Of a stretch of 64,000 bases of DNA, positions 1 to 64,000 are shown piece by piece. Each line of letters starts with the position of its first letter. Position 1 is the stretch's first letter. The position numbers were made by a program, and so were the translations under genes. Location: NCBI GenBank assembly GCA_958295895.1, contig CATQHI010000012.1:21435-85434 (forward strand), read 5' to 3'. Source of the stretch: Saprospiraceae bacterium (GTDB taxonomy: Bacteria; Bacteroidota; Bacteroidia; Chitinophagales; Saprospiraceae). Under the pieces are notes generated by a model, which was given only the letters and a program-made list of their open reading frames with translations, was not told where the DNA came from and did no database searches.

Positions 1-1329
1 AGCTACTTCCAGCGCATCCGGTTTAGCCGCCAGGCCTGGGATACGATCTCGCTGCGCCTCGACGGTACGGAACTACGTCACCTCTGGGATTATTACGCCT
101 CTCCCGGCCAGAACAACAGTCGCGGCCCGGTGGACATCAACGAGATCACCTTCCTGGGGTACGGTATCGACGCCGAGGGGTACAGCGACTACGCCGGTCA
201 CGACGTGGCGGGTAAGCACATCCTGATCTTCGCCGGGGAGCCCCGCAACCGCAACGGCAACTTCCTGCTGACCGGCACCAAGGACCCCAGCGACTGGAGC
301 CTCGACGACGGCCGCAAGCTGGAGCTCGCCCGGGAGCACGGAGTGGAAACTGTCTTCATTATCGACCCGGCCTTCCGCAACAACGTGCAGGACGTACGCC
401 AGGAGGTACTCGACGGCCGGCTGCGGATGGTGGAGCAGACGGAGGCCGAGCGCCGCACCGCCAACTCGGTGTACATCACGCCCGAACTGGCCCGTACCCT
501 GCTCGGCAGGGAGTACAAAAAAGTAGTAAGGGCCCGCCGCCGCATCGAGAAGTCCGGGCGCCTGCGCCCCGTCACGGTGGCCACCGCACTACAGCTGACC
601 CAGGAGAAGCGCGTGTCGGAGCTCATCGGAGAGAACGTCCTCGGCTACCTCGAGGGCACCGACTCCGTACTCAAAAACGAGGTGCTGGTGGTCAGTGCCC
701 ACTACGATCACCTCGGTAAGCGGGGCGATGCTGTCTTCAACGGAGCCGATGATAACGGCTCGGGCACCAGCACCGTCCTGGAGATCGCCGAGGCTTTCAT
801 AAAGGCCAAGCAGGAGGGACTCGGCCCCCGGCGTAGCGTGCTCTTCCTCTGGGTCAGCGGCGAGGAAAAGGGCCTGCTGGGATCGGAGTACTACGCCAGC
901 CATCCGGTCTTTCCGCTGGAGCAAACCATTGCCGATATCAACGTCGATATGGTGGGCCGGGTGGATGAAAAGCACGCCGCCGACCCCTACTACATCTACG
1001 TTATCGGCAGCGACCGGCTCAGCACCGAGCTCCACCGGATCAACGAAACGGTCAACCGCGACTTCACCCAGCTGGAACTGGACTACACCTACAACCTGGA
1101 GTCCGACCCGAACCGCTACTACTACCGCTCCGATCACTACAACTTTGCCCGCAACGGTATTCCCAGTATCTTCTTTTTCAACGGCAGCCACGCCGACTAC
1201 CACCGGGATACGGACACGGTAGATAAGATCAACTTCGATAAGATGGTCCGCATCGGTCAGCTCGTGTTCTACAACGCCTGGCAGCTGGCCAACCAGGATA
1301 AACGTATTGAGGTGGATGTGCGTCCCTAA
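1..1329 (+). CDS. M28 family metallopeptidase, 5'-truncated by window edge
   Basis: Frame is open from base 1 upstream of the listed ORF start; zinc-peptidase motifs SAHYDHLG, GADDNGSGTS, SGEEKGLLGSEYY, NVDMVGR and C-terminal SHADYHRDTDT. Confidence 0.93.
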   Translation, partial: SYFQRIRFSRQAWDTISLRLDGTELRHLWDYYASPGQNNSRGPVDINEITFLGYGIDAEGYSDYAGHDVAGKHILIFAGEPRNRNGNFLLTGTKDPSDWSLDDGRKLELAREHGVETVFIIDPAFRNNVQDVRQEVLDGRLRMVEQTEAERRTANSVYITPELARTLLGREYKKVVRARRRIEKSGRLRPVTVATALQLTQEKRVSELIGENVLGYLEGTDSVLKNEVLVVSAHYDHLGKRGDAVFNGADDNGSGTSTVLEIAEAFIKAKQEGLGPRRSVLFLWVSGEEKGLLGSEYYASHPVFPLEQTIADINVDMVGRVDEKHAADPYYIYVIGSDRLSTELHRINETVNRDFTQLELDYTYNLESDPNRYYYRSDHYNFARNGIPSIFFFNGSHADYHRDTDTVDKINFDKMVRIGQLVFYNAWQLANQDKRIEVDVRP

Positions 1330-2615
1330 AACCCAAACAGCGAGCTTCCTACCGCCCTCGTGCCCTCCGCCTGCATGTTATAGTACACGGCCGCGGCTAC
1401 AAAGCCCAGCACCGCCACGATGAACCCGTAGAGGAACACGCTGTAGCAAATGCGCAGGTAGGCATACTTCTTAGCCAGCACCACGCCGAGGTAGTAGAGG
1501 TCACGCGACATGGTGCTGTACAGGAAGTCCTCGTCCTTGAGCATTTCGCTCATGCCGTACTCGTAGTCCTCCAGCGGCATCCTGTAAAAATTACCGAAGA
1601 ACAGTAGGTTGCTGCGTTTGGCCCTGATGTCCTCCAGGCTGCTCTTACCCTCCGTGATTTTGGGCCGGGTGGCCTGAATGGCAAAAAACAGCGAGCTTAG
1701 ACACACCGCCATCAGGATAATCGTCGGCACCGTAAGGTGGGGATTAGTATCGAGCTTGGGGAACAGATTAGCCGCCGAGATACTCAGGATGATCGCATTG
1801 ACCGACAGCATGATGTTGGCCTTGCTATCGGCCATGCTACTCAGGTTCACCTGCGAGCTGTAGGTGGCCCGGTACATAGTCTCTACGCCGCGCCCGGGTT
1901 TGAAGGGCTCCTTGTCCCTGGCGCGCGACTTTTTGAACGACTTCTTTTGCTTTTTTTCCCGTTCTAGCTCCTCCAGGTTAGTCGGGGTGGGATCGGGATG
2001 CAGCGCCTTTTTGCGGCGGTACAGTTCCTTGACGTGCTTCTCCTTGAGCTTGCCGTACAGCTCGCGCGCCGCCTCGGTATGGTATTCGTGCTGGAGCATA
2101 AAGGCCAACTCGAAGTCGATCCATTCCTGATCCGACATCACAATGTCGCGCGTCAGCGCGAACTCCTGGCGCACCCGGCCGCAGCGGTCCCAGTAGCTTG
2201 CCCCCCCCAGGTGACTGAGGTCGGCATCGGCCACAATTTCTCCCACGAAGGTCTGCGGCTGCTGGGGCATGCGCGTGGCCATAATACCGCCGCGCACTTT
2301 TTCGATCAGCTCCTCCTCCGTACCGTAACAGCGTAGGTAAGCCTCGGCGTGGCTGGCGCTGCGGTCCTCGTGTGCCTCCCAGCCCTCGGTGTAGCCCGTG
2401 TCATGAAACCAGGCGGCTATGCGGATCGCGAGTAGATCCGAATCCTCCAGATCATACTGTGCCGCAATCTCCCCGGCCGCCTCCACCACCGCGCAGGTGT
2501 GCTGAAAATTATGGTAGACGTAGCGTCCATCCGTCCCCCTGCGGATCAACTCCTCCACGTGGGCTTCTACCTCCCCCAGCAGGCCTACCGGTCCGGTCAG
2601 CGTTTCTGTTTTCAT
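1326..2615 (-). CDS. HD-domain phosphohydrolase fused to Pycsar-effector-like (PycTM/DUF5706) membrane domain
   Basis: HD motifs YHNFQHT...AWFHDTGY...DADLSHLGG; C-terminal YSSQVNLSSMADSKANIMLSVNAIILS plus hydrophobic helices resembling PycTM. Confidence 0.82.
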   Translation of the reverse strand: MKTETLTGPVGLLGEVEAHVEELIRRGTDGRYVYHNFQHTCAVVEAAGEIAAQYDLEDSDLLAIRIAAWFHDTGYTEGWEAHEDRSASHAEAYLRCYGTEEELIEKVRGGIMATRMPQQPQTFVGEIVADADLSHLGGASYWDRCGRVRQEFALTRDIVMSDQEWIDFELAFMLQHEYHTEAARELYGKLKEKHVKELYRRKKALHPDPTPTNLEELEREKKQKKSFKKSRARDKEPFKPGRGVETMYRATYSSQVNLSSMADSKANIMLSVNAIILSISAANLFPKLDTNPHLTVPTIILMAVCLSSLFFAIQATRPKITEGKSSLEDIRAKRSNLLFFGNFYRMPLEDYEYGMSEMLKDEDFLYSTMSRDLYYLGVVLAKKYAYLRICYSVFLYGFIVAVLGFVAAAVYYNMQAEGTRAVGSSLFGF

Positions 2616-2640
2616 CGTTGTATAACATCAATCACGGCCA

Positions 2641-2665
2641 GTAGGGCGGGGCCGCAGGTGCAAAG
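2641..2665 (-). repeat. Dispersed GC-rich core, copy 1
   Basis: Minus strand CTTTGCACCTGCGGCCCCGCCCTAC, upstream of HD-PycTM gene. Confidence 0.75.
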
Positions 2666-2707
2666 CTTACGCAGAGCAAACTTAACCACACGGGCTTTTC
2701 GTGCGTT

Positions 2708-3094
2708 TTGACCTCCAAGTTAACTAGCTACCCCCCTACCGTGTATCCCCTCCTATCCCGCATCGCCAAAAACGCCAAGACCGCCGGTACGCGCACCGTC
2801 TACACTGCCCTGCTGCTCTACTACGCCTACCGCCGCAAAGAAACCCCCAGCTGGGCTAAGCGGACCATCCTGGGCGCCCTGGGGTACCTGATTGCCCCCC
2901 TGGACGCCCTGCCCGATCTCACGCCCGTGCTGGGGTATACCGACGACCTGGCCGTACTCGGTACCGGACTGGCCATCGTGGCGGCCTACATCAATAAGGA
3001 CGTCAGGACACAGGCGCGCGCTAAACTGGATGCCTGGTTTCCCGGCCAGGTGACCGCCGAGGTGGTCGAGGCGGTGGATCGCGAGCTCGACTAG
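2708..3094 (+). CDS. YkvA/DUF1232 family membrane protein
   Basis: ILGALGYLIAPLDALPDLTPVLGYTDDLAVL motif typical of DUF1232. Confidence 0.85.
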   Translation: MTSKLTSYPPTVYPLLSRIAKNAKTAGTRTVYTALLLYYAYRRKETPSWAKRTILGALGYLIAPLDALPDLTPVLGYTDDLAVLGTGLAIVAAYINKDVRTQARAKLDAWFPGQVTAEVVEAVDRELD

Positions 3095-3150
3095 CCGCCG
3101 GCGCCCCCAACCGCGTACCCCTTACCTTTGTCTCCTTCAAAACTCCCTAG

Positions 3151-3672
3151 ATGTCCGGCACCAACAACCGCTTCGCCACCGCCCTCATGAAGGCCCTCGA
3201 AAAGAAAAACCTCGACGGCTTTGACTACCTGGAGTGGAAACAGAGCGTAGGGCGGCTCACCGAGATCGGTATGGACCAGGATACGGCCATCAACTCAGCC
3301 TTCATCACCGGCTCCTCCGTCGGTCTGACCAAGGAAAAACTCATCAAGACGGCCAATTACTACGCCGAGGTACTACAGGACGAAAAGGCCCAGTTCATGC
3401 GCAGCCTCGAAAAGCACCTGGTGGACAACGTCGAGGGGAAGGCCAAGCAGACCGGCGAGCTCAAAAAGAAAATCGCCAACTGGGAGACCAAGATCGAGCA
3501 ACTACGGGAGCAAATCCAGGCCGCCACCGAGCAGATTGAGTCGGCCGATGCCCAGATCACCGCCGCCCGCACCAAAGCCGAGGAGAACCAGCGTGGCTTC
3601 GAGGAGGCGCTCCAGGTCATCACCACCACCATCAACGAAGACGTAGCCGACATCCGGCGCGTGCTCGCCTAA
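3151..3672 (+). CDS. Coiled-coil protein of unknown function
   Basis: Full ORF with TACCTTTG promoter-like motif upstream (3123-3130); long Glu/Lys/Ala-rich heptads. Confidence 0.8.
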   Translation: MSGTNNRFATALMKALEKKNLDGFDYLEWKQSVGRLTEIGMDQDTAINSAFITGSSVGLTKEKLIKTANYYAEVLQDEKAQFMRSLEKHLVDNVEGKAKQTGELKKKIANWETKIEQLREQIQAATEQIESADAQITAARTKAEENQRGFEEALQVITTTINEDVADIRRVLA

Positions 3673-3687
3673 CCCCGCTGTTTCCCC

Positions 3688-4722
3688 ATGACGCCACCGG
3701 CCTCCCCCAAAAAGTCATTCTGGCAACGCCCCGAGGGAGTTACGGGACTCGTCTTTTTGCTGGCCATCCTGGCCGGTCTGGGCTTCGTATTTACCACCTT
3801 CGCCGGCATCATCATTCCCTTCCTGTCCACCACCCTCGGACTGGTAGTTGCCGCCGTGGCCCTGCTCACGGTACTCTTTGCCATTGTCGATCCCCGTACC
3901 CGTACCCTGCTGAGTTATATGTACAAATCGGGCATGCGCAAGCTCACCGGCCTGTTCGTCAACATCGACCCCATCGGTATCCTCAAATCCTACGTCGAGG
4001 AGCTGGAGGGGAATTTACAGGAGATGCGCAAACAGATCGGTAAGATCCGCGGGCAGATGCGGCACCTCACCACCCTGGTGGAGACCAACGAAAAGGAGGT
4101 CAAAAAACAACTCAAGCTGGCCGCCCTGGCCAAGGAGAAGGGCAAGAACCAGCAGATGATCCTGAGCAGCCGCCGCGCCGCCCGCCTGCGCGAGAGCAAC
4201 CAGAAGTACCAGGTGCTGCTCACAAAAATGGAGGTGCTCAACCGCGTGCTCAACCGCATGCACCAGAACAGCGAGGTGCTACTCGAAGACACCCGCGATC
4301 AGGTCGACCTACGCATCCAGGAGCGCAAAGCCATCCGGGCGAGCCACGGGGCCATGAAGTCGGCCATGAGCGTGATCAACGGCGACCCCGATCAGCGCGC
4401 CCTCTTCGATCAGGCCATGGAGGCCATCGCCGAGGACGTCGCCAACAAAGTGGGTGAAATGGAGCGCATGATGGAACTCAGCAGTGACTTCCTGGCCAGC
4501 GTCGATCTGCAAAACGGGGTATTTGCCGACGAGGGCCTGCGTATGCTGGAGGAGTGGGAGAAAAAAAGTGAATTACTGCTCAGTGAGGGGCACATCGAGA
4601 TGGACCTCGACGACAAGCGCACCACGCCCGAGGAGCGGCTCGATCTGGAGGACATCCCCCGCCCGGAAGCCAAGCCCCAGGGACGGGGCGAAACCGGCAA
4701 CTACGATCAGTTTTTCCAGTAA
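3688..4722 (+). CDS. Membrane-anchored PspA/Vipp1-like coiled-coil protein
   Basis: Two N-terminal hydrophobic segments followed by DPIGILKSYVEELEGNLQEMRKQIGKIRGQMRHL, reminiscent of PspA; long alpha-helical region. Confidence 0.6.
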   Translation: MTPPASPKKSFWQRPEGVTGLVFLLAILAGLGFVFTTFAGIIIPFLSTTLGLVVAAVALLTVLFAIVDPRTRTLLSYMYKSGMRKLTGLFVNIDPIGILKSYVEELEGNLQEMRKQIGKIRGQMRHLTTLVETNEKEVKKQLKLAALAKEKGKNQQMILSSRRAARLRESNQKYQVLLTKMEVLNRVLNRMHQNSEVLLEDTRDQVDLRIQERKAIRASHGAMKSAMSVINGDPDQRALFDQAMEAIAEDVANKVGEMERMMELSSDFLASVDLQNGVFADEGLRMLEEWEKKSELLLSEGHIEMDLDDKRTTPEERLDLEDIPRPEAKPQGRGETGNYDQFFQ

Positions 4723-4723
4723 C

Positions 4724-5779
4724 CTACCGCCACCCGGCTCCGTAGGTATTGACGAGCACATCGTCGTAGGCATCCGCCTGTGCGAACAACGCTTCAAAAC
4801 GCGGTAGGGCGGTTTCCAGGCTTAGGTACCGGTCGTAGATCAGCAGCGATAGAATGATATCGCGCCCGTAGGTCGAAAACGTAAGCTGCTGCAGCCGGTC
4901 GTTCTCGCGCAGTAGGTAAGCAAACACCTCCGCAGGAGGCAGCTCGGGCAGTTGGCACAGGTAAGCATCACCGGTGACTAGGCCACTATCCTCGTGGTAG
5001 GTCACCTGTATCGTAGCACTGCCCTGGCGAATACGCCAGAGGTTGGGGCCCCGACGGGCGAGGCGTGGGTCGTGACCCGCCGCCCGAATGATGGCTTCGA
5101 TGGTAGCCTCCACTCCGGTCGGCAGTACCTCCTCCACCAGGGAGGGCAGTACAAGGGGCTTACCGCAGTTCGGGCAAAAACCCTTCGGATTGGCCGCTAG
5201 CTCGAAGGTCACCTCCCGGCAGTAAAAACAGCGCGCCGCCGGCCGGCCCTCTCCCCGGCCGAAGGTGTCCAGTACCTCGCTGACCGTCCCGGCCGGCAGG
5301 GCTAGCGTCTCTCCGGGATGCTCCCGGGCGTTCATCATGTTGATACCCCGAAGCTGGCCCTGCGCATCGAGCAGCACTCCGCCGATGAGCGTCTCCCCCT
5401 CCCGTGCCGTGTGCCGTAGGTAATCGGTTCCATTTAGCTCCACCCCGACCGCAGTCAGCTCTCCGTCGATTTGCCGGACCGGCTCCCCCAGGTACTGCCC
5501 GACGGTCCGCACCGGATCACCCACCCCGGCGGCCTCCTGGCTAAAGGGTAGCGGCGGCACTTCCGGAAGGCTACGGGGCCGCAAAAAAGCCAGGTCGTAA
5601 ACAGCATCGAGGTAGACGACCTCGGCCAGTTGCTCAGCCTGGTCGGCTCCCTCGATGACCACCGTGCTGTTGCTGCGCACGACGTGCTCGTTCGTCACCA
5701 CCAGGGCGTACTGCGCCAGGTATACGCCGGTACCGGTACTAAAGGGGGTGGCAACCTGAAGGAGTGGGATGGGGGACAT
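4724..5779 (-). CDS. Trypsin-like (S1C/HtrA-type) protein with zinc ribbon and C-terminal YbjN-like region; probable pseudoprotease
   Basis: VVTNEHVV (His) and YLDAVYDLAFL (Asp) motifs; Ser motif reads GETLIGGVLLDAQGQLRGIN; CFYC..CPNC zinc ribbon. Confidence 0.8.
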   Translation of the reverse strand: MSPIPLLQVATPFSTGTGVYLAQYALVVTNEHVVRSNSTVVIEGADQAEQLAEVVYLDAVYDLAFLRPRSLPEVPPLPFSQEAAGVGDPVRTVGQYLGEPVRQIDGELTAVGVELNGTDYLRHTAREGETLIGGVLLDAQGQLRGINMMNAREHPGETLALPAGTVSEVLDTFGRGEGRPAARCFYCREVTFELAANPKGFCPNCGKPLVLPSLVEEVLPTGVEATIEAIIRAAGHDPRLARRGPNLWRIRQGSATIQVTYHEDSGLVTGDAYLCQLPELPPAEVFAYLLRENDRLQQLTFSTYGRDIILSLLIYDRYLSLETALPRFEALFAQADAYDDVLVNTYGAGWR

Positions 5780-5804
5780 GTGAAAGGACTCACCAACTAC
5801 GGAA

Positions 5805-7631
5805 GTGTCGAATGTACAACCTTACCCGCTTTACGGGCTTCTTCGCATCTTTGTCGGCGTGGCGGACCCGTTTACCTACTATACTCAACTTGCCGGCGCG
5901 GCAGCGGCACGCGCCACCCGGCTCCAGCAGCGGTACGACCGGCTAGCCGTAGCGCGACTGATCGCCTTTGCCGGGTTGGTGGCCCTCCTGATTCTCGCCT
6001 TCGATGCGGCCCTTTGGCTGGGCATCGGGCTCCTGCTGATCGGCCTGCCCCTACTCGGGGTTGGGGTGCGCTGGCACCTTAGCATCGGCCGGGAGGCGCA
6101 ACGCGCCCGGGTGCGGCACGGCCTGGCCGGGGCGGAGCTCCGGGCCCTTGACCATCAGTTTTCCCAGTTCGGCGATGGCTACGCCTACCAGCCTGCCGAT
6201 CACCCCTACGCCGTGGACCTGGACATTCTCGGCCCGCATTCCCTGTACCAGTACCTCAACCGCACCGTCACGGCCATCGGGGGGGAACGACTGGCCCAGG
6301 AGCTCCTCCACCCCGCCACGCCCCCGGAGGCGGAGCGCCGACGCATCGCCGGGCGAGACCTGGCGGCAGACCCGGACTGGTGCACTGAATTCAGAACCCT
6401 AGGCAGTGAGCTAAGGGACGAGCTCGGCTACGCTCGCCGGCTACTGGAGTGGGTGGAGCGCCCCGCCGTGGTCACCGGTCGCTTCGCCCGTTGGATGCGG
6501 TGGCTCGCCCCGGTACTTACCCTGCTAGGACTCTGGTGGTGCTTTACCCAACAGCCCTGGCAGCTGGGGCTACTAGCCTTCGTGCCGGCCTTCGTACTGC
6601 TGCGCCGCTACGGGGAGGCGGCCGCACTCGAGCATAGCTACACGGCCCGGGCCGGCACGATCCTAGCCGGGTACCGGCAGCTGTTCGAGCAGATGGAGGC
6701 GCGACCCGGCAGCAGCCTAGGAGCTTCGGTAGCCATCGGGCGGCTGGCGTACGCCATCAAGCAGCTCGACGTACGCAATAATCCCTTCGTGTTCCTGCTC
6801 GAGATCACCGGGCTGTGGAGCATCCAGTGGCTGACCCGGCTGGACCGCTGGCGTCTGAATCACCGCGACCAACTAGCCCGCTGGCTGGAGGAGCTCGCCG
6901 ATACCGATGCCCGCATATCCTGGGCCACGCTGCGCTTCAACCATCCCGGCTGGACGGAACCCGAGCCGACCGGGGAGCGGGTGCTCGAAGGGCGGGGACT
7001 GGCTCATCCCCTGCTTTCGCCGCGGGGTCGCGTGACCAATGCTATTTCAATGTCGACCGACGGGCACATCCACCTCGTCACCGGAAGTAACATGGCCGGC
7101 AAGTCGACGTGGCTGCGCACCGTAGGCATCAATCTGGTACTGGCCCGGGCCGGGGGTCCTGTCTGCGCGTTGCACCTGCGCGCCGCCGCCCTCCAGGTGT
7201 GGACCTCCATGCGTACGCAGGACGATCTGAGTGAGAATACCTCGAGCTTTTTTGCCGAGCTCAAACGCCTGAAGGCCATCATCGATGCCGTGAAGGACCC
7301 CGGGCAGGAGGTGTTTTTCCTGCTCGACGAGATCCTCAAGGGCACCAATAGCCGCGACCGCCATACGGGTGCCCGCGCCCTGATCCGCCAGTTGATTCGC
7401 GAGCGGGGGGCCGGTATCATTGCCACCCACGACCTGGAACTGGCCGCCCTGGCCGACGAGCCCGGGGCACGGGTAGAAAACTACGCCATGGAAGTACAGA
7501 CTCGTGCGGGCGAATTGGTGTTTGACTACCAGCTGCATCCGGGCGTGAGCCAGAGCTTCAACGCCACGGCGCTGATGGCCCGCATGGGCATCGAAATAGA
7601 CCCCGCCGATATCTCACTAACCCACGACTAA
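5805..7631 (+). CDS. Membrane-associated MutS-family ATPase (start codon uncertain)
   Basis: TGSNMAGKSTWLRT Walker A, FFLLDEILKGTNSRDRHTGA, IIATHDLELA; two N-terminal hydrophobic hairpins. Confidence 0.88.
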   Translation: MSNVQPYPLYGLLRIFVGVADPFTYYTQLAGAAAARATRLQQRYDRLAVARLIAFAGLVALLILAFDAALWLGIGLLLIGLPLLGVGVRWHLSIGREAQRARVRHGLAGAELRALDHQFSQFGDGYAYQPADHPYAVDLDILGPHSLYQYLNRTVTAIGGERLAQELLHPATPPEAERRRIAGRDLAADPDWCTEFRTLGSELRDELGYARRLLEWVERPAVVTGRFARWMRWLAPVLTLLGLWWCFTQQPWQLGLLAFVPAFVLLRRYGEAAALEHSYTARAGTILAGYRQLFEQMEARPGSSLGASVAIGRLAYAIKQLDVRNNPFVFLLEITGLWSIQWLTRLDRWRLNHRDQLARWLEELADTDARISWATLRFNHPGWTEPEPTGERVLEGRGLAHPLLSPRGRVTNAISMSTDGHIHLVTGSNMAGKSTWLRTVGINLVLARAGGPVCALHLRAAALQVWTSMRTQDDLSENTSSFFAELKRLKAIIDAVKDPGQEVFFLLDEILKGTNSRDRHTGARALIRQLIRERGAGIIATHDLELAALADEPGARVENYAMEVQTRAGELVFDYQLHPGVSQSFNATALMARMGIEIDPADISLTHD

Positions 7632-7641
7632 CACGATACCC

Positions 7642-8658
7642 ATGAGTAAAGGAAAAATTTTGGTGACCGGCGGCACCGGCTACATCGGCAGCCACACCGT
7701 GGTAGACCTGCTCGAGAACGACTTTGAGGTCGTCAGCGTCGACAATTACCACAACAGCAAGGCCGGTGTGCTCGATGGCATCGAGGAAATCACCGGGGTG
7801 CGCGTCGCGAACCACACGGTGGATCTATCCGATGCAGTGGCTGCGGCTAAGTTATTCGATTCCAACAAGTTCGACGGGGCCATTCACTTCGCGGCCTTTA
7901 AGTCCGTCGGTGAAAGTGTGACCAAGCCCCTCGCCTACTACCGCAACAACCTGAATAGTCTCCTTAATGTTATCACCGGGCTGAAGCGGCAGGGCAGCGG
8001 CCGGTTGGTTTTCTCCTCCAGCTGCTCGGTGTACGGTAATGCCGACGAGCTGCCGGTCACCGAAGCTACCCCCCGTAAGGAGGCCGAAAGCCCCTACGCA
8101 CGTACCAAGCAGATGGGCGAGGATATCCTCTACGACTACTGTGCGGCCCACCCCGACTTTGCCGCCATCCTGCTCCGCTACTTCAATCCCGCCGGGGCCC
8201 ACCCCAGCGGCAAAATCGGCGAGGACGCCGCCGCGCCCGCCAGCAATCTCGTACCGGTCATCACCGAGGTAGGGGCCGGCAAGCGGGATACGCTGACCGT
8301 TTTCGGCAACGACTACGCAACGCGCGACGGTAGCTGCGTACGCGATTACATCCACGTGGCCGACCTGGCCCACGCCCACACCCTAGCCCTGGAGTACCTG
8401 ATGAGCGATCGGGCGACCGAAAACCCCGCCCTGTTCAACCTCGGCATCGGCGAGGGGCTCACCGTACTGGAGGTCATCAGGGCCTTCGAACGCGTCGCGG
8501 ACCAACCCCTCAACTATGACATCGGCCCCCGCCGCCCCGGCGACGTGGTGGCCGTCTACGCCGATCGCAGCAAGGCCACGCGGGAGCTGGGCTGGGAACC
8601 GCGCTACGACGTCGATGACATCATGCGAACGGCCTGGGCCTGGGAACAACAGCGGTAG
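7642..8658 (+). CDS. galE: UDP-glucose 4-epimerase
   Basis: GGTGYIGSH Rossmann start, YARTK catalytic Tyr/Lys, typical length. Confidence 0.95.
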   Translation: MSKGKILVTGGTGYIGSHTVVDLLENDFEVVSVDNYHNSKAGVLDGIEEITGVRVANHTVDLSDAVAAAKLFDSNKFDGAIHFAAFKSVGESVTKPLAYYRNNLNSLLNVITGLKRQGSGRLVFSSSCSVYGNADELPVTEATPRKEAESPYARTKQMGEDILYDYCAAHPDFAAILLRYFNPAGAHPSGKIGEDAAAPASNLVPVITEVGAGKRDTLTVFGNDYATRDGSCVRDYIHVADLAHAHTLALEYLMSDRATENPALFNLGIGEGLTVLEVIRAFERVADQPLNYDIGPRRPGDVVAVYADRSKATRELGWEPRYDVDDIMRTAWAWEQQR

Positions 8659-9419
8659 TGGCCCACCTGCGCCTGACCGGCACGGCGACCTCCCAGGGGG
8701 TACCAGTGATCGGCTGCCACTGTGCGGCCTGTAGCTCCACGGACCCCCGCGACCGGCGGTACCGGACCAGCGCAGTGCTCTACGCCGGGGAGGCCAGACT
8801 GGCCATCGACGCCGGCCCTGACTTCCGCTCCCAGATGCTGCGCGCGCAGGTCGACCGCCTCGATGGTATCCTGCTCACCCACGAGCACAACGATCACACC
8901 GCCGGCATCGACGACGTACGGCCCTACTGCTTCATGCAGGGCGTCGACATGCCCGTGTACTGCCTACCCCGGGTGGCCGGGGAGCTACGCGAACGTTTCG
9001 CCTACACCTTTACCAATTACCCCGGGGTGCCGCGGCTCGATGTGCGGGAGTGCACCTTCGGCGATCGCCTGGACTTTGCCGAACTGGACCTTGAGTTACT
9101 GCGCGTAGACCACGGTCGGCTACCGATCCTGGGGTTCCGGGTAAACGATCTGGCCTACCTCACCGACGTGAAAACCCTGCCCGAGCCGACCATCGCTTCG
9201 CTCCAAAATCTGGACACTCTAGTGATTTCCAGCCTAAACCATTACGGTACCCACAGCCACCTATCCGTCGCAGAAACAATGAATTACGTAACGTTACTAC
9301 AGCCGCGAAGGACCGTACTTTTTCACTTGAGCCACCGGCTGGGTCCCCATGCGGAATTTCAGTCGACCCTACCCGCCGGCGTGTACGTCGGCTACGACGG
9401 TATGCGGCTAGACCTTTAA
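8658..9419 (+). CDS. MBL-fold metallohydrolase (PhnP-like)
   Basis: LTHEHNDHTAGIDDVRP metal-binding motif; GTG start overlapping galE stop. Confidence 0.9.
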   Translation: MAHLRLTGTATSQGVPVIGCHCAACSSTDPRDRRYRTSAVLYAGEARLAIDAGPDFRSQMLRAQVDRLDGILLTHEHNDHTAGIDDVRPYCFMQGVDMPVYCLPRVAGELRERFAYTFTNYPGVPRLDVRECTFGDRLDFAELDLELLRVDHGRLPILGFRVNDLAYLTDVKTLPEPTIASLQNLDTLVISSLNHYGTHSHLSVAETMNYVTLLQPRRTVLFHLSHRLGPHAEFQSTLPAGVYVGYDGMRLDL

Positions 9420-9441
9420 GGTCCCGTTAAAGCAGCCTATC

Positions 9442-9465
9442 CGGGGGGCGGGGCCGCCGGTGCGG
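9442..9465 (-). repeat. Dispersed GC-rich core, diverged copy
   Basis: Plus strand cggggggcggggccgccggtgcgg. Confidence 0.6.
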
Positions 9466-9508
9466 GCGTTTGGTAAGGGTACCGCTACCTTCGTCGTTTC
9501 TCCACCCT

Positions 9509-11389
9509 ATGCGCAAGCCTTTTCTCCTCTTGGTCCTTAGTTTGGTCTACGGGCTCGCGGTGGCACAGACTCCGGCACCCGCCGCGGCCAGGGAGGTGGT
9601 GAGCATCGACCACGCCAACGAGCTGCGCATGCTCGATAAGGGCAGTAAGCAGCGGCTCATCGGGGAGGTGGAACTGAGTCAGGATAGCGTATTCATGTAC
9701 TGCGATAGCGCCGAACTGGTCAGTGAGGTGCAGTTTTACGCCTACGATAACGTCGTCATCCAGCAGGGTGATAGCATCGCCGCCTTTTCCAATTACCTCG
9801 ACTACAATGCCGAGACGCTGCTCGCCAAACTCCGGGAGCAAGTGGTACTCAAGCGCGGTGGTACGGAGCTATACACCGAGCAGCTTGACTACAACCTGGC
9901 CACTAAGCTGGCTACCTACCACACCGGCGGTCGGGTGACCAACGGGGGTACCGAGCTCAGCAGTACCCACGGCTACTACTACGCCGATACCCGCAACGTC
10001 TACTTCCGCGATAGCGTTGTGGTGGTCGATGACCGCTTCGAGATGCGCGCCGATACGCTGCGCTACGACCTGGCCAACGAGCGGGTATACTTTCTGGGGC
10101 CCACGGTGATCCGCAGCGATACCCACAACATCTACTGCGAGGGAGGGTACTACGACGTGGCGCTGGATGAGGCCGTCTTTCGCGACAATGCCCAGTACCG
10201 CAGCGGCGACCGACTGGCGGCGGCCGATTCGATCCGCTACTTCGGTGCCGAGGAACTTTACGTGCTGGAGGGGGGCGCCTACGTGGCGGAGGGGCAATTC
10301 CAGCGTGCTACGGCCGACCGCATCAATTACTTCCGCAGTCGCGACCGCTACCAGCTGGAGGGCAACGCGCGCGTGGTGGATTCGCTCCAGGTCGTGACGG
10401 GCGACAGCATCGACTACAACGCCGCTACGGCCAGCTACACGGTAGTCGGCGGCCGGCCACGGGTGTCCAATCCGCCCATGATTCTGGTGGCCGACCGTAT
10501 GGCTTCCGACGAGGCCACCGGACTGGGCCGGGCCAGTGGAAACATCGTCTGGCGGGATACCAGCGCCCAACTCACCATCGAATCCGAGCGGGCCGACTTC
10601 AGCCAGACCACCGGCTACATCAAAGCCTACGGCGGGCGGCGGGGCCGGGCGCTGCTCACTACCCTACTCGACCGGGACACGATGTACCTGGCGGCCGATA
10701 CCCTCTTGTCCTTCCAGACCGACGCGGTAGACGCCAGGGGGGATACGATTCGCCAGCTAGCCGCCTACGCCGACGTTCGCATCTTTAAATCGGACCTGCA
10801 GGCCGTGGCCGATTCCCTGGCGTTCAACACGGTCGATAGCGTCCTCACCCTCTACCGCGATCCCATCCTGTGGCAGGATACCAGTCAGCTCACGGCCGAT
10901 ACCATCGATCTCTACCTGAGGAATCGCTCCCCCGACCGGGTCGTACTCCGCCGCAACGCCCTGGTCGTCACCTCCCCCGACCTCATCTTTTTCAATCAGG
11001 TGAAGGGCAAGGAAATCGTGGCCTACTTCGACAGCAGTCAGCTCCAGCGCACGGAGGTGGCCGGTAACGCCGAGGCCATCTACTACGCCCAGGACGAAGC
11101 CGGCGGCTACATCGGCGTCAACAAAACCGCCTGCAGTAAGATGGTGCTGTACTTCGAAGGCGGCGGGGTCAACCGCATCAAGTTTCTCAGTGCCCCCTCC
11201 GGTCGTCTCGATCCCATGAACGCGATCAATCACGACGCCCTACGGCTGGATGGATTCCGTTGGGAGCCGGAGCGGCAGCCCCGGGACCTGAATGATTTGT
11301 TCGGGACCCGTGCACTACGCACTCCGATCTTCGAGCCGCGTCTTCCGGACTTCACTCCCCGGGAGACTCAGCCGCCCGGTGATGAGTGA
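9509..11389 (+). CDS. OstA/LptA-like outer-membrane biogenesis protein
   Basis: Signal peptide MRKPFLLLVLSLVYGLAVAQ; repeated OstA-like beta-jellyroll units (AFSNYLDYNAETLLAKLREQVVL). Confidence 0.87.
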   Translation: MRKPFLLLVLSLVYGLAVAQTPAPAAAREVVSIDHANELRMLDKGSKQRLIGEVELSQDSVFMYCDSAELVSEVQFYAYDNVVIQQGDSIAAFSNYLDYNAETLLAKLREQVVLKRGGTELYTEQLDYNLATKLATYHTGGRVTNGGTELSSTHGYYYADTRNVYFRDSVVVVDDRFEMRADTLRYDLANERVYFLGPTVIRSDTHNIYCEGGYYDVALDEAVFRDNAQYRSGDRLAAADSIRYFGAEELYVLEGGAYVAEGQFQRATADRINYFRSRDRYQLEGNARVVDSLQVVTGDSIDYNAATASYTVVGGRPRVSNPPMILVADRMASDEATGLGRASGNIVWRDTSAQLTIESERADFSQTTGYIKAYGGRRGRALLTTLLDRDTMYLAADTLLSFQTDAVDARGDTIRQLAAYADVRIFKSDLQAVADSLAFNTVDSVLTLYRDPILWQDTSQLTADTIDLYLRNRSPDRVVLRRNALVVTSPDLIFFNQVKGKEIVAYFDSSQLQRTEVAGNAEAIYYAQDEAGGYIGVNKTACSKMVLYFEGGGVNRIKFLSAPSGRLDPMNAINHDALRLDGFRWEPERQPRDLNDLFGTRALRTPIFEPRLPDFTPRETQPPGDE

Positions 11390-11403
11390 TTACTTTTGCC
11401 GCA

Positions 11404-12089
11404 TGCTGCGACAGCTCCTATGGCTCTGCTTCCTACTGGCTGCCACCTCCCTACGGGCGCAGGATCCTACTCAGGACTCCTTGCAAACCGCTGATGGCTA
11501 CCTCGCACAGGGAAACGCCTACTTCGCCGAGGGAGCTACCGGCGAGGCGATCCTGGCCTTCGAACGGGGACTGCGACTGCGACCCAATCACGCTACGCTA
11601 CGCAACAACCTGCGCTACGTGCGGGAGGAGGCCGGCATCACCGCCCCCCCCCTTCCGGAGTTTTTTCTAGTGCGTTGGTGGCGCACCGTCGGGGCTGCGA
11701 TCGGTAGCACTACGGCCTACGTACTGGCTCTGGTCTGCTGGTGGCTGGCCGTAGCGGCCGGACTGTACTGGTACCTCCGGCGGCGGCAGATGACCGAAAA
11801 GCGGCGCTTCGTGCTGCTGCCCGCCTCGATTCTCCTTTTGGCGTTAGCCGCGCTCTGCTACCTGCTGGGACAATCGCGCTACGCCTTTTTGCACCGTACG
11901 GACGAGGCGATACTCATCGCTCCCACTGCTGCCCTACGGGTAAGTCCGACGGAGGCCGCCTCCGTGGAAGCGGAGCTTGCCTCCGGTCAGCGGCTTCTCA
12001 TCACCGACCGCGTTGGCGACTACGTCAAGGTTACGCTGGAGGATGGGCGGCAGGGGTATTTGTTGGTGGGGGAGCTGGCGGTGATTTAG
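11404..12089 (+). CDS. BatE-like TPR and SH3 domain membrane protein
   Basis: Signal peptide, TPR (GNAYFAEGATGEAILAFERGLRLRPNHA), two TM helices, C-terminal SH3-like region; TACTTTTG just upstream of ATG. Confidence 0.82.
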
Positions 12090-12091
12090 TC

Positions 12092-12310
12092 CTACAGCAG
12101 GTCCTTCACACTAACGTATAGCCCCCCAATGACGCCCACCAGGCTCATCACGATGGTGATCCAGGGGTTCGTCCCCAGCTGGCTATCGGCGTAAAGACCG
12201 ATACCCACACAGATGCCGATCATGCCGATCAACTGCGCACCGATACCCATGTACCTGGTCCAGGCACGGCTTTCTTCGACGGAGCGCTTGGGGGGCGGCG
12301 GGGCAGCCAT
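12092..12310 (-). CDS. AtpZ/AtpI family protein
   Basis: GIGAQLIGMIGICVGIGLYADSQLGTNPWITIVMSLVGVIGGLY; likely start at ATG 12310 (MAAPPPPK). Confidence 0.8.
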   Translation of the reverse strand: MAAPPPPKRSVEESRAWTRYMGIGAQLIGMIGICVGIGLYADSQLGTNPWITIVMSLVGVIGGLYVSVKDLL

Positions 12311-12314
12311 GGGC

Positions 12315-13361
12315 TTAAAACTGCGGACAGTACACACCCCGCCGCTGGTTGCCACAGATTTTATACTGCAGACTGAGCTCGAAGCCGCCGTTGCCGTCGG
12401 TAGCGACCTTCAGGTCACTGGTATTGAGGTCGTAGCTGAAGCCGAGGGCAAAGTTTTCGTAGTCGAAGCGGGTGCTCACGATCAGCGCATCGGTGAGGAC
12501 GCTGCTGTCGAGGCGGTTACTAATGCGGCCCCACAGACCGACCTGGAAAGACTGGTTGGCGGAATTACGGCCGCTATCGAGGAGAAATTTGACGTTCGTC
12601 CCGGTGTTAACTTGGAAGCTCGGTCCCTGACTCATCACGATCACGCCCGGCACCAGTCCGAAGCGGTCCGTGAGCATAAATTCTCCCCCGGCGTGGCCCG
12701 TGTAGCGGCTGTAGAGCAGGTCTTCGCCGGTATTGGAAAAGCTCTGGTTCGCCCGGTTCAGGTGGTGGAAGGCACCGCCCACGTAGAGGCTGTTGTTTTC
12801 GTCGAAAACCATGAACCAGAGGAGCCCACCGGCTAGGTCGGCGAACAGAAACTGATCGCGGTCCAGGCTATTTTCGTTACTGGGGGCGCTGGGGTCGAAG
12901 CCGCCGTCCCCGTCGTGCTGGGACCCCCACCGTAGGGCCAGGAAATCGAGGCTACGCTGGGCCGCTCCCACCTCGGCACCGGCTACGAGGTAGTTGCCGA
13001 ACTTGCGGCTACCGCCGATCTTTTTGGAGTAGCTCGCCGACACCTTACCGGTCGTGGTGGCAAAATTGGCCTCGCCGGCGCGGTCGCCCCAGAAGGTACC
13101 ACCGATGCCGAAGAAGTCATTGCGGCCCACGGCGATGCGCTGATCGTAGCTGACGCTGTAGGTCTGAAAGGCATTCTCCCCCAGCACCGAGGCCCACTGG
13201 CTGCGGTAGTTGACGGCGATGCGGCTGTTACAGTTCATCACCCCCGTCATGGCCGGGTTAAGGTTGAGGGGGGACATGTAGAACTGCGAGAAGTGGATGT
13301 CCTGCGCCCGTAGGCCCAGGGCACCAAGCACAAGCAGGAGGAGGGTAAAGACTAGTTTCAT
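12315..13361 (-). CDS. PorP/SprF family type IX secretion membrane protein
   Basis: Signal peptide then QDIHFSQFYMSPLNLNPAMTG hallmark; start trimmed to MKLVFTLL. Confidence 0.93.
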   Translation of the reverse strand: MKLVFTLLLLVLGALGLRAQDIHFSQFYMSPLNLNPAMTGVMNCNSRIAVNYRSQWASVLGENAFQTYSVSYDQRIAVGRNDFFGIGGTFWGDRAGEANFATTTGKVSASYSKKIGGSRKFGNYLVAGAEVGAAQRSLDFLALRWGSQHDGDGGFDPSAPSNENSLDRDQFLFADLAGGLLWFMVFDENNSLYVGGAFHHLNRANQSFSNTGEDLLYSRYTGHAGGEFMLTDRFGLVPGVIVMSQGPSFQVNTGTNVKFLLDSGRNSANQSFQVGLWGRISNRLDSSVLTDALIVSTRFDYENFALGFSYDLNTSDLKVATDGNGGFELSLQYKICGNQRRGVYCPQF

Positions 13362-13591
13362 AGGTCGGCGGAGGAGGCGGTTTAGAAGCTTTCGTTTAGG
13401 CAATACACGGCCGGGCACAAACCCGATGCAAAGGTAACGTCCACCGCCAGGCGAATAGTCTTTCGCCCACAAAAAGACCGGCCACGTGTACGTAACCGGT
13501 CCAGTTATAAACACCTAAAACCCTATTAATGTCTTTCAGCCTACCACGAATTTAGCAGTAAATTCCCAATCCTAAAAATCTTGTCCTGGCA

Positions 13592-14482
13592 ATGCTCGAT
13601 CTGCTCATCACGGCCGTGCTGGCCCTGATCATGTTCTCGATCGGGCTCAGCCTTAAGTCAAAAGACTTTCATCACCTCCTTTTGCACCCTAGGACCCTCT
13701 TAATTGGGCTTTTTCTCCAACTTATTGTCCTACCCAGTTTGGTCTTCGCCGTAGTAGCGGCGGTGGAGATCGAGCCCTTTTTTGCCCTCGGTTTCCTGGT
13801 CCTGGCTGCCTGTCCGGGGGGACTATCGAGTAACTTCATCTCCTACCTGCTGCGGGCAAATACCGCGCTTGCCGTGAGCCTGACAGTCTGCAACTCTTTG
13901 TTGTGCATGTTCACCGTGCCCTTCATCGTGAACCTCGCGCTCGCTCGCTACGCCCCGGTGGGCACCACGGCGCAGCTACCCCTACTCGCCACGGCACTCC
14001 GCATCTGCCTGATCGTCGTGTTGCCCGTACTGCTAGGTATGCTAGTCCGCTACCTGCTCCCCCGGGTGGCCAAACGCATCCAGCCCTATGCCCGCCGGGG
14101 TGCCCTGGCACTACTGGCTCTCGTCTTCATCCTAAAGCTCTTTGCTCCCGTGCACGAGGGCGGAAGTGCCCTCACGCTGACGGAGGTCGGGTACATCCTA
14201 CCCGTAGCACTATTAATCAATGTCCTAGCGCTTTCACTCGGCCGGCTCTGTGGGCTCCTGTTTCGCCTGGGAAAAGACAGTCAACTCACCCTCGGCGTAG
14301 AGGTCGGTATTCAGAACACCAGCCTGGCCTTCGTCATCGCGGGCACCTTCCTCGGCAACGAGCAGGCCCTGAAGCCCGCGCTTGTGTACGCCATGTTCAC
14401 CTTCTTCACCGCCCTGTTGTACGGACTACTGCTCAAACCAGAAATGCGTGGGCGGCTCTATGAAGAATTTATCGGTTCGTGA
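13592..14482 (+). CDS. Bile acid:sodium symporter (BASS) family transporter
   Basis: Multiple TM helices; CPGGLSSNFISYLLRANTALAVSLT motif. Confidence 0.88.
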   Translation: MLDLLITAVLALIMFSIGLSLKSKDFHHLLLHPRTLLIGLFLQLIVLPSLVFAVVAAVEIEPFFALGFLVLAACPGGLSSNFISYLLRANTALAVSLTVCNSLLCMFTVPFIVNLALARYAPVGTTAQLPLLATALRICLIVVLPVLLGMLVRYLLPRVAKRIQPYARRGALALLALVFILKLFAPVHEGGSALTLTEVGYILPVALLINVLALSLGRLCGLLFRLGKDSQLTLGVEVGIQNTSLAFVIAGTFLGNEQALKPALVYAMFTFFTALLYGLLLKPEMRGRLYEEFIGS

Positions 14483-17216
14483 TTAACTCCACGTAACCAC
14501 TCACCGGGCTCTCACTCTGGGCGATGCCGGTAAAGCGCCGCTCGAAGATCTGACCGATATAGTAGTAGGTGCCGGAGGGCAGCGCCTCCCCATTTAAGTT
14601 GGTACCGTCCCAGTCGATGCCCGGATTTTCGGTCTCGAAGACCAGTTGGCCCCAGCGGTTGAAGATCTTCAGGCTTACACGCTCCACGAAGCAGAGCGCA
14701 CGGGGTTGTAACAGGTCATTGGCACCATCACCATTCGGCGTGAAGACGTTGGGCAGTTCGTAGATCGGACAGTTCTCTACACACACCCGCTCGCTTGGCT
14801 CACTCTCATTCCCGTTCTGATCAAGAGCGGTCACGGTATAGCACCCAATGATACCGTCCGGCGGCGTATGGTTGAAGGTGAGAATGTCAGCCGAGGCGAT
14901 GTTAGCCACAAGCTCCGGCGTACCGATACTATCGGGCGTAAAGTACACGCGGTATCCCACGACGTCCTCCACATTGCAAGTCGCGGGTGGTAGTGTCCAG
15001 GTCAGAATGTTGAACAGGTTATCGGTATCGGTACAGTCGATCTCCCGGTCACAAACACTCTCCACGGCAAGGACGGGGGCGCAGGGTGCAACGTCGTCCT
15101 CCGGGGTAAGACACAGTTGTTGGCTCCGGTTAAGCAGCGGCGAGGGGATATCGTCGATGTTGTACGACCCGACGGACCGGATGTAGTAGCAGTATTCCTG
15201 CCCGTTGACCAGTCCGGTATCGCGGTAGCTCATCTCGGTGACCGTGGCGAGCTGGGTGAAGTCAGTCGTGCCCGGGTCACGGCGGTAAACCTCGTACTCC
15301 AGGTTGGCCCAGGGTACAATCTCGGTCCAGCTTAGGCCATTAGCTACATCGGTAGGATCGCCACTGAGGCGCACGGTGGTGGCGGGTTGGGCAGGTCCGA
15401 CGGGCTCGGTCTCATCCCCGACGAAGAGCTCGATGCGGTAGGAGTAGGCGCTGCCCTCGGTATCCAGATTGGTATCGGTGTAACAGGTATCGACGTCTCC
15501 GCCGAAAAACTGATTCTCAAACGTAGCGATGGACGCGAAGGCTGCCGGATCGGTCGTCTGCCCGGTTGCCCGACTGAGCACGTATCGGTAGGGGCCACGA
15601 TTTGCAACGGTGTCAATAATGTTGGCACTCGGCAGCAGCCAGCAGACGTCCACTACGCCCTGGGTAGAGGAGGTCTCCACTACATCGACCTTAGTCAGGA
15701 GTGGGATGTCGCGGTCGAGTTGCACGCAGATTTCCTCCGAGGGAATGGACTCGAAGTTCTGGAAGCGAAGATTAGTACTCGCTGCCCGCAGGGAAAGCAC
15801 GGCCACTACCCGGTAACAGTAGGTACGGCCCCGGATCACGTCCATATCCTCGAATACGTAGCGGCCGTTGTCATCCACGTCACTGATTTCCCTATTGGTG
15901 AGCTGGGTGTAGCCCCGGCCGACCAGACCCGTCTCGCAGGTATCGGGAGCAAAGTTGTTGCTTCCCTCCCGCCGCCATACGGTAAAGCCGACGAAATCGG
16001 GCTGGGTGCTTTCCTGGCACTCGTAAGGGTTCTCCCAGGTCAGAGTAATGAGGTCTTCTTCTACGGTGGTCTGTAGGTCAGATGGAGGTGGGGCTACCAC
16101 CTTGATACTCACCGAGCGCAGGGTAGCTAAGCCGGAGGGCCGCGGCGGTCCGTTATCCAGCGCCCGGAAGACTAAGAAATATTCCTGATCGCGCACATCG
16201 CTACAGCTGGTTTGCCAGCGGAAGGTGCGGCGGACCGGGTCGGCCTGAAAGCCCGTCTCGTTGGGCAGGAAGGTGGCCGGATTGTTTTCGAGGTCGAAGG
16301 GACGCCCCGTAGCCGTAAGGCTGACCTGCTGCTCGGTGTCACCTAACGGAGCGGTGGCAATCACGTCAAACTCAACGAGCTCACCGGCGACCACGCAGAT
16401 CTCCTCGCGGGCCAGTTCGATGACGGGGGGCTCATTGGAGCAGTCGTCTACGAACACCTGCATGTCACGGACCAGAGTATCAATGGGTTGGCCGTTGCGG
16501 AAGGACTTGACGAGGAAGGCGATATTGTACTCGCCTGTGAGAGAAGGAGAGTCCCAGGTAATTTGACCAGTGCGTGGATCAATCGTCAGGCTTCCACTCG
16601 TTCCGTCCACCTTGTTAGCGAGAACGTAGTTGGGGATCGGTGAATTAGGTGCAAAGCTTGGGGTAGTGAACTCGAACGCCAAACTATCTCCATCGATATC
16701 GAATGCACCGGGGTTGTGGGTCCAAACCGACCCAATGCAAGCATTATCAATTGGGCTCTGCGTCAACTCGGGAGAAGAGTTGCAGCCGTTGAGAATTGGG
16801 TTGACCAAAAGAAACGATGTAGTAACACTAAAGGGAATATTCACGGAGCCGGGAATATTTCTAACGCCCCGTACGCGGTTCACATCTTGAAAACTAAGTA
16901 CATAACGCCCTGCCGCACTATAACGGTGACAGAAGGTGTACTCGTTGCGTTGAATGCCTGCCGTACTGGTAGGAGTAATGTTCGTCCGGCGAATTAATTC
17001 GCTGGTACCATCACCCCAAAAAAGTTTCAGGCTATCACGGTCAACATCCGTTTGTGCCGTCTCGGTGTACGTAATAATCGTGGCGCAGGCGGTCAGTTGG
17101 TCTGAGGCATTGTCGCAACCGGCAGCCCGCACGATGATCTCTCCCGCCCGGTTGTGGGTGGCGCAGAGTACCAGGGGAAAAAGGGCTAAAAAACTGAGGA
17201 GAAAGCGTTGACGCAT
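14469..17216 (-). CDS. Large secreted fibronectin-III-like protein with gliding-motility/T9SS type B C-terminal domain
   Basis: Signal peptide MRQRFLLSFLALFPLVLC; C-terminal LPNVFTPNGDGANDLLQP...IFNRWGQLVFE...WDGTNLNGEALPSGTYYY. Confidence 0.93.
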   Translation of the reverse strand: MRQRFLLSFLALFPLVLCATHNRAGEIIVRAAGCDNASDQLTACATIITYTETAQTDVDRDSLKLFWGDGTSELIRRTNITPTSTAGIQRNEYTFCHRYSAAGRYVLSFQDVNRVRGVRNIPGSVNIPFSVTTSFLLVNPILNGCNSSPELTQSPIDNACIGSVWTHNPGAFDIDGDSLAFEFTTPSFAPNSPIPNYVLANKVDGTSGSLTIDPRTGQITWDSPSLTGEYNIAFLVKSFRNGQPIDTLVRDMQVFVDDCSNEPPVIELAREEICVVAGELVEFDVIATAPLGDTEQQVSLTATGRPFDLENNPATFLPNETGFQADPVRRTFRWQTSCSDVRDQEYFLVFRALDNGPPRPSGLATLRSVSIKVVAPPPSDLQTTVEEDLITLTWENPYECQESTQPDFVGFTVWRREGSNNFAPDTCETGLVGRGYTQLTNREISDVDDNGRYVFEDMDVIRGRTYCYRVVAVLSLRAASTNLRFQNFESIPSEEICVQLDRDIPLLTKVDVVETSSTQGVVDVCWLLPSANIIDTVANRGPYRYVLSRATGQTTDPAAFASIATFENQFFGGDVDTCYTDTNLDTEGSAYSYRIELFVGDETEPVGPAQPATTVRLSGDPTDVANGLSWTEIVPWANLEYEVYRRDPGTTDFTQLATVTEMSYRDTGLVNGQEYCYYIRSVGSYNIDDIPSPLLNRSQQLCLTPEDDVAPCAPVLAVESVCDREIDCTDTDNLFNILTWTLPPATCNVEDVVGYRVYFTPDSIGTPELVANIASADILTFNHTPPDGIIGCYTVTALDQNGNESEPSERVCVENCPIYELPNVFTPNGDGANDLLQPRALCFVERVSLKIFNRWGQLVFETENPGIDWDGTNLNGEALPSGTYYYIGQIFERRFTGIAQSESPVSGYVELITNR

Positions 17217-17343
17217 GTGCCGTTCGGTTGGTCGTGTACGGCAGGTGGGCTGCCGGTACCAAAAGTAACGCATTATCCGCCGGATTGCTTCGCCCCGGGG
17301 GTCGGCAAGGAGGCATATTGTCGTTCCGTACCCCAAGCCGCGG

Positions 17344-17640
17344 CTAGCTAAGCAGTCCCTGCAGCTTCATGGCCAGTCCCATATCCCCCTTGATCTTGAC
17401 CTTGCCGCTCATCATGGCCATCATAGGATTGAGCTTACCGGTACGCAGTTGGTCCAGCACATCCACCGTGGTGGTGATCACCGTGTCGGCTTCCTTATCT
17501 TCCTCTGAGACCATGGCCTGGTCCCCGGTCATGTCAATGAAGATCGGCCCCTCGTCTAGCTGTAGTTTTATGGACTTGCCCTGTTTGGGGGCGGTCTCGG
17601 CGGCCTTTTCGATGCCGGCCTTGAGTTCCTGGAAGGTCAT
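17344..17640 (-). CDS. SCP2 sterol-binding domain protein
   Basis: Small protein with SCP2-type pattern (VDVLDQLRTGKLNPMMAMMSGKVKIKGDMGLAMKLQGLL). Confidence 0.88.
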   Translation of the reverse strand: MTFQELKAGIEKAAETAPKQGKSIKLQLDEGPIFIDMTGDQAMVSEEDKEADTVITTTVDVLDQLRTGKLNPMMAMMSGKVKIKGDMGLAMKLQGLLS

Positions 17641-17695
17641 GGGTGGTACTTTCGACGCAAGGTAAGGAATTGGGACGTCCCTCGTCGTTCCGTCC

Positions 17696-20332
17696 TCACT
17701 CCCGCTTTGCTACCAGCTCCCGCGCCTGCTCCAATGCCGCCGCGATCCCGCCCGGTTCCTTCCCTCCCGCCGTGGCGAAGAACGGCTGGCCTCCCCCACC
17801 CCCACGGATGTGCTTGGCCAGCTCCTTGATCATTGCACCTGCGTGTACCGCCCCCTGTGATGTGCCGGCTAGTCCCTTGCTGACGGCCAGGGTAAGAAGC
17901 GCCTTTCCATCAGACCCACTAGCCAGTAGCACCACAGCCCGCTCATTCTCGCCGGTGAGCTGAAAGGCGAGGTTCTTGATGGCAGCGGCATCGGTGAGAT
18001 CGACCTGCCGGGCGAGAAATTTGACGTCGTCGATTTGCTCGAAGGCGGCCTCGAGCTCGCCCTTGAGATTGCTGGCCTGGCTGGCCTGGAGCTTTTCGAA
18101 GGACTTTTTGAGGCTGCGGTTTTCCTCCTGCAGCGAGGTGACGGCGCCGACCGGGTCACTGCTATTCTTGAGCTGTTCGCGCACGCTATCGAGCAGGGCG
18201 AGGCGGCCACGGACGTACCGCTCGGCACGCAGTCCGGCCACGGCCTCGATGCGCCGGATGCCGGCGGCCAGCGCACTCTCGCTGGTGATTTTGAAGAAAC
18301 CCAGGTCGCCCGTACGCGGCACGTGGGTGCCGCCGCAGAGCTCGCTGCTGAAGTCGCGGTCGAAGGTGATGATGCGCACCGTATCGCCGTACTTCTCGCC
18401 GAAGAGCATCATGGCCCCGGAGTTGCGGGCCTCGGCGATGGGTACGTCGCGCTGCTCTATGAGGGGGATGTTCTCGCGGATTTTGCGGTTCACGAGTAGC
18501 TCGATACGCTCGAGTTCCTCGTCGGTAGGACGCTCGAAGTGGCTGAAGTCGAAGCGTAGCTTACCGGAACGGACATCCTGTCCCTTCTGTACGGCATGCT
18601 CGCCGAGCACCTCGTGCAGGGCGGCGTGAAGGAGGTGAGCTCCGGTGTGGTGGGCGCTGATCTTCTCCCGGTCCTCGGCATGCACCTCACTGTACACCTC
18701 CGCCTGGGGATCGCCGGGTAACTTATTGACGATGTGTACGGTAAGGTCGTTCTCCTTGACTGTATCGAGCACCTCCAGCCGCTCCTTGCCGACGCGGATA
18801 ATGCCGGTGTCGCCGGCCTGTCCGCCGCTCTCGCCGTAGAAGGGGGTACGGTCGAGTACGAGCTGGTACTGAGGTTTGTCCTTGACCCTTACCGTCCGGT
18901 ATTTCGTGACCTGGGCCCCGGCATCCGACAGCACGTCGTAGCCGATGAAGACGGAGGGCTCCGGACTCAGCACGATCCAGTCGCCTACCTCCTTGGCGGC
19001 GTCCTGGCGGCTGCGGTCTTTCTGCTCCTGGAGGGCGCGTTCGAAGCCTTTTTCGTCTACGCGCAGTCCCCGCTCCTCGGCCAGTAAGCGCGTCAGGTCG
19101 ATGGGGAAACCGAAGGTATCGTAGAGCTCGAAGGCGTCCTTACCATCAATCACACCCCCCTCGATGTAGAGTGAGGCGAAGCGCGCCAGTCCGTTCTCGA
19201 GCGTCTGTAGGAACGACCGCTCCTCGCTCTGCACGATGCGGGCAATCTGCTCCTGCTGCCGGGCTAGCTCCGGAAAGGCCTCGCCCATCTCGCGCACCAG
19301 CACGGGGAGCAGCTGATAAATGAAGGGCTCCTTACGGTCCAGAAAGGAGTAGGCGTAGCGCACCGCCCGCCGCAGAATACGCCGCACGACGTAACCGGCG
19401 CCGCTGCTGCCGGGGAGCTGTCCGTCGGCAATCGTGAAGGCTACAGCGCGCAGGTGATCGGCTACTACGCGCATGGCCATGTCGGCCTTGGCGTCGGGGG
19501 CGTAGCTAGCCCCGTAGGTCAGTCCGGTAAGACGTTCGATCTCGGCGATGGTGGGGGTGAAGATGTCGGTAGCGTAGGTAGCCGTTTTGCCCTGCAGTAC
19601 CATACAGAGTCGCTCAAAGCCCATGCCCGTATCTACGTGACGCTCAGGGAGGTTGACCAGGCTACCGTCCGCTTTGCGGTTGTACTGAATGAAGACGTTA
19701 TTCCAGATCTCGACGACGCCGCTGCCGTCTACGTTGACGAGCTCGCGGCCGGGGGTTTTGGCACGCTCCTGCTCCGGGCGCAGGTCGACGTGGATCTCCG
19801 TACACGGGCCGCAGGGGCCGGTCTCGCCCATCTCCCAAAAGTTATCCTTTTTGTTGCCGTACAGAATGCGGTCTTCGGGCAGGTAGCGAAGCCAGAAGTT
19901 GCGGGCCTGGTCGTCAACGGGGATGCCCTCGTCTTCCGCCCCCTCGAACACCGTGGCGTAGAGTTGATCTTTTGCTATACCGAGCCGGTCGGTGAGCAGC
20001 TCCCAGCTCCAGGCGATGGCCTCGTCCTTGAAGTAGTCGCCGAAGCTCCAGTTACCCAGCATCTCGAACATGGTGTGGTGGGTACCGTCGCGGCCCACGT
20101 CGTCCAGGTCGTTGTGCTTCCCACTCACCCGCATGCACTTCTGGGTATCGGCTACGCGGCGGTTGGCGGGCACCTTATTACCCAGGAAGTAGTCCTTAAA
20201 CTGGTTCATACCCGCGTTGGTGAATAGCAGGCTGGGGTCGTCTTTATTCACGATGGGAGCGGAGGGCACGATCTTGTGCTGCTTGTCGCGGAAGAAGTCG
20301 AGGAAGGCGCGGCGGATTTCGGCGGAGGTCAT
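17696..20332 (-). CDS. alaS: Alanyl-tRNA synthetase
   Basis: MTSAEIRRAFLDFFRDKQHKIVPSAPIV; SELCGGTHVPRTGDLG; full-length. Confidence 0.98.
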   Translation of the reverse strand: MTSAEIRRAFLDFFRDKQHKIVPSAPIVNKDDPSLLFTNAGMNQFKDYFLGNKVPANRRVADTQKCMRVSGKHNDLDDVGRDGTHHTMFEMLGNWSFGDYFKDEAIAWSWELLTDRLGIAKDQLYATVFEGAEDEGIPVDDQARNFWLRYLPEDRILYGNKKDNFWEMGETGPCGPCTEIHVDLRPEQERAKTPGRELVNVDGSGVVEIWNNVFIQYNRKADGSLVNLPERHVDTGMGFERLCMVLQGKTATYATDIFTPTIAEIERLTGLTYGASYAPDAKADMAMRVVADHLRAVAFTIADGQLPGSSGAGYVVRRILRRAVRYAYSFLDRKEPFIYQLLPVLVREMGEAFPELARQQEQIARIVQSEERSFLQTLENGLARFASLYIEGGVIDGKDAFELYDTFGFPIDLTRLLAEERGLRVDEKGFERALQEQKDRSRQDAAKEVGDWIVLSPEPSVFIGYDVLSDAGAQVTKYRTVRVKDKPQYQLVLDRTPFYGESGGQAGDTGIIRVGKERLEVLDTVKENDLTVHIVNKLPGDPQAEVYSEVHAEDREKISAHHTGAHLLHAALHEVLGEHAVQKGQDVRSGKLRFDFSHFERPTDEELERIELLVNRKIRENIPLIEQRDVPIAEARNSGAMMLFGEKYGDTVRIITFDRDFSSELCGGTHVPRTGDLGFFKITSESALAAGIRRIEAVAGLRAERYVRGRLALLDSVREQLKNSSDPVGAVTSLQEENRSLKKSFEKLQASQASNLKGELEAAFEQIDDVKFLARQVDLTDAAAIKNLAFQLTGENERAVVLLASGSDGKALLTLAVSKGLAGTSQGAVHAGAMIKELAKHIRGGGGGQPFFATAGGKEPGGIAAALEQARELVAKRE

Positions 20333-20337
20333 AGCGG

Positions 20338-20345
20338 CAAAGGTA
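20338..20345 (-). promoter_or_regulatory. -7-type promoter element of alaS
   Basis: TACCTTTG 5 bp before the ATG on the minus strand; matches the Bacteroidota TAnnTTTG consensus. Confidence 0.7.
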
Positions 20346-20364
20346 AGTAGGGGGGCGGGGCCGC
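20345..20364 (-). repeat. Dispersed GC-rich core, partial copy upstream of alaS
   Basis: Minus strand AGCGGCCCCGCCCCCCTACTT then ACCTTTG. Confidence 0.65.
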
Positions 20365-20454
20365 TAAAATATTGTTAGGCCGGTGCCCCGGTTATTTACG
20401 ACCTTTGCGCTTTGAATGCCACGGGGCCCCGCAAACGGTCCATAAACTAGGGGA

Positions 20455-21492
20455 ATGCGATTTTTAAACTTTTTCAAGCAGGAACTTGCCGTCGATCTGG
20501 GGACGGCCAATACACTCATTATCCAGAACGGAGAGATCGTCATCGACGAGCCCAGTATCGTAGCCGTGAACCGCAAGAGCGAGGAGACCATCGCCGTCGG
20601 TCGCCGCGCCATGCAGATGCACGAAAAGACGCACGAGAACATCATCACCGTGCGCCCCCTCAAGGACGGGGTGATCGCCGATTTCCGCGCCGCCGAGCAG
20701 ATGATTAAGGGGCTCATTGAGATGATCGGTCCGCGTAGAGCCTTTTTCTCCCACCTCAAAATGGTCATCTGCATTCCCTCCGGCATCACCGAGGTGGAAA
20801 AGCGCGCCGTGTTCGAGAGCGCCGCCCGGGTCGACGCCAAGGAGACCTACCTGATCTACGAGCCCATGGCCGCCGCCCTCGGCATCGGCCTCGACGTGGA
20901 GGAGCCCGTAGGCAACATGATCATAGACATCGGGGGCGGCACCACCGAGATCGCTGTCATTGCCCTTTCGGGGATCGTCAGCGATCAGAGCATCCGCATT
21001 GCCGGCGACGAGTTGACGCAGAATATCCTCAACTACATGCGCAAGACCCACAACATCCTCATCGGGGAGCGCACCGCCGAGCAGATCAAGATCCACGTCG
21101 GTAGTGCCCTACCGGAGCTCGATGACCCGCCGGCCGATTTTGCCATCAACGGGCGTGACCTCCTCAACGGCATCCCGCGGCAGATCACGGTGACCTACCA
21201 GGAAATCGCCGGGGCGCTGGACGAGGCCGTCGGACAGATCGAGGATGCGGTGATCCGCGCCCTGGAGACCATCCCTCCGGAGCTGGCCAGCGACATCTAC
21301 TCCACCGGACTTTACCTCACCGGGGGTGGCGCATTACTGCGTGGCCTGGATAAGCGCCTGAGCCGTAAGACGCAGCTACCGGTGCACGTGGCCGAGGAAC
21401 CGCTACTGGCCGTAGTGCGGGGTACGAGTAAGGCCCTTCAGGACACCATCCGGTATAAGGCGATTCTGGTGCCGGCAAGTAGTGTGAGCTAA
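20455..21492 (+). CDS. mreB: Rod shape-determining protein MreB
   Basis: VDLGTANTLI, IDIGGGTTEIAVI actin-like motifs. Confidence 0.98.
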   Translation: MRFLNFFKQELAVDLGTANTLIIQNGEIVIDEPSIVAVNRKSEETIAVGRRAMQMHEKTHENIITVRPLKDGVIADFRAAEQMIKGLIEMIGPRRAFFSHLKMVICIPSGITEVEKRAVFESAARVDAKETYLIYEPMAAALGIGLDVEEPVGNMIIDIGGGTTEIAVIALSGIVSDQSIRIAGDELTQNILNYMRKTHNILIGERTAEQIKIHVGSALPELDDPPADFAINGRDLLNGIPRQITVTYQEIAGALDEAVGQIEDAVIRALETIPPELASDIYSTGLYLTGGGALLRGLDKRLSRKTQLPVHVAEEPLLAVVRGTSKALQDTIRYKAILVPASSVS

Positions 21493-22311
21493 GTGGGGCG
21501 GCTGCTACGCATCATCCTCAATAGTGGTGGCCTGTTCACCTTCCTGTTGCTCGAGCTGGCCAGTGTGTACCTGATCGTGCACCACAACGATGCGCAGCGC
21601 GCCATCTGGGCGGAGACCAAATCCGTCTACGGCAGCTACCTCACCCAGCAGCTCAACGAAAAGCTCGCCTTCCTGGACGTTGCGCGCGAGAATGAAATTC
21701 TCCGCCGGGAAAATGCGGCACTGCTGGCCCGTATCCCCGGTAGTGGCTACAATACCACGGTCGATACCCTCCCGGTGCGCGACTCCGTCTACCAACAACG
21801 CTTCACTTACCTGGCAAGCCGCGTGGTCAATAAATCACCCTACGGACCCTACAACACCCTCATCATCGATCGCGGCAGCAACCTGCAGGTAGAGCGCGGA
21901 CAGGGGGTATTGGCCGACGGCGGGCTGCTGGGGGTCGTCAGCGAGGTCACGCCGCGTCACGCCCGGGTAATCAGCATCCTGCACCTCGACACCCGCATCA
22001 GTGCCGGGCTCGACAACAATTCCTTTGGCACCCTTAGGTGGGACGGTCGCGATCCGCGCCGGGTCACCATCACCGATATGCCAGACTACGTCCCCGTAGC
22101 ACCAAACGATACCATTTACACTACCGGGTACTCCAATGTATTCCCGACGGGGCTACCCATCGGGACGGTGGAGTCCAGTACGCCGCTTCCCGGCACCGGG
22201 AGCCAGGACCTTACGGTCGTACTACTCAACGATCCCCTACAGGCCACCAACGGTTACATCGTACGCGATCTGTTCAAGGAGGAGCTCGAGCGACTCAATA
22301 CGGTGCGGTGA
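21493..22311 (+). CDS. mreC: Rod shape-determining protein MreC
   Basis: Position after mreB; N-terminal TM, coiled coil, MreC core (INKSPYGPYNTLIIDRGSNLQVERGQGVL). Confidence 0.93.
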   Translation: MGRLLRIILNSGGLFTFLLLELASVYLIVHHNDAQRAIWAETKSVYGSYLTQQLNEKLAFLDVARENEILRRENAALLARIPGSGYNTTVDTLPVRDSVYQQRFTYLASRVVNKSPYGPYNTLIIDRGSNLQVERGQGVLADGGLLGVVSEVTPRHARVISILHLDTRISAGLDNNSFGTLRWDGRDPRRVTITDMPDYVPVAPNDTIYTTGYSNVFPTGLPIGTVESSTPLPGTGSQDLTVVLLNDPLQATNGYIVRDLFKEELERLNTVR

Positions 22312-22832
22312 GTGCGGGGGTCGCATTCCGCATCGCCCTGCGCTTCGTGCTGCTCCTTGCGGCGCAGGTTTTTTTGTTCAATCAGATCGCCTGGGGCTGG
22401 GGCGGTCGGGAGTACCTCTTCGTGTTCGTGTACCCCCTCTTCGTGGCCCTGCTGCCGCTACGCGCTCCGCGACCGCTGGTCATTCTGCTCGCCTTTCTGC
22501 TGGGACTGGCCGTTGATTTCTTCAGTGAGACGCTGGGACTGCACGCCGGGGCCCTCACGTTTACCGCTTACGCCAGGCCGCTGGTGCTCAGGGCGCTACG
22601 CCCGCGCGACGGGTACAACATCAAGGCCACCCCTACGACTGCCGATCTCGGAGCTGGTTGGGTGAGTCAGTACCTGAGCTTCCTGTTGCTGCTGCACCTG
22701 CTGGCCTTTTTTTTACTACAGACCTTTTCCATCTTTTTCCTCGGTGAGATTGTACTAAAAACGGCGCTATCCCTGCCGGCAAGTTTACTGACTACGGCTA
22801 TCTTGGTGCTCCTCTTTTCTCCCAAAGCCTAA
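22308..22832 (+). CDS. mreD: Rod shape-determining protein MreD
   Basis: Hydrophobic protein between mreC and PBP2; GTG start overlapping mreC stop. Confidence 0.82.
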   Translation: MSAGVAFRIALRFVLLLAAQVFLFNQIAWGWGGREYLFVFVYPLFVALLPLRAPRPLVILLAFLLGLAVDFFSETLGLHAGALTFTAYARPLVLRALRPRDGYNIKATPTTADLGAGWVSQYLSFLLLLHLLAFFLLQTFSIFFLGEIVLKTALSLPASLLTTAILVLLFSPKA

Positions 22833-22846
22833 GGCTCACCACTCTC

Positions 22847-24724
22847 GTGAAAGAATCCGTCGACATTCGGGCTATAAGTATCCGCGCGGTGATTGCTCTG
22901 GTCACCCTGCTACTGCTGGGAAAAGCCTTTCAGTTACAGGTGGTCAGCGATACCTGGCGCACGCGGGCCGATGGCGTGGGCAACAGCCAGATCGACCAGT
23001 ACCCCGCCCGCGGCCTCATGACCGACCGCAACGGCAAGCTGCTCACCATCAACGAGCCCATCTACCAGATCGAGCTGACCTACAACACCTTTAAGCGCTC
23101 GGCCGAAACCTTCGACACCACCCGCTTTTGTCAATTGCTTGGCATCACCCGCGACTACTTCGAGGAGGCCATCCCGAAAAAGTGGGGGGGTAAGTACAGT
23201 CCCTCCAAGCCCTTTTCCTTCCTAGCCAACGTCTCCCCGGCGGTCTACGCCACCTTCCAGGAAAACCTCTTTCAGTTTCCGGGATTTACCGCTACCCTGC
23301 GCTCCTCACGCAACTATCCCCACACCGTAGCGGCTCACCTGCTGGGCTATCTGGGGGAGGTGAGTCAGCGCACGATCGACCGGGGTGGCGGTCGGTATGC
23401 CGGCGGCGACTACCACGGCATCTCCGGACTAGAGTACCAGTACGAGGAGGCACTACGCGGGGAAAAGGGGCGCCGACTGGTGTACCGCGACCGGCTCGGC
23501 CGTGAGGCGGGTGGGGTACTAAATGGGGCGCTAGACGTAGATGCAACCGTAGGTACGGACCTGATCACGACCATCGATCTGAGGCTGCAGGAGTACGGCG
23601 AGCAGTTGATGGCCAACAAGATCGGCAGCATCGTGGCCCTGGAACCCTCCACCGGCGAGGTGCTTACGATGATCTCGGCACCGACTTACAATCCGCGCTC
23701 CCTGCGCATCGGACGCGACCGGGGGCGGGAGTTCGTGCAGCTGCAGCGCGACACGTTACAGCCTCTGCTCAACCGGGCGATCAACGGTAAATACCCGCCG
23801 GGATCCCCCTTCAAGACGCTGGTGGCGCTGATCGCCATGCAGACCGGCACCCTGGCACCGGACCGGGGCATCGGCTGTTCGGGGGGCTTCACCAGTGGGG
23901 GCCGGGTACTGTTGGGCTGTCATAATCATCCCTACTGCAGCAACGTAGAGGACGCCATCGCTCAGAGCTGTAATGCCTACTTCGTCACCGCCTGGCTCGA
24001 GAACATCAACCGTTACGGCAGCCTCTCCCCCACCCAGGGGCTGGACGAGTTCAACCACTACCTCTACCAATTCGGGCTGGGTAGCAAGCTTGGCATCGAC
24101 TTTCCCGGTGAGATTGCCGGTCACGTACCCACCTCCGAGTACTATAACCGGCGCTTCAAAAACGAGCAGTACTGGCGCGCCATCTGGATGCGCTCGCTAG
24201 CGATCGGACAGGGTGAATACGAGCTCACGGCCCTACAGACGGCTAACTTTGCCGCCGCCATTGCCAATCGTGGGCACTGGTACACCCCCCATCTGGTCAA
24301 GCAGGTACAGGAGGGTAACGACGGACAGCTACGCGCCATCGTGCCCGAGCGCCACGATATCGACATTAACCGCGAGTACTTCGAAACCGTAGTGCGCGGC
24401 ATGCGCAAGACCGTCACCCAGGGTACAGCCCGCATAGCCGCCATTCCGGGTATCGAGGTCTGCGGCAAGACCGGTACCATCCAGAACTCCCACGGTGACC
24501 ACTCCAGCTTCGTGGCCTTCGCCCCGGCCGACGACCCCAAGATCGCCATCATGGTCTACGTAGAAAACGGCGGCTTCGGCGGTACGGTAGCCGCCCCCAT
24601 TGCTAGCCTGCTGATCGAGCGTTACCTCAATGGGGAGATCGCCGAAAATCGCAAGTGGCTGGAAACCCGCATGCTGGAGAAGGATATGACGCAGCGGGGG
24701 GAGAGTACGATTCGGGTAAAGTGA
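22847..24724 (+). CDS. mrdA: Penicillin-binding protein 2
   Basis: Transpeptidase SxxK in PPGSPFK; KTGT motif CGKTGTIQNSHGDHSSF; mre context. Confidence 0.95.
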   Translation: MKESVDIRAISIRAVIALVTLLLLGKAFQLQVVSDTWRTRADGVGNSQIDQYPARGLMTDRNGKLLTINEPIYQIELTYNTFKRSAETFDTTRFCQLLGITRDYFEEAIPKKWGGKYSPSKPFSFLANVSPAVYATFQENLFQFPGFTATLRSSRNYPHTVAAHLLGYLGEVSQRTIDRGGGRYAGGDYHGISGLEYQYEEALRGEKGRRLVYRDRLGREAGGVLNGALDVDATVGTDLITTIDLRLQEYGEQLMANKIGSIVALEPSTGEVLTMISAPTYNPRSLRIGRDRGREFVQLQRDTLQPLLNRAINGKYPPGSPFKTLVALIAMQTGTLAPDRGIGCSGGFTSGGRVLLGCHNHPYCSNVEDAIAQSCNAYFVTAWLENINRYGSLSPTQGLDEFNHYLYQFGLGSKLGIDFPGEIAGHVPTSEYYNRRFKNEQYWRAIWMRSLAIGQGEYELTALQTANFAAAIANRGHWYTPHLVKQVQEGNDGQLRAIVPERHDIDINREYFETVVRGMRKTVTQGTARIAAIPGIEVCGKTGTIQNSHGDHSSFVAFAPADDPKIAIMVYVENGGFGGTVAAPIASLLIERYLNGEIAENRKWLETRMLEKDMTQRGESTIRVK

Positions 24725-24736
24725 TTGCGTTGTTAG

Positions 24737-24884
24737 GTTATTGAGTTGTTGCGTTTATGGCTATGCTCGCTTCGCTCGTTTAACGATGTACCTGCGGCCC
24801 CGCCCCTATGCTGTGCGCCTACCACACCTATTACGCCTACCCCGTACGTAATCCAACAACTCACCAACGCAACAACCCAATAAC
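24737..24884. repeat. Inverted-repeat element: 19-bp arms (18/19 match) around a GC-rich core
   Basis: 24737-24755 gttattgagttgttgcgtt versus reverse complement of 24866-24884 (gttattgggttgttgcgtt); core tacctgcggccccgcccc at 24789-24806. Confidence 0.8.
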
Positions 24885-25014
24885 TACCCCTTACACCGAA
24901 CGTCTCCCCCAAAGTACCTGTTACCGAAAAGTAGGCGCGGTGGATTTTCCCCCCGCTCACACGCTTAGTTCACACCCGCAGGGGACGCACTCTCCGCACC
25001 AAAAACTTCACGTA

Positions 25015-25473
25015 ATGGATAACGTTAGTAACGAACAGACCAAAGGACTTAACAAACTCATCACCACCCTGTACGATGGGGAAAACGGTTACAAAGAGGC
25101 CGCCGAGGAGGTAGACAGCGTATCGCTGGCCACCAAGTTCCGCGAGCTGGGCCAGCAGCGGTACGACTGGGGCCACGAAATCAAGCCATTCATCACCCAA
25201 ATGGGTGGTAAGGTTGACAAGGGGGGAAGCACCGGCGCCGCACTGCACCGTGCGTGGATCGACATCAAAAGTGCCCTCTCTACTCAGGATGAAGCGGCTG
25301 TGATTGCGGAGTGCATCCGGGGCGATGAGAGTGGCGTGGAAACCTACAAGGAAGTACTGAAGGATACTACGCTATCGGCCGATGCCCGTCAGACGGTGAC
25401 CCGGCAGATGCAGCAGTTGGAACGTACCGTAGCCGAACTCAAGCAGTTGCACCGTACCTACGACAACGCCTAG
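25015..25473 (+). CDS. PA2169 family four-helix-bundle protein (DUF2383)
   Basis: NKLITTLYDGENGYKEAAEEV and helical pattern; ATG at 25015. Confidence 0.87.
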   Translation: MDNVSNEQTKGLNKLITTLYDGENGYKEAAEEVDSVSLATKFRELGQQRYDWGHEIKPFITQMGGKVDKGGSTGAALHRAWIDIKSALSTQDEAAVIAECIRGDESGVETYKEVLKDTTLSADARQTVTRQMQQLERTVAELKQLHRTYDNA

Positions 25474-25501
25474 GTTCCACCCATTGATCCTCAGATTTAG
25501 C

Positions 25502-25540
25502 GAAAGCCTCCGCCCGACCCGGGCGGGGGCTTTCGTGTTT
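25502..25540 (+). terminator. Rho-independent terminator
   Basis: GAAAGCCTCCGCCCG-acc-CGGGCGGGGGCTTTC hairpin followed by a T-containing tract. Confidence 0.8.
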
Positions 25541-25662
25541 TGCTATCTTGCGGCCCCGTACCGAAGTCCTCCAGTCCGAACACCACGTTCACCCCTATTC
25601 CGTGCACCTGCAACCGCGCCCCCTTATCCTCCCCTCCGGTAACCCAACGATTATTAATTAGT

Positions 25663-26313
25663 ATGCTAGAGGCGGCCAACATTCGCAAGAGCTACGGGGC
25701 GCTGGATGTACTCCGGGGCGTGGACCTCTCGGTGCGGGCCGCCGAGATTGTCAGCATCGTGGGCAAGAGTGGCGCGGGTAAGAGTACGCTGCTACACATT
25801 CTGGGTACCCTGGACCGCCCCGACACCGGGAAACTAGAAATCGGGGGGGAGGATGTATTCCGCCTCCACAGTCGGGAGCTGGCTAGTTTCCGCAACCAGC
25901 GCATCGGCTTTGTCTTTCAGTTCCACCACTTGTTGCCCGAATTTACGGCACTGGAAAATGTATGTATCCCGGCCTATATCGGCAAACGCGAGGCCGAGGC
26001 CACCCGGCGTAAGGGGTGGGAACTGCTGGACTACCTGGGTCTGGCCAATCGGGCCCAGCATAAGCCCGCACAGATGAGCGGGGGCGAGCAGCAACGGGTG
26101 GCCGTAGCCCGGGCGCTGATCAACGAGCCGGCCATCGTATTCGCCGACGAGCCGAGCGGTAACCTGGACTCCGGCAGCAGTCAGGAACTACACGATCTAT
26201 TGTTTCGCCTGCGGGCGGATTTTCAACAGAGCTTCATCATCGTGACCCACAACGAGGAGCTGGCCCGCATGAGCGACCGCCGGCTGGAGATGATCGACGG
26301 TATCCTCGTATAG
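25663..26313 (+). CDS. lolD: ABC transporter ATP-binding protein, LolD-like
   Basis: [56 protein letters not shown]. Confidence 0.87.
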
Positions 26314-27747
26314 ATGGAAAAGCAGCAGCGGACCGATGGATCGGACGAGATTACCCCGGGGCAGGGCGGGATCAAATTGTGGTTCCGGGAGTTCATGGAC
26401 CTGCGTGAGGGCAGCGACCGGGAGGGGGCCATGGCCACGATCACGAGCGGCAAACTCATGCGGGGGAGCAACGCCTGGATGCTGGTGTGCTCCATCATGA
26501 TCGCCAGTCTGGGCCTGAACCTCAACTCCGGCGCGGTGATCATCGGGGCTATGCTCATCTCTCCCCTCATGAACCCCATCCTGGGTATCGGTCTGGGCGT
26601 GGGTACCAACGACCGGGACCTGCTCTGGGAGGCCTTGATCAACTTCGGCGTCTCCATCGCTATCGCGCTAGTGACCAGCTCCGTGTATTTTTTATTTACC
26701 CCCCTGGACATCTTCACCCCCGAGATGCGGGCACGCACCGAGCCTACCGTACTCGATGGACTCATTGCCGTGTTCGGGGGGCTTGCGGGTATTATCTCGG
26801 TGACCCGGGCCGATAAGACCAATGCCATTCCGGGGGTAGCTATCGCCACCGCCCTGATGCCTCCCCTGTGCGTGGCCGGCTACGGACTGACGGTGGGCCT
26901 GCGAACGGGGGGTGACTTCACCGTTTTCTGGCGGTCGTTCTACCTCTTCTTTCTCAACAGCTTCTTCATTGCCGCGACGGCCTATCTGATCATCCGGCTG
27001 CTGCGCTTTCCGTTCCGAAAGTACATGAACGTGCAGGAGACGCGCCGCAGTCAGCTCATCATCGGCGTGATCAGCGTACTGATGATCCTGCCGGGCTACT
27101 ACATCCTCACCGATGTGCTGGAGCGGCAGCGAAATGCCAACGCCGTGGAGGAGTTTACGGCCAAGTACTTTCCCGCCGCCGCGAGCTCCTCCATCTTCGA
27201 CCGGCGGAATACGGCCGAGCCGCTGCTCATCTTCCCCGTTACGAATCGACAGCTACCCCCCGATAGCCTGGCTGCCTACAGCAAGATACTCCAGGAGCCG
27301 CCGTACAATGTGACGGGGGCACGGGTGGTCATCGATACCAGCTACAGCCCCTCCGAAATCGCGAGCATCAAGGGGGAGTTGGCTACGCTCGACGACATCA
27401 ACGCCCGGTTACGCAACCTGGAACAGGTAGAGGTCATCAACCAGCGCGAACAGCAACAGCTGAGTGCGGAGCTTGAGGCTTACCGAATGGACAGTACCCG
27501 GTTCATCAATTTTTCGCAACAGCTGATGTGGGCCTTTCCCCGGGTGCAGCAGGTACGCCTGGCGCGTGCGCAGAGTACGGAGCGCTTTGGCCCGGATGAC
27601 GATCCGCCCTATACCGGAGAGCTGCCACTGGTAGTGGTGACCGATAATCTGGCGAGCATTGCCCCGGACGAGGAGCGGCGTATGCGTGAGTACCTCATGT
27701 CGGCCCTGGCGGTCGACACCCTCCTTCTGGTACGCGAGCTTCGGTAG
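26314..27747 (+). CDS. DUF389 (TIGR00341-type) membrane protein
   Basis: NSGAVIIGAMLISPLMNPILGIGLGV and ATALMPPLCVAGYGL motifs. Confidence 0.92.
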   Translation: MEKQQRTDGSDEITPGQGGIKLWFREFMDLREGSDREGAMATITSGKLMRGSNAWMLVCSIMIASLGLNLNSGAVIIGAMLISPLMNPILGIGLGVGTNDRDLLWEALINFGVSIAIALVTSSVYFLFTPLDIFTPEMRARTEPTVLDGLIAVFGGLAGIISVTRADKTNAIPGVAIATALMPPLCVAGYGLTVGLRTGGDFTVFWRSFYLFFLNSFFIAATAYLIIRLLRFPFRKYMNVQETRRSQLIIGVISVLMILPGYYILTDVLERQRNANAVEEFTAKYFPAAASSSIFDRRNTAEPLLIFPVTNRQLPPDSLAAYSKILQEPPYNVTGARVVIDTSYSPSEIASIKGELATLDDINARLRNLEQVEVINQREQQQLSAELEAYRMDSTRFINFSQQLMWAFPRVQQVRLARAQSTERFGPDDDPPYTGELPLVVVTDNLASIAPDEERRMREYLMSALAVDTLLLVRELR

Positions 27748-27784
27748 CACAAACCTAGGCGAGAGAATTAAAGTTATACGCACT

Positions 27785-28702
27785 ATGGATGACCAAGTAC
27801 GGGACCTAAGCACGGTATTCATCGACGCGTGGAATTCCTTTCTGGAGGCCATCCCCGGTATCCTGATCGCGCTGATCATATTCATCGTGGGGCTTTTCGC
27901 CGCGCGGCAGATCGCAAAATTTTTCGGTAGTCGGATCCTATCGCGCATGGAGGATCCGCTGATGGGACGCTTCCTGGTCACGACGCTGCGCTTACTGGTC
28001 GCCATCGGGGCGGCACTGCTGGCACTGCGCGCGGCCGGACTTAGCGGAATAGCCACCGCCCTGTTTAGTGCCATCGGGGCCAGTGCGGTCATCCTGGGCT
28101 TCGCCTTTAAGGATATTGGGGAGAACTTCATCTCCGGCATCATCCTGGCCTTTAACCGGCCCTTCAACGTAAACGATACCATTCGCGTCGTGGACCACTT
28201 CGGCAAGGTTAAGAGCCTACAGTTTCGCTATACGCACATTAAGACCTTCGACGGTAAGGATGTCTATATCCCTAACTCCGACGTGCTTACTCAGCCCGTG
28301 CAGAACTACACGGCCGATGGCTTTATCCGCTACGATTTCAATGTGGGGATTGCTTATGAGGACGATATCCAGGGGGCGAAGGAGGCCATCCAGCAAATTC
28401 TCGATGAACACCACCTGATTATCCGCGATGCGGACCACGTTAGTTTCGTGGCCGAAGATGAACTGGCCGCCAGCACGGTGAACCTGCGGGTATACTTCTG
28501 GGTCGACACCACCGATTTTCGCTCCGGTGCCCTCAAGGTGCGCGGTGAGGTGATTCGCGACATCAAGAACCAGATCGATAAGACGGGCTACAGCCTGCCG
28601 GCCGATATTACGGAGATCAAGCTCTACGGTAGCGAGCGGGATATACCGGTGCGGGTGGAGTTTGACGATACGCCCAACTCGGAGGCTGAAAACCTAAAGT
28701 AG
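27785..28702 (+). CDS. MscS-family mechanosensitive ion channel
   Basis: SAIGASAVILGFAFKDIGENFISGIILAFNRPFNVNDTI; PNSDVLTQPVQNYT. Confidence 0.94.
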   Translation: MDDQVRDLSTVFIDAWNSFLEAIPGILIALIIFIVGLFAARQIAKFFGSRILSRMEDPLMGRFLVTTLRLLVAIGAALLALRAAGLSGIATALFSAIGASAVILGFAFKDIGENFISGIILAFNRPFNVNDTIRVVDHFGKVKSLQFRYTHIKTFDGKDVYIPNSDVLTQPVQNYTADGFIRYDFNVGIAYEDDIQGAKEAIQQILDEHHLIIRDADHVSFVAEDELAASTVNLRVYFWVDTTDFRSGALKVRGEVIRDIKNQIDKTGYSLPADITEIKLYGSERDIPVRVEFDDTPNSEAENLK

Positions 28703-28717
28703 ACTGGCAGCATCGTA

Positions 28718-29113
28718 CTACGCGGAGCGGCCGTCGGGGAAAGGAATCGTCAGCTCCTGCCCGGGAAAAATCTTGTTCGGATCGTCGAGCGTATCGGAGT
28801 TAGCCGCAAAGATCTTCTTGTAGGCCATGGCATCACCGAGGTACTCCTTGGCGATTTTGGAAAGACTTTCCCCTTTCTGCACCGTGTGCTTAGCGTAGTA
28901 GCTCTTGTTAGCTACCTTGATGTCGACCTCGACATCGCGGGGATTCTCGCCGCCGACGCGCTTAATCTCGTCCCAGAGTTGATCCTTCTGGTACTGGGTG
29001 TCGACGGTGCTGCCCATGCGCAGTACGCCGTCGGCTTCTTCGACGTAGCCGTCGCGGGGGTTCATCTTTTCGCCCATTTCCAGGACGCTACGGTACTTTT
29101 CTTTTACGCTCAT
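28718..29113 (-). CDS. LysM domain protein
   Basis: HTVQKGESLSKIAKEYLGDAMAYKKIFAANSDTLDDPNKIFPGQELTIP. Confidence 0.92.
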   Translation of the reverse strand: MSVKEKYRSVLEMGEKMNPRDGYVEEADGVLRMGSTVDTQYQKDQLWDEIKRVGGENPRDVEVDIKVANKSYYAKHTVQKGESLSKIAKEYLGDAMAYKKIFAANSDTLDDPNKIFPGQELTIPFPDGRSA

Positions 29114-29154
29114 GGTGGTGTGTGGTTAATGCAGTGTGGCAACGGGCCGCCCCC

Positions 29155-30792
29155 CTACTTGTTTGCCAGGTCCACCACTTTCTCTACCTCCCAGTTGGCG
29201 CGCAGGGGCTCGATCTCGAAGCGTTGGACCAGCTCGGGCTGACGGCCGAAGCGCAGGTCGCCCAGGTCGAAACGGCCATTGTTGTTGCTATCGTAGATCA
29301 GCTCCATGCGGTAGGTACCCGGAGCGAAACTGGTGTACCGGGCGGTGTACGCAAAGCGCTCCCGAATGTAGCGGCGCGTGCCTACGATGACCTCGCCCTC
29401 CGCGTTGAGCAGGCGTAGTATGTAACTAGCCGCCCCGTTCAGATTGCGTAGCTCGATGGTGAGGGTGCCGTAGTTCTCTACCGCATCGACGTTCAAAGTG
29501 CTAAGTAGGGTATCGGGATTAGCGGTGCCGTACCAGTCGGTCACCGCACCGGGTAGGAGTTCGAGGCGGTACGGGGAGGCATCCCGCCAAGCGGCACTCA
29601 GGCGCAGTTCGGCCGGAAAGAGGCTGTCGATGGTGTACCGATAGGCCACGGGGCTCAGCAGGGTATCGCGGTACAGGCGGATCCGCGCGGTGTCGACCGC
29701 TTCTAGCGGTCGATTAAAGACCAGGCGCAGGCCCTCGCCGGGATTGACCGTACCACGCGATTGCTGTACTACCCGCAGTGGACTAGTGGGCGTGCTACCC
29801 GCATCGGTACCACTCAGGTATAGCGTATCGGAGTAACTGGTGTCGCGGCCGATCAGGATCGTATCCGGGGCAGCCTCCCGGTAGTAGAGTCGGATGGTAT
29901 CGCCGAAGTCATTGCGCAGGTACTCCCGGCCCGCAGTCAAATCTACGTTCTCGGCCGGCTGATTGACCCCGATAGCAACCAGACCGTAGTCTTCGGTAGC
30001 AAAGCCCGTGATCCGGGGCTCGATGGGTACGGTGGATAGTGGCACCGGTCCGATGGCATTATTATTATCGGCCACCGTGATGAGGCTATCCAGGAAGCCG
30101 GCTGCCGTGGGCGGGAACACGCCGCCGTAATCGGCAAAGTAATTGGTCGCCCCGGGGTTACGCTGCAGGGCAATCACCCGGTAGCGCCCCGGCTTGACGT
30201 TGCTGACCACGAAGCGGCCCTCCTCCTCGGTCCGGGCGAAGTAGGTGGGGTTCTGGGTGAATACCGCGCTATCGGCCAGGTTGGCGTAAAGGGTTAGATC
30301 GGCCCCCTCTAGCCCCTCGCCCGTGTAGGCATCCACTACCCGGCCGCTCACCGAGGCGGTATCGAGTACCGGCCCGGTGGCGAACACAAAGCGGAGGTTT
30401 TCGGTGGGATTGCCCTCGTTAAGGTCCTTCACCGCAGCACCGACATTAAATACGTAGGTCACGCTGTCGAGTAGCTCCAGCCCGTCGAGGGGGATGACCA
30501 GACTGCGGCGCTGCAGCACCGGCCGGTTGTCACCCGTAAGGGGCAGGGGCGGCGAGACAAAAATTTGCTGCTGGGGGTCCAGCTCCACCCACTCATCGAA
30601 GGTCAGGCGAATCACCCCGGGGCGAAAGTCCGTCTGGAAATTGGGCGTGGACTCGTCCGCCACCAGCACCGGCCCGATCGTATCCCGGTCCCCACCCCGG
30701 GGCGGCGTGGGCGTAGCGCAGTGTTGCAGGGTGAGGGACTGAGCGAGAAGGATGAGCAGAAAAAGCGTTGCGGCGAGCAGCTGACGGAGCAA
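29155..30792 (-). CDS. Ig-like (SbsA-type) lipoprotein; start uncertain, possibly TTG
   Basis: Lipobox-like LTLQHCATPTPPRGGDRDTIGPVL; Big-5-like domain TFDEWVELDPQQQIFVSPPL; no ATG before the hydrophobic leader. Confidence 0.78.
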   Translation of the reverse strand: MLRQLLAATLFLLILLAQSLTLQHCATPTPPRGGDRDTIGPVLVADESTPNFQTDFRPGVIRLTFDEWVELDPQQQIFVSPPLPLTGDNRPVLQRRSLVIPLDGLELLDSVTYVFNVGAAVKDLNEGNPTENLRFVFATGPVLDTASVSGRVVDAYTGEGLEGADLTLYANLADSAVFTQNPTYFARTEEEGRFVVSNVKPGRYRVIALQRNPGATNYFADYGGVFPPTAAGFLDSLITVADNNNAIGPVPLSTVPIEPRITGFATEDYGLVAIGVNQPAENVDLTAGREYLRNDFGDTIRLYYREAAPDTILIGRDTSYSDTLYLSGTDAGSTPTSPLRVVQQSRGTVNPGEGLRLVFNRPLEAVDTARIRLYRDTLLSPVAYRYTIDSLFPAELRLSAAWRDASPYRLELLPGAVTDWYGTANPDTLLSTLNVDAVENYGTLTIELRNLNGAASYILRLLNAEGEVIVGTRRYIRERFAYTARYTSFAPGTYRMELIYDSNNNGRFDLGDLRFGRQPELVQRFEIEPLRANWEVEKVVDLANK

Positions 30793-30847
30793 AGGCGGTG
30801 ATGACTTTTGGGTGGTAGAAGGACGCCCCGCCCACCCGATTTGTTGC

Positions 30848-32479
30848 TTAGCGCAGCAGTTGCACCGCGCCCCGCTCCACGGAGCGCTGCCCGCTGCGGA
30901 AGTCGGCCTCCATGGTCCACACGTAGGTGCCGATCGGCGCCTCACGCTCTCCTACCCTGCCGTCCCAACCCAATTCCGGCGTATTGCTGGTCAGGTCGGT
31001 GCCATCGAAAACCACCGCCCCCCAGCGGTCGAAAATGGTGAAGCGACGCACCCGCAGGATATCGCCGCCATCGAGCGGGAAAAACCGGTCGTTGGTGCCA
31101 TCACCGTTCGGCGAAAAGGCCGTAGGCAAATAGTACTCCCGGCAGCTGCTTAGGCTCACCTCGATGGCATCGACCTCCGTAATGCAGGGGTGTTCCAGCG
31201 TAAAGGTGTAGTAATCGGGCGCACGCAGTTCGAGCGTATCGAAGGGCTGGCCGTCTACGAAGGCCTGCGCATCGGGGTACACCCCGTCAATGAGCAGCGT
31301 ATCGCCGGTACAGAGGGAGGTATCGGCCGGACCGACGTCGAAGTCCGGCAGCGCATAGGCTCCGACGACAATGCGGTCGGCTGCCGTGCAGATGATGTCG
31401 GTACGGGTGGCCGTGACGGAGTAAATGCCGGGATCGGTCACGGTGACCACCGGCCCCCGCAGCGTACTGTCGCTCCAGGTGTAGGTGGCCGTCGGTACAC
31501 TTACGTCAAAGTCGAGTGACTCGCCCGGGCAGAGGGTGGTATCGGGGCCGAGCTGCACGAAAGCGCTGTCGCCCGTCACGGCTACGCGGACGGTGTCGAG
31601 GCGGGGCAGGCCGCAGGCATCGAAGATCTTTACCGTATAGGTAGTGGTCGAGTCTGGGCTCGCCTCCACACTAGGAGCGGTGGTACTACTCAGGCCCGCC
31701 GCCGGGCTCCACGCGTAGCTGGCCCCACCACTGACATCGAGCAGCGCCTTGCCACCGGGGCAGACGGTCACGTCCGCCAATTGTTTCTGGAAGGAGTTGA
31801 AGGTGAAGCATACGGACTGCACGTTACCCAAGCCCCCGGTGGCGGCGGCAAAGCCATAGTACATGAAGGGGTCACCCCCGAAAATGGTGTTGACGATGTC
31901 GGCCGTGTAGTCCAGCCGCAATTCGCAATCGAAGTACACCTTGAGGTTGCGCGCCGGCGCATCCCAGGTTACGCGCAGGGGCAAGGGAGCGCAGATTTCA
32001 ATATTGTCCGAGCCCGCCCGGGCACGTACCGGTCCGGCCAGATTATCGACACCACTGTGGGTCACCGCCCCGTTGGCCATGATGGCAATGTGATCGAAGA
32101 GTGGGTCGAGGCGGTTGCCGTTGTAGTAGGTATCGAACTCTACACCCAGGGCCGGCCGTATGCCACCGATACCCAGCCCCTCCCCGCCACGCCCCACGCT
32201 GGCACTTACGGGCTGTAGGCCAAATACGATGCCGTCGGCCCCGAACTCGTCCTTGCAGCCGAAGTTCATCTCCATGACTAGGTCGAAGCTGTTCCGTAGG
32301 TCCACCTTGTCCGGATACCAGATGCTTCCTACCTCGAACGTATCCCGGTCGGGGGTAAGCTGAAAGCAACTATCGTTGAGTTGGGTGGCCGTGCCGTTGA
32401 TGAAGAACTCCCGATCCTGCGCGAAAAGTCCGAGAAAAGGGACCAGTAGTAAGAATATGCTCAAGCAGTAGCGCCACAT
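30848..32479 (-). CDS. Legume-lectin-like secreted protein with T9SS type B (gliding motility) C-terminal domain
   Basis: Signal peptide MWRYCLSIFLLLVPFLGLFAQ; lectin-like GADGIVFGLQP...GVEFDTYYNG; C-terminal LPTAFSPNGDGTNDRFFP...FDRWGAVVFDG. Confidence 0.88.
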   Translation of the reverse strand: MWRYCLSIFLLLVPFLGLFAQDREFFINGTATQLNDSCFQLTPDRDTFEVGSIWYPDKVDLRNSFDLVMEMNFGCKDEFGADGIVFGLQPVSASVGRGGEGLGIGGIRPALGVEFDTYYNGNRLDPLFDHIAIMANGAVTHSGVDNLAGPVRARAGSDNIEICAPLPLRVTWDAPARNLKVYFDCELRLDYTADIVNTIFGGDPFMYYGFAAATGGLGNVQSVCFTFNSFQKQLADVTVCPGGKALLDVSGGASYAWSPAAGLSSTTAPSVEASPDSTTTYTVKIFDACGLPRLDTVRVAVTGDSAFVQLGPDTTLCPGESLDFDVSVPTATYTWSDSTLRGPVVTVTDPGIYSVTATRTDIICTAADRIVVGAYALPDFDVGPADTSLCTGDTLLIDGVYPDAQAFVDGQPFDTLELRAPDYYTFTLEHPCITEVDAIEVSLSSCREYYLPTAFSPNGDGTNDRFFPLDGGDILRVRRFTIFDRWGAVVFDGTDLTSNTPELGWDGRVGEREAPIGTYVWTMEADFRSGQRSVERGAVQLLR

Positions 32480-32506
32480 GCCACCAAGGTACACGCCCCC
32501 ATTCAA

Positions 32507-33220
32507 TTAGTGTTGCACCCGCGCGCCGCCGCTCGCCTGTACTGTATCGACGGTTGCTAGAATAGCGTAGTAAGCAGTCGAAAACAGGCACATACCCCGC
32601 CAAAAGGGACTCGGCTCGGGGTACAAATAGACGTTCATCACTGCCGCCAGAACAAAAATTAGGGTAGCTGCTATGGTAAAGCCCCACCAGCGCCCGCCCC
32701 GGCTGGGATAGGCAAACAGGATCGGCACGAAGTGCAGCACCGCAAAGGCCATCACCAGACTCACCGTGGCCCAGTCCGGTAGCTCGGGCAGTACGAAGAC
32801 CAGCAGGTAAACCACCATGTTCCAGAGTACCGGAAATCCCACGAAGTGCCGCCCGTCGGCGCTCACCATACCCTCGAGCCCGTAGTAGATAGCCGCCGAG
32901 AGCAGCATAGCGAAGGCACACAGCAGGCGCGGTAGCTCGGCCAGCTCCGTAGCCATGTAGAAGAAGTAAGCCGGCAGGATGGCGTAGGTGAAAAAGTCGA
33001 TGACGTAGTCGATCTGCTTACCGCTCACCCGGGGCAGCACCTCCTGCACCCGGGCCAGGCGGGCGAAGGTGCCGTCGATGCCATCGATGATCAGGGTGAG
33101 CAGCATCCAGGCCATCGCCTCCCGGTAGTTACCCGCCGTGACGGCCAGTAGGCCCATGAAGCCGGCCAGCAGTCCGCTGGCGGTGAACAGGTGGACGCTC
33201 CAGGCGGCAAGTCGTTGCAT
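32507..33220 (-). CDS. CDP-alcohol phosphatidyltransferase, phosphatidylcholine-synthase-like
   Basis: CDP-alcohol motif DGTFARLARVQEVLPRVSGKQIDYVIDF; N-term SVHLFTASGLLAGFMGLLAV resembles Pcs. Confidence 0.8.
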   Translation of the reverse strand: MQRLAAWSVHLFTASGLLAGFMGLLAVTAGNYREAMAWMLLTLIIDGIDGTFARLARVQEVLPRVSGKQIDYVIDFFTYAILPAYFFYMATELAELPRLLCAFAMLLSAAIYYGLEGMVSADGRHFVGFPVLWNMVVYLLVFVLPELPDWATVSLVMAFAVLHFVPILFAYPSRGGRWWGFTIAATLIFVLAAVMNVYLYPEPSPFWRGMCLFSTAYYAILATVDTVQASGGARVQH

Positions 33221-34108
33221 CTAGGCGATCTGTTTGCGGGCGCGGCGGGCAGCCTTACGGTCGGCCTTACGCTGTCGTTTGGCCTCCTGCTTATCGTAAC
33301 GGCGCTGCTCCTTGGCACTGCGCTGGTAGCCTACGATGTGCAGGTCACTCTTCTCGCGCAGTACGATGGCGGCGGCCACCGAGGTGACCAGCGGACCCAG
33401 CACCGTACCCACCACGGGCACCTTCAGCATCAGGAATAGCGGCAGTCCCAGCCCCAGACAGATGCCGATGTAGTTGCGGTAAAAGTAGCGCAGACTCTGC
33501 CGGATGCCCAGCTCGAACTGCTCGCTGTAGTTATCGGCAATGGCAAAGCCCAGCACGGCAGCCTGCACGGCCAGGGCGAACCACCAGTCGATGAAGCCGG
33601 GCAGTAGCTCCTCGCTCAGTCCCACCAAGATCTCCTGTAGGGTGACGGCCACCAGCGACACCTTGATCATCCGTTTCTGCGCCTGAAAGAAGGGCTTGAA
33701 GGTATGGGCGGCCTCCACGTCTTTATCCAGCACCACCTTCAGCGTCTGGCGCATAAAGTGGTAGATGACCACCTCCAGCAGCACCAGCACCACCCAGTTG
33801 AGCACCCCGTCGGAGAGGCTCTCGTAGCCCTCCTGCAGCCACTGCCAGAGCAGACTGTCCGAGCCGATGGCCATGGCCGAGAGCGACGCATCGGCGTGCT
33901 CGTCCCACCAGTTGACCACCTCACCGATCATGGTAAGCCCGATGATTATGCCTACGATCACCAGCCCCCGGGCCACCCAGCCGTACTGCCTCAGCCCCCG
34001 CCACAGCCGGTGGTTGCGCATGAAGCGCCAGGCCCGCGGAAAGGTCATCAGGGTATAGAAAAACTCGTGGGTGCCGTACTTCAGGCGGGTGAGCCGGTCG
34101 CGTTTCAT
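33221..34108 (-). CDS. Multi-pass membrane protein of unknown function
   Basis: Full ORF with several TM segments and a basic tail, in a tight same-strand cluster. Confidence 0.75.
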   Translation of the reverse strand: MKRDRLTRLKYGTHEFFYTLMTFPRAWRFMRNHRLWRGLRQYGWVARGLVIVGIIIGLTMIGEVVNWWDEHADASLSAMAIGSDSLLWQWLQEGYESLSDGVLNWVVLVLLEVVIYHFMRQTLKVVLDKDVEAAHTFKPFFQAQKRMIKVSLVAVTLQEILVGLSEELLPGFIDWWFALAVQAAVLGFAIADNYSEQFELGIRQSLRYFYRNYIGICLGLGLPLFLMLKVPVVGTVLGPLVTSVAAAIVLREKSDLHIVGYQRSAKEQRRYDKQEAKRQRKADRKAARRARKQIA

Positions 34109-34354
34109 CTAGCTGCCGGTAGTGCCGGCCTGGCAGCGGGCGAGCTCCTGGCGCAGGCGGTCATTCTCCTGGCGCAGGTCCGGCGCGGTTTCGTAATCAA
34201 CACGCGTATCGGTCTCATCGAGGCCGAGCCAGTTCTTCACGTTGGCCACCGGGTCCTCGCCATTGTAGTAGGCGGCACCGGCGTACACGATCGGCAGGGC
34301 AATGAGTAGGAAGATCAGTAGGCGGCTGAAGCCGGTCAGTTTAGTTCTGGGCAT
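34109..34354 (-). CDS. Small single-pass membrane protein with short coiled coil
   Basis: 81-aa ORF abutting the next gene; TM LLIFLLIALPIVYAGAAYY; good promoter TACCTTTG on minus strand upstream. Confidence 0.7.
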   Translation of the reverse strand: MPRTKLTGFSRLLIFLLIALPIVYAGAAYYNGEDPVANVKNWLGLDETDTRVDYETAPDLRQENDRLRQELARCQAGTTGS

Positions 34355-34380
34355 GGTCAGTTAATTTTTACCTAAAGTAA

Positions 34381-34404
34381 GGGGGCGGGGCCGCAGGTGC
34401 AAAG
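34381..34404 (-). repeat. Dispersed GC-rich core, copy 2
   Basis: Minus strand CTTTGCACCTGCGGCCCCGCCCCC, directly after a TACCTTTG motif. Confidence 0.8.
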
Positions 34405-34492
34405 GTAATCGACAAAAGCAAGCCTGCGGACCACCGGGGTAGCGCTGAGGGTGGCTATATTGCGCCTCGCGCCACCAACCCCCCGCCCCGCC

Positions 34493-35704
34493 TTGCCCAC
34501 CGAAGCCTTTATCTACGATGCGCTGCGCTCGCCCCGGGGCCGCGCCGCCTACCCCGCCGACCTCTACGAGGTCAAACCCATCGAGCTGCTGGCCCAGTGC
34601 CTGGCCGCCTTCCAGCGCCGCAGCGGCCGCGACGACCTGCCCACCGAGATCGACGACCTGGTCATCGGCTGCAACACCCCGGCCGGCGACCAGGGCTACA
34701 ACATCGCCCGCGCCGCCCTGCTCTACGCCGGCTGGGGACGCGCCCGCGGCGGACTACAGATCAACCGCTTTAATACCAGCGGACTGGAGGCCATCAACCT
34801 GGCCGCGGCGCGCATCACGGCGGGTTACGGCGAGACGATCATCGCCGGCGGCATCGAGGTCATGTCGCGCGTGCCCACCTACCTCAACAGCGGGCCGATG
34901 ATGAACGACCCGGCCACCGTGATCAACAGCCACTACATTCCTCAGGGGGTGGCCGCCGACCTGGTGGCCAGCACCCACGGACTACGGCGGGAGGACCTCG
35001 ACGCCTACGCCCTGCGCAGTCACGCCAAAGCCGTAGCGGCGCGGGAGGCCGGCTACTTCGCCCCTAGTCTGGAGACCATAACGGATCAGAACGGGCTGGT
35101 GCTACTGGAGCAAGACGCGATCCCGGACGCCAGCCTGGACGCCGAGGAGCTTGCGATGCTGCCCCCCCGCTTTGCCGAGATGGGGCTGGCGGGTTTTGAC
35201 GAGATGGCCCTCCACCGCTTTCCGCTGGTGGACCACATCGACCACCGGCACTCGGCGGGCAATACCAGTCCGGCCGCCGACGGCTGTGCCCTCTGCCTGC
35301 TCGGTAACCGGGCGGCTGGCGACCGGCTCGGGCTCAAACCCCGTGCCCGCATTCGCGCCGTGGCCATGTCGGCCGTAGATGCCACCCTGCTCACGGGTGG
35401 GGTCAACGCCAGTGATCTCGTTCTACAACAAGCGGGACTGACCCGGGACGATGTAGACCTCTGGGAGTTCAACGAGTCCTTCGCCGCGCCGAGCATCCGC
35501 TTTCAGCAGCGACTGGACATCGACGAGGACCGCTTCAACGTACTCGGGGGCAGCATCGCCCTGGGCGAGCCCCTCGGGGCGGTCGGCGGCATGATGCTCT
35601 GTCAAATCCTGGACGAGCTGGAGCGCCGCGACCTGACCATCGGCAGTCTGACCATCGACGCCGGGGCGGGCCTGGCCGTCAGTACCATCATCGAACGACT
35701 ATGA
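34493..35704 (+). CDS. Thiolase-superfamily protein lacking canonical catalytic residues
   Basis: Full-length thiolase fold (INRFNTSGLEAINLA, HSAGNTSPAADG, EFNESFA, GGSIALGEPLGAVG); likely TTG start at 34493. Confidence 0.88.
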   Translation: MPTEAFIYDALRSPRGRAAYPADLYEVKPIELLAQCLAAFQRRSGRDDLPTEIDDLVIGCNTPAGDQGYNIARAALLYAGWGRARGGLQINRFNTSGLEAINLAAARITAGYGETIIAGGIEVMSRVPTYLNSGPMMNDPATVINSHYIPQGVAADLVASTHGLRREDLDAYALRSHAKAVAAREAGYFAPSLETITDQNGLVLLEQDAIPDASLDAEELAMLPPRFAEMGLAGFDEMALHRFPLVDHIDHRHSAGNTSPAADGCALCLLGNRAAGDRLGLKPRARIRAVAMSAVDATLLTGGVNASDLVLQQAGLTRDDVDLWEFNESFAAPSIRFQQRLDIDEDRFNVLGGSIALGEPLGAVGGMMLCQILDELERRDLTIGSLTIDAGAGLAVSTIIERL

Positions 35705-37827
35705 TCCACTACCGTAAGGATACCGACCACATCGCAACCCTCATCCTGGACATGACGGGCCGGGCCGGCAACCTGCTCAACCACCAGATCGTGGCCGCCT
35801 TCGCCCCGGTCATCGAGCACCTCAAGCAGGAGAAGGCAGCCGGCAAGCTGAATGGGGTCATCATCACCTCAGCCAAACAGGACTTTCTGGAGTCGGGTGA
35901 CCTGGACTACCTCTACCAGCTCCAGGACCCGGCCAAGGCCTTCGAGGCCGCCCAGCAGCTCAAGCAATTCCTACGCGACCTGGAGGTGCCCGGCGTACCC
36001 GTAGCGGCGGCCATCAATGGCGATGCGCTGGGCACCGGCTTCGAGCTCACCCTGGCCTGCCACTACCGGATTGCCGTAGCCGATTCCAAGCTCCGCCTGG
36101 GCCACCCGGAGGTGAAGATCGGGCTCATTCCGAGCGGCGGAGCCATTATCCGCCTCATGTGGCTGCTGGGTATCGAACGGGCCTACCCGCTGCTGCTGGA
36201 GGGGCGCCGCTACAGTCCGCAGGAGGCCCTCAAGGTGGGATTGATCGACGAGCTGGCCGAGAACCGCGAGGAGATGCTGGCGCGGGCCAAAGCCTGGCTG
36301 CTGAAAAATCACGACGTGGCCCGGCCCTGGGACGATCCCAACGGAAGTATTCCCGGGGGCACCGCCGCCGATCCTAATCTGGGGCACCGCATCCGGCTGC
36401 TGACCGCCCGGCTCAGTGCCCACACCAACGATCTCTACCCGGCCAAGCGCGCCATCATCGACCTACTGGCCGAGGGCAGTAAGCTCGACTTCGCCACGGC
36501 CTACCGCCTGGACAGTCGCTACTACGCTAAGGTGGCCACCGACCCGGTGACCAAGAATATGATCTCCACCTACTGGTTCGATAAGCAGGCCGTGCGGGGC
36601 GGCGTGGGCCGGCCGAAGGGCTTCGGCAAGTTCCGGGCCCGGAAGGTGGGCATTATCGGGGCGGGCATGATGGGCTCCGGCATCGCATTTCTGTGCCTGC
36701 GCAATGGGCTGCAGGTGGTGCTCAAGGACGTATCGCAGCCCATCGCCGACCGGGGCAAGGAGTACGTCAGTGCCAAAATCAGCGAGTACATCGAGCGGGG
36801 CACCTTTCAGCCCGAGGAGCGGGAACAACTACTGGAACGGGTGACGGCCACCAACCAGAACGAGCTGTTTCGGGACTGCGATATCGTCGTGGAGGCCGTC
36901 TTCGAAAATAAATCGGTGAAAACTAAGGTGACCCGCGAGGCCGAGGAGCGGCTCGATGAGTACTCCGTATTTGCCACCAATACCCTATCGATCCCGATCA
37001 CCGAGCTTGGCAAGGAAAGCATTCGTCCGGCTAACTACGTCGGACTGCACTTCTTCAGTCCGGCCGAAAAGACCGCCGTCGTGGAGGTAGTCGCCGGGGC
37101 GGCCACCAGCGAGGAGACCGTAGCCCGCGCCTTCGACTTTGCGACCTCCATCCGCAAACTACCGATCGTGGTCAAGGACAGTTGGGGCTTCTTTGCCGCC
37201 CGGGTACAGAATACCTACATTCTGGAGGGGATCACCATGCTACGGGAGGGCTACTCCGCCGCCCTGATCGAAAACATGGGCCGGCAGGCGGGCATGAAGA
37301 CCGGTCCGCTGGCCATGGCCGATGAGCTCGGGCTCAAGCTGGTGCTCCGCTACGAGCAGCAGGCCGCCGAGCACTACGGGCAGCGCTACAAGCAGCACCC
37401 GGCCGTGCCCGCCCTGACGCTACTGCGCGATGAGGTGGAGCGCACCGGCAAGAGCAAACGCATGGGCTTCTACGATTACGAGCCCGACGGTACGTCACGC
37501 CTGTGGGCGGGGCTCACCGAGCACTTCCCGGTGACCAAAGACGACTACGACCGGGAGCGGATGAAGGACCGTTTTCTCTTTGCGCAGGTCATCGAAGCGG
37601 GCTGGTGCCTACAGGAAGGGGTGATCGAGCACATCGAGGCGGCCAACCTGGCCAGCGTGTACGGTTGGGGATTTCCGGGCTATACCGGTGGCGTGATGCG
37701 CTACCTGTATAGCTACGGCAAGGAGGCCTTCGTGGCCCGGTGTGGGGAACTACGCGAACGGTACGGACAGCGCTTCACGGTGCCCAGGTACCTCAAAAAC
37801 CTGGAGCCGGACCGTTTGACGCCCTGA
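35701..37827 (+). CDS. fadJ: Bifunctional enoyl-CoA hydratase/3-hydroxyacyl-CoA dehydrogenase (FadB/FadJ type)
   Basis: Hydratase GTGFELTLACHYRIA and GHPEVKIGLIP (both Glu kept); dehydrogenase GIIGAGMMGSGIA and GLHFFSP; 4-bp overlap with thiolase gene. Confidence 0.93.
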   Translation: MIHYRKDTDHIATLILDMTGRAGNLLNHQIVAAFAPVIEHLKQEKAAGKLNGVIITSAKQDFLESGDLDYLYQLQDPAKAFEAAQQLKQFLRDLEVPGVPVAAAINGDALGTGFELTLACHYRIAVADSKLRLGHPEVKIGLIPSGGAIIRLMWLLGIERAYPLLLEGRRYSPQEALKVGLIDELAENREEMLARAKAWLLKNHDVARPWDDPNGSIPGGTAADPNLGHRIRLLTARLSAHTNDLYPAKRAIIDLLAEGSKLDFATAYRLDSRYYAKVATDPVTKNMISTYWFDKQAVRGGVGRPKGFGKFRARKVGIIGAGMMGSGIAFLCLRNGLQVVLKDVSQPIADRGKEYVSAKISEYIERGTFQPEEREQLLERVTATNQNELFRDCDIVVEAVFENKSVKTKVTREAEERLDEYSVFATNTLSIPITELGKESIRPANYVGLHFFSPAEKTAVVEVVAGAATSEETVARAFDFATSIRKLPIVVKDSWGFFAARVQNTYILEGITMLREGYSAALIENMGRQAGMKTGPLAMADELGLKLVLRYEQQAAEHYGQRYKQHPAVPALTLLRDEVERTGKSKRMGFYDYEPDGTSRLWAGLTEHFPVTKDDYDRERMKDRFLFAQVIEAGWCLQEGVIEHIEAANLASVYGWGFPGYTGGVMRYLYSYGKEAFVARCGELRERYGQRFTVPRYLKNLEPDRLTP

Positions 37828-37887
37828 CGTACCGGCAAATTTCTTAATTTCGGGCAATTCTGACCCCAACCCCGCAGAAATCTATCT

Positions 37888-39693
37888 ATGCCGGCGCTTG
37901 GCACTTTAGTAGAACAGCTAGTCGAGACCGTTCCCCTCCCCGCCTTCATCGCCCTGCACGACGGTACTATCACAGCAGCGAATACCTCCCTGCTGAAGGT
38001 GACCGGTCAGCCCGATCTGGTCAAGATGGATCGCTCGCTCTTTGGATTGGGAATCTTTCACAACAGTGCCGAGCTACGGGGATTCATCCAGAGTTTCCGC
38101 GACCAACCGGGTCCGCGCCGGCTGGTACTGCCCGTCGGTCGCCTCAATGCCAACCGCCAACCCATCGTGCTCTACGCCTCACGCATCGAATGGCAGCAGG
38201 AGCCTGCCCTTTACGGGGTACTGAGCCGTCAGGGTCGCGGCGAGGATGGCCTCGAGCACCGCGGCGGAAATGGCAACCTCATCGAAGCGTTCCTGGACAG
38301 CCTACCCTTTCCGGCCCTGACCGTTAATTTGAACGGTCAGGTGGCTTTCCTTAACGCTACGATCCGGGCCGACCTGGGCGTGGATGGTAGTGAGCCGTCT
38401 GCCGACATGCACCGCATCGATGCCGAGACGGACCGTAGTACCCTGAATCGCTACATCAAACAGGCTGCCTCCCGCGGGGTGATGGTGTACGAGACCTCGT
38501 TGCAACGTAAGGATGGCACCCTCATCCCGGTGGAGATCACGATGACTCCATTACGCCACGCCGCGGTGCCGGGCGACGTACTCCTCACCGTCACCGAGAT
38601 CACCGATCGCCGCAACGCCCTCCGGGCCCAGCAGGCGCTGGAGATTGAGAACGCCAAGTTGATGACCCAGCTTCAGCGCCGCAGCGTGCTGGCAAGCGAG
38701 CAGTATGACCGGCAGCAGGACGGCTACACCATCATCACTAGGAGCGAGAAGTATAAGCGCGTACTACAGCAGATCAAGCAGGTAGCCCCTACGGACTCCA
38801 CGGTCCTTATTACCGGAGAGACCGGGACGGGCAAGGAACTCATTGCCCGGGCCATCCACGGGCAGAGCCGGCGGGCCTCGCGGCCGATGGTCATTCTAAA
38901 CTGTGGAGCCCTGCCCGCCGAGCTCATCGAAAGCGAACTTTTTGGCTACCGGAAGGGGGCCTTTACGGGTGCACGGACCGACCACCTGGGCCGCTTCGAA
39001 CTGGCCGACGAGGGGACCCTCTTTCTGGATGAGATCGGGGAGATGCCCATGCAGCTACAGACGCGACTGCTCAGGGTCCTACAGGATGGAGAGTTCACGC
39101 CGCTGGGAGCCCGTAGTACCGTGCACACCGACGTACGCATCGTAGCGGCTACGAACCGCGACCTACGCCAACGGGTAGCGGAGGGTAATTTCCGCTCCGA
39201 TCTCTACTTCCGCCTCAACGTTTTTCCGATTCATAGCCTCCCCCTGCGCGAGCGGCCCGAAGACATTGCCCCCCTGGTCCGTCACTTCGTCAATAAGTAT
39301 ACCGTACCGGGCACCTCTCCGCTCGAAGTCAGGAAGGAGGACCTGGACTTACTCCGCCGGCAGGCCTTTCCCGGCAACATCCGCGAGTTGGAGAATATGA
39401 TCCAGCGCGCACTCATTGTCAGCGACGGACCCTACCTGGAACTGGAGCTCGAACGAGTCGCTTCATCCCCGGCAACACCCCGGCAGCGGGGGGAAGAGGA
39501 GGAAGCTTCCGAGGACGCGGTCGCAGACGTGCTGACCTTTGAGGAGATGCAGCGCCGGCACATCCAGCGGGTGCTGGCGTTGACGGAGGGTAAGGTAAGC
39601 GGACAGGGGGGTGCGGCTGAGCTACTGGACCTGAATCCACAGACCCTGTTCAGCAAGATGCGGAAGCTCGGGATCGACCGCCTGGGTAGCTAG
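37888..39693 (+). CDS. PAS-domain sigma-54-dependent transcriptional regulator
   Basis: GETGTGKELIARAIH, ELFGYRKGAFTGAR, LFLDEIGEMP, C-terminal Fis-like HTH. Confidence 0.93.
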   Translation: MPALGTLVEQLVETVPLPAFIALHDGTITAANTSLLKVTGQPDLVKMDRSLFGLGIFHNSAELRGFIQSFRDQPGPRRLVLPVGRLNANRQPIVLYASRIEWQQEPALYGVLSRQGRGEDGLEHRGGNGNLIEAFLDSLPFPALTVNLNGQVAFLNATIRADLGVDGSEPSADMHRIDAETDRSTLNRYIKQAASRGVMVYETSLQRKDGTLIPVEITMTPLRHAAVPGDVLLTVTEITDRRNALRAQQALEIENAKLMTQLQRRSVLASEQYDRQQDGYTIITRSEKYKRVLQQIKQVAPTDSTVLITGETGTGKELIARAIHGQSRRASRPMVILNCGALPAELIESELFGYRKGAFTGARTDHLGRFELADEGTLFLDEIGEMPMQLQTRLLRVLQDGEFTPLGARSTVHTDVRIVAATNRDLRQRVAEGNFRSDLYFRLNVFPIHSLPLRERPEDIAPLVRHFVNKYTVPGTSPLEVRKEDLDLLRRQAFPGNIRELENMIQRALIVSDGPYLELELERVASSPATPRQRGEEEEASEDAVADVLTFEEMQRRHIQRVLALTEGKVSGQGGAAELLDLNPQTLFSKMRKLGIDRLGS

Positions 39694-42600
39694 TCGGTCT
39701 GTTCGATCTCGAAGCTGATTAGAACGATACGGTCCCTGGAAAAGATGGGCCGGTACACTACCGTGAGTGGTACGGTTTCCTCCGAAAGCTCTTCGATTGG
39801 GTAGGTAACTGCTACCAAAGGCTCTCCGGCCTGCAACCGTTCAACGGCTGTCCGGTACCGTTGTAGCCCGGCGGGGGTGAGCATATCGCCAATTTTGCGA
39901 TTCATGTAGTGGGGTGCCTGGTAGGCCAGTCCACTGCGCCGATTGAGAAAGATGAGGCGCTCGTCGGTATCGAAAAGCCCGGCGATCTGGGGGGAATTAC
40001 TGAGCAAGTATTCGTAGTGCTGGATGACCTGGGATGATTCCAGGCGTTCGTTCTCCAGGCTGGTGATGTCCCGGATGATGATCATGGCCTGCTCTACGGT
40101 ATCCCTGGCCGGCTCCGCGGCGGGCTTCACCGCGATGGGAATAAACTCCATCTCGACTCTGGTCACCTCCCCCTGCCGGGGCCGCAGGGTGAGGGTAAGG
40201 CGCTCCACCCGGCGTTGATCGAAGGACTGGCGGAGCGCCTCGGTGAACTGCACCTTGCCCTGAGCGTCGTCGATGAGATCGGTGAGGTACATACCCACGA
40301 GTTGCTGGGTAGTGTAATCCGCTAGCGGGCGGTTCACGTCCTCGATCCGGCTGTTGTTGCGCACGATGGCAATCACCTCCTGGGTGGTGTGGAAGATGGC
40401 CTCGTACTTGCGCGCCATATCCGTAAGCCGCCGCCGGGTACGTACCAGATCATTGATATCGACAAAGGTGATCACCACGCCCTCCACCTGGTCGGTCTCC
40501 GTCAGGTACGGCAGCATGCGCAGTAAATAGTAGTCGCCGGTACTGTCCTGTACCTCCTGATCGTAGCGTTTGGTCGTGCGAAGTACCTCCCGGCTGATCG
40601 CCTCGATATTGACGTCCCGAAAGGGACTGGCAAAGACCGTAAGCGGCCGTCCGAGGTCGCTGACGGTAAGATCGAACTGTTGTCCGATACCGGGGGTAAA
40701 CCGCCGGATGTTGAGCTGCTTATCGACGAAGATCGTGCTGATCTGGGTGCTTTTGAGCAGGTTGTTGATGTCGTTATTGATGGCGTTGAGCTCATCGTTT
40801 TTACGCTGAAACTCGTTATTTACGGTATAGAGTTCCTCGTTTACCGACTGAAGTTCCTCGTTCGTACTCTGCATCTCCTCGTTGGAGGCTAGGAGCTCGC
40901 GGTTACTGGATTGCAATTCCTCGTTGGTCGCTTCCAGCTCGTTGTACAGTTTTTGCGCGCGGCGTTCGGAGCGCTGTAGCTCGCCTTCCAGCTCGGTGAC
41001 CTTTTGCATGAGGCGACGGGTCAACGCTATACACCTCGGCTTCCTCCTCTGCCTGTTGCGAGTTATCCGGTGGGGCTTCTACGGGGAAGAACTCCAGCAT
41101 GGCGAGCGGCTCGCTGGAAGGTGCGCTCTCAAACACCCCGAATCGCACCCTGAGGTAGCGTGGTGGCAGTCCCTGCGCCGCCACGTTGATCCGTTCGAAA
41201 AGCCCGGTCCGTTGACTGCTCAGCACCCGGTCCACCCCGGCGGTGAGCAAACTTTGTACCTCCTCATTCAGTACGGTGCGCAGGGAGAGCTGGGCGTCAA
41301 AGCGCGGCAGGCTAAGGATGCCCGTAAATTCGCCGCTGAGGTAAATGATATCGTACTGCCGATTGACGAAAAGAGTACTGGGGGCGTACCGTTTCGGAAA
41401 GGAAGCGCGCGTATTCATCCATGGTAGAGCCGTAAAGGAGGGGCCGTGCAGAATTAGTAGTAGAAGTAGTAGAATCGAACTCGTCGGCAAACGGAGTCAC
41501 CGCGTGCACATTTCCGGGGGCGGAGGTGCGTAGCTTAGGATACGGCAGCACGCTAAGTCGCCGGTCAGGTGCTACTCCCCCCCAGGTCGTCGCGTTTTTT
41601 GTAGATTTTCCAGCGCCGGTCTACCGTAGCAAACGCCGACTGGAGGCTACCGAGATGCTCACTCTGGCCGAGCAGCAGGTAGCCTGCCGGATTGAGTCCG
41701 AAGTGAAAGTTGGACAACACCTGCTGCTGCGCCTCGCCGTCGATGTAGATGAGAAAATTGCGGCAGGAAATCAGGTCGATGCGGATGAAGGGCGGATCTT
41801 CCAGTAGGTTCTGGACCGCAAAGAGCAGATGCTCCTGAAGATCGGAGCGCACCCGGTACCCCTGGGAGGTAGGGGTAAAGTATTTATATAGGAATTCGGA
41901 CGGCACGTCTGCCTGAATGGAGGCATCGTACTGCCCGTGGGTGGCCACGACGATGGAACGGCGATCGACGTCCGAGCCGAAAATCTTGTAGTTGCGGCGC
42001 AGTTGCTGCTGCTCCAGGTAATCTTCTACCAGCATCGCGATGCCGTAGACCTCCTCCCCCGTAGAACAGGGAGGGTACCCAGATGCGTAGGTCTTGCTCA
42101 GCGGGCAGCTGCTTGAAGAGCTCCGGGATGATAACGTCGCGGAGCCGATCGAAGGCCTCGGCGTCGCGGAAAAAGCGAGTGACTCCGATGAGAAAGCTTT
42201 GCCGTAAAATCTGGAGCTCGGGATCGTTGTGCAGGGCATACTGAATGTACCGCTGCAGCGATTCGTGCTGGGTGATGAGCATACGTTTTTCGATCCGACG
42301 CCGTATGGTAGCCGTACGGTAGTGACCGAAGTTTATCCGGGAAACGGCGTGTATGCGCCGCATCAGGGCCTGGAATAAGTCGCCCTGCTCGATGTCGTCG
42401 CTCAGGGGTACCTGGCCGGTGACTCCGTCGTGGCGCAGGATCATGGCCAGGCGGCTGGCGAGCTGACCCGGTGGAAGGACTACATCGGCAATATTCTGAC
42501 GCAGGGCCGCCGTAGGCATACCGTCGAACTGAGCCGTACTGGGGTCCTGCACCATGACCAACCCACCGTGTGCCTTGACCTCCTTGAGCCCCCGACTACC

Positions 42601-42990
42601 GTCGGTGCCCATGCCGGAGAGCACGATGGCCACCGAGGCCTCCTGCTGACTGGCGGCAAGGCTGAAGAAAAACTCGTCGATGGGCAGGTAGAGCCCCTGC
42701 TGCGGCAGTTTGCGGGGTGTGAGGTGGAGGAGGTGGTTGAGGTTGACCTCGTACTCCGGCGACTTGATGTAAACATGGTCCGCCTGAGGAATGGTATCCT
42801 CAGCGAGCATCGACACCGTCAAATTTGTAGCCCGCTGTAGGATACTGTCCATAGAGCTGGCGTGATCGACCGAGAGGTGCTGCACCACGACGAAGGCGAC
42901 ACCAAGGCCTAGGGGAATTTCGGAAAAAAATGACTCCAGTGCCTGTAGCCCCCCGGCGGAGGCGCCGATACCGATCACTCTGACGGACAT
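39690..42990 (-). pseudogene. CheB-CheR-PAS hybrid gene interrupted by four apparent +1 frameshifts
   Basis: Consecutive minus ORFs 41884-42990 (CheB), 41565-42239 (CheR), 41312-41551, 40903-41490 and 39690-41024 (coiled coil/PAS) in shifting frames rebuild one protein. Confidence 0.87.
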
Positions 42991-43090
42991 ACGGCAAATG
43001 TAAAAAAAGAGCCCACTTCACCAAGGAAGATAGGCTCCGGAAAAAGGGATATCAAGTCGTAGGCCTAGGGCGGATGGGAAGAGCTCCGCA

Positions 43091-43459
43091 TCAACACTCC
43101 ATGCCAAAATTTTGCCAGATCGCATTCCAGCGCTTCAGGTAGCTATCGTCCGTACAATTGTCGGCGATCATCATCTCGCCCAGCCGGACCTGATACTGCA
43201 TAACGCGGGGCAGTAGGGCAGCGTGCAGGATACGGAGTTCATCGAGTAGCTCCCCGTCCGAACGGTCCAACTCACGACGGAAGTAGGCCAGCTTTTGCCG
43301 GGTAATACGCCAGGTCTGTGCTAACTCAGTACGCAGTTCTAGGGGAAGGGGTAGGGTGGGAATCAGGGAAACTACTTCCAGCGACTGCTGATTGAGCCGG
43401 TCGATGTAGCGATTGGTGTTATCTTCAAAGGCAGCAGCGCCGTCACGTGAATTTGACAT
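43091..43459 (-). CDS. Small helical protein of unknown function
   Basis: ORF with start at MSNSRDG; lies between the CheB/CheR gene and a second CheB gene. Confidence 0.6.
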   Translation of the reverse strand: MSNSRDGAAAFEDNTNRYIDRLNQQSLEVVSLIPTLPLPLELRTELAQTWRITRQKLAYFRRELDRSDGELLDELRILHAALLPRVMQYQVRLGEMMIADNCTDDSYLKRWNAIWQNFGMEC

Positions 43460-43647
43460 GGAAATAAGATGTGTGTAGCGAAGCATCACAAATTCCGTGC
43501 CAAAAGTCTACACACCTAATAATGAATGAGTTACGCGAAGCTTTTCCGAATGATCTGCGACAAGCACCAAAAAACATGCAATTTAATAAGAACGATTATT
43601 AAATATCATCTTTTATTCATAATCGTAAATCACAGTTGAGGAAAGAC

Positions 43648-44679
43648 CTACTGTTGCACGGTGGACTGGTCCGTGTACTGGATGGCTTGTTGGATTTTTT
43701 TGGACTGCTCGACCAGTTCACCCGCGCGCTCCCGGTACACCCCGGCAAGCTCGTACTCCTCACTCTGCTCCAGTTGATCGGCCAGCGTATCGAGTAGGAT
43801 CTTGCTTTCCTCCATACCCCGCATGACCTCCCACATACTCTTCTCGACATTATCCCTGACGCCGGCCAGGAGGCTTTCGGCAGTGTGTGCGTGCCCCGTA
43901 TGGCAACGATAGCGAATGAGGCGGCCCTCCTCAAACTTAGCCAGTGCTCCGTGGCATTCGGGGCAGGTCAGAGAAGAGGGCTTGCCCATAGTTAATATAC
44001 CCATTCCAAGTCCGTTTTCGCCCTTTGCCAGGGCAATTTCGAGTTCCAGTAATTTGGCACTAGCCACATTGCGGCTACGCTGCGGGTGGATGGCCTGACC
44101 ACTAAGTTTAGCGAGTACCCCACCAATTTTGGCGGCGGGTAGTACGTGGTCTACCTCCGTGTACTGCATAGTCTCCCGCGGCATATCACCGAACATGGCT
44201 TCCTCCGGGTCCTGTACGATCACCGTACCCCCGAACCGCTTGATGGTCCAGGAGCCCGAGCTTCCGTCGTTGAGGGCACCGCTGAGCACTACACCGATCA
44301 CGCGCTCCCGGTAGGCGTGGGCAGCCGAGCGAAACAGCGCATCGACGGCCGGCCGAAAGCGGTTTTCCCGGGGCCCCTTCGATACCACCACCCGACCGGG
44401 CTCCACCATCAGGTGACGATCCGCGCGGGCGATGTACACCGTGTTGACCTCGATGGGGGCCCCGTCTTCCGGTTTGAGTACGCGGAGTTTGGTATGGTGC
44501 TGGATGACCCGGTCGATGTTGCTGCGGGTGTAGGAAGGAATGTGCTGGACGATGAAAATGGATGCCCCCAGATTTTCGGGGACGCTCTCCAGCACGGCCA
44601 GGATAGCCTCCAATCCGCCAGCGGAAGCACCGATGACGATGATGTTGCGGTAGTTCTCGTTCAACATTGCCATGGGCAC
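43648..44679 (-). CDS. cheB: CheB-type methylesterase with C-terminal zinc-ribbon/helical extension, no receiver domain
   Basis: VIGASAGGLEAI, VQHIPSYTRSNIDRVI, LSGALNDGSSGSWTIK; CPECHGAL..YRCHTGHAH. Confidence 0.9.
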   Translation of the reverse strand: MPMAMLNENYRNIIVIGASAGGLEAILAVLESVPENLGASIFIVQHIPSYTRSNIDRVIQHHTKLRVLKPEDGAPIEVNTVYIARADRHLMVEPGRVVVSKGPRENRFRPAVDALFRSAAHAYRERVIGVVLSGALNDGSSGSWTIKRFGGTVIVQDPEEAMFGDMPRETMQYTEVDHVLPAAKIGGVLAKLSGQAIHPQRSRNVASAKLLELEIALAKGENGLGMGILTMGKPSSLTCPECHGALAKFEEGRLIRYRCHTGHAHTAESLLAGVRDNVEKSMWEVMRGMEESKILLDTLADQLEQSEEYELAGVYRERAGELVEQSKKIQQAIQYTDQSTVQQ

Positions 44680-44733
44680 AAAGATAGGGTATGCCCCGCA
44701 GGAGACCTTACCTTAGCCCCAAGTACCGGCCGT

Positions 44734-45834
44734 ATGCCCCTTCAGGAGATCACCCTTTTCCCCCTTCGCATCCGACTGCACCGGCCCTTTGTGATCTCGC
44801 TCGGGCCCCTCACCCACGCCAAAAATCTATTCGTGCGCCTGCGTACACACGACGGGCGGGAGGGCTGGGGGGAGGCCAGTCCCTTCCCCACCATCCACGG
44901 CGAAACCCTCGACGGTGCCCTGGCCACCGCCCGCTGGCTCGCCCCCTCGCTGATCGGTCGTTCCAGTGAGTCTGCACCCGCGTACACCGCCCACCTGAAC
45001 CGCACGTTACACGGCAACTATGCGCTGAAATCAGCCTTCGATATGGCCCTGCACGACCTGGCCGCCCAGGCCGCGGGCCTGCCGCTGTACCGCTACCTGG
45101 GGGGTGCCGAAGCCCGAACCTTATATACCGACTACACCGTGAGCCTGGGTACGGTAGAGGAGATGGTCGCCACGGCCCGGGAAGTTCAGGCCGCTGGCTT
45201 TCCGGTGATCAAGGTGAAACTGGGGCGGGGCACACAGGAAGACATCGCCCGCATCGCCGCTATCTCCGCCGCAGTGGGTCCCGACGTGCCGCTGCGCATC
45301 GACGCCAATCAGGGATGGAGTTTTGAGGAGGCCGTGGAGGCACTACGGGGTATGGCCGGCTATAATATCCAGCACTGCGAGGCGCCCATCGACCGCTACG
45401 ACTGGAACCTGCTGCCGGAGCTCCGCCGTCTGAGCCCCATTCCGCTCATGGCCGACGAGAGCTGCTGGAACGCCGCCGACGCCCGCCGCCTGCTGGCCAT
45501 CGGGGCGGTGGACCGCATCAACATCAAGCTGAGTAAGTCTGGGGGGCTTTACGGTGCACGGCAAATCGCCGAGACGACAGACGTACCCTTACAAGTGGGA
45601 GGATTCCTGGAAAGCCGTCTGGGTTTCACCGCCGCGGCCCACTTCGCCCTGAGTGCCGAGCGGGTGGCCTACTGCGACTTCGATACCCCGCTGATGCAGG
45701 AGGAGGACCCCGTGGAGGGCGGCATCACCTACGGGGCGGGCGGTGCTATCACCGTGCCCGACACGCCCGGACTGGGGGCCCGGCTACGCCCCGAATATCT
45801 GCTACCTTCACGGCCCCAAATCACGATCACATGA
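44734..45834 (+). CDS. Dipeptide epimerase / mandelate racemase-muconate lactonizing enzyme family
   Basis: [11 protein letters not shown] KxK motif, [17 protein letters not shown] at 44734 ([19 protein letters not shown]). Confidence 0.92.
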
Positions 45835-47213
45835 CGACCCGCCAGGAAAAAGACAGCATCGGTACCATCGCCGTACCGGCCGACCGCTACTGGGGTGCCC
45901 AGACCCAGCGCAGCTTCACCAACTTCGACATCGGGGGACAGCGCATGCCCGAGGAAATAATCCGCGCCTTCGCTATTCTCAAAAAGGCCGCCGCTAACAC
46001 CAACGCCGGACTGGGTGTGCTTGACAGTGAAAAAGCTGAGCTGATCGGCCGCGTTGCCGACGAGATCTTAGCCGGCGAACTCGACGAAGAGTTTCCACTC
46101 GTCGTCTGGCAGACCGGCTCCGGCACCCAGTCTAATATGAACGTCAACGAGGTGATCGCTAACCGCGGCCACGTACTGCAGGGCGGCAAGCTAGATGAGG
46201 GCAACACCACCCTCCACCCCAACGACGACGTCAACAAGAGCCAGTCGAGTAACGACACCTTCCCCACGGCCATGCACATCGCGGCCTACGAGGCGCTGGT
46301 GAGCAATACCATCCCCGGCGTCGAGCAACTGCGCGATACTTTACGTGCCAAGTCGGAGGAGATGGCTGAGGTCGTTAAGATCGGCCGCACCCACTTCATG
46401 GACGCTACGCCGCTTACCCTGGGCCAGGAGTTCAGCGGCTACGTCAGCCAGCTCGATCACGGACTGCGGGCCCTCCGCAACACCCTAGATCACCTGAGCG
46501 AACTGGCCCTCGGGGGCACCGCCGTAGGTACCGGTCTCAACACCCCCGAGGGTTACGACGTCAAGGTAGCCGAGGAGATCGCCAACCTCACCGGTCACCC
46601 CTTCCGCACGGCCGACAATAAGTTCGAGGCCCTAGCCGCCCACGACGCCATTGTCGAGGCCCACGGCGCCCTGAAGACCCTGGCCGTCAGCCTGACCAAA
46701 ATCGGCAACGACGTGCGCATGCTCTCCAGCGGTCCGCGCTCCGGCATCGGCGAGCTTACCATCCCGGCCAACGAGCCCGGCAGCAGCATCATGCCAGGTA
46801 AGGTCAACCCCACCCAGAGCGAGGCCCTCACCATGGCCATGGCCCAGGTACTCGGCAACGACGTAGCCATCAATATTGGCGGCATGACGGGTCACTTCGA
46901 GCTCAATGTTTTCAAGCCCATGATGGTGTACAACTTCCTCATCAGCGCCCGCCTCATCGGCGATGCCTGCCGCAGCTTCGAGGAAAACTGCGCCCGCGGT
47001 ATTGAGCCCAACCACTCCCGCATCACCGAGCTGCTGAACAACAGCCTCATGCTCGTCACCGCCCTCAACACCAAGATCGGCTACGACAAGGCCGCCACGA
47101 TTGCCAAAAAAGCCCACGCCGAGGATACTACGCTGCGCGCCGCCGCGGTTGCCCTGGGGTACCTGACGGGCGAAGAGTTCGACGCCTGGGTACGGCCCGA
47201 AGAAATGGTATAG
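45831..47213 (+). CDS. fumC: Class II fumarate hydratase
   Basis: [19 protein letters not shown] and [16 protein letters not shown] signatures. Confidence 0.98.
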
Positions 47214-47300
47214 GGTAGTGCTGTAGTTCTGTAGTTCTGTAGGGCAACACTACAGCACTACCGACTACAGAACTATCCACTACAGAACTACCAAACTACC
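47214..47300. repeat. Compound inverted repeat of short direct repeats filling the fumC-batA-like gap
   Basis: ggtagtgctgtag (47214-47226) is perfectly complementary to ctacagcactacc (47250-47262); tagttctgtagttctgtag opposes two actacagaact units. Confidence 0.88.
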
Positions 47301-49313
47301 ATGTCCTTCCTAGCCCCCACCTTTCTCTACGCCCTAGCCGCCCTGGCCATCCCGGTCATCATCCACCTGTTTTACTTTCGGCGCTTTCGCAAGGTGTACT
47401 TTAGCAACGTGCGCTTCCTGCGGGAGGTGAAGGAGGAGCGCAGCATGCGGAGTCGGCTACGCAACCTGCTAGTATTGTTACTACGCTGCCTGGCCGTGGC
47501 CGCGCTGGTACTGGCCTTTGCACAGCCCTTTATCCCGGTGGAAGACGGAGTGCGGAGCGGGCGCAAGGCGGTCAGCGTGTACGTAGATAATAGCTTCAGC
47601 ATGGCCGCCGAGAGCGAGCGGGCGCCGCTGCTGCAACTGGCACGCGACCGGGCGCGGGACATCGTCAGCGCCTACGGCCCCGAGGACCGCTTTCAGATTA
47701 TCACCAATGCAGCTACCGGACGCAGCCAGCGGTTGATCGGGCAGGAGGCAGCCCTGGAAGAGATCGAAGCTGTACGCGTCGGACCCGAAAGCCGGCCACT
47801 GAGCCAGATCCTGGACCGGCAGCGGGCGGCGCTAGCGGACGGGGAGGCAGATTACAGCCTGTCCTACCTGGTCTCGGACTTCCAGCGTAACGTCACTGAT
47901 CTGGACGTAACTGACACCACCATCGCGGTTAATCTTGTACCCCTGGAGGCCCTACGCAGCCGTAACGCCGCAATCGACTCGGCCTGGTTCGACGCCCCGG
48001 TACCCCAGCTCGGACAGAATAACCTGCTGCTGGTCCGGGTGCGCAACTACGGTGATGAGCCCCTCGACAACGTACGCCTCACGCTGGGCTACGAAGGGCA
48101 GAATAAGCCCGAGGGCACGCTGAGTATCCCGGCTAACGATTTCGTCATCGACAGCGTCTACCTACCCATTCAGCAGGGCGGAGGCGGGCAGGCTACCCTT
48201 AGCATCACGGACTTTCCGGTGAAGTTCGATGACACCTACCACCTTACCTTCCGCACCACCGACCGCGTGCGGGTGCTCAACATCGACGCCGACGGCAGCC
48301 CCGATCGCAACCTGGCCGCCGCCCTGTCGCTGAGCGTCTTCACACCTACCTTTACCTCCGTACAGAGCATCGATTATGGCACGCTATCCGAACAGGAACT
48401 GGTGGTGCTGACCGAGCTACCCAGCGTACCCTCCGGCCTGGCCGAGCAACTACGGCAGTACGTGCGCGAGGGCGGCAATCTCCTCGTATTCCCCCCGGCC
48501 GGGGCCGACCTAACCAGCTACCAGAGCTTCCTCGGCGGCTTCCCCGCCCCCACCCTACAGGCGTTCCAGGAGCAGGAACGCGAGGTCAGTGGCCTCAACG
48601 AGGAGGAGTTCATCTTTCGCGACATCTTCGAGCAGACGCAGCGCGCCCGGAACCTACCCGTCACCCGGGGCAACTTTCCACTCTCCCGTGGTGGCCGCCA
48701 GGAGGCATTACTCACCTACCGCGACGGCGGGGTAGCCATCAGCAAGGTCACTACCGGCGAGGGAAATCTTTACCTCAGCAGTGCCCCCCTACCCTCCCAG
48801 TACAGCAATCTGGTCACTAACGCTGAGATATTCATCCCCATGTTGTACAAGATGGGCATCAGCAGCGGACAGCGCCGCCCCCTGGCCTACACCATCGGCC
48901 GGGATGAGGTCGTACAGACCGGCCGGCGCCAGGCCAACGCCGAGCTAGTCTACAAGCTACGCGGTCCCGGCGGTGAGTTCATCCCCCAGCAACGTACGGT
49001 GGGTAACCGTGTTGTCCTGGGTCTGAGCGGACAGGTCCCCGAGGCTGGCGTCTACGATCTGGTTATTGATGAGGAGGTCGTCGAGTCCTTCGCCTTCAAC
49101 TACGATAGGCGGGAATCGGACCTCCAGTATACGCCCACCGCCGAGCTATCCGATTTAGCCAACGTCACCGTGCTTGATGCCGACAGTCAGGCTACATTAC
49201 TCAGTGAGATCCAGGCGCGCAACGAGGGCCGTCCCCTCTGGCAGTACTTCATTTGGGCCACGCTACTATTCCTCCTGGCCGAGGCGCTGGTGCTCCGCTT
49301 CTGGCGGGTTTAG
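47301..49313 (+). CDS. BatA N-terminal-domain membrane protein
   Basis: MSFLAPTFLYALAALAIPVIIHLFYFRRFRKVYFSNVRFL hallmark; C-terminal TM helix. Confidence 0.93.
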   Translation: MSFLAPTFLYALAALAIPVIIHLFYFRRFRKVYFSNVRFLREVKEERSMRSRLRNLLVLLLRCLAVAALVLAFAQPFIPVEDGVRSGRKAVSVYVDNSFSMAAESERAPLLQLARDRARDIVSAYGPEDRFQIITNAATGRSQRLIGQEAALEEIEAVRVGPESRPLSQILDRQRAALADGEADYSLSYLVSDFQRNVTDLDVTDTTIAVNLVPLEALRSRNAAIDSAWFDAPVPQLGQNNLLLVRVRNYGDEPLDNVRLTLGYEGQNKPEGTLSIPANDFVIDSVYLPIQQGGGGQATLSITDFPVKFDDTYHLTFRTTDRVRVLNIDADGSPDRNLAAALSLSVFTPTFTSVQSIDYGTLSEQELVVLTELPSVPSGLAEQLRQYVREGGNLLVFPPAGADLTSYQSFLGGFPAPTLQAFQEQEREVSGLNEEEFIFRDIFEQTQRARNLPVTRGNFPLSRGGRQEALLTYRDGGVAISKVTTGEGNLYLSSAPLPSQYSNLVTNAEIFIPMLYKMGISSGQRRPLAYTIGRDEVVQTGRRQANAELVYKLRGPGGEFIPQQRTVGNRVVLGLSGQVPEAGVYDLVIDEEVVESFAFNYDRRESDLQYTPTAELSDLANVTVLDADSQATLLSEIQARNEGRPLWQYFIWATLLFLLAEALVLRFWRV

Positions 49314-49325
49314 TGGCGCTTGCGC

Positions 49326-49333
49326 TACCTTTG
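49326..49333 (+). promoter_or_regulatory. -7-type promoter element of the dihydroorotase-like gene
   Basis: TACCTTTG 6 bp before ATG 49340. Confidence 0.7.
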
Positions 49334-49339
49334 CCGGCC

Positions 49340-50611
49340 ATGCTGCTCCGCGCCGTTACCATCGTCGATCCCGCTAGTCCCCACCACGGTAAAACGCTGG
49401 ACGTACGGGTCGATCAGGGTGTCATTCAGGCACTGGCGGGGTCGCTGGATGCGGGGTCCGAGGAGGAGGTGTTCGATCATCCCGGTGCCTACCTAAGTCC
49501 TGGCTTCGTCGACATTGGGGCCTACCTGGGTGATCCGGGCCACGAGGAACGGGAGGACATCGCAAGCCTCACCGCCGCGGCCCGGGCCGGAGGGTATGTC
49601 GCCGTTGCCGTACTACCCAATACGGTGCCCGTGCGGCAGTCCGTGGCCGATATGACCTATCTGGCGAGTCATAACGGCACCGGACCGGTCGACCTACTAC
49701 CCATTGCCGCCCTCAGTCACGACACCGCTGGTGAGGACCTGACCGAAATGATGGAGCTCGGAGCCGCCGGTGCGGTCGCCTTCAGTGATGGTACAAGTCA
49801 TGCCCTCAGTGGCAGCCTACTCAAGCGGGCCCTGGAATACGGCAAGGGATTCGGGGCCACGGTGATCGATACCCCCTACGCCGGCGAGCTGGCCGAGGAG
49901 GGTCAGATGCACGAGGGTGGGGTCAGTGTACAACTGGGCCTTCCGGGCATACCGACGCTGTGCGAGACTATACCGTTGGAACGCGACCTGGCTATTTTGC
50001 GCTACACGGAGGGCCGGCTCATCGTACACCTAGTTTCTTCCGCCGCCGGCCTGGCCCTAATTGATGCGTATCGCGACAGCGCTACCGGGCTGGTAGGCTG
50101 TACGGTCAGCGCCCATCACCTCACCTTCACCGACGAAGAACTGCTCGGCTTTGACCCCAACTTCAAGATGCTGCCCCCGCTGCGGAGTGAGGAGGACCGG
50201 AAGGCTTTGCGGGAGGCCCTGCTGGCAGGGCGAATCGATGCCATCGTCAGCCACCACCGCGCACGCCACGGGGAAGAAAAAGATTTGGAGTTCAGCTACG
50301 CGGCCTTCGGAGCACTCGGACTGGAAACTGCCCTGCGCCAACTGCTGCCCCTGATGGAAGGTGCTCCGGAAGCGCTGGGCGCTATCGTTACGGCACTCAC
50401 CGCTGGTCCCCGCCGCCTCCTCGGATTATCTCCCGTAACTGTGGAAGAAGGCGCGTCCGCACAGCTTACCCTGTTTACCACCCACGGCAGCAGCCGCTTT
50501 ACCCGCGCAGACCTGAAGGGCAAAACCACCAACAGCCCCCTCCTCGGCCGCGAGCTCCCCGGCCGCATCCTCGCTACCATCAACCACGGCCGGCTATGGA
50601 CATCAGCGTAG
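49340..50611 (+). CDS. Dihydroorotase-like amidohydrolase homologue, metal ligands not conserved
   Basis: PGFVDIGAYLGDPGHEEREDIASLTAAARAGGYVAVAVLPNTVPV aligns to the dihydroorotase N-terminal motif; TACCTTTG 6 bp before ATG. Confidence 0.88.
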   Translation: MLLRAVTIVDPASPHHGKTLDVRVDQGVIQALAGSLDAGSEEEVFDHPGAYLSPGFVDIGAYLGDPGHEEREDIASLTAAARAGGYVAVAVLPNTVPVRQSVADMTYLASHNGTGPVDLLPIAALSHDTAGEDLTEMMELGAAGAVAFSDGTSHALSGSLLKRALEYGKGFGATVIDTPYAGELAEEGQMHEGGVSVQLGLPGIPTLCETIPLERDLAILRYTEGRLIVHLVSSAAGLALIDAYRDSATGLVGCTVSAHHLTFTDEELLGFDPNFKMLPPLRSEEDRKALREALLAGRIDAIVSHHRARHGEEKDLEFSYAAFGALGLETALRQLLPLMEGAPEALGAIVTALTAGPRRLLGLSPVTVEEGASAQLTLFTTHGSSRFTRADLKGKTTNSPLLGRELPGRILATINHGRLWTSA

Positions 50612-51549
50612 TCGTCCCCCTGTTCAATGAAGAAGAATCGCTACCGGAGCTCACCGCCTGGATCGACCGCGTGATGCGCGCTAATGACTTCAGCTACGAA
50701 GTGTGGCTAGTCGATGATGGTAGCACGGATAGCAGCTGGGAGGTGGTACAGCAACTAGTCGCACAGAATGACTGCCTTAAGGGCATCAAGTTCCAGCGTA
50801 ACTACGGCAAGAGCCCGGCCCTGAACGTAGGCTTTCAGCACGCCGGTGGGGACGTGATCATCACCATGGATGCCGACTTACAGGACAGCCCCGACGAGAT
50901 CCCCGCCCTCTACCGGATGGTGAAGGAAGACGGCTTCGACGTAGTCTCCGGCTGGAAGAAAAACCGCAAGGATCCAATTGGCAAGACCCTACCCTCTAAG
51001 TTCTTCAACTTCGTGACCCGCAAGGTCAGCGGCATCGAACTCCACGACTTCAACTGCGGACTGAAGAGCTACCGCCGCAACGTCATCAAGTCGATCGAGG
51101 TCTACGGCGACATGCACCGGCACATGCCGCTACTGGCCAAGTGGGCGGGCTTTCGCAACATCGGCGAGAAGGTGGTCGAGCACCGGGCGCGCAAGTACGG
51201 CTACTCCAAGTTTGGTCTTTCCCGCCTGGTGACCGGCTTCCTGGACCTACTCAGTCTGATGTTCGTGGGCAAGTTCGGTAAGCGGCCCATGCACTTATTC
51301 GGTACCCTCGGCACGGTCATGTTCGTCATCGGACTGGTCACGGCCGTTTACATCGGCACCGCCAAGGTGTACGCCCTGGCCAACCACATGCCCAAAACGC
51401 TGGTCACCGATAACCCCTGGTTCTTCATCAGCCTGACTACGATGATCATGGGTACGCTGCTGTTCGTGACCGGCTTCCTGGCCGAGCTCGTGGCCCGCTC
51501 CAACCCCGACCGCAATCACTACCTCGTCGAAACCGTACTCGATGCTTAG
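50596..51549 (+). CDS. Glycosyltransferase family 2 with C-terminal TM helices
   Basis: DISVVVPLFNEEESLPEL, VDDGSTD, MDADLQDSPDEIP. Confidence 0.95.
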   Translation: MDISVVVPLFNEEESLPELTAWIDRVMRANDFSYEVWLVDDGSTDSSWEVVQQLVAQNDCLKGIKFQRNYGKSPALNVGFQHAGGDVIITMDADLQDSPDEIPALYRMVKEDGFDVVSGWKKNRKDPIGKTLPSKFFNFVTRKVSGIELHDFNCGLKSYRRNVIKSIEVYGDMHRHMPLLAKWAGFRNIGEKVVEHRARKYGYSKFGLSRLVTGFLDLLSLMFVGKFGKRPMHLFGTLGTVMFVIGLVTAVYIGTAKVYALANHMPKTLVTDNPWFFISLTTMIMGTLLFVTGFLAELVARSNPDRNHYLVETVLDA

Positions 51550-51985
51550 GGTCTACGATGATGCCTACTTCATGCGGCAGGCCCTGAAGCAGGCCGAGCT
51601 AGCCGCCGCTGCCGGAGAGATCCCCGTGGGTGCCGTGGTGGTAGCCGGCGAGCGCATCATTGCCCGCGGCTACAACGAGACCGAGCGGCTCAACGATGTC
51701 ACGGCCCACGCCGAGATCATCGCCCTGACCGCCGCGGCCAACCACCTGGGCGACAAGTACCTGCGCGACTGCACGCTCTACGTCACCCTGGAGCCCTGCC
51801 CGATGTGCGCCGGTGCGCTGGCCTGGGCCCAGACCAGCCGCATCGTCTACGGGGCAAGCGATGATAAGCGGGGCTTCATGCGCTTCGGGCGTGAGCTGTT
51901 GCACCCGAAGACCGTCCTGGAGTTCGGCGTACTGCACGATGCGTGTGCGGACCTCATGACCGGTTTTTTCCGGCAGCGACGTTAA
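51542..51985 (+). CDS. tadA: tRNA-specific adenosine deaminase
   Basis: VTAHAEIIAL and EPCPMCAGAL zinc motifs. Confidence 0.95.
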   Translation: MLRVYDDAYFMRQALKQAELAAAAGEIPVGAVVVAGERIIARGYNETERLNDVTAHAEIIALTAAANHLGDKYLRDCTLYVTLEPCPMCAGALAWAQTSRIVYGASDDKRGFMRFGRELLHPKTVLEFGVLHDACADLMTGFFRQRR

Positions 51986-52009
51986 AGATCGTTTAAACAC
52001 GACCCGTCC

Positions 52010-52030
52010 TTGCACCGGCGGCCCCGCCCG
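52010..52030 (+). repeat. Dispersed GC-rich core, copy upstream of the 52-kb lipoprotein gene
   Basis: TTGCACCGGCGGCCCCGCCCG. Confidence 0.7.
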
Positions 52031-52064
52031 CTCTTTCTTTGTGGTGTACCAGATGTCCTGCCCG

Positions 52065-52598
52065 ATGTACCGACTGCTTCCCGCCCTCCTGTTTTGTGTG
52101 CTTGCCCTGAGTGCCTGCGGGCCGCGCCTGAGCCCCTTTACGCAGCGGCTGTACGAGGATCAGGGCTGGGGAGAGGAGGAGCTGAGGCGTATTCAATTCT
52201 ACCTGAGTGAGGATGTGGTGCTCCAGCGCGAACTACGTAACGACCGTACGCAGATCACCCGGGGGGCGGTGAAGGTGATTAATGGTCGGGAGGTGGAACA
52301 GATTGTCTTTAAGCGGAATACACCCGGTCTATTCACCTTTCAGCCGAAGACGCAGCGGGTAGCCGTGAGCTTTGAGAACGATACGGACAATTACCTGGTC
52401 TTCGGCCCCAATCCTAAGAATGGCGACCGCTACACCCTACTGGCCAGCGACTGGACCCGCAACTCCGGAAAGGTTACCTACGCCGGGCAGCAGTGGCAAG
52501 TATCGAGCGCGGATGCCTTTGCGAGTCTGCTCATTCCCCTGAAGCGACTGCGGGAGGGCGATACGCGCGGTCGGGTGGTCGGCGGGCGGAAGCTTTAG
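52065..52598 (+). CDS. Putative lipoprotein of unknown function (start 52053 or 52065)
   Basis: MYRLLPALLFCVLALSACGPR lipobox; full ORF. Confidence 0.78.
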   Translation: MYRLLPALLFCVLALSACGPRLSPFTQRLYEDQGWGEEELRRIQFYLSEDVVLQRELRNDRTQITRGAVKVINGREVEQIVFKRNTPGLFTFQPKTQRVAVSFENDTDNYLVFGPNPKNGDRYTLLASDWTRNSGKVTYAGQQWQVSSADAFASLLIPLKRLREGDTRGRVVGGRKL

Positions 52599-53173
52599 CG
52601 CAGGAAGTCACCGGCGAGTCCCTCAGCCTCGGTCAGGGCGGTTTTCAGCTCATCATTGACCAGTACGCGGTCGAAGCGCTCGCGGTAGGTGAGCTCCTCG
52701 CCGGCACGGGCAATACGTACGCGCAGGCTATCGGCGTCCTCGGTGCTGCGGTCGCGTAGTCGCTGAAAGAGTGTTTCCTCATCGGGCGGGGCTACGAAGA
52801 CGGCCAGACTATCCTGGGGATAATGCTGCTTGATATTACTAGCCCCCTTGACCTCAATATCGAAGACGACACACTTATCCTGCGCCCAGATGCGGTGGAC
52901 CTCGCTGTGTAGCGTGCCGTAGTAGCGCCCCGGATACACCTCCTCGTACTCCACGAACTCCCCGGCAGCTACCCGACGGGCAAACTCTTTGGGCGTTAAA
53001 AAGTGGTAGTCGCGTCCATCGACCTCTCCGGGCCGCGGCGGACGGGTGGTAGCCGATACCGAAAAGGCCAACTGCGGAAAGCGGTCCAGCAGGTGGCGCA
53101 CGATAGTGGTCTTGCCGGCCCCGGAGGGCGCGGTGAAAATAAGTAGTTTCCCCTGGGGTACCTCAGGCGACAT
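52595..53173 (-). CDS. gmk: Guanylate kinase
   Basis: [38 protein letters not shown]. Confidence 0.97.
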   Translation of the reverse strand: MSPEVPQGKLLIFTAPSGAGKTTIVRHLLDRFPQLAFSVSATTRPPRPGEVDGRDYHFLTPKEFARRVAAGEFVEYEEVYPGRYYGTLHSEVHRIWAQDKCVVFDIEVKGASNIKQHYPQDSLAVFVAPPDEETLFQRLRDRSTEDADSLRVRIARAGEELTYRERFDRVLVNDELKTALTEAEGLAGDFLR

Positions 53174-54044
53174 TGGCCAGCTGTTCTTTGATCATCTCGA
53201 GCTGCTCCTTCATGTTGACGACCAGTTTCTGCAGGTCGGCAGAGTAGGCTTTAGCGCCGAGGGTATTGATCTCACGACCCATTTCCTGGCTGATAAAGGT
53301 GAGCTTACGGCCCTTGATGCTATCCTCATTATCAAGGACTTGCATAAAGTAATCGCAGTTTTGCTGTAGGCGTACCTGCTCCTCGTTGATGTCCATTTTT
53401 TCGAGGTAGAAGAGTACCTCCTGCTCGTAGCGGTTCTTGTCGACGTTGGTCCGACCGAGGTAGTCGCTCAGGTGGCGGGCCATGCGCTCGCGCACCGCGG
53501 TGATGCGCTGCTCGTCGTACTCCCCCACCCGGCTGAGTAAGTCAGTGATGGCGCGGACGCTGGTGCGAAGATCCTGGCCCAGCACCGAGCCCTCCTGTTG
53601 GCGGTAGTCCTGGAAGCGAGCGAGGCAGTCCTGGGTGACGGCCTGTACCTCCGCCCAGTCCTGCTCCGCTAGCTCCCCGCTACTGGCCTCAATGATGCCG
53701 GGGGTGCGCAGCAGGGCGGGGACTAGTCCGTCCATGGTGCTATCCGGTAGCGAGGTCTTGAGGTTGAAGTAGATATTGGTGCTGAGCTCAGCCAGGAGGG
53801 GTAGGTCGACCCGGAGCTTGGAGGCGCTACTGGCGTCGGTGATCTCTAGGTTCATCTCCACCTTACCGCGGCCGATGGCCTCGAGGACCAGGGTGCGGAG
53901 TTCGAGCTCGTGCTGCTTGAGGTGCTGGTTGCTGCGCAGGCGCAGGTCGGTCAGTTTACTATTGAGGCCGCGCAGCTCTACGGTGTACGTCTTGGCGCCC
54001 TCGCTGCGGGTGGCTCGGCCGTAGCCGGTCATGGAAAGAAGCAT
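53163..54044 (-). CDS. YicC/YloC family endoribonuclease
   Basis: MLLSMTGYGRAT start and LTFISQEMGREINTLGAKAYS end motif. Confidence 0.96.
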   Translation of the reverse strand: MLLSMTGYGRATRSEGAKTYTVELRGLNSKLTDLRLRSNQHLKQHELELRTLVLEAIGRGKVEMNLEITDASSASKLRVDLPLLAELSTNIYFNLKTSLPDSTMDGLVPALLRTPGIIEASSGELAEQDWAEVQAVTQDCLARFQDYRQQEGSVLGQDLRTSVRAITDLLSRVGEYDEQRITAVRERMARHLSDYLGRTNVDKNRYEQEVLFYLEKMDINEEQVRLQQNCDYFMQVLDNEDSIKGRKLTFISQEMGREINTLGAKAYSADLQKLVVNMKEQLEMIKEQLANVA

Positions 54045-54268
54045 GGAGTTGGGGCGTTTGGGGGGGCGAAGGTATAGGTTTACGACTTACAAGTTGAGAT
54101 TAGCTGCGCCGCTGCCTCCGGCGGTTACGCTTTATGGTTGGGAGGACGGCTTACGTGATAACTCATTGATTTTAAAAGAAATAAGGCGCTACGTAAGGGG
54201 AAGTTCCGCAAAAAAGTGGATATTTGCCCCGCTTTTGAGAACCCGTACGCGGACCGAAAAACTATAGC

Positions 54269-54586
54269 ATGAGAAAAGCTGACGTAGTAGCCAATATTGC
54301 CGACAAGACGGGCATCGCCAAGGTCGACGTACTGGTGGCGTTGGAGAGCTTTTTCAAGGAGGTGAAGGGAAGCCTGGCGGAGGGTGAGAACGTCTACATC
54401 CGCGGCTTCGGCTCCTTCGTGGTCAAAAAGCGGGCCAAGAAGATCGGGCGCAACATTCAGGAGAACACCGCCATTGAGATACCGGAGCACTACATTCCCG
54501 CCTTCAAGCCGGCCAAGATTTTCGTCGAGCAGGTCAAGGATAAGGTGTCTAACCTACCCGATGACGACGAAAGTGACCTCGACTGA
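54269..54586 (+). CDS. HU-family DNA-binding protein
   Basis: KADVVANIADKTGIAKVDV, IRGFGSFVVKKRAKKIGRN. Confidence 0.96.
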   Translation: MRKADVVANIADKTGIAKVDVLVALESFFKEVKGSLAEGENVYIRGFGSFVVKKRAKKIGRNIQENTAIEIPEHYIPAFKPAKIFVEQVKDKVSNLPDDDESDLD

Positions 54587-55371
54587 TGCGTAGACCGCAG
54601 TGGATTGCCGCCGGGGTCACCCTACTACTGGTAGCCATCACCTACTGGGGCTGTCCCGTGCGCCCTCCGGAACTTGACGCCGACTTCAACCGGGCACCCA
54701 CCGCGGCTACCGGGCTACAGTCGCTTATACGGGAGGCGCATACTCAGCTTACCCCCGCCCAGCAGGCTACGCTTGCCACGCTGGAGGACCGGCTGGCCTC
54801 GCAGGAAGAGGATAGCGCCCGCGTCGATCTACTGCAGCAGATTGCCGGGGAGTGGTACCAGGCCGATCAGCCCGCCATTTCCGGTGCCTATGCCGCCCAG
54901 ATCGCCGAGATCGAGAACACAGAGGCTGCCTGGGGCATCACGGGTACGACCTTCAGTCTTTGTCTGCGCAAGGAGGGGATCGACGGTAAGACGCGGCAGT
55001 ACTGCGCCGATCAGGCCGAGCAGGCTTACCAGGCTGCGATCAGCCTCAACCCCGGTGAGCCAGAACACCGGATCAACCTGGCGGTCACCTACACCGATAA
55101 CCCGCCCCCGGACAATCCAATGAAGGGTATCCTTATGTTGCGGGAGCTGGAAAAGGACTACCCCGACGAGCCACAGGTCTACGTCACGCTGGCCCAGCTC
55201 GCCATTAAAACAAACCAACTGGACCGTGCCGCCGAGCGGCTACTGCGAGCAGATCAGCTACGGCCCGGCGATCCGGATATCGTGTGTCCACTGGCCAGGG
55301 TGTACGAAAACCTGGGCCGCACCGGGGAGGCCGATATCTACGCCCGCAAGTGCTCCGAACTACTACAGTAA
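54586..55371 (+). CDS. TPR-like protein of unknown function
   Basis: N-terminal hydrophobic segment, C-terminal TPR-like helices (PQVYVTLAQLAIKTNQLDRAAERLLRADQLRPGDPDIVCPLARVYENLGR). Confidence 0.8.
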   Translation: MRRPQWIAAGVTLLLVAITYWGCPVRPPELDADFNRAPTAATGLQSLIREAHTQLTPAQQATLATLEDRLASQEEDSARVDLLQQIAGEWYQADQPAISGAYAAQIAEIENTEAAWGITGTTFSLCLRKEGIDGKTRQYCADQAEQAYQAAISLNPGEPEHRINLAVTYTDNPPPDNPMKGILMLRELEKDYPDEPQVYVTLAQLAIKTNQLDRAAERLLRADQLRPGDPDIVCPLARVYENLGRTGEADIYARKCSELLQ

Positions 55372-55516
55372 TTAACCCACGGGCTTTGCGTACCTTCGCC
55401 GCCCGGATAGCCGCCGCCCCCAACTGCGTGTGGCTACAACTATCTAGGGTACGGGGCGTTTTACTCCCGTACGATAATGTATCATCACCGTATTTCTTTA
55501 CTTTAAACGACCGACT

Positions 55517-55612
55517 ATGCCGTGTGGAAAAAAACGGAAGCGTCATAAGATTGCTACCCACAAGCGGAAGAAGCGCCTGCGCAAGAACCGCCACAAGAAG
55601 AAGAACCGCTAG
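55517..55612 (+). CDS. 31-aa very basic protein, AURKAIP1/COX24-domain (mS38-like) small ribosomal-type protein
   Basis: MPCGKKRKRHKIATHKRKKRLRKNRHKKKNR; below the ORF-track length cut-off; located upstream of the RNase E/G gene. Confidence 0.85.
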   Translation: MPCGKKRKRHKIATHKRKKRLRKNRHKKKNR

Positions 55613-55633
55613 GTAACTAGCAGCACATTCGTG

Positions 55634-55671
55634 CGGCCGGAACCTCCCCCACTTGGGTCAGGTTCCGGCCG
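55634..55671 (+). terminator. Perfect 12-bp hairpin, terminator-like or RNase E/G leader element
   Basis: cggccggaacct (55634-55645) and aggttccggccg (55660-55671), 14-nt loop; no clear T tract. Confidence 0.6.
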
Positions 55672-56029
55672 TGACCGCTGCCGGCCCTACTTCCCCCCCC
55701 GCCTTCGCTTTGCGCGCTACGTGCCGCGAGATTTGCGCACGGCCCCTTTCTGTGATGTAGCCACCGATTACCGATACACTTGCTGCATCCGCCAAGAAAC
55801 TTTCCGCCACCTGCCGGCCCCCTCGGAGAGGGCATCCGTGCGGCGGACAACCCCAGCCGACCAGACGTTGATCTTCCCGTCCCATAATTAGCCCGAACGC
55901 GCCGGTGGCCTTATGGTCGTAGCCGCCCCTCGGTCCCACGCTGTGCCCCTGTGTACCGGATACCCGCCCCTCCTCCGCCGCCTATCTCTGGCCGGGGGAT
56001 TTCGTGTATCCACCTAACTCTGTTGTACA

Positions 56030-57583
56030 GTGGAAAAAGAAATGATCGTCTCCAGTACGGGCAAGGAAGTAGAAGTTGCCCTACTCGAAGACGGAAAGCT
56101 GGTAGAGATTCACCGCCAGCGCTCAACCGACCAATTTACCGTGGGAGATGTCTTCCTCGGGCGGGTCAAACGGGTCACCGCGCCCCTCAATGCGGCCTTC
56201 GTCGATATCGGACATAAGAAGGATGCGTTTCTGCACTATACCGACCTGGGTCCGAAGGTGCGAACGCTCCAGACCTACTCCGACAAGGCGATTAAGGGCA
56301 AGCTCCCCAATTTCACCCTGGACCAGGTCGACTACGAAAAAGAGATCGTCAAGACCGGCAAGATCGACGAGGTGATCTCCAAGAAACAGGTGGTGCTGGC
56401 CCAGGTACTCAAAGAACCCATCAGTACGAAGGGTCCCCGCCTGAGCTGCGAGATCACCATTCCGGGTCGCTACCTGGTCATCACCCCCTTCAGCGAGACG
56501 GTGGCCGTCAGCAAGAAGATTAGTACCAGCGAGGAACGCAAGCGCCTGCAGTTGCTGGTGGAAAGTATCCGTCCGGCAAATTTCGGCGTCATCGTCCGCA
56601 CGGCGGCGGAAGGCAAGGGCGTCGGCGAGCTCCTCGAGGAAATCACCGCGCTGATGGAAAAGTGGAAGACCATCGTAGAAAACGCGAAGGGAGCCACTCC
56701 ACCGGCAAAGCTCCTAAGTGAGGTAGACAAGACCACCGGTCTACTACGGGACCTGCTCACGCCTGACTTCACTAAGGTGGTCGTCGATGATAAGGATCTC
56801 TACGAGACCATCAAGGAGTATGTCCAGGACATCGCTAAAGATCGGCCTAACCTAGTACAGTACCACAAGTCCAGCAAACCCATCTTCGATGCCCACGGCG
56901 TGACCAAACAGATCAAATCCAGCTTCGGCAAGACGGCCACCATGGCCAGCGGGGCCTACATCGTCATCGAGCATACCGAGGCGATGCACACCATCGACGT
57001 CAACAGTGGCAACAAGATGCCCAGCCAGAATCAGGCCGAGGCCGTACTGAAGATCAACCTGGAGGCCGCCGAGGAGGTCGCACGCCAGATGCGTCTGCGT
57101 GACATTGGGGGCATCATCGTCATTGACTTCATTGATATGCGCGACGCCGATCACCGCAAGCAACTCGCCCAGACGATGCGCGCGGCCATGAAGAGCGACC
57201 GGGCGCAGCACACGGTATTGCCACTGAGTAAGTTCGGTCTGATGCAGATCACCCGCCAGCGCGTACGCCCCGAGGTGAAGATTACTACGGCTGAGAAGTG
57301 CCCCACCTGCAACGGCACCGGCAAGATCAACGCCACCATCCTACTGACCGACGAGATCGAGCGCGACCTCAACTTCATTATGGACGCCCGGCCCAAGGCT
57401 AAGCTCAAGCTCAAAGTGCACCCCTATATCTCGGCCTTTCTGAAGCGCGGCCTACCCAGTGCCCAGATGAAGTGGTACATGAAGCACTACCGCTGGCTCG
57501 ATATCCAATCGGACAATGACTTTCCGATCACGACCTTCAAGTTCTTCGACGGTAAGGATGATGAGATCAAGCTGCAGAACTGA
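56030..57583 (+). CDS. rng: Ribonuclease E/G family protein
   Basis: DVFLGRVKRVTAPLNAAFVDIGHKKDAFLH S1-like start; GGIIVIDFIDM; CPTCNGTGKI; GTG start. Confidence 0.95.
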   Translation: MEKEMIVSSTGKEVEVALLEDGKLVEIHRQRSTDQFTVGDVFLGRVKRVTAPLNAAFVDIGHKKDAFLHYTDLGPKVRTLQTYSDKAIKGKLPNFTLDQVDYEKEIVKTGKIDEVISKKQVVLAQVLKEPISTKGPRLSCEITIPGRYLVITPFSETVAVSKKISTSEERKRLQLLVESIRPANFGVIVRTAAEGKGVGELLEEITALMEKWKTIVENAKGATPPAKLLSEVDKTTGLLRDLLTPDFTKVVVDDKDLYETIKEYVQDIAKDRPNLVQYHKSSKPIFDAHGVTKQIKSSFGKTATMASGAYIVIEHTEAMHTIDVNSGNKMPSQNQAEAVLKINLEAAEEVARQMRLRDIGGIIVIDFIDMRDADHRKQLAQTMRAAMKSDRAQHTVLPLSKFGLMQITRQRVRPEVKITTAEKCPTCNGTGKINATILLTDEIERDLNFIMDARPKAKLKLKVHPYISAFLKRGLPSAQMKWYMKHYRWLDIQSDNDFPITTFKFFDGKDDEIKLQN

Positions 57584-57590
57584 TAGGAGA

Positions 57591-58022
57591 CTACCGGAGG
57601 CGATCCGCGCTACGCACCAGTTTCTCGTCTTTGTTGATATAACGGGCAGCCAGGGCGGCAAAGACGATGGTGAGTAGCGGAAGTGCGAGTCCGAACTCGG
57701 GTTCGGCCTGGTCGGCAGCGCGGTCGGTGGACCAGAGCAGTACCCCGTAGGCGGCGTAGGCTACCGTAATCAAGATCGCTACGTTGCAGAGGATTTTTTG
57801 TAGCCGGCGGTTGGTGTACAGAAAAATGGCGGCCAGGACGAGTACGCCGACGGCAGCTACGCCACCGATGAGGATGGGGCTATCGAAAAGCGTAAAGTGA
57901 GCGTCGGCAAAAACGGGGCTATCGGCCACGGCGGCGGGGGTCTCGGCTACGTCGGTGCCGAAAAGGCCGAAGGTGCACAGGGCGGCCAGGGCCAGAAAGA
58001 CGGATTGGATACGCTGGATCAT
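57591..58022 (-). CDS. DUF4293 family membrane protein
   Basis: MIQRIQSVFLALAALC start and four TM helices. Confidence 0.92.
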   Translation of the reverse strand: MIQRIQSVFLALAALCTFGLFGTDVAETPAAVADSPVFADAHFTLFDSPILIGGVAAVGVLVLAAIFLYTNRRLQKILCNVAILITVAYAAYGVLLWSTDRAADQAEPEFGLALPLLTIVFAALAARYINKDEKLVRSADRLR

Positions 58023-58073
58023 CGTAGGGGTCGTTCGGTTGGAGCCGCAAAGGTAGCCGCTTATCTTTACCCC

Positions 58074-60071
58074 ATGCTCCTGCGCGGCGTGGTTTCAGTT
58101 GTTTTCCTCGGTCTGCTCACGGCCTGTATTCCCCCCGGGGAACCTACGCCCGGTCGGACGGTAACCGTGGAACTCAGTGACAGTACGGCCCAGAGCATCC
58201 TCACGCTGCAGAACGAGCGGCGGGCCGAGGCCCTGCTTCCTTACCTCCACCGGGAAGACGAGCGGTACCGTTACCTGGCTGCCCGCGCGTTCGGTAGTTT
58301 TCCTGCCTTAGATGATGCTGTGGTAGACTCGCTGGCCTCGCTGCTGACGGATCCCAGTGAGGCGGTCCGGCTCCAGGCGGCCTATGCCCTCGGGCAGAGT
58401 GGGCGGGAGGAACAGGCGGCCGTACTTATGGGGGCTTTCGATCAATCCGGTAACTACACTACGTCCAACGCGGCTATCCTGGAGGCTGTGGGCAAGGTGG
58501 GTGATGCGGCTACGGTAGCGCTACTGGCCGGCATCACCACCTACGCTGCCCGGGATACTGTCCTCCAGACCGGCCGCATCTACGGACTGCTTTACGGGGC
58601 CTTACGCGGTCTGCACTCGCCCCAAGGCGATGCGGCGGTGGTGGAGCTCGTGCTGGACGCCGCGGTGCCCAATGAGGTGCGCTACCCGGCGGCCCAGTAC
58701 TTACAGCGTATCGCGTTCTCTCCCGACAGTAGTCAGGAACGCCGGTTACGGGCTCTGCTACGAACGACCGCTGACCCACTCATTGCAATGGGAGTGATCC
58801 GGACCCTGGGTCGTAGTGGGCGTCCGGCCTCACGCGTGTCACTGCTCCGCCGTCTGGATGCCCGCCCGGACTGGCGCGAACGGGTGGAGGTGCTGCACGC
58901 ACTGACCGGATTCGAGTACGCCTCGGTGCGTGAATCCGTTGTAGAAGCGCTGCGCGACCCGCACCCCCTGGTAGCTCGCACGGCGGCAGACTATCTCTTG
59001 GAGTACGGCATACCCGCCGACGCCCCCCTATACTTTCAGCTCGCAGCCGACCTGCCGGCTCCAGTAGCTGTCCCCCTCTACCGGGCCGCTAATCGCCACC
59101 TTTCCCCCTTCCTGACCGACTACCGCAGCCGCATCACCAATACACTCCGCGAACGCTACGCTTCGACCACCGAGGTGTACGAGCGCGCCGATCTGCTTCT
59201 GGCCCTGGCGGAGTTTCCCTGGATGTACCGCGTACTGCATACCTACTACCAGGAAGCCGAGCACCCCGTACTGCGCACTGCAGCTGCCGAAGGACTACGG
59301 ACAATTGGGGAGCGCGACGATTTCGATAGCTTCTTCCGCGGCAGTCGGCAGCGGGTACGTGCGGAACTGGCGGATTACTACCGCGAGCTAATTGAGGGGC
59401 GGGAGGAGGGACCGGCCTATCATGCTGCGCTCGCACTCTCGGCGCAGCCCGCGACCTACCGTGCGATCTACGGCGACCTAGCCTGGCTCGACGCTGCGCT
59501 GGACCGTTTTGAATTGCCCCGCCAGTTAGAGACCTACAACGAAGTATTGAGCGCTCGGAATGCCCTGGTAAGTCAGCAACGGCAAGCTACTACTACCAGT
59601 CCGCAGCGTGTACGCTCAGCCGATTGGAGCTTGCTTCAGGCGGACGGCGACCGCCGCATCGTACTGACCACTACTCAGGGCACCATCACCCTACGACTCT
59701 GGCCTACGATTGCGCCGGCTACCGTAAGCAGTTTTCTTACGCTGGTCCGGGAGGGCTACTACAACGGTAAGACATTCCACCGCGTGGTACCCAACTTCGT
59801 AGCTCAGGGCGGGGGGCCGCGGGGAGATGGCTTCGGTAGCGAGGACTTCGTACTCCCCACCGAGACACCCCACCTGCACTGGGACCGCACCGGGCTCCTG
59901 GGTATGGCCAGTGCCGGACGGGATACCGAGGGCGTGCAGTTTTTCATCACCCACCGCCCTACTCCCCACCTGGACGGCAAGTATACCATCTTCGGAGAGG
60001 TGGTGGAGGGGCAGGAAGTGGTCGATCGGCTGGTACCGGGCAGTCAGATCGAGTCCGTACGGCTAGAGTAG
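58074..60071 (+). CDS. HEAT-repeat lipoprotein fused to cyclophilin-type peptidyl-prolyl isomerase
   Basis: Lipobox VVFLGLLTAC; HEAT-like repeats; C-terminal KTFHRVVPNFVAQGGGPRGDGFG...QFFITHRPTPHLDGKYTIFGEV. Confidence 0.92.
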   Translation: MLLRGVVSVVFLGLLTACIPPGEPTPGRTVTVELSDSTAQSILTLQNERRAEALLPYLHREDERYRYLAARAFGSFPALDDAVVDSLASLLTDPSEAVRLQAAYALGQSGREEQAAVLMGAFDQSGNYTTSNAAILEAVGKVGDAATVALLAGITTYAARDTVLQTGRIYGLLYGALRGLHSPQGDAAVVELVLDAAVPNEVRYPAAQYLQRIAFSPDSSQERRLRALLRTTADPLIAMGVIRTLGRSGRPASRVSLLRRLDARPDWRERVEVLHALTGFEYASVRESVVEALRDPHPLVARTAADYLLEYGIPADAPLYFQLAADLPAPVAVPLYRAANRHLSPFLTDYRSRITNTLRERYASTTEVYERADLLLALAEFPWMYRVLHTYYQEAEHPVLRTAAAEGLRTIGERDDFDSFFRGSRQRVRAELADYYRELIEGREEGPAYHAALALSAQPATYRAIYGDLAWLDAALDRFELPRQLETYNEVLSARNALVSQQRQATTTSPQRVRSADWSLLQADGDRRIVLTTTQGTITLRLWPTIAPATVSSFLTLVREGYYNGKTFHRVVPNFVAQGGGPRGDGFGSEDFVLPTETPHLHWDRTGLLGMASAGRDTEGVQFFITHRPTPHLDGKYTIFGEVVEGQEVVDRLVPGSQIESVRLE

Positions 60072-60094
60072 TGTGATGTACTACCTTGCGCCAT

Positions 60095-61276
60095 ATGACC
60101 GAGCTTTGCACCCGCGTCCGCGCCCTGAGTGAAGAAACGGCGGCGGCTACCGTGGCGGACCGGCGCCACCTGCACGCCCACCCGGAGCTGAGCTTTGCGG
60201 GGCACGCTACGGTGCGGTACGTACGCGAGCGGTTGGATGCGTTGCATATCCCCTACCGGAAAGTGGCGGGTACCGGTCTGGTGGCAGAAATACGGGGGGG
60301 CAGTGGACCGACCGTGGCCCTGCGCGCCGATATGGATGCGCTACCGATACAGGAAAAAAACGAGGTAGCCTACCGTTCGCAGACGCCGGGGGTGATGCAT
60401 GCCTGCGGGCATGATGTGCATACGGCGGCGCTGCTGGGGGCGGCACGGATTTTACTTCCGCTAAAGGATCGACTGGGCGGTACGGTACGCCTGCTCTTCC
60501 AGCCCGGGGAGGAAAAACTGCCCGGTGGGGCTACCCTGATGTTGCGGGATGGGGCGCTCGAAAATCCGGTACCGCAGGCTATTTTCGGTCAGCACGTGCA
60601 CCCTCCCCTGCCGGCGGGTACGGTGGGCTTTCGACCGGGCATCTACATGGCGAGTACCGATGAGCTCTTTATGACCGTGTGCGGACGGGGAGGGCACGGG
60701 GCCATGCCGCACCAGACGGTGGACCCGATCGTAATCACCGCGCAAGTAATCACCGCCCTACAGCAACTGGTGAGTCGCGAGACGGACCCTACCCTACCGG
60801 TGGTGCTGACCTTCGGGCGCATCGAGAGCGAGGGTGGCGCGACAAACATCATCCCCAATGCCGTACACCTCCAGGGTACCCTACGTACGCTGGACGAAGA
60901 CTGGCGCAAGGAACTGCACCAGCGGCTACGGCGTACGGCGGAGGGAATCGCCGCAGCGCTCGGGGGAACAGCGGAGTTGGAGGTACGCCACGGGTATCCC
61001 TTTTTGAAGAACAATGAGGCCCTCACGCGCTGGGCGCAGGCCGAGGCGCGTACCCTACTCGGTGAGGACCGGGTGGTGGACCTACCCATCCGCATGACCG
61101 GCGAGGACTTTGCCTTTTACAGCCACCGGCTACCGGCCTGCTTTTACCGGCTGGGTGTGGGGGGACCGGGGCATGCGAATAGTCCGGTGCATACGGATAC
61201 CTTCGATGTGGACGAGGGGTGTCTGCGGACGGGGGCGTCGCTGTTAGCTTGGTTCGCGCTGCGGCGGCTTACTTGA
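60095..61276 (+). CDS. M20 family amidohydrolase
   Basis: ADMDALPIQEKN, MHACGHDVHTAALLGAA, GEEKLPGGATLML. Confidence 0.94.
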   Translation: MTELCTRVRALSEETAAATVADRRHLHAHPELSFAGHATVRYVRERLDALHIPYRKVAGTGLVAEIRGGSGPTVALRADMDALPIQEKNEVAYRSQTPGVMHACGHDVHTAALLGAARILLPLKDRLGGTVRLLFQPGEEKLPGGATLMLRDGALENPVPQAIFGQHVHPPLPAGTVGFRPGIYMASTDELFMTVCGRGGHGAMPHQTVDPIVITAQVITALQQLVSRETDPTLPVVLTFGRIESEGGATNIIPNAVHLQGTLRTLDEDWRKELHQRLRRTAEGIAAALGGTAELEVRHGYPFLKNNEALTRWAQAEARTLLGEDRVVDLPIRMTGEDFAFYSHRLPACFYRLGVGGPGHANSPVHTDTFDVDEGCLRTGASLLAWFALRRLT

Positions 61277-62195
61277 GCTGCTCGCGCCAGTTCAGGATCA
61301 GATACACCCCCTCATCGGCCGTCACAAAGAGGTGCTCGTACACGATGGCCAGATTCACGGCGGTGCGGTCCAGCTTAATCTTGCCCTGCAGGTTACCGAT
61401 CAGGTCGGCGACGTAGATGCCATCGCCACCACCTACGAGTAGCTTATCGCCATCGGTGAGACTTCCGTCGGGTACGCCCTTGTCGACCGGGAAACAGTAG
61501 CGGGGGTTGTTGGTAATCTTAGCCGTAGCGGGATCGAAATCGTAGGCGTAGACAGCCTTGCGGCGCTTGAGCTTCACGCCATCGTCGTGCGCGCCGTCGT
61601 TGCTGGTATCGGTAACGTAGAGGGTCCGCTCGTCGGGGCTGAGGGCAAGGCCGTGGGGCATTTCCAGTCCGCAGTCGAAGGCGAAGGGTTGTCCATTTTT
61701 GGGTAGTACGTACAGGCTCGGCTCCAGCTCCGGCGGCGGCCGAAATCCCTGGCGGAAACCGTAGTCGGGATCGCTGACTACCATGTGTCCCTGTTTACTC
61801 ACGATCACTTTGTTGAGGCTATTCAGCGGTTTGCCGTCGTAGCCATCAAAGAGCACGCTGCGCTCCTGGGTAGCCAGGTCGAGCCGGGTCAACTGGGCGG
61901 GGCGGTCCATGTCTCCCTGTTCGCAGACTAAGAGCCCCTTGCCGTCGGGACTCAGGCACATACTATTGGCCATGTTAGCATCGTGTAACCATTCCTGTGC
62001 CTGGAGGGATTCGATTTCGGAGCCGATCAGGTCGGTCCAGCTACCGTCCTTGTCTAACTGGTATGCACCAAAGTCCAGGTACTGAATACCCACCCGCGGC
62101 GGGTCCATCTTCTTAGTCGTAGAAAAGTAGAGCCGTTGCTGCTGGGGGACGTAGGTGCAGCCTTCGTGGGCGTCGCAGGGGATGAAGTAGGTCAA
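61269..62195 (-). CDS. SMP-30/gluconolactonase family protein (start trimmed to TTG at 62195)
   Basis: DAHEGCTYVPQQQRLYFSTTKK, NKVIVSKQGHMVVSDPDYG, PHGLALSPDERTLYVTDTS; the listed ORF's upstream extension runs through a C-rich repeat. Confidence 0.85.
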   Translation of the reverse strand: MTYFIPCDAHEGCTYVPQQQRLYFSTTKKMDPPRVGIQYLDFGAYQLDKDGSWTDLIGSEIESLQAQEWLHDANMANSMCLSPDGKGLLVCEQGDMDRPAQLTRLDLATQERSVLFDGYDGKPLNSLNKVIVSKQGHMVVSDPDYGFRQGFRPPPELEPSLYVLPKNGQPFAFDCGLEMPHGLALSPDERTLYVTDTSNDGAHDDGVKLKRRKAVYAYDFDPATAKITNNPRYCFPVDKGVPDGSLTDGDKLLVGGGDGIYVADLIGNLQGKIKLDRTAVNLAIVYEHLFVTADEGVYLILNWREQLK

Positions 62196-62421
62196 GGGGG
62201 GGGGATTTAGGGAATAGGGATTGGGGGATGTAGGGACTAGGGATGGAGGGACGGGGGGTAGTCGTTGGAGTAACCAGCGTGTGTAGGCGTCGTGTTCGGG
62301 CGGGGACGCAGGTGCAGTAGAACGCGGAACTGCCTTACCTTGCATCCCGAGTCCCCCCCGTCCCGAGTCCCCCTCGTCCCTCCGTCCCCCGTCCCCCTCC
62401 CATCCCTTATCCCCTCCCCCC
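62196..62421. repeat. Composite inverted element: G-rich arm, GC-rich core, C-rich arm, filling the divergent intergenic region
   Basis: 62196-62268 GGGA/GGAT-type repeats; core 62298-62316 (minus strand TGCACCTGCGTCCCCGCCC); 62345-62420 TCCC-type repeats. Confidence 0.75.
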
Positions 62422-63198
62422 TTGCCCACCCGCGCCAAAAAATCCTACGGCCAGCACTTCCTTACCAACGAGCACTACGCCCGGCAGATCGCCGAGGCGA
62501 TGGAGCTTACCTCATTATATAAGGACGTACTCGAAGTAGGCCCCGGACAGGGCATGCTCACCAAGCACCTGCTCGACCGCCGCGCGGACTTTCACCTCAA
62601 GGTGGCCGAGGCCGACCGCGATATGGTTGTTTACCTCAATACCCACTACCCGGAGCTAAGCGACGATATCCTGGAGGGAGACTTTCTCCGACAGGACCTC
62701 ACGGAGGTATTCGGCGGCAAACCCTTCGGACTCGTAGGTAACTTCCCCTACAACATCTCCAGTCAGATCCTCATCAAGCTGCTCGACAACTACCGGCTGA
62801 TCCCGGAGATGGTGGGTATGTTCCAGAAGGAGGTGGCCGACCGGGTGATCAGTGGCCACGGCAGTAAGGTCTATGGGGTGATCGGGGTGCTGATGCAGTT
62901 GCGGTACGAGCCCTCGCTCTGCTTCAACGTAGGTCGCGGCAATTTTCAGCCGCCGCCGAAGGTACAGAGTGCGGTAATCCGGCTAGTACGCCGCCCGGAG
63001 CCCTTGATTGCCGACGAGCACTACGGTACGTTCAAGCACGTGGTGAAGTCAGCCTTCGGGCAGCGGCGCAAAATGCTGCGCAATAGCCTCAAGTCGATCT
63101 TTCCGGCGGAGGTGCTGGGGGAAGAGATCTTTCGGCGGCGGCCGGAGCAGGTGTCGGTAGAGGATTTCGTAGCATTAGCAGAACGGGCGGCGGGTTAG
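62422..63198 (+). CDS. rsmA: 16S rRNA dimethyladenosine transferase
   Basis: KKSYGQHFLTNEHYARQIAEAM, EVGPGQGMLTKHLL, GNFPYNISSQIL; TTG start. Confidence 0.97.
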   Translation: MPTRAKKSYGQHFLTNEHYARQIAEAMELTSLYKDVLEVGPGQGMLTKHLLDRRADFHLKVAEADRDMVVYLNTHYPELSDDILEGDFLRQDLTEVFGGKPFGLVGNFPYNISSQILIKLLDNYRLIPEMVGMFQKEVADRVISGHGSKVYGVIGVLMQLRYEPSLCFNVGRGNFQPPPKVQSAVIRLVRRPEPLIADEHYGTFKHVVKSAFGQRRKMLRNSLKSIFPAEVLGEEIFRRRPEQVSVEDFVALAERAAG

Positions 63199-63445
63199 AA
63201 CAGTAGGCACCATATCGATGTCGGCTATACAGCTACGCAAATTGTGAATACTTCTCCAAAAGCGGCTACAAATTATTTTGTGCTATCCGCTGATAGTCAG
63301 TGAGTTAATTCAAATTACCCCTTAGAACAGGGTCTATTTTACCGCAGAATTAGCTGCACAGGTGTCCTTTTTTTCCTGATTTCGCCCCTGACCTTTGTGA
63401 TCATCAAAGCGGGAATACTTCCCCCTTCACTATCACATCGTCAGC

Positions 63446-63904
63446 ATGCCTCATTTACACGCTATTTTTTCTGATTACCACGCCGCCTGCCGCCGGGGGC
63501 TGCGCCTTTCGGTACACCTGGGCTCGCCGCGCTCGGGCAACTGTAGCGCGACCGGTATTTGCAGTCTACAGTCGCTGGACTACGTGCCGCGGCAGTCCTG
63601 CGCCGTAGTCCTACCGGCTTACCTGCGGTTAGACCGGCCTACGGGTCGGCTGCTGCTTCACTTCGATACGTCTGCCATTACGGAGACTGCGCGCGGGCAG
63701 CACTTTGCCAATGATCGCTTTCGGGTGCCGTGTAGCTACCGGCTGCCGAGCTGGGTGGTGCGGGGGTTGGACTTGCCGGCTGGGGTGTACCGGATTGTGC
63801 CGGGGGAGTATCCGGTGCTAGGGGACGGGGTTTTTACTACGCTTTCTGTAGGGATTACTACGGCGGTTACCGCACGGATGCGGGGGCTGGGGGTGGCGGC
63901 TTAG
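63446..63904 (+). CDS. Hypothetical protein, no family recognised
   Basis: 152-aa ORF preceded by AT-rich promoter-like intergenic DNA. Confidence 0.6.
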   Translation: MPHLHAIFSDYHAACRRGLRLSVHLGSPRSGNCSATGICSLQSLDYVPRQSCAVVLPAYLRLDRPTGRLLLHFDTSAITETARGQHFANDRFRVPCSYRLPSWVVRGLDLPAGVYRIVPGEYPVLGDGVFTTLSVGITTAVTARMRGLGVAA

Positions 63905-63910
63905 GGGCTT

Positions 63911-64000
63911 GGCTCTTGGCGGCTTGGCTCTTAGCGGCTCGGCTCTTGGCGGCTCGGCTCTTGGCGGCTCGGCTCTTGGCGGCTCGGCTCTTGGCGGCTC
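63911..64000. repeat. 15-bp tandem repeat, 6 units to the window edge
   Basis: (ggctcttggcggctc)n; units 1 and 2 each carry one substitution; array truncated by the window end. Confidence 0.97.

Follow-up and report, generated by a model that had tools for sequence, protein, structure and literature searches.

Genes and features of the locus

The window analyzed here, a 64,000-nucleotide stretch of a contig from a Saprospiraceae bacterium, carries a fadA-type gene (its product is referred to below as FadA*) and, overlapping it by 4 bases, a fadB-type gene. The features considered are the following:

34493..35704, + strand: fadA-type beta subunit of a trifunctional enzyme (TFE), N-N-E-D variant, 403 aa, TTG start
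34772..34774, + strand: Asn94, in place of the nucleophilic Cys (M. tuberculosis FadA [MtFadA] Cys92), by alignment
34859..34972, + strand: residues 123–160, loop region around the acyl-tail pocket, 31/38 positions invariant in the clade sharing the Asn, Glu, and Asp replacements (N/E/D clade)
35471..35473, + strand: Asn327 of the NEAF/NESF motif (oxyanion-hole Asn), kept, by alignment
35567..35569, + strand: Glu359, in place of the GHP His, by alignment
35657..35659, + strand: Asp389, in place of the CxG acid/base Cys, by alignment
35701..37827, + strand: fadB-type alpha subunit (enoyl-CoA hydratase and 3-hydroxyacyl-CoA dehydrogenase), 708 aa, with the Glu/Glu and His/Glu/Asn catalytic residues kept

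By sequence and predicted fold, FadA* is a TFE-type beta chain. Pairwise alignment matched it to the beta chain FadA (Rv0859) of the Mycobacterium tuberculosis TFE (E 1e-107), and a Foldseek comparison of its predicted model (pLDDT 89.5, pTM 0.91) with the MtTFE beta chain gave a TM score of 0.94 at 46% identity, the best solved relatives being the beta chains of this beta-oxidation complex. Both Thiolase_N (110.4 bits) and Thiolase_C (98.7 bits) were detected above their Pfam cut-offs, and the protein passed TIGR01930 (284.9 versus a cut-off of 240.55), while its score against the NCBIfam equivalog NF006090 (453.1 bits) fell below the cut-off of 514. The TTG start at 34493 is backed by orthologues, some of which have ATG at the same position and others a stop codon shortly upstream. 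The first-pass annotation had described the protein as a thiolase paralogue. This label is misleading, as FadA* is the sole TFE-type FadA of its genome, and the other two thiolases are only 30%–34% identical and belong to different thiolase types.

Replacement of the catalytic residues

The motifs in the FadA* translation are RFNTSGLEA, NESFA, GEPLGAV, and TIDAGAG. Alignment with MtFadA was gap-free through the catalytic motifs, placing Asn94, Glu359, and Asp389 on Cys92, the GHP His, and the CxG Cys, respectively. Translation and alignment confirm the earlier proposal that all three catalytic positions have been replaced, at the codons listed above. Each replacement involves two base substitutions (TGY to AAY, CAY to GAR, and TGY to GAY). 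Judged by the Cys, His, and Cys that define catalytic thiolases, FadA* is outside this group. Lacking the nucleophilic Cys, the His, and the acid/base Cys, it is almost certainly non-thiolytic, because under the known thiolase mechanism no acyl-enzyme intermediate would be able to form. We also considered a relocation of the catalytic residues to other parts of the protein, which was rejected given that there are no gaps at the motifs and that Cys265 and Cys370, both newly fixed in the N/E/D clade, are off the catalytic positions.

Fixation and maintenance in the Neolewinella group

A search for orthologues with the same replacements recovered them from 21/21 genomes examined of the Neolewinella group, a genus of marine bacteria, with one such protein each (63%–92% identity) and all four positions (N/N/E/D) invariant. 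These genomes include named Neolewinella species and the 65%-identical Lewinellaceae bacterium SD302, and fadB adjoins the N/E/D fadA throughout. The nearest canonical relatives are at most 55% identical and read C/N/H/C, leaving an identity gap from 65% to 55%. A second TFE-type FadA was found in none of the genomes of the group, where the next matches were ≤36% identical. When 398 genomes were scanned at the phylum level for the N/E/D DNA pattern, both sampled members of the genus were positive, and there was a single match elsewhere (G547, FNTTGLEA). The N/E/D set thus seems confined to the Neolewinella genus group. Because the 21 genomes form one genus-level group, they share a single origin and do not represent independent events.

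Pairs of FadA* orthologues differed by a dN of 0.05–0.09 and a dS of 0.57–0.97 (dN/dS of approximately 0.06–0.16). Between species whose downstream regulator and sensor genes are 55%–65% identical, FadA* and FadB are 85%–92% identical (same pairs). The low dN/dS, together with the two base substitutions underlying each change, shows that the gene is not decaying. The view taken in the first-pass annotation, that this is a maintained protein and not a decaying one, accordingly held up, with the same residues in 21/21 genomes, an intact predicted fold, a dN/dS far below 1, conserved synteny with fadB, and a pocket conserved above the rest of the protein.

Constraint on the rebuilt pocket

Conservation within the N/E/D clade is concentrated around the former active site. 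Among positions flanking the four catalytic sites, 36/48 are invariant versus 43% elsewhere (P = 2e-5), and the region covering the pocket (residues 123–160) is similarly enriched (P = 4e-6). On the basis of the MtFadA alignment and of Met134 and Gln149, both known from the literature as pocket residues, this region was interpreted as including the loop over the acyl-tail pocket. In a canonical genus of matched divergence (seven sequences; mean identity 0.77 versus 0.79 for the N/E/D clade), 34/48 flanking positions and 22/38 covering-loop positions are invariant (P = 0.24 for the latter), and enrichment in the covering region was also absent across larger sets of canonical FadA. The pocket of FadA* is therefore as constrained as the pockets of similarly divergent canonical thiolases, and its covering-loop region is more constrained. 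Moreover, some 30 positions at which canonical TFE FadA is conserved have changed and become fixed in the N/E/D clade, including the neighbor of the Cys, the NEAF Ala, and the Thr that follows GHPLGA. The invariance of pocket and loop, combined with these clade-fixed changes, indicates a site that underwent rebuilding and has been frozen since. Such constraint disfavors a mere leftover scaffold and points to a retained ligand-related function of the pocket, although conservation near the site may alternatively reflect packing at the dimer interface, which is the main competing interpretation.

Other non-canonical TFE FadA in the same family

The four catalytic positions (C-N-H-C in canonical proteins) were scored in 140 TFE-type FadA sequences; since the genome sample was non-random, no frequency of non-canonical forms is claimed. 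Genus g65 (L154/L181/L210–L214/L216/L230) carries Q-N-E/D-S/A, also with NESF, and several of its genomes encode an additional canonical TFE FadA. In genus g59, C-V-Y-S (L170/L201–L204) occurs along with C-N-Y-C in a 53%-identical congener (L205). Genus g95 (L171/L222) has a three-residue deletion over the nucleophile, followed by Gln, Asp/Glu, and Ser at the other positions. C-G-Y-S was found in G019 alongside a canonical copy, and a graded catalytic loss near a canonical sister was evident for L180, L172, and L129 (G001, G024, and G219), comprising S-N-H-C, D-Q-H-G (in G001), and R-S-F-A (in G024). Single changes among the 140 sequences included S-N-H-C, C-N-Q-C, and C-N-H-P. While N/N/E/D shows no variation in Neolewinella, catalytic positions vary within both g65 and g59.

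A tree constructed without the catalytic columns requires a minimum of five transitions between canonical and non-canonical states. C-G-Y-S, C-N-H-P, and the group of S-N-H-C, D-Q-H-G, and R-S-F-A were each placed beside a canonical sister with full support. Long-branch trees are uncertain, and the grouping of some long-branch forms may be an artefact. When analyzed alone, Neolewinella, g59, and g95 were each placed beside canonical genus g64, and g65 was placed elsewhere. The resemblance of the g65 sequences to the Neolewinella set is perhaps due to convergence; a single origin of the acid-type forms (Neolewinella, g65, and g95) was not rejected by an AU test (P = 0.525).

The FadB encoded next to most non-canonical FadA is intact. 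In G023 (L188), where the FadA His is replaced by Gln, FadB has Lys at the dehydrogenase catalytic His, and both TFE subunits of this organism may be impaired. In G059 (g59), fadA adjoins genes for a beta-eliminating lyase and menaquinone biosynthesis, with fadB elsewhere in the genome. Likewise, fadB is present but non-adjacent in g95 genomes, and in G095, fadA is followed by a prolyl-oligopeptidase-family gene.

The FadB partner and canonical thiolases

In the window and in 18 congeners with adequate flanking sequence, FadB has kept the two hydratase Glu, the dehydrogenase His/Glu, and the Asn of the NxS motif, which suggests that Neolewinella FadB is active as a hydratase/dehydrogenase. The window genome also encodes a canonical C/N/H/C thiolase near a FadN-like dehydrogenase/hydratase gene (contig C22), another canonical thiolase (contig C11), and seven acyl-CoA dehydrogenase matches. 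Given these two canonical thiolases, thiolysis need not depend on FadA*.

A putative function for FadA* and competing explanations

We consider it fairly probable (roughly 0.6) that FadA* is a non-thiolytic, acyl-CoA-binding TFE beta subunit holding an active hydratase/dehydrogenase FadB. It would represent the beta subunit, with a thiolase fold, of an alpha2beta2 TFE of the Mycobacterium type from which thiolysis has been lost, still folding (as predicted) and presumably dimerizing (by homology) like a thiolase, and carrying the adjacent FadB, as the operon and homology suggest. FadB, judging by its residues, would hydrate enoyl-CoA and oxidize 3-hydroxyacyl-CoA. The pocket formed by Asn94, Asn327, Glu359, and Asp389, together with the frozen covering loop, probably still binds a specific acyl-CoA intermediate, as its constraint suggests, and the bound compound would be either held and passed on, or acted on via non-covalent acid/base chemistry. 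Ordinary fatty-acid thiolysis would be carried out by the separate canonical thiolase encoded near the FadN-like gene. Loss of the nucleophile need not break such a complex, as the MtTFE has been crystallized with a beta-C92A substitution (PDB 7o1g).

The second of these two forms, a new acid/base activity, is possible, and can be put more strongly as an explanation of its own: Glu359 and Asp389, with Asn94 and Asn327, would constitute a neofunctionalized site (e.g., a lyase, isomerase, hydratase, or hydrolase) acting on the FadB product without a covalent intermediate. It is consistent with three double-base replacements having been fixed along with some 30 other clade-fixed changes, with a pocket constraint equal to that of canonical enzymes, and with the g65 proteins, in which an amide likewise replaces the Cys and an acid the His (g95 has an acid at the His position). 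The thiolase-fold aldolases Sal and Ltp2, in which the nucleophile is gone and a different chemistry has been acquired (PMC12329534), provide a precedent. Nonetheless, neither a substrate nor the genomic context points to a reaction, the flanking genes being unrelated, and constraint can reflect binding alone; hence, we regard this stronger version as tentative. A purely structural pseudoenzyme, with a beta chain that serves just to keep the FadB subunits together and a former active site without a role, would account for the kept FadB catalytic residues and for fadB staying beside fadA. Drift in an unused site also predicts mutually inconsistent residues such as those of other lineages (C-V-Y-S, R-S-F-A, and D-Q-H-G). 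In Neolewinella, however, the site and its covering loop rank with the best-conserved parts of the protein rather than the least conserved, and N/N/E/D lacks any variation, unlike the catalytic positions of g65 and g59, so that we judge this explanation unlikely for FadA*.

Continued thiolase activity through other residues is very improbable. A PcaF H356A/C90S double mutant was reported to have 7% activity (PMC7337054), and Cys370 has become fixed in the N/E/D clade, but here all three catalytic positions are changed, Asn at the nucleophile position cannot form a thioester, and Cys370, which replaces a Gly on the helix after the GEP loop, probably lies outside the pocket. An early pseudogene or an assembly error might be suspected from the frameshifted CheB/CheR-PAS gene nearby in the window genome. 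For fadA* itself, this was rejected and its probability is negligible, as the frame is open, dN/dS is low, and orthologues in 21 separate assemblies carry the same residues.

Comparison with known systems

FadA* shares its fold, length, NEAF-type Asn, and operon with FadB with M. tuberculosis FadA (Rv0859; PDB 4b3h, 7o4q, and others), which differs in having Cys92, the GHP His, and the CxG Cys where FadA* has Asn, Glu, and Asp, in addition to the clade-fixed changes, several of which are beside the catalytic motifs. Nucleophile-less thiolase-fold proteins are known from the distant SCP2/TLP branch (MsTLP1, PMC3406046; Sal and Ltp2, PMC12329534). Like FadA*, MsTLP1 has a thiolase fold without the nucleophilic Cys, and its thiolase activity was undetected; however, it is monomeric, approximately 15% identical to the Zoogloea ramigera thiolase, and has a YSCF motif, which is absent from FadA* (NESF), an ordinary TFE beta chain by sequence. 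Sal/Ltp2 and TbSLP (PMC12329534) similarly reuse a thiolase fold that lacks the nucleophilic Cys and form a complex with a partner of their own pathway, but are relatives of SCP2-type thiolases. The YDxF/Y motif and the DUF35 partner (of Sal/Ltp2) are absent from the FadA* locus, which has NESFA and FadB instead. On the basis of these differences in motifs and partners, FadA* falls outside both families. Going by its title as cited in PMC10818641, BbsCD is a further parallel and a precedent for a structural role, with inactive subunits kept in an oxidizing complex of acyl-CoA breakdown, although of the short-chain dehydrogenase fold rather than that of thiolases. Searches of the open-access literature on inactive thiolases and thiolase pseudoenzymes yielded no TFE-type beta chain that lacks its catalytic residues.

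As FadA* passes TIGR01930, annotation pipelines would call it an acetyl-CoA acyltransferase, and metabolic models would mistakenly assign thiolysis to it. Should the pocket have a new role, it would offer a defined and testable case of a thiolase site rebuilt inside a multienzyme complex, for which the repeated losses within one bacterial family serve as natural replicates. If the acid/base interpretation is true, acid-type TFE subunits (amide at the Cys, Glu/Asp at the His) would have recurred as a solution among the relatives of Neolewinella within its family.

Flanking genes

The fadA*-fadB pair is flanked by genes for a membrane protein, a short membrane protein (CDP-alcohol transferase-like by eye only), a sigma-54 regulator, and a chemotaxis-like sensor, an arrangement conserved in part of the genus only. 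No hint of a substrate was found among these unrelated neighbors. Both fadA* and fadB are whole in the window genome despite the broken CheB/CheR-PAS sensor gene nearby. The latter (window positions 39690–42990, minus strand) is split over several frames by frameshifts, representing either a pseudogene or sequence errors, and is intact (about 1115–1120 aa) in two congeners (L269 and L270).
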